Origin: Methanoculleus marisnigri JR1
Lineage (GTDB): Archaea > Halobacteriota > Methanomicrobia > Methanomicrobiales > Methanoculleaceae
Assembly (NCBI RefSeq): GCF_000015825.1
Contig: NC_009051.1
Span: forward strand, 1-64,000
Reading direction: 5' to 3'
Length of the DNA: 64,000 nt
Shown: in pieces, positions 1-64,000 of the stretch
How positions within the stretch are numbered: the first letter of the stretch is position 1
Layout: each line of letters begins with the position of its first letter
Translations under genes and position numbers: made by a program
The notes under the pieces: generated by a model
The model's database searches: none
Told to the model about the DNA's origin: nothing
The model's input: only the letters and a program-made list of their open reading frames with translations

Positions 1-160
1 TTTTATCCTTTCTTCTTGCTCTGTTTCATTTTTTACCCCTTTTTGAATTCCTTTGCCCTTTTTTACTCCTTTTTCTTCCTCTGTTTATCCCCGATTTTCT
101 TTTAATCTCTCGGATTTCTTTTTCCTTTTCTCTCCTCGCTTTGTTTTTTCTCTAAATTAA
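1..160. other. T-rich block, possible DNA-unwinding element of the replication origin
   Basis: The top strand is made of T-runs separated by short C-containing words such as CTTTTTTACTCC, with very few purines, in a genome that is otherwise GC-rich. It lies just upstream of two origin recognition boxes and orc1/cdc6, which is where a duplex-unwinding element is expected. No ORF with normal codon use is visible. The window starts inside it, so its left limit is unknown. An alternative is simply a polypyrimidine intergenic stretch. Confidence 0.5.
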
Positions 161-225
161 TACGGTAAACCTTTATACCTTGAATTTCAGAGGTACACAT
201 GACTATTGTCATCGGTTTTGAATGA

Positions 226-246
226 ACGATACACACGGTGTATCGT
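226..246. promoter_or_regulatory. Perfect 9-bp inverted repeat upstream of orc1/cdc6
   Basis: ACGATACAC and GTGTATCGT flank a 3-base spacer. The element lies between the T-rich block and the first origin box, so it could be an operator for the orc1 promoter or an extra origin element. A TATA-like word (CTTTATACC) is about 50 bases upstream. Confidence 0.5.
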
Positions 247-253
247 CATCAGG

Positions 254-275
254 TTTCCACTCGAAACAAAGGGGT
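254..275 (+). other. Origin recognition box 1 (Orc1/Cdc6 binding site)
   Basis: The core TCCACTCGAAACAAAGGGGT matches the archaeal ORB pattern (TCCANTGGAAACNAAGGGGT) with one or two differences. It is followed by a GATCCCGTC word that also follows box 4. Confidence 0.8.
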
Positions 276-369
276 CGGGGCGATCCCGTCCGGGTCCCTT
301 GATCTGCCCTCCAAGACTCCCCCCAACTCGACCGGTTTATCGGGATCTCCCGGCGATCCAATGCTCGAA

Positions 370-392
370 GTTCCACTGGAAACGAAGGGGTT
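370..392 (+). other. Origin recognition box 2 (Orc1/Cdc6 binding site)
   Basis: The core TTCCACTGGAAACGAAGGGG is an almost exact archaeal ORB. It has the same orientation as box 1 and lies about 75 bases upstream of the chosen orc1 start. Confidence 0.85.
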
Positions 393-468
393 ATCTGTCC
401 CTAAAGCGATCATATTAAGAGACCTCGACACGAAAATTTCCTGCCCTGCTTCCCTCCTCGGTGACATC

Positions 469-1752
469 ATGTCGGACGATAAAACGAGCCCTATGGGGTT
501 ATTCAAAAAATACCTGACCAATAGACGTATATTCAAGAATAGAGAAGTCCTCCGCCACAACTATCGTCCCCAGATCCTGCCTCACCGGAAGCCGCAGATC
601 GACGAGATCGCTTCGATTCTCGCACCCGCCCTCACGAACGAGACCCCGTCAAACATCCTCATCTACGGCAAGACCGGGACCGGGAAGACGGCTTCGGTCC
701 GGTACGTGGGAACGGAGCTCGAGAACGCGAGCGCTCTTGCCGGGACGAAGTGCAAGATCGTCCACCTCAACTGCGAGGTGATCGACACCCAGTACCGGGT
801 CCTCGCCCAGATCGCGAACGGCCTCGACAACGCCGATGAGCACCCGAGCGACAGCACCAGGAGCCACATCCCCATGACCGGGTGGCCGACCGACCAGGTC
901 TACATGGAGCTCAAGAACCAGCTCGAGAGCAGCGGCGGGGTCATGGTCATCATCCTCGACGAGATCGACAAACTCGTCAAAAAGAGCGGCGACGACACCC
1001 TCTACAACCTCACCCGGATCAACTCCGACCTGAAGTTCGCGAAGGTCAGCATCATCGGGATCTCAAACGACCTCCGGTTCACCGATTTCCTGGACCCCCG
1101 GGTCCTCTCCTCGCTCTCCGAAGAGGAGATTGTCTTCCCCCCCTACAACGCCCCGCAGCTCTGCGACATCCTCCAGCAGAGGGCGGAGATGGCGTTCGTC
1201 GAGGGCGCGCTCGACGAGACGGTCATCCCCCTCTGTGCCGCGCTCGCGGCACAGGAGCACGGCGACGCCCGGCGGGCGCTCGACCTGCTCCGGGTCTCGG
1301 GCGAACTCGCGGACCGCGAGAACGCCTCGGGCGTGGCCGAGAAGCATGTCCGGATGGCCCAGGAGAAGATCGAGACCGACAGCATGGTGGAGTGCATCTC
1401 CACCCTTCCGACCCAGAGCAAGGCGGTCCTCTACGCGATGCTGATCCTCGAGCAGATGGGTAAGAGGATCTTCACGAGCGGCGAGGTCACGGTGGTCTAC
1501 CGTGAGATCGCCCGGATCATCGACCTCGACGTCCTGACGCACCGCCGGATCACCGACCTCATCTCCGAACTCAACATGCTCGGCGTCATCAACACCCGGG
1601 TCATCTCACGGGGCCGCTACGGCCGGACGAAGGAGATGTGGTTCGATGCAGCGACGAGCAAGATCGAGGAGGTCGTCACCCGCGACCCGAGGCTCGACGA
1701 CGAGAGGCTCAAGAAACTCGACGTCAACCGATTGAGAGCAATGTTCAGGTGA
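469..1752 (+). CDS. cdc6: Orc1/Cdc6 family replication initiator
   Basis: Binds origin recognition boxes and starts chromosome replication by loading the MCM helicase. The 427-residue protein has Walker A GKTGTGKT at about 67-74 and Walker B with DEID at about 164-167. A sensor-1 region (GISNDLRF) follows, and a C-terminal winged-helix domain with the RHRRITDLI-like region comes last. I chose the ATG at 469 because the family starts close to the NYRPQILPHR region. An open frame extends back to 238, but it runs through the two origin boxes and reads like non-coding DNA. The gene is flanked by origin boxes upstream (254-392) and again after two further genes (3526-3765), which is typical of an archaeal origin-linked initiator. 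The lrp-like gene follows after 4 bases. Confidence 0.97.
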   Translation: MSDDKTSPMGLFKKYLTNRRIFKNREVLRHNYRPQILPHRKPQIDEIASILAPALTNETPSNILIYGKTGTGKTASVRYVGTELENASALAGTKCKIVHLNCEVIDTQYRVLAQIANGLDNADEHPSDSTRSHIPMTGWPTDQVYMELKNQLESSGGVMVIILDEIDKLVKKSGDDTLYNLTRINSDLKFAKVSIIGISNDLRFTDFLDPRVLSSLSEEEIVFPPYNAPQLCDILQQRAEMAFVEGALDETVIPLCAALAAQEHGDARRALDLLRVSGELADRENASGVAEKHVRMAQEKIETDSMVECISTLPTQSKAVLYAMLILEQMGKRIFTSGEVTVVYREIARIIDLDVLTHRRITDLISELNMLGVINTRVISRGRYGRTKEMWFDAATSKIEEVVTRDPRLDDERLKKLDVNRLRAMFR

Positions 1753-1756
1753 AACC

Positions 1757-2248
1757 ATGGACGAAAAGGACCGTATCCTCCTCCATCTCCTGGAGGAGAA
1801 CTGCCGCACCCCCGTAAGCGAACTCGCGGTGCTGGCCGAGATGAGCGAGCAGGACGTGAAGGATCGGATCGGCCGGCTGGAAGTGGCAGGCGCCATCCGC
1901 CGCTACGGGGCGGTTGTCGACTGGGAGCGGGCCGGCGACGGAAACGTCGCTGCAGTGCTCGAACTCAAAGTCTCGCCCGAGCGGGACTTCGGCTACGACC
2001 GGATCGCCGAGCGGATCACCCGGTTCCCGCAGGTCCGGTCGCTCCGCCTGATGACTGGCGCGTACGACCTTCAGATCCTGGTCACCGGGCCGAGCATGCA
2101 CGAGATCGCGCGGTTCGTCTCCGAGCAGATCGCCCCGATGGACCGGATCCGGGAGACGGCGACGCACATCATCATGAAGACCTACAAGGAGAACGGCACC
2201 ACCTTCGCCGAGCGCGAAGAGGTCGAGCGGCTCCCCTACTCATTCTGA
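1757..2248 (+). CDS. Lrp/AsnC family transcriptional regulator
   Basis: A 163-residue regulator with an N-terminal winged helix-turn-helix (about residues 1-50, DRILLHLLEENCRTPVSELA) and a C-terminal RAM ligand-sensing domain (about 65-150, with LMTGAYDLQILVTG). Lrp/AsnC proteins act as octamers or dimers that sense amino acids. It starts 4 bases after orc1 and ends 10 bases before the chosen aminotransferase start, so it probably shares a transcript with both. A role in tuning the neighbouring aminotransferase is inferred from this pairing, which recurs in methanogens. Confidence 0.93.
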   Translation: MDEKDRILLHLLEENCRTPVSELAVLAEMSEQDVKDRIGRLEVAGAIRRYGAVVDWERAGDGNVAAVLELKVSPERDFGYDRIAERITRFPQVRSLRLMTGAYDLQILVTGPSMHEIARFVSEQIAPMDRIRETATHIIMKTYKENGTTFAEREEVERLPYSF

Positions 2249-2258
2249 GGTGAGACGT

Positions 2259-3419
2259 TTGAGAGATTTCGTCTCGAAACGGGCCCGCGCCATACCTCCT
2301 TCGGGTATCCGGAAGTTCTTCGATATCGCCCAGACGATGGAAGACGTCATATCCCTGGGCGTCGGCGAGCCGGACTTCGTGACGCCCTGGTGCGTCTGCG
2401 AGGCGTCCATCTACTCCATCGAACAGGGGTCGACCGCCTACACCTCGAACAAGGGGACGCCCCGGCTTCGGGCCGCCATCAGCCGCTACCTCGATACCCG
2501 CTTTTCCACGCACTACGATCCCGAGGCGGAGATCATCGTCACCTGCGGCGTCTCGGAGGCGGCCGATATCGCCATCCGGGCCGTCACGGATCCCGGCGAC
2601 GAGATCCTGGTCGCCGAGCCCTGCTATGTCTCCTACAACCCCTGCGTCTCTCTTGCCGGAGGAACCCCGGTGCCCGTTCTCTGCCGGGCGGAGGACGAGT
2701 TCCGGCTGACGGCCGATGCGCTCGCGGAGAGCATCACCCCGCGGACGAAGGCACTGATTGCAAACTTCCCGAACAACCCCACCGGCGGGGTGATGGAGGA
2801 GGCGGACTGGCACGCGATCGCCGATCTCCTGGTCGACCACGACCTCCTCCTCATCAGCGACGAGGTTTATGCCGAGCTCACCTACGACGGCGACCATTTC
2901 TCACCGGCAAGGATCCCCGAACTCCGCGAGCGTACGATCACCCTGAACGGGTTCTCGAAGGCTTTCGCCATGACCGGGTGGCGGATCGGTTACCTCTGCG
3001 CTCCCCCCGAGATCGCCGCGGCGGCCCTGAAGATCCACCAGTACGTTGCGCTCTGCGCTCCTGTCATGGGGCAGATCGCGGCTTATGAAGCGCTCCGGAA
3101 CGGGGAGGCCGAGAAGGATGCGATGGTCCGGGAGTACCGTCTCCGGCGCAACCTCTTCGTCGACGGGCTGAACAAACTCGGTCTTGTCTGCCACGTCCCG
3201 AAAGGTGCGTTCTATGCCTTCCCGTCGGTGGAGAGCACCGGCATGACCGATGTCGAGTTCGCGGAGGGGCTTTTACGCGAGCAGCACGTCGCGGTCGTTC
3301 CGGGGAGCGCTCTCGGCCCCTCCGGCGCCGGGCACGTACGGTGCGCCTACGCCGTCTCGCGCGACGATCTCAAAGAGGCGCTCTCCCGGATGGGGGCCTT
3401 TTTGGGGTCAGTAAAATAA
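2259..3419 (+). CDS. Class I/II PLP-dependent aminotransferase (AspB-like)
   Basis: Transfers amino groups between amino acids and 2-oxo acids using pyridoxal phosphate. Visible family marks are NFPNNPTGG, the SDEVYAELTYDG region with the PLP-binding Asp and Tyr, and the Schiff-base lysine in [16 protein letters not shown]. The 386-residue length is normal. I chose the TTG at 2259 because GAGGTGAG sits at the right distance upstream; the GTG at 2250 lies inside that ribosome binding site. The substrate cannot be read from sequence. A paralog lies at 55148-56278. Confidence 0.92.
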   Translation: MRDFVSKRARAIPPSGIRKFFDIAQTMEDVISLGVGEPDFVTPWCVCEASIYSIEQGSTAYTSNKGTPRLRAAISRYLDTRFSTHYDPEAEIIVTCGVSEAADIAIRAVTDPGDEILVAEPCYVSYNPCVSLAGGTPVPVLCRAEDEFRLTADALAESITPRTKALIANFPNNPTGGVMEEADWHAIADLLVDHDLLLISDEVYAELTYDGDHFSPARIPELRERTITLNGFSKAFAMTGWRIGYLCAPPEIAAAALKIHQYVALCAPVMGQIAAYEALRNGEAEKDAMVREYRLRRNLFVDGLNKLGLVCHVPKGAFYAFPSVESTGMTDVEFAEGLLREQHVAVVPGSALGPSGAGHVRCAYAVSRDDLKEALSRMGAFLGSVK

Positions 3420-3525
3420 AAATACCTCCATAAATATCTCCAAATGAAAATCGAAACTCTTTTATGAGATATCTCTGCATGGGCAACCGTCAGTTTGTTG
3501 TCCGACAGAGGAACGACAGGTGGAG

Positions 3526-3548
3526 AACCCCTTTATTTCCACTGGAGA
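3526..3548 (-). other. Origin recognition box 3, inverted
   Basis: On the minus strand the core reads TCCAGTGGAAATAAAGGGGT, an ORB with one A-to-T change in the GAAAC word. It is oriented opposite to box 4, giving the divergent arrangement usual at archaeal origins. Confidence 0.8.
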
Positions 3549-3743
3549 TGTGGATTTATTCGGGGATTTTGGCTGACCGGGATCCCCGTGTGCCCGTATC
3601 GGAAATATGCATTCAGTCGCCCAAACCCCGGGCAGATCTCCGGGTTCGCATCCGCGCTCCGGCCAATGGATCTGCTGACAGATCGGCATACCGCCCCGGA
3701 GGGAAAACTCGATGCGTCAGCCGGTGATCCCTCTGAGACGAAA

Positions 3744-3765
3744 ATTCCACTGGAAACAAAGGGGT
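3744..3765 (+). other. Origin recognition box 4
   Basis: The core TTCCACTGGAAACAAAGGGG is followed by TCAAGATCCCGTC, which resembles the sequence after box 1. It is a strong match to the archaeal ORB. Confidence 0.85.
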
Positions 3766-4065
3766 CAAGATCCCGTCGGTGATCGTGTCGGGGCCGATCC
3801 GCAGAAACCAGGGTTGATATACAATGACCTCTGCCGCTGGAAACCGGAGATATACGCGAATATCGCGGTGCAGCGCCGGAGATACTCGACCTGCACCCTG
3901 CACCTGCCCGGACATCTTCCGCGCCTCCTCCCCGGGCGCGGGCCGCTGGTGCGGACGCTGCAGGGGTTGCTGAAACCCGGTTGCCTTTAAACCGGGTGGC
4001 CGCACTCCCGGTATCAGATTGTAACGTTTATCAGCATGTATCACTCCATCCTACTTGATAGAACA

Positions 4066-5076
4066 ATGAGTTGTACTATTATCGTCGGCGGGTTCTTTGG
4101 TGACGAGGGAAAAGGAAAAATCGTGGCCCACATCGCTCACCAGGACAGACCATCCATCATCTCCCGGGGCGGGGTCGGCCCGAACGCAGGGCATACCGTC
4201 TGCATCGGAGAGAAGGAGTACGGAGTTCGGATGGTTCCCTCGGGGTTCGTCTACCCGGAAGCGACCCTCATGATCGGGAGCGGCGTGCTCGTCGATCCTC
4301 GTGTCTTTCTGCGGGAAGTCGACCTGGTCGGCGTCCGGGACAGGATCTTTGTCGACGGACGGTGCGGGGTCATCGAAGAGGATCACATCGCGCGGGACAA
4401 GGCGAGCGACCATCTCAGTAAGAAGATCGGGAGCACCGGAACCGGGTGCGGCCCGGCCAACGCCGACCGTGTCCTCCGGACATCGCGGCAGGCGAAAGAC
4501 GTCCCGGAGCTCGCGGGGTTCATCACCGACGTGGCCGAGGATGTCAACCGTGCTCTCGATAGCGACGAGGTGGTTCTCCTCGAGGGGACCCAGGGCTTCG
4601 GAATCTCGCTCTACTTCGGAACCTACCCGTTCGTGACGAGCAAGGATACCTCCGCCTCGCAGATCGCCGCCGACAACGGCGTCGGCCCGACCAGGGTCGA
4701 CGACGTCATCGTCGTCTTCAAGGCCTACCCGACCCGGGTCGGGGAGGGGCCCTTCTCCACCGAGATGTCGGCGGCGCGGTCGCACGAGCTCGGGATCGAG
4801 GAGTTCGGCACTGTCACCCATCGCCAGCGCCGCATCGGCACCTGGGACGGGAAGATGGCGCGGTACTCGGCGATGATCAACGGGTGCACCCAGGCTGCGA
4901 TCACCGGGATCGACCGGGTCGATCCGGCCTGTTTCGGCGCGACGGAGTACGATCAGCTGACGAAAGCGGCACGCGACTTCATCACGCAGGCCGAAAAAGA
5001 CATCGGCAAACCGGTCACCCTGATCTCGACGGGCCCCGAGATGTCCCAGATCATCGATCTTCGGAGCGAACTATGA
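4066..5076 (+). CDS. purA: Adenylosuccinate synthetase
   Basis: Joins IMP and aspartate with GTP hydrolysis in AMP synthesis. The N-terminal GTP-binding loop is plain (GGFFGDEGKGK, about residues 8-18). The GPNAGHTV motif and the TQGFGISLYFGTYPFVTS region follow. At 336 residues it is the shortened archaeal form rather than the roughly 430-residue bacterial enzyme. The ATG at 4066 begins the MSCTIIVGG start usual for the family; upstream in-frame ATGs precede any sensible protein. It overlaps the next gene by ATGA. Confidence 0.96.
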   Translation: MSCTIIVGGFFGDEGKGKIVAHIAHQDRPSIISRGGVGPNAGHTVCIGEKEYGVRMVPSGFVYPEATLMIGSGVLVDPRVFLREVDLVGVRDRIFVDGRCGVIEEDHIARDKASDHLSKKIGSTGTGCGPANADRVLRTSRQAKDVPELAGFITDVAEDVNRALDSDEVVLLEGTQGFGISLYFGTYPFVTSKDTSASQIAADNGVGPTRVDDVIVVFKAYPTRVGEGPFSTEMSAARSHELGIEEFGTVTHRQRRIGTWDGKMARYSAMINGCTQAAITGIDRVDPACFGATEYDQLTKAARDFITQAEKDIGKPVTLISTGPEMSQIIDLRSEL

Positions 5077-5258
5077 GAAAAAACCTGATGGAGATACTCT
5101 GCTGTCCGGTCTGCAAGGGCGAACTCGAGCTGACCGTGACCGAAGAGAGCGGTGAGGAGGTGCTGGAGGGGACTCTCCGGTGCGCGGCGTGCAGCGTCGA
5201 CTACCCCATCAGCGAGGGTATCCCGAACCTCCTCCCGCAGACCGCCTGTGAGGACTGA
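5073..5258 (+). CDS. Trm112 family small zinc-ribbon protein
   Basis: A 61-residue protein with the CCPVCKGEL and LRCAACSVDYPISEGIPNLLP motifs of the Trm112/YcaR family. Its four cysteines would form a zinc ribbon. Trm112 proteins activate class I methyltransferases that modify tRNA, rRNA and release factors. The ATG overlaps the purA stop (ATGA), so the two are translationally coupled. Which methyltransferase it partners cannot be told from this window. Confidence 0.88.
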   Translation: MRKNLMEILCCPVCKGELELTVTEESGEEVLEGTLRCAACSVDYPISEGIPNLLPQTACED

Positions 5259-5266
5259 TTGCGCCG

Positions 5267-5791
5267 ATGACGGAGATTCATCTCAACCGCCGGGGGATTA
5301 ACTCCATCGAGGTTCCGGACGAGGTAGAGGCAACGCCGGGGAGCGACCTCGTCCTCCGGATTATCAACCACGGGTCGCCGCTTCACATCACCCTCGCCTC
5401 CCCGAACTCCTCGGCCTTCACCGGCTTTTTTCACGAGAACCTCTACGTGAGCAGATCCGAGGAGTTCTCCATCCCCATCCGGGAGAACGGCTACCCCGGC
5501 ACCTTCAATATCGAGGTCATCGCCGGGTACGGCACCCGGAAGGCGGAGTTCCGGGTCGTCGTCAGGGAGCGGGCGGCACCGGAGCCCGAGCCGGTCGAGG
5601 TTCCGGCAACTCCTGCCGTTCCGGCGACCTCGATGCGATGGCGTTCGTCCGTCCCGGTTCTTCTCCTCGCCGCCGCCGCCCTGGTTCTCTACGTGCTCTG
5701 GCTGGTCTACCGGGTGGATCTCTTAAACGCCGCTGCGTTCGCGGTGCTGCTCATCGGGGTCGTCCTCGCATGGCTGCGGCAGCGGTCGTAG
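5267..5791 (+). CDS. Membrane protein with a soluble beta-rich N-terminal domain
   Basis: A 174-residue protein that I do not assign to a named family. Residues 1-100 look like one beta-sandwich domain (alternating hydrophobic strands, many Gly/Asn turns). A Pro/Glu/Val-rich linker (about 105-120) follows, then two hydrophobic helices (about 128-148 and 153-171). The N-terminus lacks a signal peptide, so the soluble domain may be cytoplasmic. It starts 8 bases after the Trm112-like gene and overlaps cbiB by 22 bases. A DUF7524-type haloarchaeal protein is a possible relative. Confidence 0.75.
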   Translation: MTEIHLNRRGINSIEVPDEVEATPGSDLVLRIINHGSPLHITLASPNSSAFTGFFHENLYVSRSEEFSIPIRENGYPGTFNIEVIAGYGTRKAEFRVVVRERAAPEPEPVEVPATPAVPATSMRWRSSVPVLLLAAAALVLYVLWLVYRVDLLNAAAFAVLLIGVVLAWLRQRS

Positions 5792-6690
5792 TCGCCGCGT
5801 CGTTGCTGGTGGACCGGCTGGTCGGCGACCCGCACTCACGCTACCACCCGGTGGCAATCCTCGGCCGGTTCATTGGGTGGTGGGGGGTCCCGGCCCGCTA
5901 CCCGCCCGGCATCCAGCGGGTTGCCGGGGTTGCGGGAGCCGTCCTGACCGTCGCGCTCTTTGCCGCCCCGTTTGCGCTCGTCCAGTTCGCGGCCCCCTGG
6001 TACCTCTATCTTCTCCTCGCGCCCTTCCTGCTCAAGACCTGTCTCGCCTGGCGGGCGCTCGAGGAGCATGCCGCCGCCGTGGTCCAGGCGCTCGATGACG
6101 GCGGGATCGATGCGGGCCGCTGCGAGGTCGGGATGATGGTGAGCCGGGATACGGCGCGCCTCGATCCCGAGCACGTCCTCTCGGCCGCGTATGAATCGAT
6201 GACCGAGAACCTTGTCGACAGCATCGTCTCCCCGCTCTTCTACTTCGGGCTCTTCGGGCTTACCGGGGCTGCAGCCTTCCGGGCGGTCAACACCCTGGAC
6301 GCCATGCTCGGCTACCGCGACGAGCGGCTCCGGCTCGGGTGGTTCCCCGCCCGCGCCGACGATATCGCAAACTTCGTCCCGGCGCGGCTGACCGGCCTCA
6401 TCCTTCTCGCCTACTTTGCGGCGAAAGGCCGGTTCGGACCGGCCTGGGCGGCCCTTCGCCGCGACGCGAAGAAACGCCCCGGATTCAACGGCGGGATCCC
6501 GATGGCCGTCATTGCCGGCGGCGTCGGCGTCCGGCTCGAGAAGCCCGGTGCCTACACCATCGGGGACCCGGAGCGGACCCTTGCGGAGGCTGGCGCCGGG
6601 ATCGTCCGTGCGGTCCGTGCGGCGACGATCATCTTTGCGATCCTGGAGATCGCCGCACTATTTTTATTGTGGTCAATGAGCTATACATAG
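5770..6690 (+). CDS. cbiB: Adenosylcobinamide-phosphate synthase
   Basis: Membrane enzyme that attaches the aminopropanol (phosphate) arm to adenosylcobyric acid in cobamide synthesis. The family start [22 protein letters not shown] is present, followed by the VSRDTA and [11 protein letters not shown] motifs and DAMLGYR. Several hydrophobic helices span the 306 residues. The ATG at 5770 lies inside the end of the previous gene but gives the standard family N-terminus. Methanogens need cobamides for methyl transfer. The gene is close to pdxS but otherwise apart from other cobamide genes; the CobN-like protein is at 34686-39425. Confidence 0.95.
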
Positions 6691-6695
6691 AAGTA

Positions 6696-7592
6696 ATGAA
6701 ACTCGAGGAACTGAGATTTGGCACCGAGCTGATCAAGCGCGGCTTTGCGTCGATGCAGAAGGGCGGCGTCATCATGGACGTCGTCAACGCAGAGCAGGCG
6801 CAGCTCGCCGAAGAGGCCGGTGCCGTCGCCGTCATGGCGCTTGAGAGAGTCCCTGCCGATATCAGGGCGGCCGGTGGCGTGGCCCGTATGGCCGACCCAC
6901 AGAAGATCGTCGAGATCATCGATGCTGTCTCCATCCCGGTGATGGGGAAGGCCCGGATCGGCCACTTCGTCGAGGCGCAGATGCTGGAAGCCCTCGGCGT
7001 GGACATGGTCGACGAGAGCGAGGTCCTGACCCCGGCCGACGAGCAGTTCCATATCGATAAGACCGGTTTTGGTGTCCCGTTCGTCTGCGGCGCCCGGAAC
7101 CTCGGGGAGGCGCTGCGCCGTATCAACGAGGGAGCGGCGATGATCCGGACGAAGGGCGAGGCCGGCACCGGCAACGTCGTGGAGGCGGTCCGCCACATGC
7201 GGGCGATCATGGGCGGGATCCGGGCGCTGAAAGGCCTCTCCAGCCAGGAGCTCGTCGACTGCGCCCGAGATATCGAGGCGCCCGTGGAACTCGTCATCGA
7301 GTGCGCACAGCGCGGCCGCCTCCCCGTGGTGAACTTCTCCGCGGGCGGGATCGCGACGCCTGCCGACGCGGCGCTGATGATGCAGCTCGGCGCCGACGGG
7401 GTCTTCGTCGGGTCGGGCATCTTCAAGTCCACGAACCCCGAGGCGACCGCCCGGGCGATCGTGGAGGCGGTCAACCACTACGACGACGCAAAGGTCATCG
7501 CCGAAGTAAGCAGGGGCCTTGGGGCTGCGATGAAGGGCCTCGACGTCCATCTCCTCCGCGAAGACGAGGTGCTGCAGACCCGTGGGCGTTAA
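6696..7592 (+). CDS. pdxS: Pyridoxal 5'-phosphate synthase, synthase subunit
   Basis: Builds PLP from ribose 5-phosphate, glyceraldehyde 3-phosphate and ammonia supplied by PdxT. The 298-residue (beta/alpha)8 barrel has the [13 protein letters not shown] start with the catalytic Asp at 28, the imine-forming lysine in [10 protein letters not shown] at about 85, and the second active-site lysine in [12 protein letters not shown]. The ATG at 6696 gives the normal family start. It overlaps pdxT by 11 bases, as expected for subunits of one complex. Confidence 0.97.
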
Positions 7593-8160
7593 GGTCGGCG
7601 TTCTCGCGCTCCAGGGCGACGTCGCCGAGCATATCGCGGCGTTCCGGGAGGCTCTCGCGGAGAGGCCGGGCTCATCGGTCGCGCCGATCCGGCGCGCGGA
7701 AGACCTTGCGGACCTCGACGCGCTCGCGATACCGGGTGGAGAGTCGACGACGATCTCCCGGCTGATGGGAAAAAACGGGCTCTATGAGCCGGTTGCGGAG
7801 TTTGAGGGCGGGGTCTTTGCCACCTGCGCGGGAATGGTCCTTTCCGCCGACCGGGTGGACGACCCCCGGGTCCGGCCCCTCTCCCTCATCCCGATGCACG
7901 TGGCGAGGAACGCCTTCGGGCGGCAGGTCGACTCCCGCGAGACGATGCTCGAGGTTGCCGGGCTTGCCGAACCTTTTCGCGCGGTCTTCATCCGGGCGCC
8001 GGTGGCGACGGAGGCCGGGGATGGCGTCGAGGTGCTTGCCCGCATCCCGGAGGGGATTGTCGCCGTCCGGCACGGCCGGCACATGGCGTTCGCCTTCCAC
8101 CCGGAGCTCGGCGGGGACCTCCGCCTGCACCGGGTATTTTTAGAGGGGCTTGAGGTATAG
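7582..8160 (+). CDS. pdxT: Pyridoxal 5'-phosphate synthase, glutaminase subunit
   Basis: Hydrolyses glutamine and channels ammonia to PdxS. The class I glutamine amidotransferase triad is visible as Cys82 in FATCAGMVL and His173/Glu175 in [13 protein letters not shown] forms the oxyanion loop. The 192-residue length is normal. It starts with GTG at 7582 inside pdxS, giving VGVLALQGD at the N-terminus. It ends 8 bases before the convergent arsR gene. Confidence 0.96.
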
Positions 8161-8168
8161 GCCCCGGT

Positions 8169-8582
8169 TCACTCTTTTTCCCGGTCTTTGGCGGTGCCTA
8201 TCCGCCGAGCCCATACAGCGCCCCCGAGATCGGTGAGGCTGTAGATGATCCAGTTCCCCTGCGCCTCGCCGGCGACGAGCCCGGCCTTCTTCAGAACCGC
8301 GAGGTGGTAGGAGAGCTTCGAGTCCGCTATCCCGAGCACCTCCCGTATGACGCAGACACAGAGGGGCTGGACGGCGAGCATCGCGAGGATCTTCAAGCGG
8401 AGGGGGTCGGCGAGTGCGCGAAAGAGGGCGCTCTCCCTTTCCAGGGCCTCGTTCCCCGGCAGCCGCTCCATCAGTCCCGCGATGCCGCCGCACCGGCAGA
8501 GCGCCTCCTCGATCCCTTCCGGGAGGGCCATCGATTCCTGCCTGCGCGTAGTGTTCTCTTCCAACCCGGACTCAGACCCCAT
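8169..8582 (-). CDS. ArsR family transcriptional repressor, copy 1
   Basis: A 137-residue winged-helix metal or metalloid sensor. ALADPLRLKILAML begins the helix-turn-helix core, and Cys75/Cys77 in PLCVCVI match the recognition-helix thiolate site of ArsR/SmtB proteins. An extra pair, Cys29/Cys31 (CRCGGIAG), lies N-terminal. The ATG at 8582 abuts a TTTCA-N8-TGAAA inverted repeat; an internal ATG at 8528 is an alternative start. The paralog at 9940-10323 is about 75 percent identical by eye, with long identical DNA runs, so this is a recent duplication. Likely role: autoregulation and control of the permease/redox genes to 14526. Confidence 0.93.
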   Translation of the reverse strand: MGSESGLEENTTRRQESMALPEGIEEALCRCGGIAGLMERLPGNEALERESALFRALADPLRLKILAMLAVQPLCVCVIREVLGIADSKLSYHLAVLKKAGLVAGEAQGNWIIYSLTDLGGAVWARRIGTAKDREKE

Positions 8583-8583
8583 G

Positions 8584-8601
8584 TTTCAAGCAGTTATGAA
8601 A
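8584..8601. promoter_or_regulatory. Probable ArsR operator at the copy 1 promoter
   Basis: TTTCA and TGAAA are separated by 8 bases. A TATA-like box (GATATATAAG at 8610-8619) lies upstream on the coding strand of arsR copy 1, so the repeat would cover the transcription start. The same spacing recurs at 10343-10360 and 10560-10577. Confidence 0.75.
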
Positions 8602-8791
8602 TGACAGCCGATATATAAGCACCGATCGGCCGGGAAAGCCTGCGCTGCCCCACCGGAACCTCAACGGCCAATTCCCCTTTTTCCACCCCCGGCCGGACCT
8701 ATTTCAAACATTGCAGAGACCTCAACCCTAATGCCGGCATGCCGCCAATCTAAAATTCAAACAAATTTAAAATACCTGCGGATGCGATTGA

Positions 8792-9724
8792 ATGACTGAA
8801 AGAGTAACGGAGAGCGTTGATATTGCCAGCGTATTGAAAACATATGCGCCGACAATCGTTCTGTTAGCCGTCATCGTCGGCCTGACTGCCTGGTCCTTTT
8901 CAACAGGCATGTCAGCAAAAGAAGGAGCGCCGGCTGTCACGCTGATGGTGGCAGTCCTGCTCGTTGTTGTCGGACTGGCTGCCGGAATGCTTGGCGGAAT
9001 TATCGGGGCCGGCGGCTGCAGTGTCATGTTGCCGATCCTTCATTTTTACCTGGGGTATCCGGTGCCCATCGCGATTGGTACCACGCTTTTCGCTGTCATC
9101 TTTACAGCAATATCCGGAGGATACGGTCATCTGATACGGAAAAATCTGGATGTAAAAACCACCCTATGGCTTGGCGGGTTCGGCATTATCGGGGTGGTTA
9201 TCGGTTCGTATGTCTTCAACCTTCTTTCGGATCAGACGGCTCTTCTGGGACTGATACTCGGTATAGCGTTCCTTCTGCCTGCGGTGCGTATGATTTTCGA
9301 AGGGGTTGCGCATCGAAAGAAAAGCCAGCCGGAAGGTAATGTCATCCCCGGTTCGGAAGGGAGAAAAGGGCTGCTCGGGTTCGTAGTCGGTATTCTGACG
9401 GGGCTTGTCGGACTGGGCGGAGGATACGCTCTTGTTCCCGGCCTGATTTACCTGTTTAACGCGCCGGTGTATGTCACGATGGGAACGTCGCTGGCGACAA
9501 TAATCCCCCTGGCCGTCGTCGGTGGGGGCATCAAGCTCGCGGAGGGGTATGTTGCAATCGGCGCTGCATTGCTCCTGGCCGCAGGAACGATCGTGGGCGC
9601 ACAGCTCGGTGCTGCCGTCATCAAGAAGTTCCACCCCGCGACGTTGAAACTGATCTTCGGCGTTTACTTTTTGTACGTCTCTGTGAAGTTTATACTGGCC
9701 TACTTCGGAATTGCAATATTTTAG
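8792..9724 (+). CDS. TauE/SafE family sulfite/organosulfonate exporter
   Basis: A 310-residue membrane protein with about eight hydrophobic helices in two internally similar halves. Each half carries a glycine-rich GGIIGAGGCSVMLPIL- or GLGGGYALVPGLIYLF-type motif typical of TauE/SafE transporters, which export sulfite, sulfonates or other small anions. It lies between the two arsR genes. Its DNA is visibly less GC-rich than its neighbours and uses more A/T-ending codons, suggesting a separate origin. The substrate here may be a sulfur or metalloid compound, by context only. Confidence 0.9.
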   Translation: MTERVTESVDIASVLKTYAPTIVLLAVIVGLTAWSFSTGMSAKEGAPAVTLMVAVLLVVVGLAAGMLGGIIGAGGCSVMLPILHFYLGYPVPIAIGTTLFAVIFTAISGGYGHLIRKNLDVKTTLWLGGFGIIGVVIGSYVFNLLSDQTALLGLILGIAFLLPAVRMIFEGVAHRKKSQPEGNVIPGSEGRKGLLGFVVGILTGLVGLGGGYALVPGLIYLFNAPVYVTMGTSLATIIPLAVVGGGIKLAEGYVAIGAALLLAAGTIVGAQLGAAVIKKFHPATLKLIFGVYFLYVSVKFILAYFGIAIF

Positions 9725-9939
9725 CGCGAGATCCGGACCTCGGTGCCATCCCCTCGCAGTTACGATGGGGGAGCTTATCTCCGGCCAGGTGGACGGTTCC
9801 CGGTTGCGAACCCTGCCCTCATCCCGGACGGAGGATCGTGGCGGTCCGGAGAGACCTGCACACCGCGTTCGCGTTCCAACCGGGGCTCGGTGGCAGGGCC
9901 TGTACCGGGTGTTGTATAGATCCCCGGATGTGCCTGTTT
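9725..9939. other. Intergenic region between the TauE-like gene and arsR copy 2
   Basis: About 215 bases between convergent genes. I see no ORF with coding character, RNA gene or clear repeat in it. Confidence 0.5.
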
Positions 9940-10323
9940 TCAACTCCGGGCGTTGCCTGCTATCTGCTGCGCCCAGGCGCTGCCTTCACCGGTCAGCCGG
10001 TAGATGATCCAGTTCCCCTGCGCCTCGCCGACGATCAGCCCGGCTGTTTTCAGGACCGAGAGGTGGTAAGATAACTTTGAATCCGCTATCCCGAGCACTA
10101 TCTTGATGACACAGACACAGAGCGGCTGCACGGCAAGCATCGCAAGGATCTTGAGGCGGAACGGGTCGGCGAGTGCGCGAAAGAGGGCGCTCTCCCGTTC
10201 TAGGATGCCCTCCTCCGGCAACTGCTCCACCAGCCCCGCGATCCCGCCGCACTGGCAGAGCGACTCCTCGACGTCGGGAGGAAGGGACAGGGATGCGCCC
10301 CGGTATATTTCGTCTTCTGTCAT
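9940..10323 (-). CDS. ArsR family transcriptional repressor, copy 2
   Basis: A 127-residue paralog of the 8169-8582 repressor. It keeps the Cys69/Cys71 CVC site in the recognition helix and the N-terminal Cys23/Cys25 pair (CQCGGIAG). The central GIADSKLSYHL segment is identical in both copies. It has its own TTTCA-N8-TGAAA operator upstream (10343-10360) and a TATA-like word around 10368-10379. It is divergent from the Cys-rich protein/permease operon and is the most direct candidate for regulating it. Confidence 0.93.
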   Translation of the reverse strand: MTEDEIYRGASLSLPPDVEESLCQCGGIAGLVEQLPEEGILERESALFRALADPFRLKILAMLAVQPLCVCVIKIVLGIADSKLSYHLSVLKTAGLIVGEAQGNWIIYRLTGEGSAWAQQIAGNARS

Positions 10324-10342
10324 CGGGGTGTCACACTCATTA

Positions 10343-10360
10343 TTTCAGGGTAACATGAAA
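10343..10360. promoter_or_regulatory. Probable ArsR operator at the copy 2 promoter
   Basis: TTTCA and TGAAA flank 8 bases; one more matched pair on each side extends it to ATTTCA/TGAAAT. It lies between the TATA-like word and the start codon of arsR copy 2. Confidence 0.75.
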
Positions 10361-10508
10361 TGGAGATGCCTATAATTTTTCGACGCTACCATACGGATAC
10401 GAACCGGTTGTAAGACCGCAGAGGAAAAACGTCGGTTTTATCAGCGGTGGCAGAGCAGCACGGCTCATCCTGACCGGACTCTACCGCAAGCCCACCGGTT
10501 GACCTCTA

Positions 10509-10577
10509 CTTCAACTCTTTTTGAAACCAGAACATTTATCGGGTGGCGTTACCACAATATTTCAAATAATGTTGAAA
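10509..10577. promoter_or_regulatory. Promoter with two ArsR-type operators
   Basis: CTTCA-N8-TGAAA at 10509-10526 and TTTCA-N8-TGAAA at 10560-10577 flank a TATA-like box (AACATTTATC, 10531-10540). The second operator falls where transcription would start. This is a classical arrangement for metal-relieved repression of the operon that begins at 10595. Confidence 0.75.
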
Positions 10578-10594
10578 CGATGGAGCGTAGCACC

Positions 10595-10744
10595 ATGACG
10601 GACGACACCAGCAAAAACCGGAAGGAGGGCACCGCCGGACGGATCAAGAACCTTTTTGCACCGGAGAGCGACTGCGGCTGCGGCGGCGGCTGCTGCGGCA
10701 ACGTAAAGATTGTGCCGAAGAAGACGGACGAGAAGAAGGAGTGA
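10595..10744 (+). CDS. Small Cys-rich protein
   Basis: A 49-residue, highly charged protein whose centre is DCGCGGGCCGN, followed by a basic tail. Four cysteines in ten residues suggest a metal- or metalloid-binding mini-chaperone. It is the first gene behind the double operator. GGAG upstream supports the ATG at 10595; an ATG at 10580 is possible. Similar short Cys-rich proteins accompany permeases of this type in methanogens, but I know of no tested function. Confidence 0.75.
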   Translation: MTDDTSKNRKEGTAGRIKNLFAPESDCGCGGGCCGNVKIVPKKTDEKKE

Positions 10745-10841
10745 CCGGAAGCGGAGCATGGCAGGCGGATGGGTGAGGAGTTCCGTGCCCGGGCGGCGTA
10801 CGGCCCTCAGGAGAGGGAACAGGACAGGTGAGTGAACGACC

Positions 10842-11747
10842 ATGGATGCCGCTTCGAACCTGATCACCGCCGGAGAGTTCTTCGTCGTCATCGCCGGGGA
10901 ACTGGTTCTGCTCTTTGTGGGGATCACCTTCCTGGTCGGGCTCCTCCAGGCCTACATTCCCGAAGAACGGATCCGGAGCGTGCTCGCCGGGAGGCGACAG
11001 GGTGCCGGGAATGTCCTTTCTGCCGGGTTCGGCGCCCTCACCCCGTTCTGCTCCTGCTCGACGATCCCGATCCTGCTCGGCCTCCTCGACATCGGGGTCC
11101 CATTCGGCGTCTGCATGTCGTTCCTGCTCGCATCCCCGCTCCTGAACCCGGTGATCCTCGCCCTTCTCGTGGCGCTGGTGGGAATCGTCCCGACCGCCAT
11201 CTACGCCGCCCTTACCTTCACGGCCGCGATCGTCATAGGCTGGCTCCTCGGACGGCTCGGCTACGCCCGCTACGTGAAAGACGTCATGGTCGAAGGCCGG
11301 CCGGAACCGTGCGGCTGCAACAGCAGCCACGGGACGCGGATTCGCGGTGCGTTCTCCTTCGCCGTCCGTCTCTTCCAGCAGGTCTTCCCCTACCTCATCC
11401 TCGGAGCGGGGATCGGGGCGTTCATCTACGGGTTCATCCCCGGAGACCTGATCGTCTCTCTCGCGGGGCCGGACAACCCCCTCGCCATCCCGGTCGCGGC
11501 GGTCATCGGCATCCCGATGTACATCCGGGCGGAGACGCTCATTCCCGTGAGCGCCGTCCTCCTCGAGAAGGGGATGGGCATCGGCGCCGTGATGGCACTG
11601 ATCATCGGCGGTGCAGGAGCGAGCATCCCGGAGGTGACGCTGCTCGCCGCGATCTTCGAGCGGAGACTGGTCGCCGCGTTCGTCGCGGTCATCCTCGGCG
11701 TCGCCGTCCTCGCCGGCGCGGCCTTCCAGGTCCTCGCCGCCATCTGA
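10842..11747 (+). CDS. YraQ/ArsP-type permease, copy 1
   Basis: A 301-residue polytopic membrane protein of the DUF318 (YraQ, ArsP_1) permease family. Some members export trivalent organoarsenicals. The family hallmark is the first half, with GALTPFCSCSTIPILLGLL containing a Cys-x-Cys pair in a membrane helix. The second half repeats the fold (IPMYIRAETLIPVSAVLL). A cytoplasmic loop carries PCGCNSSHG. With two operators upstream and thioredoxin-like proteins downstream, it is likely a thiol-coupled metalloid exporter. The exact substrate is unknown. Confidence 0.9.
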   Translation: MDAASNLITAGEFFVVIAGELVLLFVGITFLVGLLQAYIPEERIRSVLAGRRQGAGNVLSAGFGALTPFCSCSTIPILLGLLDIGVPFGVCMSFLLASPLLNPVILALLVALVGIVPTAIYAALTFTAAIVIGWLLGRLGYARYVKDVMVEGRPEPCGCNSSHGTRIRGAFSFAVRLFQQVFPYLILGAGIGAFIYGFIPGDLIVSLAGPDNPLAIPVAAVIGIPMYIRAETLIPVSAVLLEKGMGIGAVMALIIGGAGASIPEVTLLAAIFERRLVAAFVAVILGVAVLAGAAFQVLAAI

Positions 11748-11804
11748 GCTGCAGATTGAGGGAACGATAAGAGAACACAAGAGTACAACAAAAGGGAACA
11801 GACC

Positions 11805-12884
11805 ATGATCGAGATACTCATCGGCGCTCTTGCGTCGGGGCTCGCGGCAGTGCTCGACTACCTCTCGGCGCACGTCCTCACCTGCCTGGTCCCGGCGTTC
11901 TTCATCGCCGGCGCCATCGCGGCTTTCGTCAAGAAGGATGCGATCCTGAAGTACTTCAGCCCGGACGCACCCAGGCACATCTCTTACGGGATCGCATCGG
12001 TCTCGGGGACGGTTCTTGCCGTCTGCAGCTGCACCATCCTCCCGATATTCGCCGGGATCCTCAAGAAAGGGAGTGGGATCGGTCCGGCAACGACGTTCCT
12101 CTTTGCCGGCCCCGCCATCAACATCCTCGCGATCATCTACACCGCATGGGTGCTCGGCTTCGACCTGGGTATTGCCCGGGCAGTCTCGGCGGTTCTGCTC
12201 GCCATCGTCATCGGGCTTGCCATGGCGCTGATCTTCCGGTCGACGGACGTCGAGACCCTGAAGCGGAAGGCGATGGCGCCGAGCGTCGCCGGGGCGTGCG
12301 AGGAGGAGAAGCCGCGCTGGGTCACGCCGGCGTTCTTCGCCCTCCTCGTCGGGGTGCTGGTCTTCGGGGCCTCGCCGCTCGACTGGACGCTCCGGCTCTC
12401 GATCGTCTACATCCTCACCCTCGCGATCGCCATCCTGCTCATCTACTACTTCGACCGGGACGAGGTGACCGACTGGGGGATGGAGACCTGGGATCTCACG
12501 AAGAAGATCTTTCCGATCCTGATCGCCGGGACCTTCCTCGTCGGGATCATCGCCTTCTTCCTCCCGCCCGAGACCTTCCAGCCCTACTTCGGGAACAACT
12601 CGCTCGGCGCGAACTTCCTTGCGGCCGTTGTCGGGATGATCCTCTACATGCCGACGCTGCTTGAAGTCCCGATCATCGGCACGACGTTCGGCTACACCAG
12701 CGGGCACATGGCCGCAGGGCCGGCGCTCGCCCTCCTGCTCGCGGGCCCGACGATCAGCCTCCCCTCCGTCCTCGTCATCTCCCGGATCGTCGGGGCGAAG
12801 AAGACGGCAGCCTACGTGGGGCTGGTGGTCGTCTTCGCGACCATCGCCGGGTTCCTGTACGGGAACGGGATGCTGCTTATCTAG
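11805..12884 (+). CDS. YraQ/ArsP-type permease, copy 2
   Basis: A 359-residue permease related to its neighbour but in a different subfamily. It has the AVCSCTILPIFAGILKKGSG motif in the first half and MPTLLEVPIIG in the second, with about ten hydrophobic helices. The CxC pair in the first half is kept. It lies 57 bases downstream of copy 1 and just before three small soluble genes, consistent with one operon. Two divergent permeases in series suggest either a heteromeric transporter or two substrates. Confidence 0.9.
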   Translation: MIEILIGALASGLAAVLDYLSAHVLTCLVPAFFIAGAIAAFVKKDAILKYFSPDAPRHISYGIASVSGTVLAVCSCTILPIFAGILKKGSGIGPATTFLFAGPAINILAIIYTAWVLGFDLGIARAVSAVLLAIVIGLAMALIFRSTDVETLKRKAMAPSVAGACEEEKPRWVTPAFFALLVGVLVFGASPLDWTLRLSIVYILTLAIAILLIYYFDRDEVTDWGMETWDLTKKIFPILIAGTFLVGIIAFFLPPETFQPYFGNNSLGANFLAAVVGMILYMPTLLEVPIIGTTFGYTSGHMAAGPALALLLAGPTISLPSVLVISRIVGAKKTAAYVGLVVVFATIAGFLYGNGMLLI

Positions 12885-12894
12885 GAGAGGACCC

Positions 12895-13164
12895 ATGGAG
12901 ACAGAGAAGCGAGAAAAACCCTGCTGCGCTGCCGAAGCCCTGCGCCGCGTCCGCCGGATCGAGGTCGGCGGGGTCGTCGTCGGGCTCGCGATGCTCGACG
13001 ATATCCTGGCCGATACGGTTGCCCGTAACCTCTCCGGCGAGACCGCCATCGGCGACGAACTCATCAAACAGGTGAAGATCTACAACTACATCCCGAAGGG
13101 GGCCGAACCGCTCTACCGGGCGGCGCTCCTCTGTGAGTACCAGAACGAGGTGAAGAAACAATGA
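12895..13164 (+). CDS. Conserved 89-residue protein of the permease/thioredoxin operon
   Basis: I do not recognise the family. An N-terminal KPCCAAEAL pair of cysteines is followed by a compact mixed helical domain (GGVVVGLAMLDDIL, YNYIPKGAEPLYRAALLCEY). GGAGAGGA upstream supports the ATG at 12895. It overlaps the thioredoxin-like gene by ATGA, so it should be made together with it. It has no membrane segment. A role as adaptor or metallochaperone is a guess from context. Confidence 0.8.
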   Translation: METEKREKPCCAAEALRRVRRIEVGGVVVGLAMLDDILADTVARNLSGETAIGDELIKQVKIYNYIPKGAEPLYRAALLCEYQNEVKKQ

Positions 13165-13394
13165 AGATTGAAGTGCTCGGAACCGGCTGCGCCAAGTGCA
13201 AGCGGCTTGCAAAGAACGTTGAAGCGGCAATCAAGGACCTCGGCATCGAGGCCGAACTCGTCAAGGTCGACGACATCACCGAGATCATGGACCGCGGCGT
13301 GATGCTGACCCCCGCCCTCGCCGTCGACGGCGAACTGAAGGTCTCCGGCCGGGTGGCGGATGTCAAAGAGATCAAGGAGATCCTGCAGGGGTGA
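13161..13394 (+). CDS. Thioredoxin-like small redox protein 1
   Basis: A 77-residue thioredoxin-fold protein with the active site GTGCAKCKRL near the N-terminus and a cis-proline region (VMLTPALAVDGE). Members of this 'small redox-active disulfide protein' family are shorter than thioredoxin. It probably passes electrons or thiols to the permease-linked process, for example by reducing or binding the exported metalloid. It overlaps the preceding gene by ATGA. Confidence 0.92.
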   Translation: MKIEVLGTGCAKCKRLAKNVEAAIKDLGIEAELVKVDDITEIMDRGVMLTPALAVDGELKVSGRVADVKEIKEILQG

Positions 13395-13427
13395 GACCCC
13401 TTTTTCCCCTGCAGTGGAGTCTGAGAG

Positions 13428-13670
13428 ATGGTGCTGGTTGAAATCTTCGGAACCGGCTGCGCCAGGTGCAAGCGGATGAACCGGAACGTCGAGATCGCGG
13501 TCGGGGATCTCGAGATCGATGCGGAGATCCGCAAGATCGAGAGCCTCGATGCGATGATCGAGCGGGGCGTGATGCTGACGCCGGCGCTCTACGTCGACGG
13601 CGAGGCCAAGGTCGTCGGCCACGTCCCCTGCGTCGAGGATATCAAACAGATATTGCTTGGAGAGAAGTGA
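13428..13670 (+). CDS. Thioredoxin-like small redox protein 2
   Basis: An 80-residue paralog of the preceding protein, with GTGCARCKRMNRN at the active site and VMLTPALYVDGEAKV at the cis-proline. It has an extra cysteine (HVPCVED) that the first copy lacks. The short gap between the two holds a CCCCTTTTTCCCC run that may be a weak terminator. Tandem duplication is the simplest origin. Confidence 0.92.
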   Translation: MVLVEIFGTGCARCKRMNRNVEIAVGDLEIDAEIRKIESLDAMIERGVMLTPALYVDGEAKVVGHVPCVEDIKQILLGEK

Positions 13671-13671
13671 G

Positions 13672-14526
13672 ATGACGGAACAGAACACACCCCGGTGCGC
13701 CTGTGAATCCGGGATAGAGCCGGAAGGCGGAACGAAACGGATCATCTTCGCCTGCGCCGGCGCATCGAAGGCCGGACAGCTCACAAACGAGGCCGCCGTC
13801 CGGTTGACGAAGGAAGGATACGGGAAGATCGCCTGCACGGCCTCCCTCGCCGTCTCTACACCCTCGATCACGAAGAAGGTCGAGGCGGCGGACGAGGTGG
13901 TCGTCATCGACGGCTGCCCGGTCGGCTGCGCCCGCCAGATCGCTGAGAAGGCAGGCATCACGCCCGACCAGGAGATCGTGGTCACGGACCTCGGGATCGA
14001 GAAAGGCGGGGGCCTCGACCTCTCCGAAGAGGACGTCGAGACGGTCGTCTCCGCCGCCTGGGAGGGCAAAGGGAGAACGGAGGAGGAGAAGGGGCGCAGG
14101 CCGTCCGGTGGATGCGGCTGTGGTTGCGGGGGCTCGATGGATACTCTCGTCATCGAATGGCGGCATATTGGAAGAGACATCGAGAACACCTGCGAGCGGT
14201 GCGGCGCGACCGGGCGGGCGGTGATGGACGTCGTCGAGCAGATCCGCCCCATCCTCGAGGAAGAAGGCATCGCGGTCCGGGTTGTCGAGACGGTTCTCGA
14301 GAACGAGGCGATAACGGAGTCGAACAGCATCCTCTTCAACGGCGTGGCGCTCGAGATCCTCATCGAAGGCATGGAGGTTACCAGCACGCCCTGTGCCTCC
14401 TGCTCCTGCATCACCGGGCAGGACGACGTCGAGTGTCGTGCGGTCGAGTATAACGGCGAGCGTTACGAGTCGATCCCGCCGGAGCTGATCGCCCGGGCGG
14501 CGCTGAAGGCGCTCGGGCTGGAGTGA
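13672..14526 (+). CDS. DGC-domain and DUF2703 fusion protein
   Basis: A 284-residue two-domain protein. The N-terminal part (about 20-130) is a putative zinc-binding DGC domain, with the named Asp-Gly-Cys in VVIDGCPVGCA and a preceding FACAGAS motif. A GGCGCGCGG linker leads to a C-terminal DUF2703 domain (about 148-284, LVIEWRH...). That domain carries ENTCERCGATG and a Cys-rich TPCASCSC patch. The stand-alone DUF2703 protein at 16441 is related to the second half. ATG 13672 is preceded by GGAGAGAAG and follows the thioredoxin-like gene by one base. It has many candidate thiol ligands, so metal or metalloid binding is likely. Confidence 0.85.
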   Translation: MTEQNTPRCACESGIEPEGGTKRIIFACAGASKAGQLTNEAAVRLTKEGYGKIACTASLAVSTPSITKKVEAADEVVVIDGCPVGCARQIAEKAGITPDQEIVVTDLGIEKGGGLDLSEEDVETVVSAAWEGKGRTEEEKGRRPSGGCGCGCGGSMDTLVIEWRHIGRDIENTCERCGATGRAVMDVVEQIRPILEEEGIAVRVVETVLENEAITESNSILFNGVALEILIEGMEVTSTPCASCSCITGQDDVECRAVEYNGERYESIPPELIARAALKALGLE

Positions 14527-14669
14527 TCGTGGCGGAGACGCGCTCTCCGCCTGCACACACAACGTCGAAGTTGTCCCCGAGGCCGGAATAGCGAACGGCT
14601 TGCAGCCCGGCCGATAAGATGCACCTTTAATACTCCCTCCCTCAAACATATTGTTCGGGACGGAACGCC

Positions 14670-15635
14670 GTGATCAAAGAGAACCGTGACGATCCGTCGG
14701 CCGGTGGGCCGAACGTAATCGAGGTCGAGAACCTCACGAAGACCTTCGGCGCCGTCACCGCCGTGGACTGCGTCTCGTTTCACGTTCGGCGGGGCGAGAT
14801 CTTCGGGTTCCTCGGGCCGAACGGCGCCGGGAAGACCACCACCACGCGGATGCTCACCGGCGTCGTCCCGATGGACGGCGGGAGCGTGAGGATCTTCGGC
14901 CACGATATCCTGAAGGAACCGGTCCAGGCGAAACAGCGGTTCGGCGTCGTGCCCGAGACCTCGAACGCCTACGTCGAGCTCACCGCGTGGCAGAACCTCA
15001 TGCTGATGGGCGACCTCTACGGGCTCGACCGCGCCCACTCGGAGCGGCGCTCACGCGAACTCCTCGAAACCCTCGGTCTCTACGGGAGGAGGGACCAGAA
15101 GGTGCGGGGCTACTCGAAGGGGATGAAACAGCGGCTCGTTCTCGCCATGGCGCTCCTCCACGAGCCCGAGCTCCTCTTCCTCGACGAACCGACGAGCGGG
15201 CTCGACGTGCAGAGCACGCAGATGATCCTCGTCCTCCTGCGCGAGCTGAACACGGACGGAACCACCATCTTTCTGACCACCCACAACATGGAGGAGGTGA
15301 ACCGGCTCTGTGACCGCATAGGCATCATCCGGGCCGGAAAGATCGTCGCGATCGATGCTCCCGAGAGGCTGAAGACGGCGATCGACCGCATGCACCGGCT
15401 TGAGGTGAGCTTCGACCGGCCGGTGCCCGCCGACGCCCTCGCGGGACTCGACGGCGTGGCCGAAGCGTACCGGACGGGGGATAAGTGGCGGATCGTTACG
15501 GAGGATCCGGATCTCGTCATCCGGTCGCTCGTGGCCTTCAGCGGCGATTGCAGTGTGGCGATCCTCACCCTGAATACTCTCGCCCCGTCGCTCGACGAGG
15601 TCTTCCTGCGGCTGACCGGGGAGGAGCAACCGTGA
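14670..15635 (+). CDS. ABC-2 type exporter ATP-binding protein (DrrA-like)
   Basis: A 321-residue ATPase with Walker A GPNGAGKTTTT, the Q-loop region ETSNAYVELT, signature YSKGMKQR and Walker B LLFLDEPTSGLD. The C-terminal extension of about 90 residues is typical of DrrA-like subunits. It starts with GTG at 14670, about 140 bases after the DGC/DUF2703 gene, with its own TATA-like word (CCTTTAATAC). It overlaps the permease by GTGA. The substrate is unknown. The flanking DUF2703 genes suggest it belongs to the same detoxification island. Confidence 0.93.
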   Translation: MIKENRDDPSAGGPNVIEVENLTKTFGAVTAVDCVSFHVRRGEIFGFLGPNGAGKTTTTRMLTGVVPMDGGSVRIFGHDILKEPVQAKQRFGVVPETSNAYVELTAWQNLMLMGDLYGLDRAHSERRSRELLETLGLYGRRDQKVRGYSKGMKQRLVLAMALLHEPELLFLDEPTSGLDVQSTQMILVLLRELNTDGTTIFLTTHNMEEVNRLCDRIGIIRAGKIVAIDAPERLKTAIDRMHRLEVSFDRPVPADALAGLDGVAEAYRTGDKWRIVTEDPDLVIRSLVAFSGDCSVAILTLNTLAPSLDEVFLRLTGEEQP

Positions 15636-16387
15636 ACCCGGCGGCGTACGGCGAGCAGGCGCGGCGGGCTTGGGCGATTGCGAGGAAAGACATCCGCGTC
15701 TACTACCTCAAGGGCCCGGTGCTCATCTTCGGGATCTTCATGCCGGTCTTCCTCTTCCTCGCCTTCTTCCTGGGCGGCCGGGACCTCCCGCTCGCGTTCC
15801 TCCTCTCCGGGCTCGTGGGGATGACCCTCTTCTTCACCGCGACCGCCGTCTCGCCGGCGATCTTCCCCTGGGAAGGGCAGGCAAGGACGCTCGAACGGCT
15901 TGCCGCCTGCCCCGTCACCATCGAGGCGATCGTCCTCGGGGACATGATTGCCTCCGTCCTCTTCGGGATCGGGGTCACGGCGGTCACCATCCTCCTCGCG
16001 CTCGGGCTCGGCCTGCCCCTCCTGCACGGCATCGTGCTTGGCATTGCCGTCCTCATCGCTGCATGCTGCTTCTCGGCAATCGGCGTCCTCCTTGCCGTCC
16101 CCCCGACGAACGTGCCCTCGAACATCATGATGCTCTCCACCCTCCTGAAGTTCCCGCTCGTCTTCATATCCGGCATCTTCGTCCCCCTGGAACAGATGCC
16201 GGCGTGGGGGCTCATGCTTGCGGCCTGCTCGCCGCTCACCTACTTCACGGACGTCGTCCGCTACGCGTTTTCCGGCGCACACCACTTCCCGGTGGTGGTC
16301 GATATTGCGGCGCTCACGCTCTTTGCCCTGGTCTTCACCGCCGCCGCGATGTACCTGCACAGGCGGAGCATGCCGCGGAGGATCTGA
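15632..16387 (+). CDS. ABC-2 type exporter permease (DrrB-like)
   Basis: A 251-residue membrane protein with six hydrophobic helices and the ABC-2 family pattern (ARKDIRVYYLKGPVLIFG start, FISGIFVPLEQMP near the end). Start GTG at 15632 overlaps the ATPase stop. It forms the membrane part of the exporter with the preceding subunit. Confidence 0.9.
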   Translation: MNPAAYGEQARRAWAIARKDIRVYYLKGPVLIFGIFMPVFLFLAFFLGGRDLPLAFLLSGLVGMTLFFTATAVSPAIFPWEGQARTLERLAACPVTIEAIVLGDMIASVLFGIGVTAVTILLALGLGLPLLHGIVLGIAVLIAACCFSAIGVLLAVPPTNVPSNIMMLSTLLKFPLVFISGIFVPLEQMPAWGLMLAACSPLTYFTDVVRYAFSGAHHFPVVVDIAALTLFALVFTAAAMYLHRRSMPRRI

Positions 16388-16440
16388 TCCGGTGCAGCGA
16401 CAGGAAGATGTCCTGTCAATGTCAACAGTGGAGGTGCACC

Positions 16441-16833
16441 ATGAAGAAGGAACTCGTCATCGAATGGAAGCACGCTGAAGGGAACATCGAAAAGACCCCT
16501 GAGGAGTTCGAGGAGACCGGGATGACGCTTGCGGCGGTCCTCGCGGAGATCCGGATGCTCCTTGAGATGGAGGGGGTCGGCGTCCGGGTGGTCGAGACGG
16601 TCCTCCCCGACGATGCCGCCGCAGAGTCGGAGTCCCTCCTCTTCAACGGGATCCCGGTCGAGCAGCTCCTCGAAGGGGTCGAGGTGACCGCGACGGCCTG
16701 TGCCTGTGCATCATGTGAATCCTGCGGGGGGGACGCGGAGTGCCGGACGCTCCGCTACAACGGCGAGGAGTACGAGGCGATCCCGCCGGAACTGATCGGG
16801 CGGGCCGCCGCAAAAGCGCTCGAGATGGAGTGA
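16441..16833 (+). CDS. DUF2703 protein, stand-alone copy
   Basis: A 130-residue protein aligned over its length with the C-terminal half of 13672-14526. Both share LVIEW, VRVVETVL, LLFNG(I/V), a central Cys-rich loop (here ACACASCESCGG) and YNGEEYEAIPPELI at the end. This copy has lost the ENTCERCG cysteines (here EKTPEEFEE), which hints at a different ligand. A strong GGAGGTG precedes the ATG at 16441; a longer reading from 16408 would add a Cys-rich peptide. It ends the island. Confidence 0.85.
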   Translation: MKKELVIEWKHAEGNIEKTPEEFEETGMTLAAVLAEIRMLLEMEGVGVRVVETVLPDDAAAESESLLFNGIPVEQLLEGVEVTATACACASCESCGGDAECRTLRYNGEEYEAIPPELIGRAAAKALEME

Positions 16834-17081
16834 GGCGGGGCGGTCGGGCCGCCGTCGCCGGTTCCCTCTCATGCCGGGAGCCGGAGGTTTCCCGAACGCC
16901 GGAGTACACGGGGCCGGTTCCCGTAGCGGGGCGGGGGAGACTTTTTCAATCTGTTTTCAATGTATTGTACTTAACATTAACATAAAGTTAAATGACTATT
17001 TTTAATAAGGGCCGCGTTCCAACCACGATACCGTAAGCCTCCGATACCTCCCCGGAGCGTACCGGAGAGGACCGAACGGAC
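16834..17081. promoter_or_regulatory. AT-rich promoter region of the first solute-binding protein gene
   Basis: No gene is visible. The segment 16966-16994 holds a TTAAC...GTTAA-type imperfect palindrome (TGTACTTAAC, then AGTTAAATG), and AATAAGG follows. It resembles AT-rich boxes at 22602, 22852 and 27048 in front of related transport genes. Confidence 0.5.
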
Positions 17082-18164
17082 GTGGTAGCCATTACAAGAC
17101 GTTGTCATCTTCTGCTCACCCTCCTCTGCATCTGCGGGGTGCTCCTCTGCACCTCCGCCGCCTGCACGACCGTCCGGGGGACGGATTCCCCTGCCGAGAA
17201 CCGCACGATCACCGATATGGCGGGCCGGACCGTCGCCGTCCCGTCGGAGATCGAGAGCATCGCCTGCACCTCGCCGCCGTCGACGATGCTCGTTTACATG
17301 GTCGCGCCCGACCGGCTCGCGGGCTGGAACTTCGCGCCCGAAGAGGGCTACATCCCCGAGCGGTACATGGCACTCCCGGTCGTCGGGGGCTGGTTCAGGA
17401 AAGAGACCGGCAACTACGAGACCTTCATCTCGATGCACCCCGACATCGTCGTCGAGGGCTACACCACCGACGGCGGGGCGGCGCACGTCACCGTCGCGGA
17501 GCGGCAGCAGAAGATGGGTTCCATCCCGGTCGTCGCCGTCGAGGACACCACCAACGCCACCCGCTACTCGGGTCCCATCAGGTTCATGGGCGGCCTCCTC
17601 GGGGAAGAGGAGCAGGCCGAAGCGATGATCGCCTTCTACGAGGGCGTGCTCGCCACGGTGACGGAGCGGGTGGCCTCGATCCCCGACGACGAGCGGGTGG
17701 CGGTCTACTATGCCGAGGGGCCGAAAGGGCTCATGACCGACCCCTCGGGTTCGCCCCATGCCGAACTCATCGACCTCTGTGGCGGGAGGAACGTCGCCGA
17801 ATGCGCGATTACGCCGGGAATGGGGATGACGGAGGTCTCGATGGAGCAGGTCATCGCCTGGAACCCGGACGTCGTTCTGGTCCACGACCCGGGATTCTAC
17901 GCCACGGTCCGGACCGACCCGCTCTGGCAGGAGATCGCCGCCGTGAAGACCGATCGGGTCTACCTCATCCCGCAGACGGCGTTCTGCTGGTTCGACCGTC
18001 CGCCCGGGATCAACCGGATCGTCGGGATCCCCTGGACCGCCAAAGTCCTGTATCCGAACCTCTTCGCAGATATGGATCTCGAATCCCTCGTCCGTGAGTA
18101 CCACGAGACCTTCATTCACGTATCGCTTTCCGACGACCGGATCCGGGAGATCCTGAACCCCTGA
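17082..18164 (+). CDS. FepB/BtuF-type solute-binding lipoprotein 1
   Basis: Extracytoplasmic binding protein of a metal-chelate or corrinoid ABC importer. The 360-residue protein starts (GTG, 17082) with a signal peptide ending near TSAACTT, a probable lipid-anchor cysteine. The family start ITDMAGRTVAVP follows, then two lobes joined by a long helix (about 180-210). The second lobe has WNPDVVLVHD and CWFDRPPGINR. It is the first of three related binding proteins at this locus, but only one permease/ATPase pair is present. It precedes a methyltransferase and the radical SAM-binding-protein fusion. Confidence 0.9.
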   Translation: MVAITRRCHLLLTLLCICGVLLCTSAACTTVRGTDSPAENRTITDMAGRTVAVPSEIESIACTSPPSTMLVYMVAPDRLAGWNFAPEEGYIPERYMALPVVGGWFRKETGNYETFISMHPDIVVEGYTTDGGAAHVTVAERQQKMGSIPVVAVEDTTNATRYSGPIRFMGGLLGEEEQAEAMIAFYEGVLATVTERVASIPDDERVAVYYAEGPKGLMTDPSGSPHAELIDLCGGRNVAECAITPGMGMTEVSMEQVIAWNPDVVLVHDPGFYATVRTDPLWQEIAAVKTDRVYLIPQTAFCWFDRPPGINRIVGIPWTAKVLYPNLFADMDLESLVREYHETFIHVSLSDDRIREILNP

Positions 18165-18171
18165 GGTCAAG

Positions 18172-18813
18172 ATGGGATACGTACCAGGCAGATTCGACCG
18201 CGACGGGGCGGAGGATATGGACCGGATTGCAAAGACGATCTTCGCCCCGATCTATCCGGTGATTGCGCAGCAGATAATCGAGCGGTGCGGGATCTCCCGC
18301 GGCAGGTGCCTTGATATCGGCAGCGGCCCCGGCTCGCTCGGGATCGCCCTTGCGCAGGCGAGCGCGTTAGCGGTCACGCTCCTCGACTCCTCCCCGGAGA
18401 TGATCGCCATTGCAGGAGGGAACGTCCGGGAGGCCGGGCTTTCGGGGCGCGTCGCGCTTCTATCGGGCGACGTCCACGAGATCCCGCTTCCCGATAGGTC
18501 CGTCGATCTCGCGGTCAGCCGCGGTTCGCTCTTCTTCTGGGAGGATCTCCCCCGTGCGTTCTCCGAGATCCACCGGGTTCTCGCACCGGGCGGGACGGCC
18601 TACGTCGGGGGCGGGTTCGGTACGGCCGAACTCCGGGACACCATCGCAGCCACGATGGAGAGGGCGAACCCGGACTGGAGGAGTTTCCGGGACAGGAACC
18701 TCGGCGCGGATAACCGGGAGCGGGTCGCCGGGATCCTCGCGGCCCTCGGGTTCCGTCACCGGCTCGTCAGCGACGACTCGGGGTTCTGGGTTGTGATGGA
18801 GAAGGAGGGTTGA
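18172..18813 (+). CDS. Class I SAM-dependent methyltransferase 1
   Basis: A 213-residue methyltransferase with the SAM-binding motif CLDIGSGPGSLG (about 43-54), acidic LLDSSPEM, and post-motif GDVHEIPLPDRSVDLAVS. GAGGTC upstream supports ATG 18172. It lies 7 bases after a binding-protein gene and just before the radical SAM fusion, so its substrate is probably a small molecule handled by this locus rather than RNA or protein. Confidence 0.9.
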   Translation: MGYVPGRFDRDGAEDMDRIAKTIFAPIYPVIAQQIIERCGISRGRCLDIGSGPGSLGIALAQASALAVTLLDSSPEMIAIAGGNVREAGLSGRVALLSGDVHEIPLPDRSVDLAVSRGSLFFWEDLPRAFSEIHRVLAPGGTAYVGGGFGTAELRDTIAATMERANPDWRSFRDRNLGADNRERVAGILAALGFRHRLVSDDSGFWVVMEKEG

Positions 18814-18815
18814 GC

Positions 18816-20552
18816 ATGCGCTGCTCAATCTGCGAGAACCGCTGCGCCGTCCCGCCCGGGGGCGTCGGGCGGTGCAGGATGTATACGAACGAGGACGGAG
18901 CGATCGTCGAGCGGTTCCCCGACCGTTACATCGCGGCCATGCCGATCGCGATCGAGACGATGCCGATGTGCCACTACCACCCCCGTGGGACGTTCCTGCA
19001 GGCGAGCGGTATCGGATGCACCTTCTCCTGCGGGGGGTGCATATCCGAGACGATCGCCTTCCACGCGGAGGCGGTCTCCGGGGCCCTCAGGCATATCCCG
19101 CCCGGCGCTCTGGTCAAGCGCGCCTTAAAAGAGGGGTGCCGGGGGATAGCCTTCTGCCTCAACGACCCGACCGCCATGCACCGGACCTTCCTCGGGGTGG
19201 CCCGGGCGGCGCACGACGCTGGCCTCCTCGTCGGGTGCGCGACGAACGGCTATTACACGGAGGAGTCTCTCCGCGACATCGCGCCCGCCATCGATTTTGC
19301 GAACATCGGGCTGAAAGGAGCGTCGGATGCGCGTTACCGTGCGTGCGGCGCGCTCTCGGCGGAACCGGCCTTCCGGACGGTGAAGACCCTTCACGAAGCA
19401 GGCGTCCATGTCGAGGTCTCCTGCATCCACGCCCGGGGGTGCGACGACGAGATCCGGGCCGCGGCCGCCCGGGTCGCGGGGATATCTCCCGACATCCCGT
19501 TCCTCGTCATGCGGTTCATCCCGTTCGGCGACGAACCGCCGGAGAGGGAACCGACGATTGCGGAGTCGGAGCGGATCTGCGACGACCTGCGGCGGACACT
19601 CCGCTACGTCTACCTCTTCAACTCGCCCGGGACCGGGTACCTCGATACGGCGTGCCCGTCCTGCGGGAAGACCGTCGTCCGGCGGGAGTTCTTCGGGCCG
19701 ATGGGAGCGCGGACGATCGCGATCCCGCCGGACGCCCGGTGCTCCTGCGGTTGTTCTCTCCCCGTGACCGGGAGCGTCGCGGAGACGCTGTACGCCGAGC
19801 CGGGGATGATGGGCGGCTACCGGTTCACCCGGGCGCTGGAGATGGTTCACGCCGTCCTGGTCTGCCTCGGTGTCGAGTCCGATGCCGACCTCGCCCGTAT
19901 CTGGGCCGGGGTCATCCGGGACGACTACATCCGGGACCTCCACGGGAAGATCCAGACAATAGACGGCTACCTTGATCTCGTCCGTGAACTCGGGGAGCGG
20001 GCCGGCCGCACCGGGGCGGCGGAGAGGCTGGCCGGCTACATCGGCGACCGGGTGGCGGCGGTCTCGTCGGCGGTCGAGGGCTGCCGCCGGCCCCGGGTCT
20101 ACTACTCAATGGGGTCGCCGCTCTTTGCCCTGAACGCCGACCGGTTCGAGATGGACCTCGTGGAAGCGGCCGGCGGCGACCCCGTTAACCGCGGGATCGT
20201 CCGGGCCGGAAAACCGGGCGTCAACATAACGCCGGAAGAGTTCGCCGCATTCAACCCCGAATATATCTTCATATCCGGGTTCCTCTCGGCACCCGCCTCC
20301 GATTACATCGCGGCGTGCCGGAGGATGGGGCTCTCTGCCGACGCCGTCGAACACAGCCGTGTCTACACCCTTCCGCCGGGCTGGGACTTCGGCAACCCCC
20401 GCTGGGTGCTCGGCCTCTCTGCCATCGCAGGCACCCTCCACCCGGAGCGTGCCGTCTTCGACCTTGCCGCGGAGCAGGATCGGTTCTACCGGACGTTCTA
20501 CGGGACCGATGCGGCCGCGATCACGGGGAACCGGTCGTTCTACCGTCCTTAG
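18816..20552 (+). CDS. Radical SAM enzyme fused to half of a solute-binding protein
   Basis: A 578-residue protein of unusual make-up. Residues 1-25 carry CSICENRCAVPPGGVGRC, a Cys cluster like that of AmrS/PflA-type activases. The radical SAM cluster motif CTFSCGGC lies at about 69-76. Two further Cys pairs (CPSCGK, CSCGCS) lie near 280-310. From about residue 400 the sequence matches the linker helix and C-terminal lobe of the nearby solute-binding proteins. Compare RVYYSMGSPL, EAAGGDPVN, ITPEEFAAFNPEYIFISG with RVYYMMSTPL, RAAGGINVA, ISAEELVRWDPEVIYVAS in 22929-24014. There is no signal peptide, so this lobe would be cytoplasmic and may bind the enzyme's substrate. GAAGGAGGG sets the ATG at 18816. 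Confidence 0.88.
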   Translation: MRCSICENRCAVPPGGVGRCRMYTNEDGAIVERFPDRYIAAMPIAIETMPMCHYHPRGTFLQASGIGCTFSCGGCISETIAFHAEAVSGALRHIPPGALVKRALKEGCRGIAFCLNDPTAMHRTFLGVARAAHDAGLLVGCATNGYYTEESLRDIAPAIDFANIGLKGASDARYRACGALSAEPAFRTVKTLHEAGVHVEVSCIHARGCDDEIRAAAARVAGISPDIPFLVMRFIPFGDEPPEREPTIAESERICDDLRRTLRYVYLFNSPGTGYLDTACPSCGKTVVRREFFGPMGARTIAIPPDARCSCGCSLPVTGSVAETLYAEPGMMGGYRFTRALEMVHAVLVCLGVESDADLARIWAGVIRDDYIRDLHGKIQTIDGYLDLVRELGERAGRTGAAERLAGYIGDRVAAVSSAVEGCRRPRVYYSMGSPLFALNADRFEMDLVEAAGGDPVNRGIVRAGKPGVNITPEEFAAFNPEYIFISGFLSAPASDYIAACRRMGLSADAVEHSRVYTLPPGWDFGNPRWVLGLSAIAGTLHPERAVFDLAAEQDRFYRTFYGTDAAAITGNRSFYRP

Positions 20553-21382
20553 GTGCCGTGGGGTTTTGTCCCGGCGGTATTCGCCCTTCCCCCGCCACGG
20601 CAGCCGCACGGGTTCATCGGGATGCAAACCGTCCGCCCGGCCTCCTTGATGTAGTGGACGCAGATATCGATCCCGTAGGCTTCACGGAGGTTCTCCTTCG
20701 TGATGACGTCCTCGGCCCGGCCCTGCGCGATCAGCCTGCCTTTATTGAGGATGGCGGCCGAATGCGAGATCAGGAACGCATGGTCGGGGAAGTGGGTGCA
20801 CATCAGGATGGCGATCCCGTCGGCGGCGAGCTGGTCGATAGTCGCTATCGTCTTCATCTGGTTGCCGATATCGAGATGCGACGTCGGTTCGTCGAGGATG
20901 AGCAGCGACGGCTCCTGGGCGAGGGCGCGGGCGATCATCACCATCTGCGACTCCCCCCCCGACATCTCGGAGATGGACTTCTCCCGGAGATGGGTGATCC
21001 CGATCCGCTCAAACGCCTCCTCCGCCTTCTCGTAGTCCTCTTCGCCCGGGACCGAGAAGGCCGATATATGGGGGGCTCTCCCCATGAGGACGAAATCGAG
21101 CGCCGAGAACGGGAAGACAGCCTGGTGGGCCTGGGGGACGTAACCGACCTGCCGCGCGACTTCCTCGGGCCGCATATCGGCGACCCGGCGGCCGTTGATC
21201 TCCACCTCCCCGCCCTGGAGCCTGAGGATGTTTAAGATGCACTTGATCAGGGTCGATTTTCCGGTCCCGTTCCTCCCGAGGAGGGAGAGGACCTCTCCTT
21301 GCCGGAGGGAGAGGGAGATCTCTTCGAACTGTTTTGTGATGCCGTCGTACGAGAACGAGGCGTTGTTGACGTTCAGAATCAT
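20549..21382 (-). CDS. FecE/BtuD-type ABC importer ATP-binding protein
   Basis: A 277-residue ATPase with Walker A GRNGTGKST, signature MSGGESQ and Walker B LLILDEPTSHLD, in the iron-chelate/cobalamin importer class. The C-terminus carries an extra NPCGCRGGGRA tail, a Cys/Gly cluster not needed for ATPase function. It overlaps the permease start by ATGA. Its end overlaps the radical SAM gene by 4 bases, convergently. It would serve the three binding proteins of the locus. Confidence 0.94.
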   Translation of the reverse strand: MILNVNNASFSYDGITKQFEEISLSLRQGEVLSLLGRNGTGKSTLIKCILNILRLQGGEVEINGRRVADMRPEEVARQVGYVPQAHQAVFPFSALDFVLMGRAPHISAFSVPGEEDYEKAEEAFERIGITHLREKSISEMSGGESQMVMIARALAQEPSLLILDEPTSHLDIGNQMKTIATIDQLAADGIAILMCTHFPDHAFLISHSAAILNKGRLIAQGRAEDVITKENLREAYGIDICVHYIKEAGRTVCIPMNPCGCRGGGRANTAGTKPHGT

Positions 21383-22566
21383 GATATCCAGCCTACCTTT
21401 TTGCGTGTTAAGAGGTATGCGAAGAATGGCGCACCGATGAGCGACGTCAGGATGCCGAGCGGGATCTCGGCTGCGGTCAGGGTTCTTGCGATATCGTCAA
21501 CGATCAGGATGAAAGAAGCCCCGATAACGGCCGATACGGGGATGAGTTTCCGGAAGTCAGGGCCGACGAGCATCCTTCCTATGTGGGGGACGACGAGGCC
21601 GACCCAGCCGATGATCCCGCTGATACAGACCGCGGAGGCGGTGATGACCGTCGAGGCGATGATGAGCACCACGGTCATCCTCTTTGTGTCCACCCCGAGC
21701 GCCCGCGCCTCCTCTTCGCCGACCGCGAGGAGGTTGATTCGCCACCTGACGAGGTAAAGGCAGAGAGCGCAGAGAAGGATCGGCGGGGCGACCGCGATGA
21801 CGTCGGCGTTCGAGACCGTAGAGAGGCTTCCCATCAGCCAGAAGACTATCGCGGGCAGGGTGTCGTAGGGGTCGGCGACGTATTTGGTGAGGGATATGAA
21901 GGCGGAGAAGAGTGATCCAACGATGATCCCCCCGAGGACGAGGACGAGGGTCGAGCCCTTGCCGACGGCCCGACCGATGCCGTAGGTGACGGCGACCGCG
22001 AGGATCCCGAAGAAGAAGGCGGAGACCTGGATGACCCAGGGGTTGCCGGAGAGGAGGATCCCGACGGCTGCCCCAAACCCTGCGCCGGCGGACACGCCGA
22101 GGATATCGGGCGAGACGAGGGGGTTCCTGAAGAGTCCCTGGAACGAGGCCCCGGCGATGGCGAGTCCTCCCCCGATGAGCATCGCCGCAATCAACCGCGG
22201 GAGCCTGATCCGGAAGACGACCACCTGTTCCGATGCTCCCCAGGTCTGCTCGAAGGAGGGGAGGAGGACCGGGTGACCGGAGACGGTCGAGAGCAGGGAC
22301 GACGCACCGCCGAAGCATGCGTTCGCCGACCCGATGATGAGGATCCGGAAGGTCTCCACCGGGTCCATCATGTATCTCCCGAAGAAGAGGGAGAAGAAGA
22401 AGAGGGCAACCGGGAGGAGGTAGATGGCCTTCCCTGCCGGCATCAGCCGGAGAACGGCTTCATGGGCCGGTATGCCGTCCCGAAAGACCGATCGCCAAAA
22501 ACCGATCGCAACATTCTTCCGGGGTTCCTGTCCGATCTCTATAATCGGTTCTTTCCTATGGGTCAT
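21379..22566 (-). CDS. FecCD-type ABC importer permease
   Basis: A 395-residue permease with about ten hydrophobic helices and the FecCD family marks (RLPRLIAAMLIGGGLAIAGA, NPLVSPDILGVSAGAGFGA, GWVGLVVPHIGRML). It has a longer hydrophilic N-terminus (about 40 residues) than most relatives. The start codon lies inside a perfect inverted repeat at 22565-22589. It is the first gene of the minus-strand operon with the ATPase. Confidence 0.94.
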   Translation of the reverse strand: MTHRKEPIIEIGQEPRKNVAIGFWRSVFRDGIPAHEAVLRLMPAGKAIYLLPVALFFFSLFFGRYMMDPVETFRILIIGSANACFGGASSLLSTVSGHPVLLPSFEQTWGASEQVVVFRIRLPRLIAAMLIGGGLAIAGASFQGLFRNPLVSPDILGVSAGAGFGAAVGILLSGNPWVIQVSAFFFGILAVAVTYGIGRAVGKGSTLVLVLGGIIVGSLFSAFISLTKYVADPYDTLPAIVFWLMGSLSTVSNADVIAVAPPILLCALCLYLVRWRINLLAVGEEEARALGVDTKRMTVVLIIASTVITASAVCISGIIGWVGLVVPHIGRMLVGPDFRKLIPVSAVIGASFILIVDDIARTLTAAEIPLGILTSLIGAPFFAYLLTRKKVGWIS

Positions 22567-22589
22567 CCGGTATACCGTCCATACCGGAT
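22565..22589. promoter_or_regulatory. Perfect 9-bp inverted repeat over the permease start codon
   Basis: ATCCGGTAT and ATACCGGAT are separated by 7 bases. The repeat covers the start codon of the permease and the bases just upstream, so a bound protein or RNA hairpin would block expression. No second copy was found. Confidence 0.55.
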
Positions 22590-22601
22590 ATGTTTATTTG
22601 T

Positions 22602-22629
22602 TTTACTTAATTTTATGGCAATGTAAATG
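22602..22629. repeat. AT-rich box, copy 1, upstream of the importer operon
   Basis: TTTACTTAATTTT...GTAAATG. About 21 of 28 positions match the box at 22852-22879. The position just upstream of the minus-strand operon suggests a shared operator or promoter element. Confidence 0.55.
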
Positions 22630-22672
22630 GCATAACCTTTACAACAACAATAAAAAGGTTCGGCGGACCCCG

Positions 22673-22733
22673 CCGTGTTGCACAATTTCCCGGGATTTCC
22701 CTCACGGATCTTCCTGCGGTAGTTTCACTCAGG
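22673..22733. repeat. 61-base imperfect repeat, copy 1
   Basis: Starts with CCGTGTTGCACAAT and includes TCTTCCTGCGGT. It matches 28365-28425 at about 80 percent by eye with one single-base gap. The two copies, in the same orientation, flank the segment holding solute-binding proteins 2 and 3, the methyltransferases and the DUF364 protein. Confidence 0.65.
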
Positions 22734-22851
22734 CCACCGCCGCAACCAGCGTGTTGCAACAGTTCACCTGTGCCTGGTCTGAGATCACCGTGAGGGGCGG
22801 GCAGACAGGTTCGGGGATAGGAATATATCTCCAGCTAATATGTAAATATGT

Positions 22852-22879
22852 TTTATTTAATTTTGCTGAAAAGTAAATG
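22852..22879. repeat. AT-rich box, copy 2, upstream of solute-binding protein 2
   Basis: TTTATTTAATTTT...GTAAATG, paired with the box at 22602-22629. It lies about 50 bases before the start of the plus-strand operon. Confidence 0.55.
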
Positions 22880-22928
22880 ATTATAGATAAATATGCGCGA
22901 CGTCGCACTATTGTACGGTGTAGTCGGT

Positions 22929-24014
22929 ATGAAGAAAGATGCTCGCCATCTGGTTCTCGCCATCGTGGCCGTCTGTGCCGTCCTGACTCTTGCTTTCGTC
23001 CTTGCAGCGCCTGGGACTGCCGGTGAAGAATCTGCTGCAACGGTCCGGACGATCACGGATATGGACAACAGGACGGTGACCATCCCCTCCGAGGTCAGGA
23101 CCGTGGTCATCACCTGCTGTGGCGGAGCGGCGCAGGAACTGGCTGCCCTGGGGGTCGGCGACCGGGTCGTCGCCCAGCCGCAGCAATGCACTACGGAGCG
23201 CCTGTATACCGTCGTCCCGGGATACCGCACCACGCCCGACGTCGGTTCCTTCGACAACGCCAACGTGGAGGAGATCCTGAAACTCAACCCCGACATTGTT
23301 ATCGGGAGTTATTATGCAGAAACAGGCAACGCCCGCATTGAAGCAGCCGGGATCCCGGTCGTGCGGGTGCTCACGGGGCGTGCCGGAGTCGAGGAACTGA
23401 AACAGGAGTTCCGCATGCTGGGTCAGGTCTTCGGGCGCGAGGAGCGTGCCGAACGGCTGGTTGCGTACTGGGATGAAACGCTCGCGCGGATCGAGGCGAA
23501 GATCGCCGATCTCCCCGAGGGCGAGCGGAAACGGGTCTATTACATGATGAGCACCCCACTCAAGACGGAAGGCCACAGTGCGTGGGGTAACGATATGATC
23601 CGCGCTGCAGGCGGGATTAACGTCGCCGGAGGGATCGACCAGAAGGTCATCCGTGGGGGCTATGAGATCTCTGCCGAAGAGCTCGTCCGGTGGGATCCCG
23701 AGGTCATCTACGTTGCATCGAACATGAAGGACTACTCGAGCCCGGCCGGTGCGTTTGTAGCCAACCCCCAGTTTGCGACCGTCACGGCGGTCCGGGACGG
23801 GGCGGTGTATCCGTGTCCCGTAGGAACGTTCTGGTGGGATCGCCCCGCACCGGAGAGCCCGCTCGGGATCCTCTGGCTTGCACAGAAACTCTACCCGGAC
23901 CGGTTCGCCGACGTCGACCTCGCAGACGAGACAAAGAAGTTTTTCCGTGAGTTCTACGACTACGACCTTACGGACCAGGAGGTAGAGAGCATCCTCCACC
24001 CGACACCAATTTGA
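22929..24014 (+). CDS. FepB/BtuF-type solute-binding protein 2
   Basis: A 361-residue extracytoplasmic binding protein. ATG 22929 gives a good signal peptide (MKKDARHLVLAIVAVCAVL...); an upstream in-frame ATG at 22893 adds 12 unlikely residues. ITDMDNRTVTIP starts the family domain. The first lobe has an unusual VITCCGGAAQEL cysteine pair and QPQQCTTERL. The second lobe (from RVYYMMSTPL) is the part matched by the radical SAM fusion. It overlaps the next methyltransferase region and is the first gene of the plus-strand operon. Confidence 0.92.
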   Translation: MKKDARHLVLAIVAVCAVLTLAFVLAAPGTAGEESAATVRTITDMDNRTVTIPSEVRTVVITCCGGAAQELAALGVGDRVVAQPQQCTTERLYTVVPGYRTTPDVGSFDNANVEEILKLNPDIVIGSYYAETGNARIEAAGIPVVRVLTGRAGVEELKQEFRMLGQVFGREERAERLVAYWDETLARIEAKIADLPEGERKRVYYMMSTPLKTEGHSAWGNDMIRAAGGINVAGGIDQKVIRGGYEISAEELVRWDPEVIYVASNMKDYSSPAGAFVANPQFATVTAVRDGAVYPCPVGTFWWDRPAPESPLGILWLAQKLYPDRFADVDLADETKKFFREFYDYDLTDQEVESILHPTPI

Positions 24015-24031
24015 ACGGATGTGGTTACACC

Positions 24032-25138
24032 ATGACAAGACAGACAATCCAGCTCCGGCAGGTCATGCCGGCGGTAGAGGGCGTTGCACGCCTGGATGCA
24101 GCCCTGTCCGGGTACCAATCGTACCAGGTCATCTCGGCAGCGCTCGAACTCCGGTTCTTTGACTGGCTCTCGGAGCGTGGCCCGACCGCAAGAAACGACG
24201 TCACTGCAATCGGCATAAACGGGATGTTTACCCGGGGTTTCCTGACGGCGCTCGCCGATATGGGATATATCACGTTCGAAGAGAACGTGTGTGCAAACAC
24301 CCCAATCGCCGAAGAACTCCTGGTCAGCACCAGTCCCACCTACCAGGGCGACCTGATTCTCGCCGCCGGCAGGGAGACGTCATCGTGGTCCCACCTGGCC
24401 GCAACGCTCAGGGACGGCATGGAGACGCCGAAAACCGGTCCCCGGCCGACGCACGATCACCTCAGGGCGGTCGCTCAGCGGTGCACCCGGGGCGAACTGC
24501 AACACGTCGTCGGCCTGATCGGCCAGCACTCCGGGTTCAGGAACGCCCGGTCCATGCTTGATGTTGGCGGTGGACACGGCCTCTACGCCGTCGCCCTCTG
24601 CCAGGAGAACCCGAACCTCCAGGCAACCGTCTTCGATCTCCCGCATGTGGTACCGCTGACCCGGGAGTACATCGGCAAATACGGTATGGGTGGACGGATC
24701 TCCGCCCGGGGAGGAGACATCCTCGTCGACGATCCGGGCAGGGGGTATGACCTCATCATCGTCTCGCACCTCCTCTACACGTTCCGGGACCGGCTGACGG
24801 ACGTCCTCGGCAAGATCACGGAATCTCTTGCCCCTGGTGGCCTTCTCGTCCTCAACCATCTCTTCTGCTCACCGGGCTGCACCATATCCCCGGGGAGTGG
24901 GACTGCAGAACTCGATCGGGCACTCATGAGCGCCGGGCATCCGCTCTGCCACCCGGAAGGCCTTGAGGCCGTGCTCAAGCGCCTGGGATACATCGACATC
25001 ACCAGTTCCCCCCACGAGACCGGAATGGGCTATGGCGTCCTCTTCTGTGCGACGAAAGATGGCGGCGAGACCGTGCATTGCCGGGACGGCTCCTCGTCTT
25101 CCGGGTGCAGCTGCGGGCCGGGCGGGTGCGGGAACTGA
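24032..25138 (+). CDS. SAM-dependent O-methyltransferase-like protein (methyltransferase 2)
   Basis: A 368-residue protein built like plant and bacterial small-molecule O-methyltransferases (Methyltransf_2 class). An N-terminal helical dimerisation domain (LDAALSGYQSYQVISAALELRFFDWL) comes first. A Rossmann domain follows with MLDVGGGHGLYAVAL, VFDLPHVVPLT and GGDILVDDPGRGYDLIIVS. The C-terminus ends in a Ser/Gly/Cys tail (GCSCGPGGCG), a possible metal site. ATG 24032 is chosen; a TTG at 24011 overlaps the preceding stop by ATGA-like spacing and is an alternative. It overlaps the DUF364 gene by one base. Confidence 0.88.
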   Translation: MTRQTIQLRQVMPAVEGVARLDAALSGYQSYQVISAALELRFFDWLSERGPTARNDVTAIGINGMFTRGFLTALADMGYITFEENVCANTPIAEELLVSTSPTYQGDLILAAGRETSSWSHLAATLRDGMETPKTGPRPTHDHLRAVAQRCTRGELQHVVGLIGQHSGFRNARSMLDVGGGHGLYAVALCQENPNLQATVFDLPHVVPLTREYIGKYGMGGRISARGGDILVDDPGRGYDLIIVSHLLYTFRDRLTDVLGKITESLAPGGLLVLNHLFCSPGCTISPGSGTAELDRALMSAGHPLCHPEGLEAVLKRLGYIDITSSPHETGMGYGVLFCATKDGGETVHCRDGSSSSGCSCGPGGCGN

Positions 25139-25977
25139 TGGGTGACAGTACAGTCCTCGACGCGACTGTCCGGATTCTCAAGGAGCGCCTCGGGGAGAGG
25201 ATGGATGACGTGAGGGTCGATCGCGCGGTTGTGGGAGTCTTTTTCACGGGAGTCAAACTCAGCACGGGCCATGGGGGTATCTGCGCCACGCCCATAAAGT
25301 CGATCCCGGAAGCCGTCTGCTGCCCGAGTTCGGCAAAGGCGCTGCCGCACTCGGGGAGGCTCCGGGAGCGGAGAATCGAAGCCTACCTTGCCGACGCTCT
25401 TGGAGACCGGCCGATGCGCAAGGCGCTCGGGATCGCGGCCGTCAGCGCATTATCGGCGCTCTGTGACGATGTATGCCCCGGGCCGGATCACCCCGTCGTA
25501 CGCGGCGTCGATGCGGTCGATCTCCTCACGATACAGGAGAGCGGGAATGTCGTGGTCGTCGGGGCGCTGACCCCGTATCTGCGTGCCCTCAAGCAGGCCG
25601 GTCAGCCGTTTCGTGTCCTCGAGATGGATCCCCGTACGCTCAAGCCCGACGAGCTGCCGTTCTACACGCCGGTCGAGGAGACGGATATGGTCGTTCCCTG
25701 GGCTGACACCCTGGTCATCACCGGCACCACGCTGATCAACGGGACGCTCGACCACCTGCTCGAACTCGCCCGGCCGGAGGCCACGGTGGTCGTGCTCGGC
25801 CCTTCGGTGAGCATCCTCCCCGACGCTCTCTTCTCGCGCGGCGTGGAGATCGTCGGTGGAAACCAGGTGACCGACCCCGACCGCCTGCTGGATATCCTTG
25901 CCGAGGGCGGTTCCGGCTACCACTTTTTCGGGAAGGGGGCCGACCGGATCGCCGTCCGGCGGTCCCAGGAACCGTGA
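25138..25977 (+). CDS. DUF4213/DUF364 protein, putative metal-chelate enzyme
   Basis: A 279-residue protein with an N-terminal DUF4213-like part (VDRAVVGVFFTGVKLSTGHGGICATP) and a C-terminal DUF364 Rossmann-like part (VVVVGALTPYLRALKQAG, DTLVITGTTLINGTLDHLLELA). The family has been described as putative heavy-metal chelation proteins and usually sits beside iron- or molybdenum-chelate transporters. Cysteines in EAVCCPSSAKA and DDVCPGPDHP may be ligands. The ATG shares a base with the previous stop, and it overlaps the next methyltransferase by GTGA, so three enzymes are translationally coupled. Confidence 0.88.
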   Translation: MGDSTVLDATVRILKERLGERMDDVRVDRAVVGVFFTGVKLSTGHGGICATPIKSIPEAVCCPSSAKALPHSGRLRERRIEAYLADALGDRPMRKALGIAAVSALSALCDDVCPGPDHPVVRGVDAVDLLTIQESGNVVVVGALTPYLRALKQAGQPFRVLEMDPRTLKPDELPFYTPVEETDMVVPWADTLVITGTTLINGTLDHLLELARPEATVVVLGPSVSILPDALFSRGVEIVGGNQVTDPDRLLDILAEGGSGYHFFGKGADRIAVRRSQEP

Positions 25978-26852
25978 ACGCACGAATGACACAGGATAAT
26001 AATGTGAAATGCTGGATCGACTGCTGGAAAGCATCGGCACAGCACAGCAAGATAGTCAGTGACGACCTCCAGGCGACCCAATGGGACGAGCGGGCTGACC
26101 GCTTTGTACAGAACATGGATGAGGAAAGGCACCGGAAACGAGTTGGCGATGTTTTTGCAATTCTGGAGGAGGCCGGTTTCTCACCCGAGGGCGCACGCGT
26201 CCTCGACATCGGGTGCGGACCGGGCACCCTCTCCCTCCCCCTTGCCCGGGCCGGGGCGGACGTCACGGCCCTCGACATCTCGACGAGGATGCTCGACCAC
26301 CTCAGGGAAACCGCGCAAAATGAAGGCTTGCGTGTTAACGCGGTCGAATGTTCCTGGTGGTCGGCCGATATCGACAGACTTGGGTTCCGGGAGAAGTTCG
26401 ATCTCGTGATCGCGTCGATGACGCCGGGAATCAGGGACGTCGAGACCTTCGACCGGATGATGGCGTGTTCAAGGCAGTTCTGCTATTACAGCCGCTTCGT
26501 CGGGAGGGTGGGCACAGACGGGGCTCGCCGGGAGATTTTCAGGAAAATCCTGGGTGAGGAACCCGACAACCCCGGGCCGGATATGCTGTATCCGTTTATG
26601 TACCTCTACGTTCTTGGTTACCGGCCGCTTGTGAGACTCAGCCATGTTTCAAGGACCCAGGAGCGGGACTGGGCCGAAGCAGCGGAAGAGACGATCAACG
26701 ATCTGAGATGCACCCGCGATGTTTCCAGCGATGTCGAGGAAAAGATCAGGGAGTATTACAAAAATGCGTCGCCAGACGGCAAATATCGTTCCGAAACAGA
26801 GAGTTGCAGCGGCATGATGGTCTGGTCTGTCACGGCCGGAGATGGGGTATAA
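25974..26852 (+). CDS. Class I SAM-dependent methyltransferase 3
   Basis: A 292-residue methyltransferase with RVLDIGCGPGTLSLPLARAG (SAM site), ALDISTRMLDHL and the FDLVIASMTPGI region. Start GTG 25974 overlaps the DUF364 stop; ATG 25986 is the alternative. An N-terminal CWIDCWKAS segment precedes the fold. It is the last gene of the coupled methyltransferase-DUF364-methyltransferase unit. Three non-identical methyltransferases in one locus argue for a multiply methylated small molecule. Confidence 0.9.
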   Translation: MNARMTQDNNVKCWIDCWKASAQHSKIVSDDLQATQWDERADRFVQNMDEERHRKRVGDVFAILEEAGFSPEGARVLDIGCGPGTLSLPLARAGADVTALDISTRMLDHLRETAQNEGLRVNAVECSWWSADIDRLGFREKFDLVIASMTPGIRDVETFDRMMACSRQFCYYSRFVGRVGTDGARREIFRKILGEEPDNPGPDMLYPFMYLYVLGYRPLVRLSHVSRTQERDWAEAAEETINDLRCTRDVSSDVEEKIREYYKNASPDGKYRSETESCSGMMVWSVTAGDGV

Positions 26853-27200
26853 GCGGGCTGAAACGATCGATGCTCTTCAGTTCGGCATGGGCGGGGAAAT
26901 TAACGGAGAACTCCTCGCATCCCCTCTCCCCCATCCTGTCGCCGAACTTCGGGGGTTTACCGGAGTATAACCCATCAGAGATCTCCCAACCGGGTTCCGT
27001 ACCAGGGGGTGCCCCGGCGAACTCACCGACCTCGCAACACGGGACAATTAACAATAAAATGTTAACATGTCTATTTTGTAAATAGAAAATATTAAACTCC
27101 CGGCGTTAAAGACGTTACATCACACCTGTGAGGCGATATGCCGGAACGCCTGAAGGGCTACCCGTACGGGACCTGCGTATGAGGCCTGCAGGGGGTGTTA
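26853..27200. promoter_or_regulatory. Intergenic region before solute-binding protein 3
   Basis: About 350 bases. The first half shows no gene or repeat. At 27048-27065 there is a perfect inverted repeat TTAACA-N6-TGTTAA in an AT-rich patch that continues to about 27100 and would hold the promoter. The rest is leader to the start at 27201. Confidence 0.55.
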
Positions 27201-28259
27201 ATGATGAAAGAGACGAGTACAGTCCTGAAAGCGTTCATAACCCTATCATTTATAGCACTTCTGGCGTTCACCTGCGGCTGCACCGGGCAGGGACAGGCGA
27301 CCGACAGCGGGACAACAGTGGTCACGGACATGGCGGGTCGGGAGGTCGTCGTCCCGAAGAATATCGATAGTATCGTGACGATCGGTTCCGTGCCGGTGCA
27401 GAACAGTTTCATGTTCGCCATGGGGCAGGGGGGGAAGATCGCCAACGATCTGCCGGAGTCATTCATCAAAGGAGGCAGACACAAGTACCAATACGTGTTC
27501 GAGCCCAATTTAAAGAACAAACCAACGATCCAGACCACGACCGGGGACTTCAATCTCGAGGAACTCATGAAGATCAACCCGGACGTTGCATTCACCATGA
27601 GCATGCCCTCGGTCGATAAACTCGAGAAGAACGGTATCCCAGTCGTTTATCTCTCCTGGACGGATGCTGAGGACGTGAAAGACCTGCTGCTGCTGCTCGG
27701 GGAGGTCTTCGGTGAGCAGGAGAAGGCCGGGAGGTACGTCAGGTACTTCGACGAGGCCACCGCCCGCCCGGGTAAGGCGGTCGCATCCTTGCCGGACGAC
27801 CAGCGGCCAAGGGTGTTGTGTTGTTCATACAAGGGCATGTCTGTGGGCCACAAGATAGCCGAGTGGTATATCGAGAAAGCGGGTGGGATAGCTGTCGCTA
27901 AGGAGGCCCATGTTGCGGAGAGCCTGCAGCTTGATCTGGAGCAGTTACTTGCCTGGGATCCCGACGTGCTCATTCTTAGCAGCCATGATGAGATCCCCCT
28001 GGTTTACAACGATACACGGCTCAGCGGCGTAAGTGCAGTAAAGAACGGGAAGGTGTATGCGACGCCCGTGGGAGCGCATTACTGGATCCAGCGTACAAGC
28101 GAGACGCCGCTGATGGTGCTCTGGGTAGCGAAGACAATCTACCCCGAACAGTTCAAGGACTTCGATATGGAGGCAGAGGTCATAGCCTTCTACAAAGAGT
28201 TCTACAACTGCGACATAACACGGGAGCAGGCAGCGGAGATACTCAGCGGAACGGCATAA
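27201..28259 (+). CDS. FepB/BtuF-type solute-binding lipoprotein 3
   Basis: A 352-residue binding protein with a signal peptide and probable lipobox cysteine (LLAFTCGCTGQGQ). VTDMAGREVVVP starts the mature domain. The second lobe has WDPDVLILSSHDE and HYWIQRTSETPLMVLWVAK. GGGGGTG upstream supports ATG 27201, with ATG 27204 also possible. It is the third binding protein of the locus and is transcribed from its own AT-rich promoter. Its DNA is less GC-rich than the surroundings. Confidence 0.92.
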   Translation: MMKETSTVLKAFITLSFIALLAFTCGCTGQGQATDSGTTVVTDMAGREVVVPKNIDSIVTIGSVPVQNSFMFAMGQGGKIANDLPESFIKGGRHKYQYVFEPNLKNKPTIQTTTGDFNLEELMKINPDVAFTMSMPSVDKLEKNGIPVVYLSWTDAEDVKDLLLLLGEVFGEQEKAGRYVRYFDEATARPGKAVASLPDDQRPRVLCCSYKGMSVGHKIAEWYIEKAGGIAVAKEAHVAESLQLDLEQLLAWDPDVLILSSHDEIPLVYNDTRLSGVSAVKNGKVYATPVGAHYWIQRTSETPLMVLWVAKTIYPEQFKDFDMEAEVIAFYKEFYNCDITREQAAEILSGTA

Positions 28260-28606
28260 GCACCGCCGAATGTTCCGTGCCTCTAAATTCGCATAGAGGG
28301 AGTTGTTGCGGGTGAAAGAAAAACTACGGCCTGAAAAGCGCTCATAACGATATCACTCATAATACCGTGTTGCACAATCTCCAAGGATTTCCTCGCGGGT
28401 CTTCCTGCGGTGGCTTTGCTCGGGGTAAGGCCGTTCCCAACGTTCTTTCTTGGGCATGAAGGCCCGGAATGGACGACCGTCGTCATCACGTTTGCGGTTG
28501 GGCAACCTGAATATGCGACACGGCAGGCAGATCCCGTTTTTCAGCTGCAATCGAGGGCCGGAAGTCGTGGTCGTTCTGCTCTCTTCTGGATCAGAGGAGG
28601 GCCCCC
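28260..28606. other. Intergenic region with repeat copy 2 and possible mobile-element relic
   Basis: About 350 bases. It contains the second 61-base repeat (28365-28425). On the minus strand, 28353-28460 can be read as a peptide tail rich in Arg/Lys/Glu (HRRKTREEILGDC), which resembles the end of a transposase but cannot be confirmed. No intact gene is visible. Confidence 0.45.
28365..28425. repeat. 61-base imperfect repeat, copy 2
   Basis: CCGTGTTGCACAAT start and TCTTCCTGCGGT core as in 22673-22733. Direct orientation. Confidence 0.65.
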
Positions 28607-29296
28607 TCACTCGTCCGGGCCGTAGCATCGCCGGAGGATCACCGGGGTGCTCCGCGGTGCCCCGGCGGCCGCGTCCGCGCACTGGGGAGGAGCGGCGATA
28701 CGATCCCCCGGAACCGGAGGCGCCGGAACCGGGGAGAACGCCTGTGCCTCGCGCCACTCCCAGACGGCATCCATCACGGCCTCCGCCGTCGCCATGACGC
28801 TCGCGGCTCCGACGTCCACCACGACGGCGTTCGTGATCTTCCACCGCTCTACGACCGTATCGAGCAGCCGGCGCCGGACCGTCCAGACCATCGGCGGGTG
28901 CGGATGCGCGAGCAGGTGGTCGAGCTGCTCCGCCCAGACCGCGCCCTGGAGCTCGAATCTCCCCACCTCGTCGATGACCATGAGATCCGTCTCCCGCGGG
29001 TCCGGCGGCGCGAGCGCCCGGCGGCCGAACACGAGCCCCTCGGGGCGGAAGTAGAACCGGCCGTGGGCCTCGCACCGCGGGTCGGGGTCGATCGAACAGA
29101 GTTCCTCGTGCTCGCCGGTGGCGAGGTCGACCAGAGTGAACCCCGACCTCCGCCCGTCCCGCAGGTGTCCCGGGGCGATGACCCCGCGGACCCGGACGTT
29201 CAGCCCGACGATGAGCCCGAGAACCAGATGCAGGAACGTCGTCTTGCACTGGCCCTGCCCGCCGGTGATGATGAAGACCGGCGCCCGGTGGTTCAT
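28607..29296 (-). CDS. THEP1/DUF2478-like nucleoside triphosphatase
   Basis: A 229-residue P-loop protein. The N-terminus reads FIITGGQGQCKTTFLH, a Walker A in which the usual Gly before Lys is Cys. LMVIDEVGRFELQG is the Walker B region typical of THEP1-type NTPases. A Pro/Ala-rich C-terminal tail follows. ATG 29296 gives the family start; the open frame upstream to 29407 is not supported. Its physiological substrate is unknown. It is divergent from the DUF5714 gene. Confidence 0.82.
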   Translation of the reverse strand: MNHRAPVFIITGGQGQCKTTFLHLVLGLIVGLNVRVRGVIAPGHLRDGRRSGFTLVDLATGEHEELCSIDPDPRCEAHGRFYFRPEGLVFGRRALAPPDPRETDLMVIDEVGRFELQGAVWAEQLDHLLAHPHPPMVWTVRRRLLDTVVERWKITNAVVVDVGAASVMATAEAVMDAVWEWREAQAFSPVPAPPVPGDRIAAPPQCADAAAGAPRSTPVILRRCYGPDE

Positions 29297-29524
29297 CCGT
29301 GGACCCCTCCGCTGTTGAAGACCGGGTCCGGGGTTCCGGGTGTGTCCCGGTCTCCTCCGGGGAGGGAAACCCCGGAGACGTTCACTCGGGAGTACATGGG
29401 TATACATTGCGACCCCGGGTATAAAACACTTTTACTTGTTGGGTTTGTTAATGTTGTAGCATTTACCCCGCGGATACCGCCGGATCCCGCAACCCTTATG
29501 CGGGGTCCGGTGCCTGGGGTGCCC

Positions 29525-30196
29525 ATGAACCAGGAGAGGGCCTGTTCAGCCTGCAGGAAGAACCTCGCCCCGCGCGAGAGGGGGGCGGAACCGGCGCCGC
29601 CGGGCGAGGAGACGCTCTCGAACCTCGACCTGATCGAGCGGGTCTGCCTGACGACGACCGAGACCGATCCGCTCGCGCTCGCCTGCACGATCATGCGGCA
29701 CCCACAGGTCAGCCTCCACGGCCCGGAGCACCACTTCCTGGTGCCGGCCGTCCTGCTTGCGGCTTACTACAACCACCGCGGGAGCCCGGAGAAGAAGGAA
29801 CCGGCGCTCCGGCAGGCGAGAAAACGGGCCGAGGCCGTCCAGCCGGCCTTCTGCGGCACGCACGGGACCTGCGGTGCGGCGATCGGCACCGGGATCTTCA
29901 TGAGCCTCATTACGCACTCCGGCCCGCTGAAGAAGGAGGAGTGGTCGCTCTCCAACCAGATGACGGCGCGGAGCCTCACGGCGATAGCCGTGAGCGGCGG
30001 GCCGCGCTGCTGCAAACGCGATTCGTGGCTCGCGATCGGCGAGGCGGTGAAGTTCCTCGCCGAGAAGTGCGGTATCCGTCTACCGGTGACGGAGCATATC
30101 GCATGCGAGTACGCGACCGTAAACCGCGACTGCACGGGTTACGAGTGCCCGTTTTACCCCGGCGAGGAGTCCGGGCCGCGCCCTCCATCAGTATAA
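29525..30196 (+). CDS. DUF5714 family cysteine-rich protein
   Basis: A 223-residue protein with CSACRKN at the N-terminus, AFCGTHGTCGAAIGTGIF in the middle, GGPRCCKRDS, and CEYATVNRDCTGYECPFY at the end. The spaced cysteines suggest one or two iron-sulfur or zinc sites. The family is common in methanogens and anaerobes without a settled function. GGGGTG upstream supports ATG 29525. About 40 bases separate it from the cyclophilin gene. Confidence 0.8.
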   Translation: MNQERACSACRKNLAPRERGAEPAPPGEETLSNLDLIERVCLTTTETDPLALACTIMRHPQVSLHGPEHHFLVPAVLLAAYYNHRGSPEKKEPALRQARKRAEAVQPAFCGTHGTCGAAIGTGIFMSLITHSGPLKKEEWSLSNQMTARSLTAIAVSGGPRCCKRDSWLAIGEAVKFLAEKCGIRLPVTEHIACEYATVNRDCTGYECPFYPGEESGPRPPSV

Positions 30197-30234
30197 GTAG
30201 CAACGATGAACAATACCATACGGAGCTAATGATT

Positions 30235-30720
30235 ATGGCTGAGAAGAACGTCGTGCTCCACACGACCATGGGAGACATCACGATCCGCCTCTACGACGAC
30301 ATGCCGGTTACCGCGGGGAACTTTGAGAAACTCGCAAAATCCGGGTTCTACGACGGCACGATCTTTCACCGGGTCATCGCGAACTTCATGATCCAGGGCG
30401 GCGATCCCACCGGCACCGGGACGGGCGGGCCGGGCTACACCATCACCGACGAGTTCGTGAAGGGCCACTCGAACCAGCGGGGCACGATCGCGATGGCGAA
30501 CACCGGACGCCCGAACTCCGGCGGCAGCCAGTTCTTCATCAACCTGGTGAACAACGACTTCCTCGACTGGGACAACCCCAGGACGCCGAGCGCTCACCCG
30601 GTCTTCGGCGAGGTCGTCGGCGGGATGGACATCGTCGACAAGATCGCGAAGGTGAAGACGGGCTCCGCGGACAAGCCGAAGGTCCCCGTCCGGATCGAGA
30701 AGGCGGAAGTCCTGGAGTAA
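30235..30720 (+). CDS. Cyclophilin-type peptidyl-prolyl cis-trans isomerase
   Basis: A 161-residue cytoplasmic cyclophilin that catalyses proline isomerisation during folding. The active-site segments FHRVIANFMIQGGD and NSGGSQFFINL are intact (catalytic Arg in HRV). CGGAG upstream favours ATG 30235 over ATG 30229. The stop is followed directly by a T-run. Confidence 0.96.
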   Translation: MAEKNVVLHTTMGDITIRLYDDMPVTAGNFEKLAKSGFYDGTIFHRVIANFMIQGGDPTGTGTGGPGYTITDEFVKGHSNQRGTIAMANTGRPNSGGSQFFINLVNNDFLDWDNPRTPSAHPVFGEVVGGMDIVDKIAKVKTGSADKPKVPVRIEKAEVLE

Positions 30721-30730
30721 TCCTTTTTTT
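30721..30730 (+). terminator. T-tract terminator after the cyclophilin gene
   Basis: TCCTTTTTTT directly after the stop codon fits the oligo-T terminators of archaea. The next gene starts at 30731. Confidence 0.6.
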
Positions 30731-31201
30731 ATGCGCCATAGTGACGCCGGCCGCAGGGACCCGGGCGTGATCGAGGAGCGGATCGGTTATACTTTCAAGG
30801 ATCGCGCACTCCTCGAACGGGCGCTCACCCGCCTCGCCTACACCCTGGAGGCGGGCATTCCCCCCGAGACCCACATGGACGCCCTCGCCACCCTCGGCGA
30901 TGCGGTCATCAACGTGGCCGTTGTGGAAGCGGTGGTCGCGGGCGGGGCGCACGACAAGGGCGCGATCAGCAACCGCAAAATGAACCTGGTGAACATGACC
31001 CGGCTCCGCGGGCTCGCAGAAGACCTCGACCTCGCCGACTACGTCCGCTGGGGGAAAGGCGAGGCCGCCCAGAGGGTCTGGACCTCCGGCCGGGTCCTCG
31101 CCGAGTGCCTGGAAGCGCTCGTCGGCGCCGTCTACCTGGACGGCGGGATGGACGCGGCTGCGGGAGTGCTCCGGCGTCTCGGGCTCACGGCGAAGGCGTA
31201 A
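30731..31201 (+). CDS. Stand-alone ribonuclease III domain protein
   Basis: A 156-residue protein with the RNase III fold only. VIEERIGYTFKDRALLERALT is the usual N-terminal helix pair. The metal-binding signature appears as DALATLGDAVINV instead of ERLEFLGDAVL. ECLEALVGAVYLDGG keeps the second acidic motif. There is no double-stranded RNA-binding domain. RNase III is rare in archaea; a mini-RNase III-like role in RNA processing is possible. Its end overlaps the convergent transporter gene by 17 bases. Confidence 0.88.
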   Translation: MRHSDAGRRDPGVIEERIGYTFKDRALLERALTRLAYTLEAGIPPETHMDALATLGDAVINVAVVEAVVAGGAHDKGAISNRKMNLVNMTRLRGLAEDLDLADYVRWGKGEAAQRVWTSGRVLAECLEALVGAVYLDGGMDAAAGVLRRLGLTAKA

Positions 31202-32483
31202 CCCCTTCTTCTCTCTCCTCCCCCGGTGCCGGAACCCCCGCCGGCGGCCGCATCAGGAGCCAGGCGACGGCGAACCCCACGGCGGCGAGGGCCGCGACCC
31301 ACGGGAAGACGCCGAGGTAGGTCCCGGTCGCCGTCCGGATGAACCCCGCGAGCTGCGGTCCAACGATGGCGCCTGCGCCGTAGGCGAGGAAGACGACCCC
31401 ATAACAGCGCGGGTAGTCGCACGTCCCGAAGTAGGAGGCCGTCGCCGCCGGGGCAATGGCGAGCCAGCCCCCGAGGCATCCCCAGAGGACGGCGAACGCG
31501 ACGATGTAGGCGGGCACCCCCGGCGCGAGCCACATCAGGACGGATGCCGCCGCGATCAGGGCGAACGTCAGCATCGCCGTCTTCTGCGCCGACATCCGGT
31601 CGGCAAGCCCGCCGAACGCGGGCCGGCCCAGCCCGTTGAAGACGGCGAAGAACCCGACGAGGAGCGTTGCGAGCCCCGCGTCGACCCCGGCGAGTTCGGT
31701 TCCGACCGGTTTCGCGATCGAGATCGCCATGAGCCCCGCAAGGCATCCGACGAAGTAGCAGGCGAAGAGCCCGTAGAACGTCCCCGTCCGGAGCATCCCT
31801 CTCCGGTCGCACTCGCAGACCGGGACGGTGCCGACCCCGGGCGCGGGCGCCGTCCATCCCGCCGGCCGCCAGCCCTCCGGCGGGAACCGGAGCGGCAGGG
31901 CCGAGAGGACCAGGACGGCGATCAGCGCGGCGCCGAAGATCCGGAACGTCGCCATCACCCCGTATGCGGCGATCAGGGCACCTGCCGCGTTCGCGGTGAC
32001 GAAGGCCGAGAACCCGAACCCGAGCAGGGCGAGCCCGACGGCAAGCCCCCGCCGGTCCGGGAACCACCGGGCGGCCACGGCGACCGGCGCCCCGTAGGCG
32101 ATCCCGACCCCGAGGCCGCCGATCATGCCGTAGACGACGTAGAGGGCCTCGACCGACGTCGCCGTCGAGGCGAGGAGCCACCCGAGGCCCGTGAGGAGCC
32201 CGCCGACGACCGTCACCCTCCGGGGGCCGTAGCGCTCGATGTACTTCCCGGCGAGCGGCATCGCGATCGCGAAGAAGGCGAGGAAGACCGAGAACGGGAG
32301 GAGGACCTCTGCCGCCGTCACCTCCCGGCCGAGCGTCGCGGTGAAGTGCGCCGCGAGCGGCGCCACGAAGACGCTCCAGGAGTAGATGCTCCCGAGGCAG
32401 AGGTTGACGACGAGGCCGAGGGCGACGAGCCCCCATCTCCCCTTCTCCGCGGGCAGGCCGAAGATCGTTGGTGTTTCCGGCAT
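31185..32483 (-). CDS. OFA-type major facilitator transporter
   Basis: A 432-residue membrane protein with 12 hydrophobic helices. GSIYSWSVF at the start and FGGLADRMSAQK in the middle are typical of the oxalate/formate antiporter family. A central loop carries VCECDRRGM. It lies 5 bases after the acetyl-CoA synthetase stop on the same strand, so acetate or a related monocarboxylate is the most likely substrate (inference). Confidence 0.93.
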   Translation of the reverse strand: MPETPTIFGLPAEKGRWGLVALGLVVNLCLGSIYSWSVFVAPLAAHFTATLGREVTAAEVLLPFSVFLAFFAIAMPLAGKYIERYGPRRVTVVGGLLTGLGWLLASTATSVEALYVVYGMIGGLGVGIAYGAPVAVAARWFPDRRGLAVGLALLGFGFSAFVTANAAGALIAAYGVMATFRIFGAALIAVLVLSALPLRFPPEGWRPAGWTAPAPGVGTVPVCECDRRGMLRTGTFYGLFACYFVGCLAGLMAISIAKPVGTELAGVDAGLATLLVGFFAVFNGLGRPAFGGLADRMSAQKTAMLTFALIAAASVLMWLAPGVPAYIVAFAVLWGCLGGWLAIAPAATASYFGTCDYPRCYGVVFLAYGAGAIVGPQLAGFIRTATGTYLGVFPWVAALAAVGFAVAWLLMRPPAGVPAPGEEREEGVTPSP

Positions 32484-32488
32484 GGGAT

Positions 32489-34378
32489 CTACTCCTCGAG
32501 CGTTGAGATGTCGCCCGGGTCCATGCCGAGCTCGCGGGCTTTCAAGACCCGGCGCATGATCTTGCCGCTCCGGGTCTTGGGGAGCCGGTCCATGAACTCG
32601 ATCTCGGCCGGAACCGCGACCGGGCCGAGGCTCTTTCTGACGTGCCGGGCGAGGTCGTCGGTGAGGCCGTCGCCGGGGCTCACCCCCACGCAGAGGGTGA
32701 CGAACGCCTTGATGACGTTCCCTTTCAGGGGATCGGGTTTCCCGATGACCGCCGCCTCCGCCACCGCGTCGTGGGAGACGAGGGCGCTCTCGACCTCGGC
32801 CGTCCCGATGTTGTGCCCGGCGACGACGATCAGGTCGTCGGCCCGGCCGAGGACCATGATGTAGCCATCCTCGTCCTTCACCGCGAGGTCGCCTGCGGTG
32901 TAGCACCCCGGGATGGTGTTCCAGTAGGCGCAGTAGCGCTCGTCGTTACCGTGAACCGTCCGGAGCATGGCCGGCCAGGGCTCCCGGATCACCAGGAACC
33001 CGCCGGTGCCGGGCGGAACGGGTTTCCCCGTCCTGTCGACGACGTCCACGACGGCGCCCGGGATGGGCTTTCCGGCAAACCCCGGTTTCATCGCCTCGCC
33101 GATCATCGTGGTCACCATGTGCATCCCGGTCTCGGTCTGCCACCATGTATCCACGATCGGGCACCGCCCGCCGCCGATCGCGCGGTAGTACCACTCGAAT
33201 GCCTCGGGGTTGAGCGGTTCGCCGACCGAGCCGAGCACCCGGAGCGTCGAGAGGTCGTATTTCGCCGGCCACTCTTCGCCCACCCGCATGAACATCCGGA
33301 TGGCGGTCGGGGCGGTGTAGAAGATCGTCACCCCCAGATCCTGGACCAGCCGCCAGTAGGCGCCGGGGTCGGGGTAGTCCGGCGTCCCTTCGGCGAGGAC
33401 GACGGTCGTGCCGACCTCGAGCGGGCCGTAGACGATGTAACTGTGGCCGGTGATCCAGCCGGTGTCGGCGGTGCACCAGTAGACGTCGTTCTCCTTGACG
33501 TCGAAGACGTGGCGGGTGGTGTAGTAGGTTCCGACCGCATACCCGCCGCAGGTGTGCACGATGCCCTTCGGGGCGCCGGTCGAACCGCTCGTGTAGAGGA
33601 TGAAGAGCGGGTCTTCCGAGTCCATCGGCTCCGCCGGGCAGTCGGGTGCGGCACGGGCCATCAGGTCGGCGTAATCGACCTCCCGGTCGGGGTCGAGTTC
33701 GACGGCCGGCGTCTCGCGCCGGAGGACGACGACCCGCTCGACGCCCGGCGCATGGGCGAGCGCCTCGCTCGCGAGTTCGCGGAGCGGGACGGTCTTTCCC
33801 CGGCGGTAACCGACGTCTGCGGTGACGAGAACCTTCGCCTTCGCGTCGTTGATCCGCATCGCGAGCGCGTCCGGCCCGAACCCACCGAAGACCACCGAGT
33901 GGACGGCCCCGATCCGGGCGCAGGCGAGCATCGCGACGACCTGCTCGGGGACGAGCGGCATGTAGATGCAGACGCGGTCGCCCTTCTCGACCCCGAGGCT
34001 CGAGAGGCCGTTTGCAAACCGCATCACCTCGCGGTGCAGGGCCTCGTAGGACAGGATCCGCTTCTCTCCGCTCTCCCCGTGCCAGACGATCGCCGGCTTA
34101 TCCTTACGGCCCCCGGCGACGTGGCGGTCCAGGCAGCTCGTGGTGATGTTCAGTTTTCCGTTGATGAACCATTTCGCATAGGGGTAGTTCCACTCCCTGA
34201 CCCGGTCCCAGGGCTCGAACCAGTCGAGCTCGCGGGCGACCCGGTCCCAGAACCCTTCCGGGTCGCGCAGGAACTCGCTGTAGGCCCGCGTGTAGTCCGG
34301 CGTCCAGGCGGTCGCCTTGCACCGGGGATCGGGGTAGTAGCACTTCTCTTCCAGTTTCACGGCGAATGTTTCTGCCAT
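32489..34378 (-). CDS. acs: Acetyl-CoA synthetase (AMP-forming)
   Basis: Activates acetate with ATP and CoA for biosynthesis in a hydrogenotrophic methanogen. The 629-residue enzyme has the P-loop ILYTSGSTGAPKG, the ACS core WWQTETG, and DRLPKTRSGKIMRR with the acetylatable, catalytic lysine. The GRADDLIVVAGHNIGT hinge differs from the usual DDVINVSGHRIGT in having Asn for Arg, as in some archaeal relatives. Its operon partner is the OFA transporter. Confidence 0.95.
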   Translation of the reverse strand: MAETFAVKLEEKCYYPDPRCKATAWTPDYTRAYSEFLRDPEGFWDRVARELDWFEPWDRVREWNYPYAKWFINGKLNITTSCLDRHVAGGRKDKPAIVWHGESGEKRILSYEALHREVMRFANGLSSLGVEKGDRVCIYMPLVPEQVVAMLACARIGAVHSVVFGGFGPDALAMRINDAKAKVLVTADVGYRRGKTVPLRELASEALAHAPGVERVVVLRRETPAVELDPDREVDYADLMARAAPDCPAEPMDSEDPLFILYTSGSTGAPKGIVHTCGGYAVGTYYTTRHVFDVKENDVYWCTADTGWITGHSYIVYGPLEVGTTVVLAEGTPDYPDPGAYWRLVQDLGVTIFYTAPTAIRMFMRVGEEWPAKYDLSTLRVLGSVGEPLNPEAFEWYYRAIGGGRCPIVDTWWQTETGMHMVTTMIGEAMKPGFAGKPIPGAVVDVVDRTGKPVPPGTGGFLVIREPWPAMLRTVHGNDERYCAYWNTIPGCYTAGDLAVKDEDGYIMVLGRADDLIVVAGHNIGTAEVESALVSHDAVAEAAVIGKPDPLKGNVIKAFVTLCVGVSPGDGLTDDLARHVRKSLGPVAVPAEIEFMDRLPKTRSGKIMRRVLKARELGMDPGDISTLEE

Positions 34379-34685
34379 TTCTCCTCATTCCGTCTTCATT
34401 CATCCTCCGGGCCTGTTTGGCCCGTAATCGTGCTACCGATGCATACCGGTCGCCGGCAGGCGGTGCCGGTCCCCGCGGGGCGTAACCATCGCAGACCTCT
34501 GTTCTGCGTGGCCGTCCTGGATTTTACATGATTAATAATGTATAATATGTGATAAACTTTGCGGTCCCCGGAACAACAGAAATCGGTCCGGGGGTGGAAG
34601 GCGGGGTTTGCATGAAGGACGCGGAGGGGCGGATGCCGGTCTCCGGCCTGCCCCCAATCCGCAGATGTCAAAAAGGATGAGTCCT
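34379..34685. promoter_or_regulatory. Promoter region of acs and terminator of the CobN-like gene
   Basis: About 300 bases. An AT-rich patch (34526-34560, with TTTACATGATTAATAATG and TATAATATG) holds the probable acs promoter on the minus strand. The right end holds the terminator hairpin of the CobN-like gene (34669-34686). No gene is visible. Confidence 0.55.
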
Positions 34686-34686
34686 T
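34669..34686 (-). terminator. Hairpin and T-tract after the CobN-like gene
   Basis: AAGGA and TCCTT flank a 4-base loop (34673-34686), followed on the minus strand by a T-run. It starts at the last base of the gene's stop codon. Confidence 0.55.
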
Positions 34687-37600
34687 CACCGTCGCTTAAG
34701 CCAGAACCCGGCGGCTATTGCGCCGACGACCAGGATAACCAGCACCACGGGAATGAGGGGCGTGCTGGTGGTCGGATTGTCCACCGCATCCTGTACCTCC
34801 CGCATCACGTGGCCGCTCACCTCCTGCGCGGCCTTTGCCACATCGCCGGCCATTTTATCGACGGTCTTCCCGATCCCCGATGCATCCGTCGTGTTGGTGA
34901 CCTGATCTCCCGTGCCGGAAGGAATCGGTGTGAACGTGGGGAGCGCCGAAGAGGAGGAGCGGGAGGATGGACGCTTGCCGCTGCTGCTGGAATCGGGTGC
35001 CTGGGATGCGGGGATCTGGCTCTGGATGTAGGCCTCCAGCTGGAGGTTGCCGCAGGTGTGGTGGCAGCATGTCACCCCGTGGAACTCGACCGACTGCTGG
35101 AACTCCTGTGCGAGGTGCTGCAGGACCTCAGCATCGGGGTTCCAGTATCCCTTTCTGGCGGCATCCAGCATCCTTGCGGCAATCGACTGATATGCGTAGG
35201 GATTGCGCGCATCGAGGAACTCTTTCAGGCCGAGATCGTACTGATCCTCGGCGTATGTCTTGTAGACGCTGTCCCACATCTCCTCCGTGATGAGATCCGG
35301 CATGGTGACGTCCCAGATCCACATGTTTTCCACGAATGCCTCCATGTAGCGGGCTCCGTCGAAGCCCTGTTCCATCATTCCCTTTATCCATTCGGGATTC
35401 AGGTACCGGGAACGGAGATCGCGGCTGACGAAGTGCTGGAGCGTCTCTAATTTCTGGTTCTGCGCGTCCCGCTGGTTATTGATATACATGTCGGGAGAGA
35501 TTCCGGATACGCTCTTTACCGCCAGGTTCAGTCCTCCGAAGTAGGCCGCAACCATCGGGTGCTCCAGTGTTCCGTAGACGTTGGATGTCCTGGAGAAGAC
35601 GGCGGAATCCACATCGCCCAGGTTTGCACGGAAGACGTCGGCGTACTGCTCTCCCCAGATCGTACTCCCGTAGACGTAGCCCATCCGGTTGATGTAGAGG
35701 TCGGCGAGTTCTTCGGTGCTGCTCCAGGTGTCGGTGGCCCCGATGGCGTGCTCTATGCCGGGGGTGTACGAGTCCGGCGGCGGGCAGAAGATGCGGGAGG
35801 CTGCAAGTTCCCTTGCGGTCTCCGCGTCGTACCCTCGATTGATGAGATCCTGATAGATCGTCGCGGTATGTTCGCGGACATAGTTCGGCGTGGCGCCGTC
35901 GTCGGCAGCGGCGGCAAGTCGCACTGCTTTATCGATCAGGAGTAATTTACCGGCATACATGTCCCTGTACGAGCCCGACGTGACAACGAGTACGTCGATA
36001 CGGGGGCGACCGAGTTCCGCGGACGGGATCAGTTCCACATCGTCCACGCGGCCGTTGTTGTTCCATACGGGCCTGACACCGAGGAGGTAGAGGATCTCAG
36101 CCTCCATCGTCCCCTGGTGGCGCGACGTCTCGATCGACCAGAGCAGGAACGCGACTTTATCGGGATACGTTCCGTGCGATGCAATGTGCGCCGCGAGCAG
36201 TTCATCCCCGAGGGCCTGTCCGACCGTCCACGCGGCCCGGGTAGGAATGATCCGGTCGTCGAAGGTACAGAGGTTTCTGCCGGTCGGGAGCGCGTCCGGA
36301 TTGCGTATCGGGTCGCCGTTCGGGCCGGGAGGGATGTATTTCGCCTCCAGGGCATCCAGGATACGCGGTATCTCGATGTTGCAGCCTTCGATCCGGTTCC
36401 TGTAGTCCAGTGCCCGGTTGAGGTCGGCGGTGACGTCCGCATGCGTGGCGCCCAGGAACGTCACCTGCGCGTCTGCCGGGGACGCGCCGTTGAGGATCAC
36501 TTCGGCGAGGAGTTCCAGGCGGTTCTCTTCGCTGCCGCCGGCCGCAGAGACATGATCGGCGAACGGAGCGCCCAGCATGCCGTCTATCATGGTGACGAGT
36601 TGTTCGCCAGCCGGCACCTCGCCGAGCGTGTGCGAACCGTAGGGCATGAACGTGGTCTTCAGTTCCTGCAGGTATTCGTCCAGATCGTCGACAAAGGCAT
36701 CAAATGCGGCAACATTGCCTTCCAGAGTCGTCAGGTCGGCACCGAGATCCGTATCGAGATCGAGTTCCTCGACAGTGGCGACGATCTCGGACCGGTACTC
36801 GGCCTTTACGGCCTCGTCAACGACCGTCCGGTAATTGGTGATGGTTTCGTCAAGGTCGGCGAGCGGGCCGTACAGGCCCGACGGAACGATGGTCGGGGTC
36901 AGGAAGTCGACAATCGCCATGTTTGCACGGCGCCGATCGAAGATCCCTTCCGCATCCATCGGGAGCACGTGGACGTGCGGCATATCGCCCATCAAAAGAG
37001 CCCCCCAATCGTCTGCGGCAAGCCCCGATTCTTTTCCGGGCATCATCTCGATGCCGCTGAAGATGGAGAAGATGGCGTCGGCCCCGTATACCCGGTCCAT
37101 GTAGTAGTAGAAGGCCAGACACTGGTGTGTCGGGGGAATCGACCCGTCGTGATACATCACGTCGGTATCCTGGTTCCAGCCCCACATCGGGTCCGGCACG
37201 AGCAGGACGTTGCCGAACTGGATCGTCGGGATGACCAGGGAACGCACTCCTCCGTCTTCGTATACCATGATCTCGCCGGGGGGTTCGCCCCAGATATCGA
37301 TCATCTCCTGGCGTTTTGTAGCGGGCAGTTCGTTGAACCATGCGAGGTACTGGCTTTCCGGGATCAGGATCACGTTGCCGGCCCCGACGCGGCTATCCAG
37401 TTCTTCCTGTGCCCAGGTTCCGATATTGTAGCCCTGCGTCGCCATCAGGTCGGCAAGTTCGTCCGCATCGGGCAGCTGGCCGGTGCCGAGGCCGTATCCC
37501 CGGTCCCGCATCGCCCCGAGCAGGCTGGCGAGGCTTGCCTGCGCGTTGAGGTAATAGTCGATGTCGGCGCCCACGGTCGCCCTCCCTCCTTCGGCGCTGT

Positions 37601-39425
37601 AGTACGGGATGACGATCTTCTTCTCCGCATTGGCGGTTCGGTGCAGGTTCACCCACCCGAGGGTGCGCTCCGTCAGCCACGCAACCTGATCCTCGAATGG
37701 CTTGTAGTAGAGTTCGGCCGTGACGGGATCGGGCTCCTTGCCCGCGACGACGATGGGTTCGATGACGCCGTCGAGTTCCGCCATGACCAGCTGGTATGCC
37801 TGCTCCGGCCCGACGCCGTGGGGGCTCTCTCTCCAGGTCGTTTCGTTGACGTCGTAAAAGAGCCTGACGGCGTTAAGCACCGGGACGTTGAGATACTGCA
37901 GGTTCGCGATTCCCCTCTCGGGGTCGGCGTAGTCGAGCCGGGAACCCTTCGAGATGAGCACGGCGGTATCGATGAGCACCGCTCCGTTGTTGTCCAGGAA
38001 GTAGCCGATTCGTACCGGGTCCTTGTAATGGTAGGTGGCCACGATAACGTTGACGCCCTCTTCTTCAAACGAACGAACCAGAGCATCGATCATGGGGCCG
38101 TCCCGGTCCATATACTTGTACTCGCCGGTGATGATGCCGACGGTCGGGCACGTCGCGTCGTATCTGCCGGAAGCGCCGTACCAGTCCAGATACTCTGCCG
38201 ACGATGCGAAGATATTGGGGGCGTCGGGGTGATAGATGCCGTAAACGGGCCGCTCCTGGGGAGGCGCCACGTCTGCCGTAATGCCGCAGTACGTGACCCC
38301 GATATGGCGTGCCAGGTTCTCGAAGTTGGTATCGGATGGATATTCGAGGTAGGCGACGATCTCGGCAACGGCCGGATCGGATGGGTCGACGGTGTGCAGG
38401 TTGTAACTTTCCACGAGCGGCCCGCAGGCGATGACGACGCTCCCGTTATCCCGTGCGTCCTCTACAGTATCTCTGATGGCCTCGATGACCGGTGCGTCCA
38501 GGTTTGAGAGCAGAATGACGTCGTTTCCGTCGAGATTGAAGGAGAGATCTTCGTTCGATCTGCCAAGGTACACGGAGATGTCCATCATCGACCGGATTGT
38601 AGAGTTACCGGAGACCGATGTCATGCTCGCGACCTCGGATGTGCGGGAGAAGACGTACGCGATTCCTGGTCTGCCGGGCGGCGGGATGGGATCTGCAAGG
38701 TCGTGGTTGGCCCCGTAGAACCGGTTGTCCAGGGCCAGGAGGAGTTGTTCGAGGTTTGCTTCGCCGCCGTAGAGCCAGTATTGCCGCAGAACTTCATCTG
38801 CAGGGATACCGAAGGCCACGCCTTCGGGGAGGTGGCAGGTGATCACCGTGGCGTTCGGGTTCAGCGTACTGTTGATGTGCGCAACGGTATCGTTGCCGAT
38901 GGAAGCGGCGAAGATGAAAAGATCTTCGGAGAAGTCGTGCAGCAGTGCTTCTTCGGAGAAGAGGGAGACGTTTGACGGGGTGCTCCCGGTTACGCCGGCG
39001 ATCGCAGTCCGTCTCTGGCTGTCGTTCGTGACGATCGCGAACCTGTTCTCTGCGCCACCCCCTCGCATCTCCCCGGTCGCATTCTCTTCACCGGAACGGG
39101 TTATGGTGTCTTCTATTGGGAATGTGTCGCCGGCGGTTGTTGTCGGGGCCGGGGTCTGCGTGGCATTCCCGGCGTCGGAGGGTTCGAACTGCGGTTCTTC
39201 TTTCCCGGAGAACGGTGGTTCTTCCTCCACTTCCGTCCCTGTTGCCTGCGGCGCAGGTGTGGTCTCAACCGGGTCCGGGGTGTCGAGCCCGCCCGTTACG
39301 TTCAGGGTCGACCCGCTCTCCTCCGGGTCCGCGGCGTCTTCACCCGCCACGGGTGCGATCAGGAGGAGAGCGATCGTGATCAGTGCACACAGACTGTATA
39401 GCTGGTTTTTTCGTTTAACTCTCAT
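34686..39425 (-). CDS. Surface-anchored CobN/magnesium-chelatase-like protein
   Basis: A 1579-residue relative of the CobN cobaltochelatase large subunit with features of an exported protein. Residues 1-28 form a signal peptide (LYSLCALITIALLLIAPVAGE). A Thr/Pro/Glu-rich linker follows to about 120. The chelatase body covers about 130-1420, with the VAYFGGLNLAVKSVSG and SRTSNVYG regions of the CobN family and a CCHHTCGN motif near 1425. A Ser-rich spacer and one transmembrane helix (about 1552-1574) with KRR end the protein. Ordinary CobN is cytoplasmic. Here the chelatase body would be outside the membrane, and the genes upstream encode an ExbB/ExbD-like pair. Confidence 0.92.
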   Translation of the reverse strand: MRVKRKNQLYSLCALITIALLLIAPVAGEDAADPEESGSTLNVTGGLDTPDPVETTPAPQATGTEVEEEPPFSGKEEPQFEPSDAGNATQTPAPTTTAGDTFPIEDTITRSGEENATGEMRGGGAENRFAIVTNDSQRRTAIAGVTGSTPSNVSLFSEEALLHDFSEDLFIFAASIGNDTVAHINSTLNPNATVITCHLPEGVAFGIPADEVLRQYWLYGGEANLEQLLLALDNRFYGANHDLADPIPPPGRPGIAYVFSRTSEVASMTSVSGNSTIRSMMDISVYLGRSNEDLSFNLDGNDVILLSNLDAPVIEAIRDTVEDARDNGSVVIACGPLVESYNLHTVDPSDPAVAEIVAYLEYPSDTNFENLARHIGVTYCGITADVAPPQERPVYGIYHPDAPNIFASSAEYLDWYGASGRYDATCPTVGIITGEYKYMDRDGPMIDALVRSFEEEGVNVIVATYHYKDPVRIGYFLDNNGAVLIDTAVLISKGSRLDYADPERGIANLQYLNVPVLNAVRLFYDVNETTWRESPHGVGPEQAYQLVMAELDGVIEPIVVAGKEPDPVTAELYYKPFEDQVAWLTERTLGWVNLHRTANAEKKIVIPYYSAEGGRATVGADIDYYLNAQASLASLLGAMRDRGYGLGTGQLPDADELADLMATQGYNIGTWAQEELDSRVGAGNVILIPESQYLAWFNELPATKRQEMIDIWGEPPGEIMVYEDGGVRSLVIPTIQFGNVLLVPDPMWGWNQDTDVMYHDGSIPPTHQCLAFYYYMDRVYGADAIFSIFSGIEMMPGKESGLAADDWGALLMGDMPHVHVLPMDAEGIFDRRRANMAIVDFLTPTIVPSGLYGPLADLDETITNYRTVVDEAVKAEYRSEIVATVEELDLDTDLGADLTTLEGNVAAFDAFVDDLDEYLQELKTTFMPYGSHTLGEVPAGEQLVTMIDGMLGAPFADHVSAAGGSEENRLELLAEVILNGASPADAQVTFLGATHADVTADLNRALDYRNRIEGCNIEIPRILDALEAKYIPPGPNGDPIRNPDALPTGRNLCTFDDRIIPTRAAWTVGQALGDELLAAHIASHGTYPDKVAFLLWSIETSRHQGTMEAEILYLLGVRPVWNNNGRVDDVELIPSAELGRPRIDVLVVTSGSYRDMYAGKLLLIDKAVRLAAAADDGATPNYVREHTATIYQDLINRGYDAETARELAASRIFCPPPDSYTPGIEHAIGATDTWSSTEELADLYINRMGYVYGSTIWGEQYADVFRANLGDVDSAVFSRTSNVYGTLEHPMVAAYFGGLNLAVKSVSGISPDMYINNQRDAQNQKLETLQHFVSRDLRSRYLNPEWIKGMMEQGFDGARYMEAFVENMWIWDVTMPDLITEEMWDSVYKTYAEDQYDLGLKEFLDARNPYAYQSIAARMLDAARKGYWNPDAEVLQHLAQEFQQSVEFHGVTCCHHTCGNLQLEAYIQSQIPASQAPDSSSSGKRPSSRSSSSALPTFTPIPSGTGDQVTNTTDASGIGKTVDKMAGDVAKAAQEVSGHVMREVQDAVDNPTTSTPLIPVVLVILVVGAIAAGFWLKRR

Positions 39426-39567
39426 AATCTGGCCTCATTTCCTCCCGGCAACTCTCTCTGTGGCCGGGCATTTACTAAACTTATATTTAGGTAGATCAAG
39501 TACGATTGATTACTAATATACGTTACGCATCGAGGCGACGGAAGAGGCCGGTTTCTGGATAAAAGAG
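39426..39567. promoter_or_regulatory. Promoter of the CobN-like gene
   Basis: CTAAA and TTTAG flank 6 bases (39475-39490), with a TATA-like word inside (TAAATATAAG on the minus strand). A CobN-specific promoter with operator is plausible, separate from the three upstream genes. Confidence 0.5.
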
Positions 39568-39909
39568 TTAGTTATTCTCGTCCCCATCGTCGGGAACGTA
39601 GATGATCTCGCCGCTCTCCAGGCGGTACGCCGTGCCCATGCGGCTGCCCTGGCCGCCGGCAAGCTCCTCGGTCATGTTCAGCACCTTGAGGGTCTTGCCT
39701 TCCTTGATGATGATCTGCATGTTCGGCTGTCCCGGGTTTTTCACCACCGTGAGGTCCGCTTCATCGTCGAGGAGCTCGGGAACGTTGTAGGCGACGACGA
39801 GCGCGACCAGGAGGGCGACGGCGAAGACCATAGCGACGTCAAAGAGGTTGGCGACGCCGGAGAGGGGGTCTTCGTCCTCGTCATCGAGGATGATGCGGCG
39901 CCTTCTCAT
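39568..39909 (-). CDS. DUF2149 protein, ExbD/TolR-like
   Basis: A 113-residue protein with a short acidic and basic N-terminus, one transmembrane helix (about 21-43, starting NLFDVAMVFAVALLV) and an external domain. An Asp sits at the membrane entry of the helix. This is the topology of ExbD/TolR, where such an Asp carries protons. It overlaps the ExbB-like gene by ATGA. The longer frame to 39960 is not supported. Confidence 0.85.
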   Translation of the reverse strand: MRRRRIILDDEDEDPLSGVANLFDVAMVFAVALLVALVVAYNVPELLDDEADLTVVKNPGQPNMQIIIKEGKTLKVLNMTEELAGGQGSRMGTAYRLESGEIIYVPDDGDENN

Positions 39910-40526
39910 GCCACCATCCTCACCACGTACTCCATGTCGCTCAAGTCCTGCAGATACCACCGGCGCTTCGTCAGCATGATGGTGTAGGCGATACCTCCGG
40001 CAAACAGCCCGAGCACCGTCGTGCTGAACGCGATGACCAGATTGGACGCCAGCGTCTCGACGTTCCCTGCCGAAAGACCCATCAGCGCGGGGCCGAGGGG
40101 TATCAGCGTTCCCATGAGCCCGAGCATGGGGGCTGTCCGCGTCAGGATCTTGAGCCGCTCCAGTTCAGCTGCAATGCGTATCTCGTAGTCCTGGAGGAGT
40201 TTTTCCGACTCGATTGAAAACCGGTCGTCGTCGAGAAGTTTCGCAAGGTCGCCGGTGAACGATCTGAGGAGCGGGTTTGACCCCGACGTCGCCAGCGTCT
40301 CTGCGGCCTCGCCGTACGACCGGGCCTGGACGAGCGCCCGTGTCTCCCGGCAGCCGTCCCTGAGCTGCTCGAGGTTCCGGGTTCGTCCCGAGTACTCGGA
40401 GATGAACTGGCCGAGAGCCGTCAGTGTCCAGACAACGAAGACAAGGAGCAGGATGATTGCGGGATAGAGCAATGCCCCGGACAGGGTGAACATGGTCTCC
40501 ATGATCAGTGTCGGCAGGTCCATCAT
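39906..40526 (-). CDS. MotA/TolQ/ExbB proton-channel family protein
   Basis: A 206-residue membrane protein with three hydrophobic helices and the family segment TRTAPMLGLMGTLIPLGPALMGL. ExbB-type proteins form an ion-driven motor with ExbD. It overlaps both neighbours by ATGA-type joints, so the motor pair and DUF2162 are made together. With the CobN-like protein downstream, the motor may power an extracytoplasmic metal or corrinoid step. Confidence 0.93.
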   Translation of the reverse strand: MMDLPTLIMETMFTLSGALLYPAIILLLVFVVWTLTALGQFISEYSGRTRNLEQLRDGCRETRALVQARSYGEAAETLATSGSNPLLRSFTGDLAKLLDDDRFSIESEKLLQDYEIRIAAELERLKILTRTAPMLGLMGTLIPLGPALMGLSAGNVETLASNLVIAFSTTVLGLFAGGIAYTIMLTKRRWYLQDLSDMEYVVRMVA

Positions 40527-41239
40527 CGCCCGCCACGCTCCGCGGTGTGCCGGATTCTGTCGGCAAGCGCCCCGAACACGATCAGGGCCGTCATCAGGAC
40601 GAGCGCAAGGAGCATGCCGCTCGGATCCGTTGCGATGCCGAATGCCGGTGCGTCCTGTGCCTGCAGGTAGGCCGGGACGAGGAGGAGGCAGAGCAGGTAG
40701 AAGAGGCCGAGGAACAGCATGACGTTACCCAGGGTGGAGGGATTGTCCATGCCGGCTTTTCTCGTAATCCAGCTCGTGGCGGCTCCCCCTCCTGCAATTC
40801 CTGCAAAGAATACGCCCCCGATGACACCGCCCGCCGCAACGCCGCTCACTCCGGTGGTGCTGGTGAAGACGAGGCACGAAAGAAATGTTGCTGCAAGGCA
40901 TGCCGGGCAGGGAAGCGACATCAGGAGAAACGTCCGACGCGATATGTCTTTTCGGTCTGACAGCCACGCCTTCTTCGTTCTGATGCCGAAATAGACGAGG
41001 GCAAGCCCGATGATGAGATGCATGACAACGCCGAGCCCGACGACCTGCTCTGTTGCGTTCACCGGGATGCTGCCCGCGATTGCTCCTATGATGAGCGCCG
41101 TGAGCGCGTACACGAACGCGAGGAAGAGCGTCTCGCGTCTTCGCAGCCCCGAAAGGCCGCACCCAACCCCGCTCTTCAACGCCAGAAGGGTGGTGCCGCC
41201 GAAGACGCCGGCGGTGAGGAAGTTGACAACGTTACTCAT
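40523..41239 (-). CDS. DUF2162 family membrane protein
   Basis: A 238-residue protein with six or seven hydrophobic helices. Conserved-looking features are the KSGVGCGLSGLRRRE loop and LMSLPCPACLAATFLS, a Cys-x-x-Cys in a membrane segment. The family is usually described as a predicted transporter and occurs with ExbB/DUF2149/CobN in methanogens. It is first in this operon. Upstream TTTAAGTTTAAA is part of its AT-rich promoter (41240-41275). Confidence 0.85.
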   Translation of the reverse strand: MSNVVNFLTAGVFGGTTLLALKSGVGCGLSGLRRRETLFLAFVYALTALIIGAIAGSIPVNATEQVVGLGVVMHLIIGLALVYFGIRTKKAWLSDRKDISRRTFLLMSLPCPACLAATFLSCLVFTSTTGVSGVAAGGVIGGVFFAGIAGGGAATSWITRKAGMDNPSTLGNVMLFLGLFYLLCLLLVPAYLQAQDAPAFGIATDPSGMLLALVLMTALIVFGALADRIRHTAERGGR

Positions 41240-41422
41240 AATAATTTAAGTTTAAACAAATGTACTTTATAAAATGGCCGGATCCGGATCCGGAACTGCG
41301 GTGTTTCGTCGTCCGAATCCGACATACAGCTTCGCACATGGCTGTGCCGGAGCAGTGCAATAGTACAACCGCGCCCGCGCGGGCGCCGGCGCATGTAAGT
41401 TCGCCGAAAAAAGTGAATGAGA

Positions 41423-43447
<2,025 letters not shown>

Positions 43448-43535
43448 CTCTCTGCATTCCTCCGGTTGAGTACCATATACAGAGGGATTCAACATTTTTA
43501 AATATGTGGAAAAGATCCGGGGTATCGGCGGGCAT

Positions 43536-44939
43536 TCAGCTGAAATCGATCACTTCGGGCTGGAGCGTCTGGAGATCGACGACGAACGCACGTGCGGGCG
43601 TGGGATGGATGTTCATCTGTTTCTGAAACGCGGTCTGAGCCTGCCAGGTTCCGGCATTCACCCCGAGCACGCCCCGGTAGCGGGTGATACCGCAGATGTG
43701 GACGTGCCCCGTGAGGAGGATCTCGGGGAGCGGGTCGATGACGAGCCGGTCGGTCTTCATCGCGGCGATAGGTGTGCGCATCCCGTAGGGGGCGGCAAGC
43801 AGCCGGCGTTTGAGCATTTCATCCATGATCTCGCCGGGCCGTTCGTAACTCGCTCCGGGGATGAGCCCGATCATGTCGTCGATCGACCGGCCGTGGTACA
43901 TCAGGACCCGGACGCCCTGGAGGTTCAGGAGACAGGGGTTCTCGACAAGGGTGCAGTTTTCCGGGAACTTCGCGGTGAATTCCGGCGGGATCGCCGGCTG
44001 CGGCTCGGCCATCCTGACGACGTCGTGGTTCCCCGGTGCGGCGACGATCCGGATTCGCGAGGGCAGGTCGCGGAGCATCCCCGCAAAGATGTCGTACTGC
44101 TCGTAGATGTTCTTGATCGTCAGTTCGTTCTCCTGGCCGGGGTAGATCCCGATCCCGTCGACGAGATCGCCCGCGATCAGGAGGTAGCTGGCGTCGGAGT
44201 CCTGGAGCCAGTCGGCGAACCGGTTCCACCCGTCTTCGAGGAAGGTGTCGCTTCCCACGTGGACGTCGGAGATCAGGACCGCTTTCCCCGGCCGGTCGCT
44301 CTTGAACGGGGCGTTGTTGATGGGGACGTCCGGGCGAAAGAGATTTTCGGCGAAGAATAGGCCGCCGTCGCTCGAGAGTTTTCCCTTGACCGCGAGCACC
44401 TCGTCGGGGAGGATCCGCTCCGCCTCCGCGAACGAGTCGTCCTTCCCTTTGTTGAAGAGCACCCGGATCGCCCCGGTGGGATCCTCCACCTCGACGAGCC
44501 GGTGCCCCTTTGCGGTCGTCCGGACGTCGGCCACCATCCCGATGATGCTGCACTCCTCGTCGCGGTAGCGGTGGGGCGACTTCACCAGCGCCTCGATCGG
44601 CATCGTGGTCATCCGGCTCCGGATCATCGAAGAGAGGCAGTTGTAGCGGTTCCGGAAGTAGTGGACGGCGTCCTCGTGACCGCTGACGCTCCCCGTGGTC
44701 CCGGCGCTCCCCATGATCACCTCGAGTTCCGGGTCGACCAGGAACCGCGTCCCGTCCCGGACTTTCTTGAGGCCCGGGATATGTTCGGGTAAGATAACCG
44801 GGATGCCGGCGGGGACCCCCGCCGCGGTCCGGTCGATGAGCGTCGGGTCGTTCTGCTCGCGGATGTAACTCACCACATCGGGATGGACCTGACGTTTCAG
44901 CTCAAGGAACCGGCGTACGATCTCGGCGTTGGCGAGCAT
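43536..44939 (-). CDS. polB: DNA polymerase D small subunit (DP1)
   Basis: The 467-residue proofreading subunit of the archaeal replicative polymerase. An N-terminal helical region and an OB fold ([23 protein letters not shown]) precede an Mre11-like nuclease domain. The metal motifs of that domain are all present: DVHVGSD, GDLVDG, GNHDVV and GHVH. ATG 44939 is chosen because the upstream GTG at 44987 lies in a promoter-like AAAAGATAAACC patch. The large subunit is not in the window. Confidence 0.95.
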
Positions 44940-45155
44940 GGACTCCAAGATATTCTCCCCCTGGCAATATGGGTTTATCTTTTTCACGTTCCGGGGGAGT
45001 GATTCGCACTACCGCCGTGTCTCACGCTGTCGACGGATCATGGGCCTATACGGCCCCGGGGGGAGGTATTCAGGAGAACCCGTTCTCGCGCTTCACCACG
45101 GCCGGGGCATCCGGGGAACCTATGTATATGAAGGATAGCAATCTCTTTAGAACAG

Positions 45156-45824
45156 ATGTCGGATACCACCTGGCTGCAGCGTGCAGCATCGGCCCTCGCG
45201 GCGTTCCGGGAGAGCGACCGCCCGCTCGTCTCGCTCACCCGCGACCTCCTCTGGGTCGTCGCGGTCGTGGGGGGTATCGCCCTTCTTCTCTACCTCGTCG
45301 CCGGCACCTGGCCGGCGGTGGTCACGATCGAGTCGGAGAGCATGGTCCCGAACATGAACGTCGGCGACCTGGTGCTCGTCGTCGACGAGGACCGGTTCGG
45401 CAACCTGGTGACCTGGGCCGAGGGGCAGCGGACGGGTCAATCGTCGTTTGGGGATTACGGCAACGTGATCGTCTACCGGCCGAACGGCGCCGACTCCGTA
45501 AACCCGATCATCCATCGGGCGATGACCTACGTCGATACCGCCGCCGTGGTGGAGTCGGGGCTCGGGGCTTACTACGATGACCCGCACGGCGGCTACATCA
45601 CCAGAGGCGACAACAACCCCTACACCGACCAGCCGAACCTCCGGATCTCCGGCATCGGGGTGATCGAGCCGGTGAAGAAGGAGTGGATTGTCGGCAAAGC
45701 CCTCGTCGCGGTGCCGCTCGTCGGCTACCTGCCCCTGCACCTCGCCGAGTTCGCAGTCGTCGTCATCCTGGTCATCCTCGTCCACGACTTTGTCCTTGCG
45801 CGCAAAAAAGAGAAAGAAGAATAA
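45156..45824 (+). CDS. Signal peptidase I, archaeal type
   Basis: A 222-residue membrane protease that removes signal peptides. An N-terminal helix (about 30-50) precedes the catalytic Ser62 in ESESMVPNM. The general base is His120 (NPIIHRAM) rather than Lys, as in archaeal and ER enzymes, and Asp152/Asp158 lie in RGDNNPYTD. A second hydrophobic helix near the C-terminus (about 195-213) is followed by a charged tail. Confidence 0.93.
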   Translation: MSDTTWLQRAASALAAFRESDRPLVSLTRDLLWVVAVVGGIALLLYLVAGTWPAVVTIESESMVPNMNVGDLVLVVDEDRFGNLVTWAEGQRTGQSSFGDYGNVIVYRPNGADSVNPIIHRAMTYVDTAAVVESGLGAYYDDPHGGYITRGDNNPYTDQPNLRISGIGVIEPVKKEWIVGKALVAVPLVGYLPLHLAEFAVVVILVILVHDFVLARKKEKEE

Positions 45825-45849
45825 ATCCGGGATTACGAGAGTTATTACG

Positions 45850-46938
45850 ATGCCGTACTCGCTGCATACGCTGCTCGATGACACACTCGCCGGCCACCGG
45901 CTCACGGAAGAGGAAGCGGTCCGCCTCCTTGCGACGCGCGACCGGGGCGTCTGGGAAATCGCCGCCGCCGCGGACGAACTCCGCGAGCGGAAAGTCGGCA
46001 ACGTCGTCACCTACGTAAGGAACCAGAACATCCACGTCACCAACATCTGCAAGAACCTCTGCGGGTTCTGCGGGTTCGGGCGCCGGGCGGACGATCCGGA
46101 AGCGTTCTACGACGATACCGATGCGATCCGGGAGAAGGCACGGGCGGCCGCGGCGCGAAACGTCACCGAGATCTGCCTCCTCTCCGGCGTCCACCCGGAC
46201 TACACCCTCGACTCCTACGTCGACCTCATCTCCTGCGTGCGGGAGGAGGCGCCCGGCACGGACATCCACACGGCAAGCCCCGACGAGATCGCCTGGGCGG
46301 CGAAACAGAGCGGCGTCTCGACGAAAGAGGCGATCGAGCGCCTGATCGATGCGGGTCTCGGAACCCTGCAGGGGACCGCGGCCGAGATCCTGGTGGACGA
46401 CGTTCGGCGGGTGATCTGCCCGGCCAAGTGCGACACGGCGACGTGGGTCCGGATCATCAAGGAGGCACATCGTCTCGGGCTCCGGTCGACGGCGACGATC
46501 ATGTACGGCTCCTCTGAGAGCGCGGGTGATCGTGCCCGGCACCTTGCGATCCTCCGCGAGATCCAGGATGAGACCGGCGGGTTCACCGAACTGGTTCCGC
46601 TCTCCTTTCTCCACGAGAACACCGCCATCTACCAGAAGGGTCTCGCCCCCGCGGGCGCCACCGGCCGCGAAGACCTCCTGCTCTTTGCAGTCGCGCGGCT
46701 CTTCCTCGACAACTTCGACCACATCCAGATCTCCTGGGGCAAGGTCGGGACGAAGATGGCAGAGCTCGGGCTTCTCTCCGGCGGCGACGACCTCGGCGGG
46801 ACGATGTTCTGCGACGACGTCAGCACGGATGCCGGCGGCGAGGGCGCCGACTATCTCGATCCTGCGGAGATGCAACGGATCGCCGAGGATCTCGGCCGGA
46901 CGCTCCGCCAGCGGACGACGACCTACGAGTTAGTGTGA
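45850..46938 (+). CDS. cofH: CofH, F420 precursor (FO) synthase subunit 2, copy 1
   Basis: Radical SAM enzyme that, with CofG, joins tyrosine-derived hydroxybenzyl to the ribityl-uracil precursor to make the deazaflavin of coenzyme F420. The 362-residue protein has the cluster motif CKNLCGFC (about 62-69). The family ends HIQISWGKVGTKMAE and DLGGTMFCDD are intact. It lies 25 bases after the signal peptidase gene. Its first 150 bases are nearly identical to those of the second copy at 47667. Confidence 0.94.
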   Translation: MPYSLHTLLDDTLAGHRLTEEEAVRLLATRDRGVWEIAAAADELRERKVGNVVTYVRNQNIHVTNICKNLCGFCGFGRRADDPEAFYDDTDAIREKARAAAARNVTEICLLSGVHPDYTLDSYVDLISCVREEAPGTDIHTASPDEIAWAAKQSGVSTKEAIERLIDAGLGTLQGTAAEILVDDVRRVICPAKCDTATWVRIIKEAHRLGLRSTATIMYGSSESAGDRARHLAILREIQDETGGFTELVPLSFLHENTAIYQKGLAPAGATGREDLLLFAVARLFLDNFDHIQISWGKVGTKMAELGLLSGGDDLGGTMFCDDVSTDAGGEGADYLDPAEMQRIAEDLGRTLRQRTTTYELV

Positions 46939-46957
46939 AGTGCAAGGCCATATCACC

Positions 46958-47345
46958 GTCCGCAACCGTTCCCGCACGCGAAGAGCGCGAAGTTCGGTAT
47001 AGTTACCTGTACCTCCCCTTCGCACCTTCAGTGCCCGAACTCCAGCCCGTAGGGCAGTGGCATTTCGCGTGAGGCTGCATTGTTATCCCCAGCAAGTAAC
47101 TCGCGCGAAGCCGCGAAGGACGCGAAGATCAGTAGAGGGTTACCGGGAACTCCCCTTCACACCTAACGGTGCTCATGCCCCGGTTCTACGAACCGTCGCA
47201 CTTCGCGGCTTCGCGTTCTTCGCGTGAGGCCGTTTCGGTGCTCAACCTGACCCTCTCACGCGAAGACCTGGTTGGTTGAGCGTTACGCTCCTTCGCACCT
47301 GCGGTGCTCACGCTCCGTTCATTGCGGAACCCCGTATTTCGCGTG
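46958..47345. repeat. Degenerate repeat region between the cofH copies
   Basis: Three imperfect copies of a unit containing CCTTCGCACCTGCGGTGCTC-like words lie at about 47016, 47151 and 47288. They are interspersed with CGCGAAG / TTCGCGTGAGGC words that can pair with one another (for example 47102-47127 with 47201-47224). No ORF here looks coding. It resembles a REP-type intergenic repeat family and would form strong hairpins. Confidence 0.65.
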
Positions 47346-47363
47346 AAACGTTCTCCATGCCCG

Positions 47364-47650
47364 TCACATCCGGTTCGGGGCCTCCCTCCCCGGCATCCCG
47401 ATCTCGACGCGGCGCTGCACCGCCGGCAGGTTCGCCGCCTTCACCCCGGCGTCCATCAGGGAATCCGGGTCGTCGAGGGTCGCCTCTTCCGAGGCGCCGA
47501 CAACCGTCGCAGGAACCCCGGCGTTCGCGAGCGCCTCGATATCGAACCCCCCTGTCCCGATTATCCCTCGTCGGCCGCCCGGGCCCTCAGGCTGCACCAC
47601 CGCCGCGCGCACCCGAAGGTTCTTGTCCTGACCGCGCCAGATCAACGTAT
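47364..47650 (-). pseudogene. C-terminal fragment of an unidentified gene
   Basis: On the minus strand an open frame ending at 47364 shows strong G/C third-position bias and protein-like sequence (IIGTGGFDIEALANAGVP, SLMDAGVKAANLPAVQRR). Upstream it runs into the antisense of cofH copy 2 without a convincing start, so it looks like the last 85-95 codons of a truncated gene. I do not recognise the family. A short intact gene starting at an internal GTG is the alternative. Confidence 0.5.
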
Positions 47651-47666
47651 CCCACACGGGGAACGG

Positions 47667-48770
47667 ATGAAGTGTATGCCGCCGCCACTGCGAGAGATAC
47701 TTGACGACGTGCTTGCCGGCCACCGGCTCACGGAAGAGGAGGCGGTCCGCCTCCTTGCGACGCGCGACCGGGGCGTCTGGGAAATTGCCGCCGCCGCGAA
47801 CGAACTCCGCGAGCGGAAAGTCGGCAACGTCGTCACCTACGTCCGCAACCAGAACATCAACGTCACCAACCTCTGCGTGAACGCCTGCGGGTTTTGCGGA
47901 TTCTCCCGAAAGCCGGGCGACGCCGATGCCTTCTTTTACGGCGAGACCGCGGTGCGGGGGAAGGCGCGGGAGGCGCGCGAGCGCGGCGTTACCGAGGTCT
48001 GCACGGTGAGCGGGCTCCACCCGGAGTTCGACGTCCAATCCTACGCCGAGATCTACTCCTGGATACGGGACGAGGTTCCGGGAGTACATATCCACGCGAG
48101 CAACCCGATGGAGGTGGCATATGCCGCGAGAAGGAGCGGCATCTCCACCCGGGAAGTGATGGAACTGATGAGGGGCGCGGGTCTCTCCACCCTCTGCGGT
48201 ACCGCGGCCGAGATCCTGGTCGACGATGTTCGTCGGGTGATCTGTCCCGACAAGATTGACACGGGGTCCTGGGCCCGGATCATCAGAGAGGCGCATGGTC
48301 TCGGCATCCGGTCGACGGCGACGATCATGTACGGCCACTGCGAGAGCGAGGCGGATCGCGCCCGGCATCTTAACATCCTCCGCGAGATCCAGGACGAGAC
48401 CCACGGGTTCACGGAGTTCGTGCCCCTCTCGTTCATCCACAAAAATACCCCTCTCTACCGGGCGGGGCTCGCCCGGGCGGGGGCGACCGGCAGAGAAGAC
48501 CTCCTGATGTTTGCGGTCGCCCGGCTCTTCCTCGACAACTTCGACCACATCCAGGCTTCCTGGGTGAAGGTCGGGACGAAGATGGCGGAGATGGCGCTTC
48601 TTTCGGGTGCAGACGACCTCGGCGGGACGCTCTTCGAGGAGAGCATATCCCGGGAAGCGGGCGCCCGGGATACCGATTATCTGGATCCGGCCGAGATGCG
48701 GCGGATGGCCGAGGATCTCGGCCGGGTACTCCGCCAGCGGACGACGACCTATGCTCTTCTTCCGGGCTGA
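47667..48770 (+). CDS. cofH: CofH, F420 precursor (FO) synthase subunit 2, copy 2
   Basis: A 367-residue paralog of 45850-46938 with radical SAM motif CVNACGFC. The N-terminal 45 residues are almost identical to copy 1 (AGHRLTEEEAVRLLATRDRG onward). The rest is clearly more diverged (EVPGVHIHASNP against EAPGTDIHTASP, DIDT/DTAT changes). Both keep HIQ(A/I)SW.KVGTKMAE. ATG 47667 follows GGGGAACGG; ATG 47676 is possible. Different substrate preference is possible, but one may simply be a spare. Confidence 0.93.
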   Translation: MKCMPPPLREILDDVLAGHRLTEEEAVRLLATRDRGVWEIAAAANELRERKVGNVVTYVRNQNINVTNLCVNACGFCGFSRKPGDADAFFYGETAVRGKAREARERGVTEVCTVSGLHPEFDVQSYAEIYSWIRDEVPGVHIHASNPMEVAYAARRSGISTREVMELMRGAGLSTLCGTAAEILVDDVRRVICPDKIDTGSWARIIREAHGLGIRSTATIMYGHCESEADRARHLNILREIQDETHGFTEFVPLSFIHKNTPLYRAGLARAGATGREDLLMFAVARLFLDNFDHIQASWVKVGTKMAEMALLSGADDLGGTLFEESISREAGARDTDYLDPAEMRRMAEDLGRVLRQRTTTYALLPG

Positions 48771-48810
48771 TCAGCGAGAAGGATGGGACGGTTCCGCTCC
48801 AACGTTCTGG

Positions 48811-48880
48811 AAAAATATAAATAGCAACGGATAGATCGTCCCTCCTCAACGTCGGCCGGATGCCGGCGGTTGGGAGGAGA
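48811..48880 (+). promoter_or_regulatory. Promoter and SD-sequestering leader of the DUF1328 gene
   Basis: A strong TATA-like box (AAAAATATAAATAG, 48811-48824) is followed by a leader that can fold on itself. CTCCTC (48842-48847) pairs with GAGGAG (48874-48879), AAC with GTT, and an inner GCCGG/CCGGC stem closes the loop. The pairing hides the ribosome binding site. Confidence 0.6.
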
Positions 48881-48887
48881 ATGGTAT

Positions 48888-49049
48888 ATGTTAGGCGGTG
48901 GTCTTGTTGGCCTTGCAATCCTCTTCTTTGTACTGGCACTCATATTTGCCATACTGGGGGCACGGGGCGTTGCAGGCATGTCAATGTCGGTCGCGAAGTG
49001 GTTGGTCATCATCTTCATAGTCCTCGCGATAATATCGCTACTGCTCTGA
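48888..49049 (+). CDS. DUF1328 family small membrane protein
   Basis: A 53-residue protein with two hydrophobic helices separated by [15 protein letters not shown], the pattern of the DUF1328/YtjA family. GGGAGGAG upstream gives a start at 48888; an out-of-frame ATG at 48881 is not used. These proteins are small and often stress-associated in bacteria, but their job is unknown. Translation may be controlled by the leader hairpin. Confidence 0.85.
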
Positions 49050-49125
49050 CCCGACGGGGGTTGCGGGGTGTTCGGCTGCGGCACATTTTTTTGGCGGATC
49101 TGCCCCGCATCGCAGGACCCGTCTC

Positions 49126-49677
49126 TCAATCTTCGGGCCGGAGATACCTGACGATCGAGTTCGCGACCGCCCTGGCCTTCTTCATAGCCTGCTCGTCTTT
49201 GCGGATATCTCCGGGCGCGTAGCCCTTCCCGCAGACGTAGCCGAGATACGAGAACTCGTGGGTGTTTAAGAACCCCTCAATGGTCTCGAGGGAGCGCTCG
49301 CACCCCCGGTCGGCGCAGACGGCGACGGCGACGGCTCTCCTCCCCGAAAGCCTCCTGTCGTGGTAGAGAGAGTAGGTCCGGTCGATCAGGTTCTTCGTCT
49401 GGCCGTTGATGTCGTAGTAGTAGGTCGGGGCGCCGAGAATCAGCACCTCGCAGTCGATCATCTTCTCTGCGACAAGGCCCCAGTCGTCATCCTCCGTCAC
49501 GCACCACTTCGCGTCCTTGCAGGCTTCGCACCCGGTGCAGGGCTGGATATCCATATCGGCAAGCGTCAGATACTCGGTCTCGATGCCCGCCTCCCGCACC
49601 CCGTCGAGGATGGTGGTGACGAGCGTCGCGGTATTGCCGTTTTTGCGCATGCTTCCGGAGATACCGAGAACGTTCAT
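49126..49677 (-). CDS. NADPH-dependent FMN reductase/flavodoxin-like protein
   Basis: A 183-residue flavodoxin-fold protein with the FMN phosphate loop GISGSMRKNGNT and the flavin region GAPTYYYDINGQTKNLIDR. It carries the PCTGCEACKDAKWC cysteine motif of iron-sulfur flavoproteins, which may hold a 4Fe-4S cluster. It overlaps the GIY-YIG gene by ATGA. Likely an electron carrier or oxygen/radical-detoxifying flavoprotein. Confidence 0.9.
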   Translation of the reverse strand: MNVLGISGSMRKNGNTATLVTTILDGVREAGIETEYLTLADMDIQPCTGCEACKDAKWCVTEDDDWGLVAEKMIDCEVLILGAPTYYYDINGQTKNLIDRTYSLYHDRRLSGRRAVAVAVCADRGCERSLETIEGFLNTHEFSYLGYVCGKGYAPGDIRKDEQAMKKARAVANSIVRYLRPED

Positions 49678-50129
49678 ACCCTATGCTGGTTCCCCTCGTT
49701 CTTGATTCTTGTGATCCGGGCATCGAGGCCAAGGCTCCTGAACGCTGCGGCGACCTCAGGGACCGGGTCGCCGGAACGGTAAAAGAGGTGGGAAGGGCAG
49801 GCGCAGTCGCTGCATCCGAACCCGGGAACGTACTCCCCGGAGACGGCACGGGCAAGATCGCACTCGCAGTCCCGGTCGGTGACGGCGGTGACGACGGCGG
49901 CAGGAAGAAAATGCGGGTCGAGGAGGAGGTAGTCGATGTGCCACCGGGGAGGACGGTCGCGGCGGCGGGCGAGCCGCAGGTGCCGCAAAACCCGGGCAAG
50001 GCCGCCGCTCCCCCGGGCGGAGCCCACGTAGACGTGACTGCCGGCGGAGAACTTCCTCTCCCCGAGGGCGCCGACCCGGACGACGCAGCCGGTGTTCTCG
50101 AGGACGAGGGCGTAGACCCCTTTATCCAT
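49674..50129 (-). CDS. GIY-YIG nuclease-like DUF123 protein
   Basis: A 151-residue protein of the archaeal DUF123 branch of GIY-YIG nucleases. GVYALVLENTG and SHVYVGSARGSGGLA carry the two strand motifs, and RWHIDYLLL follows. GYVPGFGCSDCACPSHLFY adds a Cys-rich C-terminal site. Function is unknown; DNA or RNA cleavage is inferred from the fold. It ends inside the flavodoxin start and begins 8 bases inside the metallo-beta-lactamase gene, so the three are one operon. Confidence 0.85.
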   Translation of the reverse strand: MDKGVYALVLENTGCVVRVGALGERKFSAGSHVYVGSARGSGGLARVLRHLRLARRRDRPPRWHIDYLLLDPHFLPAAVVTAVTDRDCECDLARAVSGEYVPGFGCSDCACPSHLFYRSGDPVPEVAAAFRSLGLDARITRIKNEGNQHRV

Positions 50130-50724
50130 AGAGCCGGAGCGCCTCCCGGGCGGCCGCGATATGCCTTCCGCCGCCGCGGGCGACGGGTTCGCCGTGGCCG
50201 GGGTAGAGCCCCTCGACCTCCAGGGCGCTGAGGCGCTCGATGGATGCCGCGAGCGCCGTCCGGTCGCCGCCCGGGAAGTCGTAGCGCCCGAAGGAGCCGC
50301 CGGTAAAGACGGTGTCTCCGGAGAAGAGCAATTTTTCCGCCTCATTGTAGAGGCAGATCCCGCCCGGGGTGTGCCCGGGGGTGTGGATCACGCAAAGGTT
50401 CCCTATCCGGTCGCCGTCGGCAAGAACGGTGTCGGGGACGATCCCGGGCGCGTGGGCCCCGAAGACCATCGAGAGGCTCCGGGCGTCGTCGAGGAGGCCG
50501 GGCGCGTCCGCCTCGTGGATGCAGACGGCGGCACCGCTGCAGAGCCGCGCGATCTCTTTGATGTGGGCGATATGGTCGTAGTGGGCATGGGTGATGACGA
50601 TCGTATCGATCGCGGCGGCATAGGGCTCCACCGCCATCGGGAGAACGCCCGCGTCGATGAGGATGTTTCCGTAAACGAACGAATTGGCGTAGGTCGCATT
50701 GCTCGCGATCCACCGGACTGGCAT
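50122..50724 (-). CDS. Metallo-beta-lactamase fold hydrolase
   Basis: A 200-residue protein with the metal-binding motif THAHYDH, the later HTPGHTPGG and FSGDTVF motifs, and PGHGEP near the end. This is the glyoxalase II-like class of two-metal hydrolases. ATG 50724 is only about 25 bases from the divergent thiC start, so the two promoters must overlap or lie inside the genes. The substrate is unknown. Confidence 0.9.
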   Translation of the reverse strand: MPVRWIASNATYANSFVYGNILIDAGVLPMAVEPYAAAIDTIVITHAHYDHIAHIKEIARLCSGAAVCIHEADAPGLLDDARSLSMVFGAHAPGIVPDTVLADGDRIGNLCVIHTPGHTPGGICLYNEAEKLLFSGDTVFTGGSFGRYDFPGGDRTALAASIERLSALEVEGLYPGHGEPVARGGGRHIAAAREALRLYG

Positions 50725-50749
50725 GCAGACTAATATGGCTTCCGGGCAA

Positions 50750-52039
50750 ATGGTTCTTATGCATACCCTGATCTCCGCGTGCCTGCGCGGGGTTCCCCCC
50801 GAGGTGGAGACGATCGCCCGGGAAGAGGATCTCCCCCCCCACGCCGCCGCGCGGGCCGTCGCCCGCGGCCGGATAGTCATTCCCGCAAACCCCGCGAGAC
50901 CGCACCGGCTCTGCGCCATCGGGGAGGGCTGCAGGGTGCGGGTCAACGTGAACGTCGGGACGTCGGGAACACGGTGCGACGAGGATCTCGAGGCCGAGAA
51001 GGCGAAGGCGGCCCTCCGGGAGGGGGCGGACGCGCTGATGGACCTCTCTACCGGCGGCGATCTCGTCCGCATCCGGCAGAGGATCCTCGAACTCGATGCG
51101 CCGGTCGGCACCGTCCCGGTCTACGAGGCGGTCCGGCGGGCGGGGAGTGCGGCGGACGTCGACGCCGATCTGTTGTTCAAGGTGATCCGGGAGCACTGCC
51201 GGCAGGGCGTGGACTTCCTGACGCTGCACTGCGGCGTGAACCGCGACGCGCTCGCGTCGCTCAAGGCCGACCCCCGGACGATGGGCGTTGTTTCCCGGGG
51301 CGGGGCGTTCCACGTGGCGATGATGGCCGCGACGGGCGAGGAGAATCCCCTTTACGCGGAGTACGACTACCTGCTCGAGATCCTCAGCGAGCACGACGTC
51401 GTCGTGAGCCTCGGCGACGGGATGCGGCCGGGCGCGCTCGTGGACGCCGGCCGCCTCGCGAAGTCGACCGAGTACCTGACGCTCGGCCACCTCGCGAAAC
51501 GGGCGCTCGCCGCCGGGGTGCAGCGGATGATCGAGGGGCCGGGGCATATCCCGGCCGACCAGGTCGGCTACAACGTCCGGATGATCAAGGAACTGACCGA
51601 CGGCGCTCCGCTCTACCTGCTCGGCCCGCTCGTCACCGACGTGGCGCCGGGCTACGACCACGTCGTGGGGGCGATCGGGGGCGCGATCGCCTGCATGAAC
51701 GGCGCCGACTTCCTCTGCATGGTCTCGCCGGCCGAGCACCTGGCGCTGCCGGACGTCCGCGACATCGTGGAGGGGACGCGGGTGGCGAAGATCGCGGCGC
51801 ACGTCGGGAGCCTCTCCCGCGCCGCCGCACACACGAAGAACCGCGAGATCCGGATGGCGGAGGCGCGGCGGGCGCTCGACTGGGAGAAACAGTTCGAGGC
51901 GGCGCTCGCTCCCGAGGAGGCGCGGCGTATCCACGAGCGCGACGGCGAGATCGAGACCTGCTCGATGTGCGGCGACCTCTGCGCCGTGAAGATGGTGCGG
52001 GATATCCTCCCGGTGCCGGAAGAACGGATGGAGCCGTGA
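50750..52039 (+). CDS. thiC: Phosphomethylpyrimidine synthase
   Basis: Makes the thiamine pyrimidine from aminoimidazole ribotide by a radical SAM reaction. The 429-residue protein has the NVNVGTSG substrate segment, DLSTGGD, MIEGPGHIP, and the C-terminal cluster motif CSMCGDLC of the family. The start could be 50750 or 50759. I see no TPP riboswitch; there is no room for one between thiC and the divergent metallo-beta-lactamase gene. Confidence 0.95.
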   Translation: MVLMHTLISACLRGVPPEVETIAREEDLPPHAAARAVARGRIVIPANPARPHRLCAIGEGCRVRVNVNVGTSGTRCDEDLEAEKAKAALREGADALMDLSTGGDLVRIRQRILELDAPVGTVPVYEAVRRAGSAADVDADLLFKVIREHCRQGVDFLTLHCGVNRDALASLKADPRTMGVVSRGGAFHVAMMAATGEENPLYAEYDYLLEILSEHDVVVSLGDGMRPGALVDAGRLAKSTEYLTLGHLAKRALAAGVQRMIEGPGHIPADQVGYNVRMIKELTDGAPLYLLGPLVTDVAPGYDHVVGAIGGAIACMNGADFLCMVSPAEHLALPDVRDIVEGTRVAKIAAHVGSLSRAAAHTKNREIRMAEARRALDWEKQFEAALAPEEARRIHERDGEIETCSMCGDLCAVKMVRDILPVPEERMEP

Positions 52040-52046
52040 AGGGGCT

Positions 52047-52487
52047 CTACCGAATACTCTTCTCTACTTCCTTCATACTCTTCGAGTGCTCGAACCGCCC
52101 GTCAAGCCAGGCGGTTACCGCGTCGCGGCTCCGGCGGTAGGCCGCGAGCACCTTGTCGGGGGTTCCGGTGGCCCGGCCCGGGTCCGGGAAATCGACGTGG
52201 ATCGTCTCCTTCGCCCAGGGAAACATCGGGCAGACGCCCCCTGCACAGAGTACAACCGCGTAGTCCATCTCCTTCCCGTCGAAGAGGGTGAGATCCTTTG
52301 CCCGCTGCCCGGCGATATCGACCCCGATCTCGTCCATGACCTTTGCGGCGAGGGGATCGAGGGCGGTCGGGGCGATCCCGGCGGAGCAGGCCTCGTAACG
52401 GTCGCTGTAGCGGGCGCGGAGGTAGCCCTCCGCCATCTGTGTCCGGGCGGCGTTGTTCGTGCCGATGAAGAGCACTCTCTGCTTCAT
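52047..52487 (-). CDS. ArsC/low-molecular-weight phosphatase-like protein lacking the catalytic cysteine
   Basis: A 146-residue protein with the fold of thioredoxin-linked arsenate reductase. The P-loop should read CTxNSCRSQMAEG. Here it is LFIGTNNAARTQMAEG, with Gly (codon GGC) where the nucleophilic Cys (TGC) belongs, one base away. The downstream pair in VVLCAGGVCPMFP is kept, as is the DFPDPG region. Either it is inactive, it binds anions, or it uses another cysteine. ATG 52487 gives the family start. It is convergent with thiC, 7 bases apart. Confidence 0.88.
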   Translation of the reverse strand: MKQRVLFIGTNNAARTQMAEGYLRARYSDRYEACSAGIAPTALDPLAAKVMDEIGVDIAGQRAKDLTLFDGKEMDYAVVLCAGGVCPMFPWAKETIHVDFPDPGRATGTPDKVLAAYRRSRDAVTAWLDGRFEHSKSMKEVEKSIR

Positions 52488-52569
52488 GCCCCTCCCTGCA
52501 CGGCCGGGTGCAAAAAGGTTGCCCGACACCCTCGAAGTGCGACCGGCGCCCCCGGCCCGGCAGGAGATC

Positions 52570-52962
52570 TCAGGCGCGCCCTGCCTCGAGGATCCGGATC
52601 GCGAGCAGGGCGGCGTTCACGCCGTTGTCCACCCCGACGCAGGCCACCGGCACCCCTTTCGGCATCTGGGCGATCGAGAGGAGGGCGTCGAGACCCATCA
52701 GCGTCCCGCTCACTGGGACACCGATCACCGGCCGCTTCGTCTTCGAGGCAATCACTCCCGGGAGGGCCGCCGAGAGCCCGGCGATCGCGATGAAGACCCG
52801 GGCGGTGCTCGCCTTCACGTACTCGTCCAGCCGCTCGGGGTCACGGTGCGCCGATATCACCTTGTAGTCGTAGGACACGCCGTGCTGATTCAGGGTCTCA
52901 AAGACTTTCTCCGCGACGGGGCCGTCCGAGGCGGAACCGCAGATAACCGTGACGTCTGCCAT
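52570..52962 (-). CDS. purE: Phosphoribosylaminoimidazole carboxylase, PurE
   Basis: Catalyses the carboxylation step that makes CAIR in purine synthesis. The 130-residue protein has [20 protein letters not shown] with the catalytic His, and [24 protein letters not shown] 52962 gives [12 protein letters not shown]; a TTG at 52974 with a good GAGGCGGGG upstream is a real alternative. No PurK-like partner is present nearby. Confidence 0.93.
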
Positions 52963-53097
52963 ATCCAGCTTCAATTGCGCCCCGCCTCTTTTTCACCCTG
53001 TCGATATTGCACGGTGGTGAGGTTGATATGAAGCTACATCCAAGTTCCTTGCAGGAACAGCGTCTGTCCTCGACGAGACGATACGGACTGATATCTT

Positions 53098-54686
<1,589 letters not shown>

Positions 54687-54743
54687 TGAAAAAAGTGAGG
54701 ATTATCAACAACCGGTGCGAGTAGTACCACAGGAAGGATTAAC

Positions 54744-55151
54744 ATGACGGTAAAACTTGGATTCGTCGTCGCGGAATTCAACCGCGACATCACCTACATG
54801 ATGGAGATCGAGGCCCGGGAACACGCCGGTTTCCTCGACGCGGAAGTTGCCGATACGATCTACGTCCCCGGCGCCTACGATATGCCGCTCGCGATCAAGA
54901 AACTGCTCGAACGCGGCGAGATCGACGCGGTCGTCACCATCGGCTGCGTCATCGAGGGCGCCACCCAGCACGACGAGATCGTCGTCCAGCACGCGGCGCG
55001 TAAGATCATCGACCTCTCTCTCGAGTTCGGCAAACCCGTTGCTCTCGGCATCTCCGGGCCGGGGATGACCCGGATGGAAGCGACCGAGCGTATCGATTAC
55101 GCGAAGCGCGCCGTCGAATCGGCCGTGAAGATGGTCCAGCGGTTGGAATGA
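54744..55151 (+). CDS. ribH: 6,7-Dimethyl-8-ribityllumazine synthase
   Basis: Makes lumazine from the ribityl-uracil, which is also the substrate for CofH/CofG in F420 synthesis. The 135-residue protein has [29 protein letters not shown] with the catalytic His, and [16 protein letters not shown] overlap joins it to the next aminotransferase. Confidence 0.96.
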
Positions 55152-56278
55152 GGGGTCTCTCGGAGAAGGTTGCGGCCATCGCTCCCTCCGCGACGATCGA
55201 GATCTCGAACGCCGCAAGGCGGATGGCGCAGGGGGGGGTCGATGTCATCAGCCTCTCCATCGGGGAGCCGGATTTCGACACCCCGGCCCACATCAAGGAC
55301 GCCTGCATCGACGCCCTCCGCCGTGGCGAGACACATTACGCCCCGAGTGCCGGGATACCGGCGCTGACGGCCGCGATAGCCGAGAAGGTCGCCCGCGAGA
55401 ACAACGTTGCCGCAAAGCCGGACGAGGTGATCGTCACCTGCGGGGCGAAAGACGCCATCTACGAGGCGATGGAGGCCGTCCTGAACCCCACCGATGAGGT
55501 GCTCATCCTCGACCCGGCGTGGGTATCCTACGAGCCCTGCGTAGAGCTTGCAGGCGCCGTCGCCCGGCACCACCCGCTCTCGACAGAGACCTTCCAGGTC
55601 GAAGACACCCTTCTCGAGGCCCTCGGCCCCCGGACGAAGATGATCGTGGTCAACTCCCCCTCGAACCCCTCCGGCGCGGTGCTGAACGCGGACTCGCTCC
55701 GGCTCGTCGCCGATATCTGCCGTGACCACGACCTCTACGCGCTCTCCGACGAGATCTACGAGAAGCTGGTCTACGGCAAGGAGCACGTCTCCCTCGCCTC
55801 GCTCGACGGTATGGCCGAGCGGACGATCACGATCAACGGGTTCTCGAAGGCCTACGCGATGACCGGGTGGCGGATCGGCTACGCGGTCGCTCCCCGGCCG
55901 ATCCTCCGGCAGATGGAGAAGGTGCAGCAGCACACCATATCGCACCCGACGACGTTTGCGATGTTCGGCGCCCTCGCTGCGCTCCGGGGCAGCCAGGACT
56001 GCGTGGAGGCGATGCGTCGCGAGTTCGAGCGCCGGCGCGACTACCTCATTCCGGCGCTCCGCGACCTCGGCTACGCCACCGCCCCGGCCGACGGGGCTTT
56101 CTACGCCTACGTGAAGGTCGACGGCGACGACATGGCGATCGCCCGGTCGTGGCTCCACGATGCCCATGTGGCGGTCACCCCGGGAACCGCTTTTTACACC
56201 CCCGGCTGGCTCCGGCTCTCCTACGCGACCGCGATGGAGAACCTCGAGAAAGCGGTCGAACGGATCGCGCGGGTTTAA
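55148..56278 (+). CDS. Class I/II PLP-dependent aminotransferase, paralog of 2259-3419
   Basis: A 376-residue enzyme with [11 protein letters not shown], the [11 protein letters not shown] region and the PLP lysine in [18 protein letters not shown]. It resembles aspartate aminotransferase of the I-gamma type. It is coupled to ribH by ATGA. Its stop overlaps the convergent TPR gene by 4 bases. Substrate unknown. Confidence 0.93.
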
Positions 56279-57963
56279 AGCCCCTTCCTTTTTCCCGAAT
56301 TCCGTTCTCGCTGCCATGCCGGCAGCCGCTGCAGCCTCTCGTAGTATTTGGCCGCTTCGGCGGGACGGTCGAGATTTATGAGGGCCACCGCCTTCCCGTT
56401 GAGCGCTTCGATGTCGTCGGGGCTCGCGGCGAGCGCCAGGTCGTAGCACTCGAGAGCCTCTTCGGAGCGCTCCAGGATCACGAGTGCGTTCCCCATCGTG
56501 TTCCAGACCTCGGCTCTCGCGGGATCGATCTCGAGCACATGGGCATAGCAGGTGACGGCCTCGCTGTACCGCCCGAGGACGAAGAGCGCGACCCCTTTAT
56601 TGTACCAGGCGTCCGCGTTCTCCGGGTGGGCCAGGAGTTCCTGGTCGTAGCATACGAGCGCCTTGTCGTAATGTGACAGAACGGAGAGAACGCTCGCTTT
56701 GTTGTTCCAGACCCGGCGGTTCTCCGGGTCGATCTCAAGCGCCCGCTCGTAACAGACGAGTGCCTCCTCGTAGTGCTTGAGGTGGTAAAGTGCGTTGCCG
56801 CAGTTGTTCCAGGCTACGGCGTTCTCGGGATTCAGCCTGACCACGGCCCGGTAGCAGTCGATCGCGGCCTCGCAGTTCCCGAGGGCGTAGTAACTCTCGC
56901 CCCGGTAGTATTCTGCGTCAGTGTGACCGGGCTGGAGTTTGAGCGCCTGACTGAGGCACTCTATCGCATCTCCGTAGCGCTTCAGGGTAAAGTAGAGCAG
57001 GCCCTTCTGGTGCCAGATCTCCGCGTCGACGGCGTTCACCCGGAGCGCCCGGTCGAAGCAGGCGAGCGAGAGGTCGTAGCGTTTCAGCTTCTTCAGCACC
57101 GTGGCCTTGTGATTCCAGATACCGGGATAATCGGGGTTGATCCGGAACGCCCGCTCGTAGCAGTCGAGCGCCTCTTCGTAACGCTCCAGATTCTGCAGTG
57201 CGCGGCCCCGGTTGTACCAGGTCTCGGCGTCGTCGGGGCGGAGGGCGATCGCCCGGTCGAAGCACCCGATTGCCTCGTCGTAGCGCTTGAGCGCCGAAAG
57301 CGCGCATCCCCGGTTGTACCAGGTCTCGGCGTGGTTCGGGTCGATGGCGACGGCCTGGCCGTAGGAGGCGATCGCGTCCTCGTAGCGGGAGAGGAGGGTC
57401 TCGATGGTCCCTCTGGCGTACCAGGCGTTCGCGTTTTTTGGCTCGAGCGCGACCACCCGGTCGTAGCACTCGATCGCCGCCTCGTATCGGCGTTCGGCGG
57501 CAAGCGCCGTGCCGCGAGCGAGCCAGGCATCGATCCGGTTCGGTTCGAGCGCGACCACCCGGTCGTAGCACTCGATTGCCTCGGGGGAAAGCCCGATCTT
57601 TCTGAGGGCGTGGCCCCGGATGAACCAGGCGTTCGCGGAGTCCGGCGCGAGTTTCACCGCCTGGCCGCAGGAACCAATCGCCTCCCGGCACTCCCCGAGG
57701 TCGTAGAGCGTCTGCCCCCGGGCCAGCCAGAACCGGCCGCAGGTCGGGTCGATCCTGACCACCTGGTCGAAGCATTCGAGCGCTTCCCGGTGGCGCCGGG
57801 CGGCCGCGAGGGCAAGCCCTTTATGGTACCAGGCGTCGCCGGCGCCGGTGTTCTGGCGGATGGCCTGGTCGTAGCACTCGACGGCCCGGTCGTACTGCCC
57901 CTGCTCGGCGTATGCACGCCCTTTTTTGCACCAGGCCTCGACGCTCTTCCAGGGGAGTTCCAT
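56275..57963 (-). CDS. Protein of sixteen tandem TPR repeats
   Basis: A 562-residue protein made almost wholly of sixteen 34-residue tetratricopeptide repeats (each beginning like DAWYNKGVALFVLGRYSEA and ending like CYDRALEIDP). No catalytic domain or signal peptide is present. It should form a right-handed superhelical scaffold for protein complexes. ATG 57963 begins just before the first repeat. Upstream is divergent radC. Confidence 0.93.
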   Translation of the reverse strand: MELPWKSVEAWCKKGRAYAEQGQYDRAVECYDQAIRQNTGAGDAWYHKGLALAAARRHREALECFDQVVRIDPTCGRFWLARGQTLYDLGECREAIGSCGQAVKLAPDSANAWFIRGHALRKIGLSPEAIECYDRVVALEPNRIDAWLARGTALAAERRYEAAIECYDRVVALEPKNANAWYARGTIETLLSRYEDAIASYGQAVAIDPNHAETWYNRGCALSALKRYDEAIGCFDRAIALRPDDAETWYNRGRALQNLERYEEALDCYERAFRINPDYPGIWNHKATVLKKLKRYDLSLACFDRALRVNAVDAEIWHQKGLLYFTLKRYGDAIECLSQALKLQPGHTDAEYYRGESYYALGNCEAAIDCYRAVVRLNPENAVAWNNCGNALYHLKHYEEALVCYERALEIDPENRRVWNNKASVLSVLSHYDKALVCYDQELLAHPENADAWYNKGVALFVLGRYSEAVTCYAHVLEIDPARAEVWNTMGNALVILERSEEALECYDLALAASPDDIEALNGKAVALINLDRPAEAAKYYERLQRLPAWQRERNSGKRKGL

Positions 57964-58162
57964 TTCGTGAGAGATAGCGCCACCGGGTAAAAAAGCGTTT
58001 CGATAGAGTTCGCAAGGATCTCTCTTGCCGGAAGAAAAACCTCGCTCCACAGTCTCTCCTCCCCGGATTCGGGCCGGGCAGGTCCGCCGGATCGATTGGC
58101 AACGTATACATGCTCCGGGATCAAAACCGGAAATCACGGTATCCCTGGCGGGCCGGCTGAGT

Positions 58163-58834
58163 ATGAGAAAGAGGATGCGAGACACCCCGAACCGCGATCG
58201 CCCGCGCGAGAGACTGGCAGCACGAGGACCGGAGGCTCTCACCGATGCCGAACTGCTCGCCCTTCTCCTCGGGCGCGGCACGAAGGGGCGGGACGTCTGG
58301 CAGGTCGCGGGCGACGTCGAACGCTGCCTGAAACGTGCCGAAGGTTGCCCTTCTTATGACGATCTCCTCGGAATAGACGGGGTCGGGTCGGCGAAAGCCT
58401 GCGAGATCATGGCCTGCTTCGAACTCGGCCGGAGATACTTCGGGGACGACGGGGTCTCCGGGCACCGGATCGCCCGCCCCGAGGACGTGCTCCCCCTGGT
58501 CACGGAATGGCGGGACAAGAAGCAGGAGTACTTCTTCTGCATCACCTTAAACGGTGCCGGCGCTGTGATCGAGCGGCGGATCGTCACCGTCGGAATCCTG
58601 AACCAGAGCCTCGTCCACCCCCGGGAGGTCTTTTCCGATGCGATCACCGACCGTGCGGCCTCGGTCATCCTGGTCCATAACCATCCTTCGGGCACGCTCG
58701 AGCCGTCCGCCCAGGATCTCGCCATCACCCGGCAGCTCGTCGAGGCCGGATCGATCCTCGGCATCCGGGTGCTCGACCACATCATCGTCACGAAGAACGG
58801 CTGCGCGAGCTTAAAAGAACTCGGGCACCTGTAA
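58163..58834 (+). CDS. radC: RadC/JAB-domain protein
   Basis: A 223-residue protein with an N-terminal helix-hairpin-helix-like region (LTDAELLALLLGRG, GIDGVGSAKACEI) and a C-terminal JAMM metal site (VHNHPSGTLEPSAQD). RadC-type proteins are widespread in bacteria and rare in archaea; despite the name, a repair role is not established. ATG 58163 is chosen; the open frame back to 58025 reads through the start region of the TPR gene. Possible transfer from bacteria. Confidence 0.9.
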   Translation: MRKRMRDTPNRDRPRERLAARGPEALTDAELLALLLGRGTKGRDVWQVAGDVERCLKRAEGCPSYDDLLGIDGVGSAKACEIMACFELGRRYFGDDGVSGHRIARPEDVLPLVTEWRDKKQEYFFCITLNGAGAVIERRIVTVGILNQSLVHPREVFSDAITDRAASVILVHNHPSGTLEPSAQDLAITRQLVEAGSILGIRVLDHIIVTKNGCASLKELGHL

Positions 58835-59140
58835 CGGCGGGGACGTAATCCGCGAGGCCGCCGGATCGAAAAAGTTATATTTATCTAACATTATGTTAGA
58901 TATATATAACAGGTGGAGCGATGGATACGCGATACGGGTTACGATGGGCGTGCCGGCGGCGCGTGCGAGGGTCGCCATGCGGTACGGGGGTCCGGGGCCG
59001 AACCACCCCTGTCCCCCGCTTTGAGCCGAACCCTGTCGGAGGATCGCGGAAATCCGGTGAATATCCCCGCATTCGGCATCACTATCCTGAAAAAGGTTTA
59101 TACCTTCCCGTCGGCCAAGAGTATACGAGGCATACTTACC
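58835..59140. promoter_or_regulatory. Intergenic region with a long palindrome before the Yip1-like gene
   Basis: A 37-base near-perfect palindrome lies at 58874-58910. A possible small ORF (58921-59172) with a good ribosome binding site but poor codon use follows. A TATA-like AAAAAGGTTTATACC (59090-59104) lies in front of the Yip1-like gene. No other feature is seen. Confidence 0.5.
58874..58910. promoter_or_regulatory. 37-base near-perfect palindrome
   Basis: GTTATAT and ATATAAC form the outer arms, TATCTAACAT and ATGTTAGATA the inner ones, with one central base and one mismatched pair. This is probably the binding site of a dimeric or tetrameric regulator, such as a metal-dependent DtxR/MntR-type protein. 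Confidence 0.65.
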
Positions 59141-59797
59141 ATGGATACTGGATTTCTCCGGGTGTTGTTTGATCCCGGGCGTTTCTTTGAAGCGCGCATG
59201 CAGGACAGACCGAGCCTGAAGATACCGGCGCTGATCGCAGTCGTCATGGGGCTGATCGGTGCGGTCTCGGTCATACCGATGACGGATATAACCATGGCCA
59301 TGCTTCCCGCAGAGATGCAGGGCCTCGGGCTGCTCATGACGATCATCTCCGCCGGCGTTGCCTTCGTCGGCGGGCTCCTGGGCTGGATCATCTACGGTTT
59401 CGTCTTCCACCTCGTCTCGATGGTCTTCAAGGGTCAGGGCCCCCTCGAGCGGACGATGGAGTTCACCGGCTACGGTCTCCTCCCTCAGGTATTCGGGGGG
59501 ATCATCGGGACCTACTTCTCCTTCCAGCTCCTCTCGGGCCTGAACATCCCGCCCATGACAAGCCCCGAGCAGATGGTGGAGTTCTCCGAGGAACTGGTGA
59601 GCGTTCTCGCGACCGATCCTCTGGCGCAGATCGCCGGGATCGTGACCATCCTCTTCACGATCTGGAGTGCGAACATCTGGGTCTTCGGTATGAAGCACGC
59701 GCGGAACCTCTCCACGCGGGACGCGGTTCTCACCGTCGGGATACCCGTGGGGCTTTATATCCTCTATCTGCTCATCAAACTTGCCGGATGGCTGTAA
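59141..59797 (+). CDS. Yip1-family membrane protein
   Basis: A 218-residue protein with about five hydrophobic helices. The N-terminal FLRVLFDPGRFFEARM segment precedes the first helix, as in archaeal and bacterial Yip1 proteins. Its job in prokaryotes is unknown. It lies one base before the adhesion-type protein gene and in the same direction as the MacB-like transporter, so all four genes may form an operon. Confidence 0.85.
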   Translation: MDTGFLRVLFDPGRFFEARMQDRPSLKIPALIAVVMGLIGAVSVIPMTDITMAMLPAEMQGLGLLMTIISAGVAFVGGLLGWIIYGFVFHLVSMVFKGQGPLERTMEFTGYGLLPQVFGGIIGTYFSFQLLSGLNIPPMTSPEQMVEFSEELVSVLATDPLAQIAGIVTILFTIWSANIWVFGMKHARNLSTRDAVLTVGIPVGLYILYLLIKLAGWL

Positions 59798-59798
59798 C

Positions 59799-60941
59799 AT
59801 GAAACCACTCAACGTTTTGATTATATCACTCCTCTGTGCCGCGATAGCCCTCGTTGCACCGGTTAGCGCTGCCCCTGCAGACCTCACCGTGGTCTCCTCG
59901 TCTCTCGACCCCATGGTCCTGATGAAAGGGGACACCGGGACGCTGACGGTAGTGATCCAGAACAACGGCGCCGAGCCGGTCGCGATCCGGAACGCCCGGC
60001 TCTACGGCAGCGGGGTCGTGCCGTTGAGCGACCCCTACCCCTCGGTCGGGGAGCTCGGCGCCGGGAACAGCAAGACGTTCACCTTCACCGTCCGGGCGGA
60101 CGGGGGCGAGGGGACGTTCTACCCCCAGTTCGTGCTCGACTTCCGGGACGCCGGCAGCCTGCGCTACCCGGTCCCGGTCCAGGTCGAGGATACCCCGCTC
60201 AGCGCGTCGGTGATCGAGAAGCCGGACGCCTTCTCCGCGTCGCGGACGGCCGACATCACCGTCCGGGTGGGCAACCCGCGGCCGAACGCCGCCTCGGGCG
60301 TCCAGGTGATCCCGCAGGGGAGCGACTTTACCGTCACCCCGACCGGCGGGTTCATCGGGGCGCTCGCCCCCGACGCGTCCGGGACGGTCACGTTCAACCT
60401 GACGCCCACTGCGGAGACGGACGTCACGTTCCAGGTGGTCTGGCGCAACGGGATCAACACCCATACCGCCGACCTCGTGCTGCCGGTCGCGTTCGGCGAG
60501 GACAAGAAGCAGGCCGACCCCGTCATCACCAACGTCGAGGTCACGCCGATCGCCGGGGGCTACCGGATCGTGGGCGACGTCATGAACGCCGGCCTCGAGT
60601 CCGCCCGGTCGGTGCTCGTCACCCCCGGGTCGCCCGCGACGCCCATCGACCCGTTCCGGGTCTACGTCGTCGGGACGCTTGACCCCGACGACATCTCGTC
60701 GTTCGAGGTGACGTTTACGACCGACGGAACCGTGGAGGAGATCCCGGTCGTCGTCGAGTACCGGGACGCCGACGGGAACCGCTACACGTCGACGCGGATG
60801 GTCGGGCTCGGCAACACAGCGGCCGCCCCGCTCGACGAGCAGCGGGAGGACGGCGGGTTCCCGGTTGTCGGGTTCATCGTCGTCGTGCTCGTCGCGCTCG
60901 GGATCGCCGGAGCAGTCTATTACTCGTGGAAGCGGACGTAA
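59799..60941 (+). CDS. Secreted S-layer-like protein with CARDB-type repeats (COG1361)
   Basis: A 380-residue surface protein. Residues 1-25 form a signal peptide ending near VSAAPADL. Three or so beta-sandwich repeats (NNGAEPVAIRNARLYGSG-type and VMNAGLESARSVLV-type) follow, and a C-terminal helix (about 352-373) ends in KRT. ATG 59799 is one base after the Yip1 gene. Placed before an ABC transporter pair, it may be an outer-face partner of that transporter. Confidence 0.88.
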   Translation: MKPLNVLIISLLCAAIALVAPVSAAPADLTVVSSSLDPMVLMKGDTGTLTVVIQNNGAEPVAIRNARLYGSGVVPLSDPYPSVGELGAGNSKTFTFTVRADGGEGTFYPQFVLDFRDAGSLRYPVPVQVEDTPLSASVIEKPDAFSASRTADITVRVGNPRPNAASGVQVIPQGSDFTVTPTGGFIGALAPDASGTVTFNLTPTAETDVTFQVVWRNGINTHTADLVLPVAFGEDKKQADPVITNVEVTPIAGGYRIVGDVMNAGLESARSVLVTPGSPATPIDPFRVYVVGTLDPDDISSFEVTFTTDGTVEEIPVVVEYRDADGNRYTSTRMVGLGNTAAAPLDEQREDGGFPVVGFIVVVLVALGIAGAVYYSWKRT

Positions 60942-60946
60942 CGACG

Positions 60947-61615
60947 ATGCCGGTCATCAGTTTCGAGAACGTGACAAAGGTCTACCCCCTCCCGGCGGGC
61001 GACGTCGTGGCGCTGGCCGGGGTGGATCTCGCCATCGAGAAGGGCGAGTTCGTCCTGATCATGGGCCCCTCGGGGTCGGGGAAGTCGACGCTCTTGAACA
61101 TCATGGGCTCGCTCGACGTTCCGACCTCAGGCGAGGTCACGATCGCCGAAAAGCGGATCGGCGGGATGGACGACGACGACCTGACCCTTCTGCGGCGTGA
61201 CCATATCGGGTTCGTCTTCCAGCAGTTCAACCTGATCCCGCTGCTTTCGATCGTCGAGAACGTCGAATACCCCCTGATCCTGAAAGGCCGGCAGAACGGC
61301 ACCCGGGAACGGGCGGAAGAAGTCCTCCAGGCGGTCGGGATCGAGAAGACCCATTTCACCCATAAGCCGGGTGAAATCTCCGGCGGGCAGCAGCAGCGCG
61401 TGGCGATTGCCCGCGCGCTCGTCAACGACCCCGCCTTCCTCCTCTGTGACGAACCGACCGGAAACCTGGACTCGAAGACCGGGACCGCCATCATGACCCT
61501 CCTCGACCGGATGAATCGCGAGGAGGGCAAGACCGTCGTCATGGTCACCCACGACCCCCGGATGACCGAATACGCCGACCGCACCATCCGCCTCGTCGAC
61601 GGGAGGATCGCATGA
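60947..61615 (+). CDS. MacB/LolD-type ABC transporter ATP-binding protein
   Basis: A 222-residue ATPase with Walker A GPSGSGKST, the Q-loop QQFNLIPLLS, signature ISGGQQQR and Walker B LLCDEPTGNLD, in the MacB/LolD class. ATG 60947 is 5 bases after the surface protein gene. It overlaps the permease by ATGA. Confidence 0.95.
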   Translation: MPVISFENVTKVYPLPAGDVVALAGVDLAIEKGEFVLIMGPSGSGKSTLLNIMGSLDVPTSGEVTIAEKRIGGMDDDDLTLLRRDHIGFVFQQFNLIPLLSIVENVEYPLILKGRQNGTRERAEEVLQAVGIEKTHFTHKPGEISGGQQQRVAIARALVNDPAFLLCDEPTGNLDSKTGTAIMTLLDRMNREEGKTVVMVTHDPRMTEYADRTIRLVDGRIA

Positions 61616-62757
61616 CGTTCTTCGACCTCGCCCGCCGGAATGTCACCCGTCACTGGCTCCGGTCGTCCCTTGCGGTCATCGGGATCGTCATCGGCGTCAT
61701 CGCGATCGCCTCCCTCGGCATCATGGGCAACAGCATCGGCCTGATGTTCGGCGATATGGTCAGCGACGTCGGCGACACCCTCATCGTCTCCCCGGCGACG
61801 GGCGTGGGCGGCGGGAAACTCACCGAGCGGCAGGTGGACGACATCGCGCGGGCGGTCGGATCCAATGTGGTCATACCGTTCTCAAGCACCGCCGACAGGA
61901 TATTCGTCGGCGAAAAAGAGAGCGTCGCGATGATCTACGCGATCCCCGCCGGCGATATCGCCGGTCTGCTCGACGTGGAGTCCGGAGCCTACCTGAAGGA
62001 GACCGGTGCCGGATGCCTGATCGGGAGCGAGCTTGCCGCGAACAGCAGGGAGAACGGCCTGAAGCTCGGCGCCCGGGTCCGGATGGGCGATGAGACCCTT
62101 CGGGTGGTCGGCGTGCTCAAGGAGCGGGGGATGGGGTTCGACATCAACCCCGACTACGCCATCATCGTGCCTTACTCCTGGTACTCGAGCCATTACGACG
62201 AGGACGATTACGACCAGGTGATCGTGAAGGTCAGGGACGTCAACGACATCGACGCGGTCAAGGAGTCGATCGAGCAGAGGATGAACCGGCGGGAGGACGT
62301 CGTCAACGTCATGGACACCCGCGGGATCCTCGAGAGCATCTTTGAGGCCACCGGGTCGATCACGGTCTTTTTGGCGGGGATCGGCGCGATATCGCTCCTC
62401 GTCGCCGGGGTCTCGATCCTGAATGTGATGCTGATGTCGGTCACCGAGCGGATCAAGGAGATCGGCGTTCTCCGGAGCATCGGCACCCGTCGCGGCGAGG
62501 TGATGCGGATGTTCATCTACGAGGCGCTCGTCCTCGGCCTTGCAGGCGCCGTCCTCGGCGGTGTGCTCAGTTTCTGCGCCGGCTACCTGGTGACGGCGAT
62601 CTTCGTCGGGAACGCGGACTACCTCTTCGACCCGACGAGCCTCCTCTACATCGTCTTCGGGATGGCCTTCGGCGTCATCACGAGCGTGGCGTCCGGCCTC
62701 TACCCGGCCTGGAAGGCGGCGCACCTGAACCCGATCCAGGCCCTGCGCCACGAGTGA
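61612..62757 (+). CDS. MacB-like ABC transporter permease
   Basis: A 381-residue permease with an N-terminal helix, a large external MacB-PCD domain (about 50-245) and three C-terminal FtsX-type helices (LMSVTERIKEIGVLRSIGTR). MacB-type transporters work by mechanotransmission on an external partner; the preceding S-layer-like protein is a candidate. It ends 4 bases before the convergent GerW-like gene. Confidence 0.94.
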   Translation: MTFFDLARRNVTRHWLRSSLAVIGIVIGVIAIASLGIMGNSIGLMFGDMVSDVGDTLIVSPATGVGGGKLTERQVDDIARAVGSNVVIPFSSTADRIFVGEKESVAMIYAIPAGDIAGLLDVESGAYLKETGAGCLIGSELAANSRENGLKLGARVRMGDETLRVVGVLKERGMGFDINPDYAIIVPYSWYSSHYDEDDYDQVIVKVRDVNDIDAVKESIEQRMNRREDVVNVMDTRGILESIFEATGSITVFLAGIGAISLLVAGVSILNVMLMSVTERIKEIGVLRSIGTRRGEVMRMFIYEALVLGLAGAVLGGVLSFCAGYLVTAIFVGNADYLFDPTSLLYIVFGMAFGVITSVASGLYPAWKAAHLNPIQALRHE

Positions 62758-62761
62758 CGGC

Positions 62762-63025
62762 CTACCCCGAACACTTCTCTTTTTCCCGCTCGATATCCCC
62801 GCGCAGTTCGCCGATCAGGTCGTTGATCCCCCGGGGCGCACCCGGGAGGAGGGCAAGGTATTCCCGCTCCCCTTCGGCGAAGAGGAGCGCAACCGGGGTC
62901 AGGCTGACCACGGCCGTCCCTCCCGCACAGATCGAGAACGCCCTGATGAGAGGGATGATGCACCGGCCGCCTGCCATGCGACCGCCGCCGACGACGAGAT
63001 CGGTCGCTTCAGGCACCCGGAGCAC
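62762..63025 (-). CDS. Short GerW/YtfJ-like protein
   Basis: An 87-residue protein whose core (DLVVGGGRMAGGRCIIPLIR, AVVSLTPVALLF) resembles the central GerW/YtfJ domain in reduced form. It may start at GTG 63025 or GTG 63016. It overlaps the DUF2953 gene by 17 bases. It seems to be a shortened paralog of the GerW-like gene at the window end. Confidence 0.65.
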   Translation of the reverse strand: MLRVPEATDLVVGGGRMAGGRCIIPLIRAFSICAGGTAVVSLTPVALLFAEGEREYLALLPGAPRGINDLIGELRGDIEREKEKCSG

Positions 63026-63683
63026 CTCTTCCCGATACCTGGCGGAGCCGTTCTCGCACCGGTTTTTTCAAAAGAGCCCTCGCGACCGCGATGAGGATCA
63101 GGAGCGGCCGGCGGATCTGCAGCCGGAGTATGAAGGTGCCTTCGAAGACCTCGCGGTCGAAGACCGGGGTCATCACGAAGTCGATCGCCTCCGCCGGCCA
63201 GAGCGCGTAACGGGCGGCGGTGCAGTAGCCGTACACGACGCCGGTGTCGGCGGGGCTCTCGAGGCCGAGGATGATATCCCCCCGGAGCGTTTCAAGGCGG
63301 AGAGACCGGTAGACGGTTTCGAGGATCCTCCAGAGATGCGGCCAGAGGTCGCCCGCGGCGTCGAGGTAGTCCCGCACCGATTGGACCGGTTTTCGCTCTT
63401 CCTCTTTCTTCTCTTCCTCCGGCTCCGCCGCCGCCAGCTCCCCCAGATCCCTGGTCATGACCCGGCGGCCGACGAGGAGGATCTCGAGCACCTGCTCGTC
63501 GTCGCCGACCCGGACCCTCGCCTCCGCGATGCCCCAGGCTACGGTTGCCGTCGCCCGGGCTCTCTCCCGACTGCAGTCGGCGACCGTCGAGACGGTCACC
63601 GGAACCAGATAGAGGGCCAGCAGAAGAGCGAGGAGGATGACGGCGACGGCGAGCAGGATGACGAAGAGAAGGGTCGCGGCCAT
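63009..63683 (-). CDS. DUF2953 family membrane-associated protein
   Basis: A 224-residue protein with a long N-terminal hydrophobic helix (about 4-28) followed by a mostly soluble domain (LETLRGDIILGLESPADTGVVYGY is typical). A Glu/Lys-rich insert lies near 85-95. DUF2953 (YtfI) neighbours GerW (YtfJ) in Bacillus as well. ATG 63683 is clear. Confidence 0.85.
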   Translation of the reverse strand: MAATLLFVILLAVAVILLALLLALYLVPVTVSTVADCSRERARATATVAWGIAEARVRVGDDEQVLEILLVGRRVMTRDLGELAAAEPEEEKKEEERKPVQSVRDYLDAAGDLWPHLWRILETVYRSLRLETLRGDIILGLESPADTGVVYGYCTAARYALWPAEAIDFVMTPVFDREVFEGTFILRLQIRRPLLILIAVARALLKKPVRERLRQVSGRGAPGA

Positions 63684-63704
63684 GGAATGGAGGTGAAGAG
63701 AACC

Positions 63705-64000
63705 TTATGCCTCTCCTTCACCGCCGATCGGGATCTCCTTTCCTTCCGGTGCCGGGGACGTTCTGCCGCCCTTGTGCTGCTGCAGCATCTCGGAGCCCTT
63801 CTCGAGCACCCGCTCGACGTGGGGGCCGACCGCTTCCCCGATCGTCGAGATGACCTCGGCGATCTCGCTCTTCTTCTTCAGCGACACCACCTGGACACCC
63901 TCGGGGCCGGGGACACCTCTGGTGATGATGATCAGGGCGACGGCCGATATGCCGCCTCCACCTCCACTTGCGGATCCGGATCCGCCGGCAGGGCTGCCTT
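63705..64000 (-). CDS. GerW/YtfJ family protein, cut by the window end
   Basis: The frame stays open to the end of the window. Visible are a Gly/Ser-rich GSASGGGGGISAVALIIITR stretch and a C-terminal helix (VVSLKKKSEIAEVISTIGEAV) followed by a charged tail. This matches the end of GerW/YtfJ proteins. The N-terminal part lies outside the window. Confidence 0.8.
   Translation of the reverse strand, partial: GSPAGGSGSASGGGGGISAVALIIITRGVPGPEGVQVVSLKKKSEIAEVISTIGEAVGPHVERVLEKGSEMLQQHKGGRTSPAPEGKEIPIGGEGEA

Follow-up and report, generated by a model that had tools for sequence, protein, structure and literature searches.

The window analysed here is the first 64,000 bases of the single 2,478,101-base contig of Methanoculleus marisnigri JR1. 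It holds two genes of the CofH family, cofH1 and cofH2 (Table 1), both of which score above the curated cut-off (374) of the NCBIfam model TIGR03551. The two genes lie on the plus strand, cofH2 about 740 bases 3' of cofH1, and their alignment is gap-free, with a fixed offset of 1826.

Table 1. Genes, segments and spacer elements of the cofH1/cofH2 locus; positions are those of the window.
Feature	Coordinates	Strand	Evidence
Signal peptidase I gene, upstream neighbour of cofH1; marker of the H1-type upstream flank	45156..45824	+	TIGR02228; flank alignments
cofH1, divergent CofH-family radical SAM paralog, 362 aa	45850..46938	+	NCBIfam TIGR03551, 420 bits
Putative converted segment, cofH1 codons 14-62	45889..46035 (core 45889-46016)	+	
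Putative conversion-free zone, cofH1 codons 63-175, with the [4Fe-4S] Cys motif and most H1-specific residues	46036..46374	+	
Second, weaker putative exchange zone, cofH1 codons ~177-280	46378..46689	+	Sliding trees; one fixed difference in codons 181-300
Part of the spacer, with dispersed repeats (CGCGAAG-type) and inverted repeats	46939..47350	.	Inverted repeat I3; genome matches
DUF1805 pseudogene, 3' part only	47367..47570 (end ~47570)	-	Pfam PF08827, E=1.5e-4, below cut-off; intact orthologs
cofH2, canonical CofH, 364 aa	47676..48770	+	NCBIfam TIGR03551, 470 bits; residues of other methanogens' CofH kept
Putative converted segment, cofH2 codons 14-62	47715..47861 (core 47715-47842)	+	
Second, weaker putative exchange zone, cofH2 codons ~177-280	48204..48515	+	Sliding trees; residue comparison

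The spacer between the two genes measures 740 bases, as against about 445 in many relatives, and the hairpin repeats and the truncated gene that the earlier note had placed in it are both present. Bases 46972-46992 and 47209-47229 form an inverted repeat of 90% complementarity, and the repeats between about 46970 and 47350 are dispersed genome-wide, the spacer having 70 further matches in the genome, among them an array near 1,429,800-1,430,400 with a 46-base period. The truncated gene is the DUF1805 remnant. An intact DUF1805 gene of 104 aa occupies the same place in relatives and is conserved between cofH1 and cofH2 across Methanoculleus; alignment to two of these loci (L031, L044) indicates that here its start region was lost in a deletion of ~119 nt at ~47597, and that a small gap breaks the frame.

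Codons 14-62 of cofH1 and cofH2 are 95.2% identical at the nucleotide level compared to 73.4% in the remainder of the gene (56% in codons 1-13 and 73% in codons 63-362), and equal divergence along the whole length, which was looked for, is thus not what the pair displays. The near-identity of about 150 bases at the start of both copies, noticed earlier from the letters of the sequence, proved real: the core of the segment carries three mismatches in 128 nt (at 45915, 45960 and 45973), and none of 20,000 codon shuffles produced a run as long as the observed 42 codons with at most three mismatches (P<=5e-5). The left edge is abrupt at codon 13/14, with 17 mismatches in the first 39 nt, whereas the right edge is stepped, the initial differences falling at codons 56-57 and the next at codon 62, after which the copies diverge throughout; the breakpoint anticipated near codon 55 was right for this pair (56-62). 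Silent sites follow the same pattern, as codons for the same amino acid are identical in 42 of 46 cases in the segment and in 137 of 194 elsewhere (Fisher P=0.0019, fixed-region test). For the M. marisnigri pair alone, a permutation test of maximal fragments at silent sites fell short of significance (P=0.15). As baseline silent identity is ~0.7 and a second exchange zone is present, that test is weak for single genomes, and the silent-site case rests instead on the fixed-region test and on trees.

To place the pair in context, we compared cofH pairs from Methanoculleus and the rest of the order Methanomicrobiales (L-numbers denote loci and G-numbers genomes of this sample), averaging identities over 26 Methanoculleus genomes. 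In codons 14-62, H1 and H2 of the same genome share 0.900 of nucleotides, 0.841 of fourfold sites and 0.89 of amino acids, while H1 and H2 of different genomes share 0.835 of nucleotides and 0.701 of fourfold sites; orthologs in this segment reach 0.847 for H1 (fourfold 0.719) and 0.838 for H2 (fourfold 0.691). In codons 63-200, paralogs within a genome are at 0.673 against 0.83-0.84 for orthologs. Paralog identity exceeds ortholog identity in codons 14-62, but not in codons 63-180 or 301-362. Over codons 14-62, H1 matches the H2 of its own genome better than it matches other H2 copies on average in 24 of the 26 genomes (P=1e-5); the count is 15 for codons 63-180 and 23 for codons 181-300. In 12 of the 26 the H1 segment is closer to its own paralog than to even the nearest H1 ortholog, which happens in none for the gene body. 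Where the copies are adjacent, segment identity is elevated (0.82-0.99) in almost every Methanoculleus genome, L118 (0.70) being the exception, and homogenisation of codons 14-62 extends to silent sites in most species of the genus, although several of the silent-site Fisher tests made genome by genome were not significant.

Could the copies be alike simply because this part of the protein, or a nucleotide signal within the reading frame, is under strong purifying selection? The peptides are indeed nearly the same within genomes. However, orthologs diverge in the segment (nucleotides 0.84, amino acids 0.86) as fast as in the rest of the gene (0.83-0.84 and 0.84-0.86), and constraint therefore cannot account for the likeness of the paralogs. 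Nor would constraint explain fourfold sites that agree at 0.84 within genomes and 0.70 between them, and the pairs of Methanoregula and Methanolinea, at 0.50-0.70 in the segment and overall no higher than in their gene bodies, show no homogenisation. A search of the cofH locus for an RNA element gave no Rfam match. Strong conservation of the segment in single-copy cofH genes of distant species would, according to the earlier note, speak against conversion; neither among orthologs nor in the other genera does the segment stand out as conserved, and we regard purifying selection as an extremely improbable cause.

The gene body tells of an old duplication. Its tree has one H1/H2 split in Methanoculleus (100/100), the order-wide protein tree likewise has a single split, and the H1 clade is supported at 100/100 in gene-body trees. 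As the gene body gives one split both in the genus and across the order, the duplication is old and, judging from these trees, predates the order Methanomicrobiales; the DUF1805 gene conserved between the copies across the genus also makes it older than the species compared. The tree of codons 14-62 is of another kind: in Methanoculleus these codons cluster by genome, with 20-21 changes of H1/H2 label compared to 19 when labels are shuffled. Forcing one H1 clade on the segment costs 217 lnL units (AU P=0.025), the modest P-value and the weak resolution of the tree being due to the shortness of the segment (147 nt). A sliding scan in 40-codon windows, counting label changes, gave 13-19 changes for window starts 9-25, exactly one for starts 41-169, 3-12 for starts 177-257 and again one for starts 289-321. 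Discordance is restricted to the tract, whose edges are sharp in both sliding trees and binned identities, and the second zone at codons ~177-280 agrees with the binned identities and with the 23 of 26 genomes in which H1 is closer to its own H2 than to the others on average over codons 181-300. On the strength of the scan we place exchange at codons ~10-62 and, more weakly, at ~177-280, with none over codons 65-176 or 289-362.

Taken by itself, the M. marisnigri pair would look like the product of one recent event, as had been suggested earlier, and one conversion, either there or in the Methanoculleus ancestor, might be thought to explain the whole pattern. Yet well-supported branches of the segment tree force at least 10 label changes, and silent identity is higher within than between genomes in many lineages, which leaves a single event scarcely any credence. 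Exchange of the segment between species by lateral transfer rather than between paralogs is very unlikely as well: some placements in the segment tree conflict with species relations, and some transfer may be superimposed, but the H2 closest to the H1 segment is the copy of the same genome in 15 of 26 genomes. We are highly confident, instead, that cofH1 and cofH2 are ancient tandem paralogs in which codons 14-62 are kept alike within each genome by recurrent non-reciprocal homologous recombination, i.e., gene conversion leading to concerted evolution. Gene conversion, as first suspected for this pair, thus stands on silent sites, on paralog identity exceeding ortholog identity and on gene trees, while the notion of one recent event gives way to recurrence across the genus.

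In M. marisnigri the H1 segment is closer to its own paralog (0.952) than to the nearest H1 ortholog (0.939) or the best other H2 (0.891), and by these identities its conversion is later than the split from the nearest sampled species. The M. marisnigri H2 groups with H1 sequences in the segment tree (94/96), hinting at H1 as the donor and H2 as the recipient, but comparison with the relatives gives a mixed picture, and we claim neither direction.

In four genomes (G001, G019, G022 and G023) cofH1 and cofH2 lie apart, in G001 at G001:C1:226378 and 1510162, and these four pairs have segment identities of 0.73-0.81 versus a mean of 0.90 (P=0.002). We considered linkage as the cause of homogenisation and rejected it, as these low pairs are closely related by the protein tree and the adjacent L118 is also unhomogenised; what is left is a correlation that rests on perhaps one or two independent cases. 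Since the L118 genes are adjacent and their segment is nonetheless unhomogenised, adjacency is not sufficient. At L118 (genome G029) several 12-codon bins between codons 206 and 277 are 97-100% identical, and the exchange zone there seems to have shifted position. Tandem cofH pairs occur outside the Methanomicrobiales too, in other methanogen families (L177-L183), with segment identities of 0.62-0.77 and second copies that bear signatures of their own.

Two species of Methanoculleus, represented by genomes G003 (a single contig; L112) and G007 (L045, L128), have one cofH only, and it is a chimera. Codons 1-13 are H1-type (L112 is 100% identical to the H1 of L044) and the gene from codon 63 is H2-type, at 0.90-0.96 to the nearest H2; the upstream flank is that of H1 and the downstream flank that of H2. 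Neither a second cofH or H1 anywhere in the two genomes nor the cofH-linked DUF1805 gene that relatives carry between the copies was found. The chimeras are best explained by deletion through recombination inside the shared segment. The body tree joins L112 to L044, where both genes persist, and places L045 elsewhere, so that two separate deletions probably took place; a sisterhood of the chimeras is disfavoured (AU P=0.042). Collapse of the two copies during assembly would mimic such a deletion, as short near-identical repeats can collapse and the draft assembly of G007 runs to about 30 contigs. But G003 is a single contig, both genomes lack H1 and the cofH-linked DUF1805 gene, and in L044, the sister of L112, no identical run exceeds 55 nt, which is too short to collapse easily. 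We consider collapse unlikely, and least unlikely for the draft genome G007.

At 36 positions the H1 and H2 residue sets of Methanoculleus do not overlap. Codons 63-180 hold 24 of these positions and codons 301-362 eight; codons 1-13, 14-62 and 181-300 have one each, and the last is codon 364. The lone difference in codons 14-62, His versus Asn, is at codon 62, the right edge of the segment, and the lone difference in 181-300 is at codon 297; 33 of the 36 fall in the exchange-free codons 65-176 or 289-362. Many of these paralog-specific residues are fixed across the order. By an informal criterion, in cofH2 numbering, canonical CofH residues are N62, M145, V297, E322, S323 and I324, and cofH2 carries all six, as does the CofH of other methanogens. 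cofH1 instead has H62, D145, G297, D322, D323 and V324, which are invariant or almost invariant order-wide. An order-wide cofH1 signature unlike canonical CofH comprises H62, K68, G77, L111, D145, Q174, G297 and D322. By its residues cofH1 is a divergent CofH subfamily, and its function may differ from that of canonical CofH. More tentatively, it is conceivable, though we would not put it at even chances, that CofH1 is no redundant CofH but a distinct radical SAM enzyme of the Methanomicrobiales, acting on a substrate or yielding a product of its own and marked by the signature H62/K68/D145/Q174/G297/D322, and that selection for function, not the mechanics of recombination, sets the borders of conversion. 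If so, the conversion map would outline the specificity-determining part of the enzyme.

We propose that a homologous recombinase of the RadA type would drive strand invasion between the adjacent copies, where pairing would be possible because the segment and parts of codons 177-280 still hold long enough runs of identity. As codons 62-175 and 297-333 hold residues that distinguish H1 from H2, conversion reaching into them would presumably be purged by selection, and falling identity, by hampering pairing, would act in the same direction. Where the paired copies instead underwent a crossover or single-strand annealing, the 1.5-1.8 kb between them would be lost, leaving a chimera with an H1 head and an H2 body like those of the two species.

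In practical terms, a Methanoculleus tree or primer that relies on the 5' end of cofH would mix the paralogs and mislead. The conversion-free zones direct attention to the residues by which CofH1 and CofH2 differ. Our literature searches on cofH listed no report of its conversion, and with cofH a gene for the biosynthesis of a cofactor, coenzyme F420, would join the small number of prokaryotic genes known for concerted evolution, here over a sub-gene tract that ends at paralog-specific residues and at which deletion products have apparently arisen in nature. A survey described 26 long-lasting concertedly evolving prokaryotic gene families, tuf included (PMC6053082), which share with cofH the recurrent conversion between paralogs. 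The main text of that survey makes no mention of cofH, and a whole-gene method would likely miss it, since the effect covers a small part of the gene. The two tuf genes on the Salmonella chromosome are a system in which conversion between paralogs is studied by experiment (PMC5485169); there, conversion is reported to begin at any point of the gene and to be confined by the gene bounds, whereas in cofH it is confined to zones inside the gene. A further parallel comes from the same order, where recurrent conversion of mtrA-1/mtrA-2 has been documented (PMC4632066). Like cofH, mtrA comprises ancient tandem paralogs of methanogens, M. marisnigri and M. bourgensis included, that are homogenised in one part and distinct in another, and the same types of test, paralog identity exceeding ortholog identity and clustering by species in trees, apply to both. 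In mtrA, however, a whole domain is homogenised over whole orders, while in cofH it is a 49-codon segment of one gene in one genus; a second and weaker zone, tract borders that coincide with paralog-specific residues, and the deletion chimeras also set cofH apart.
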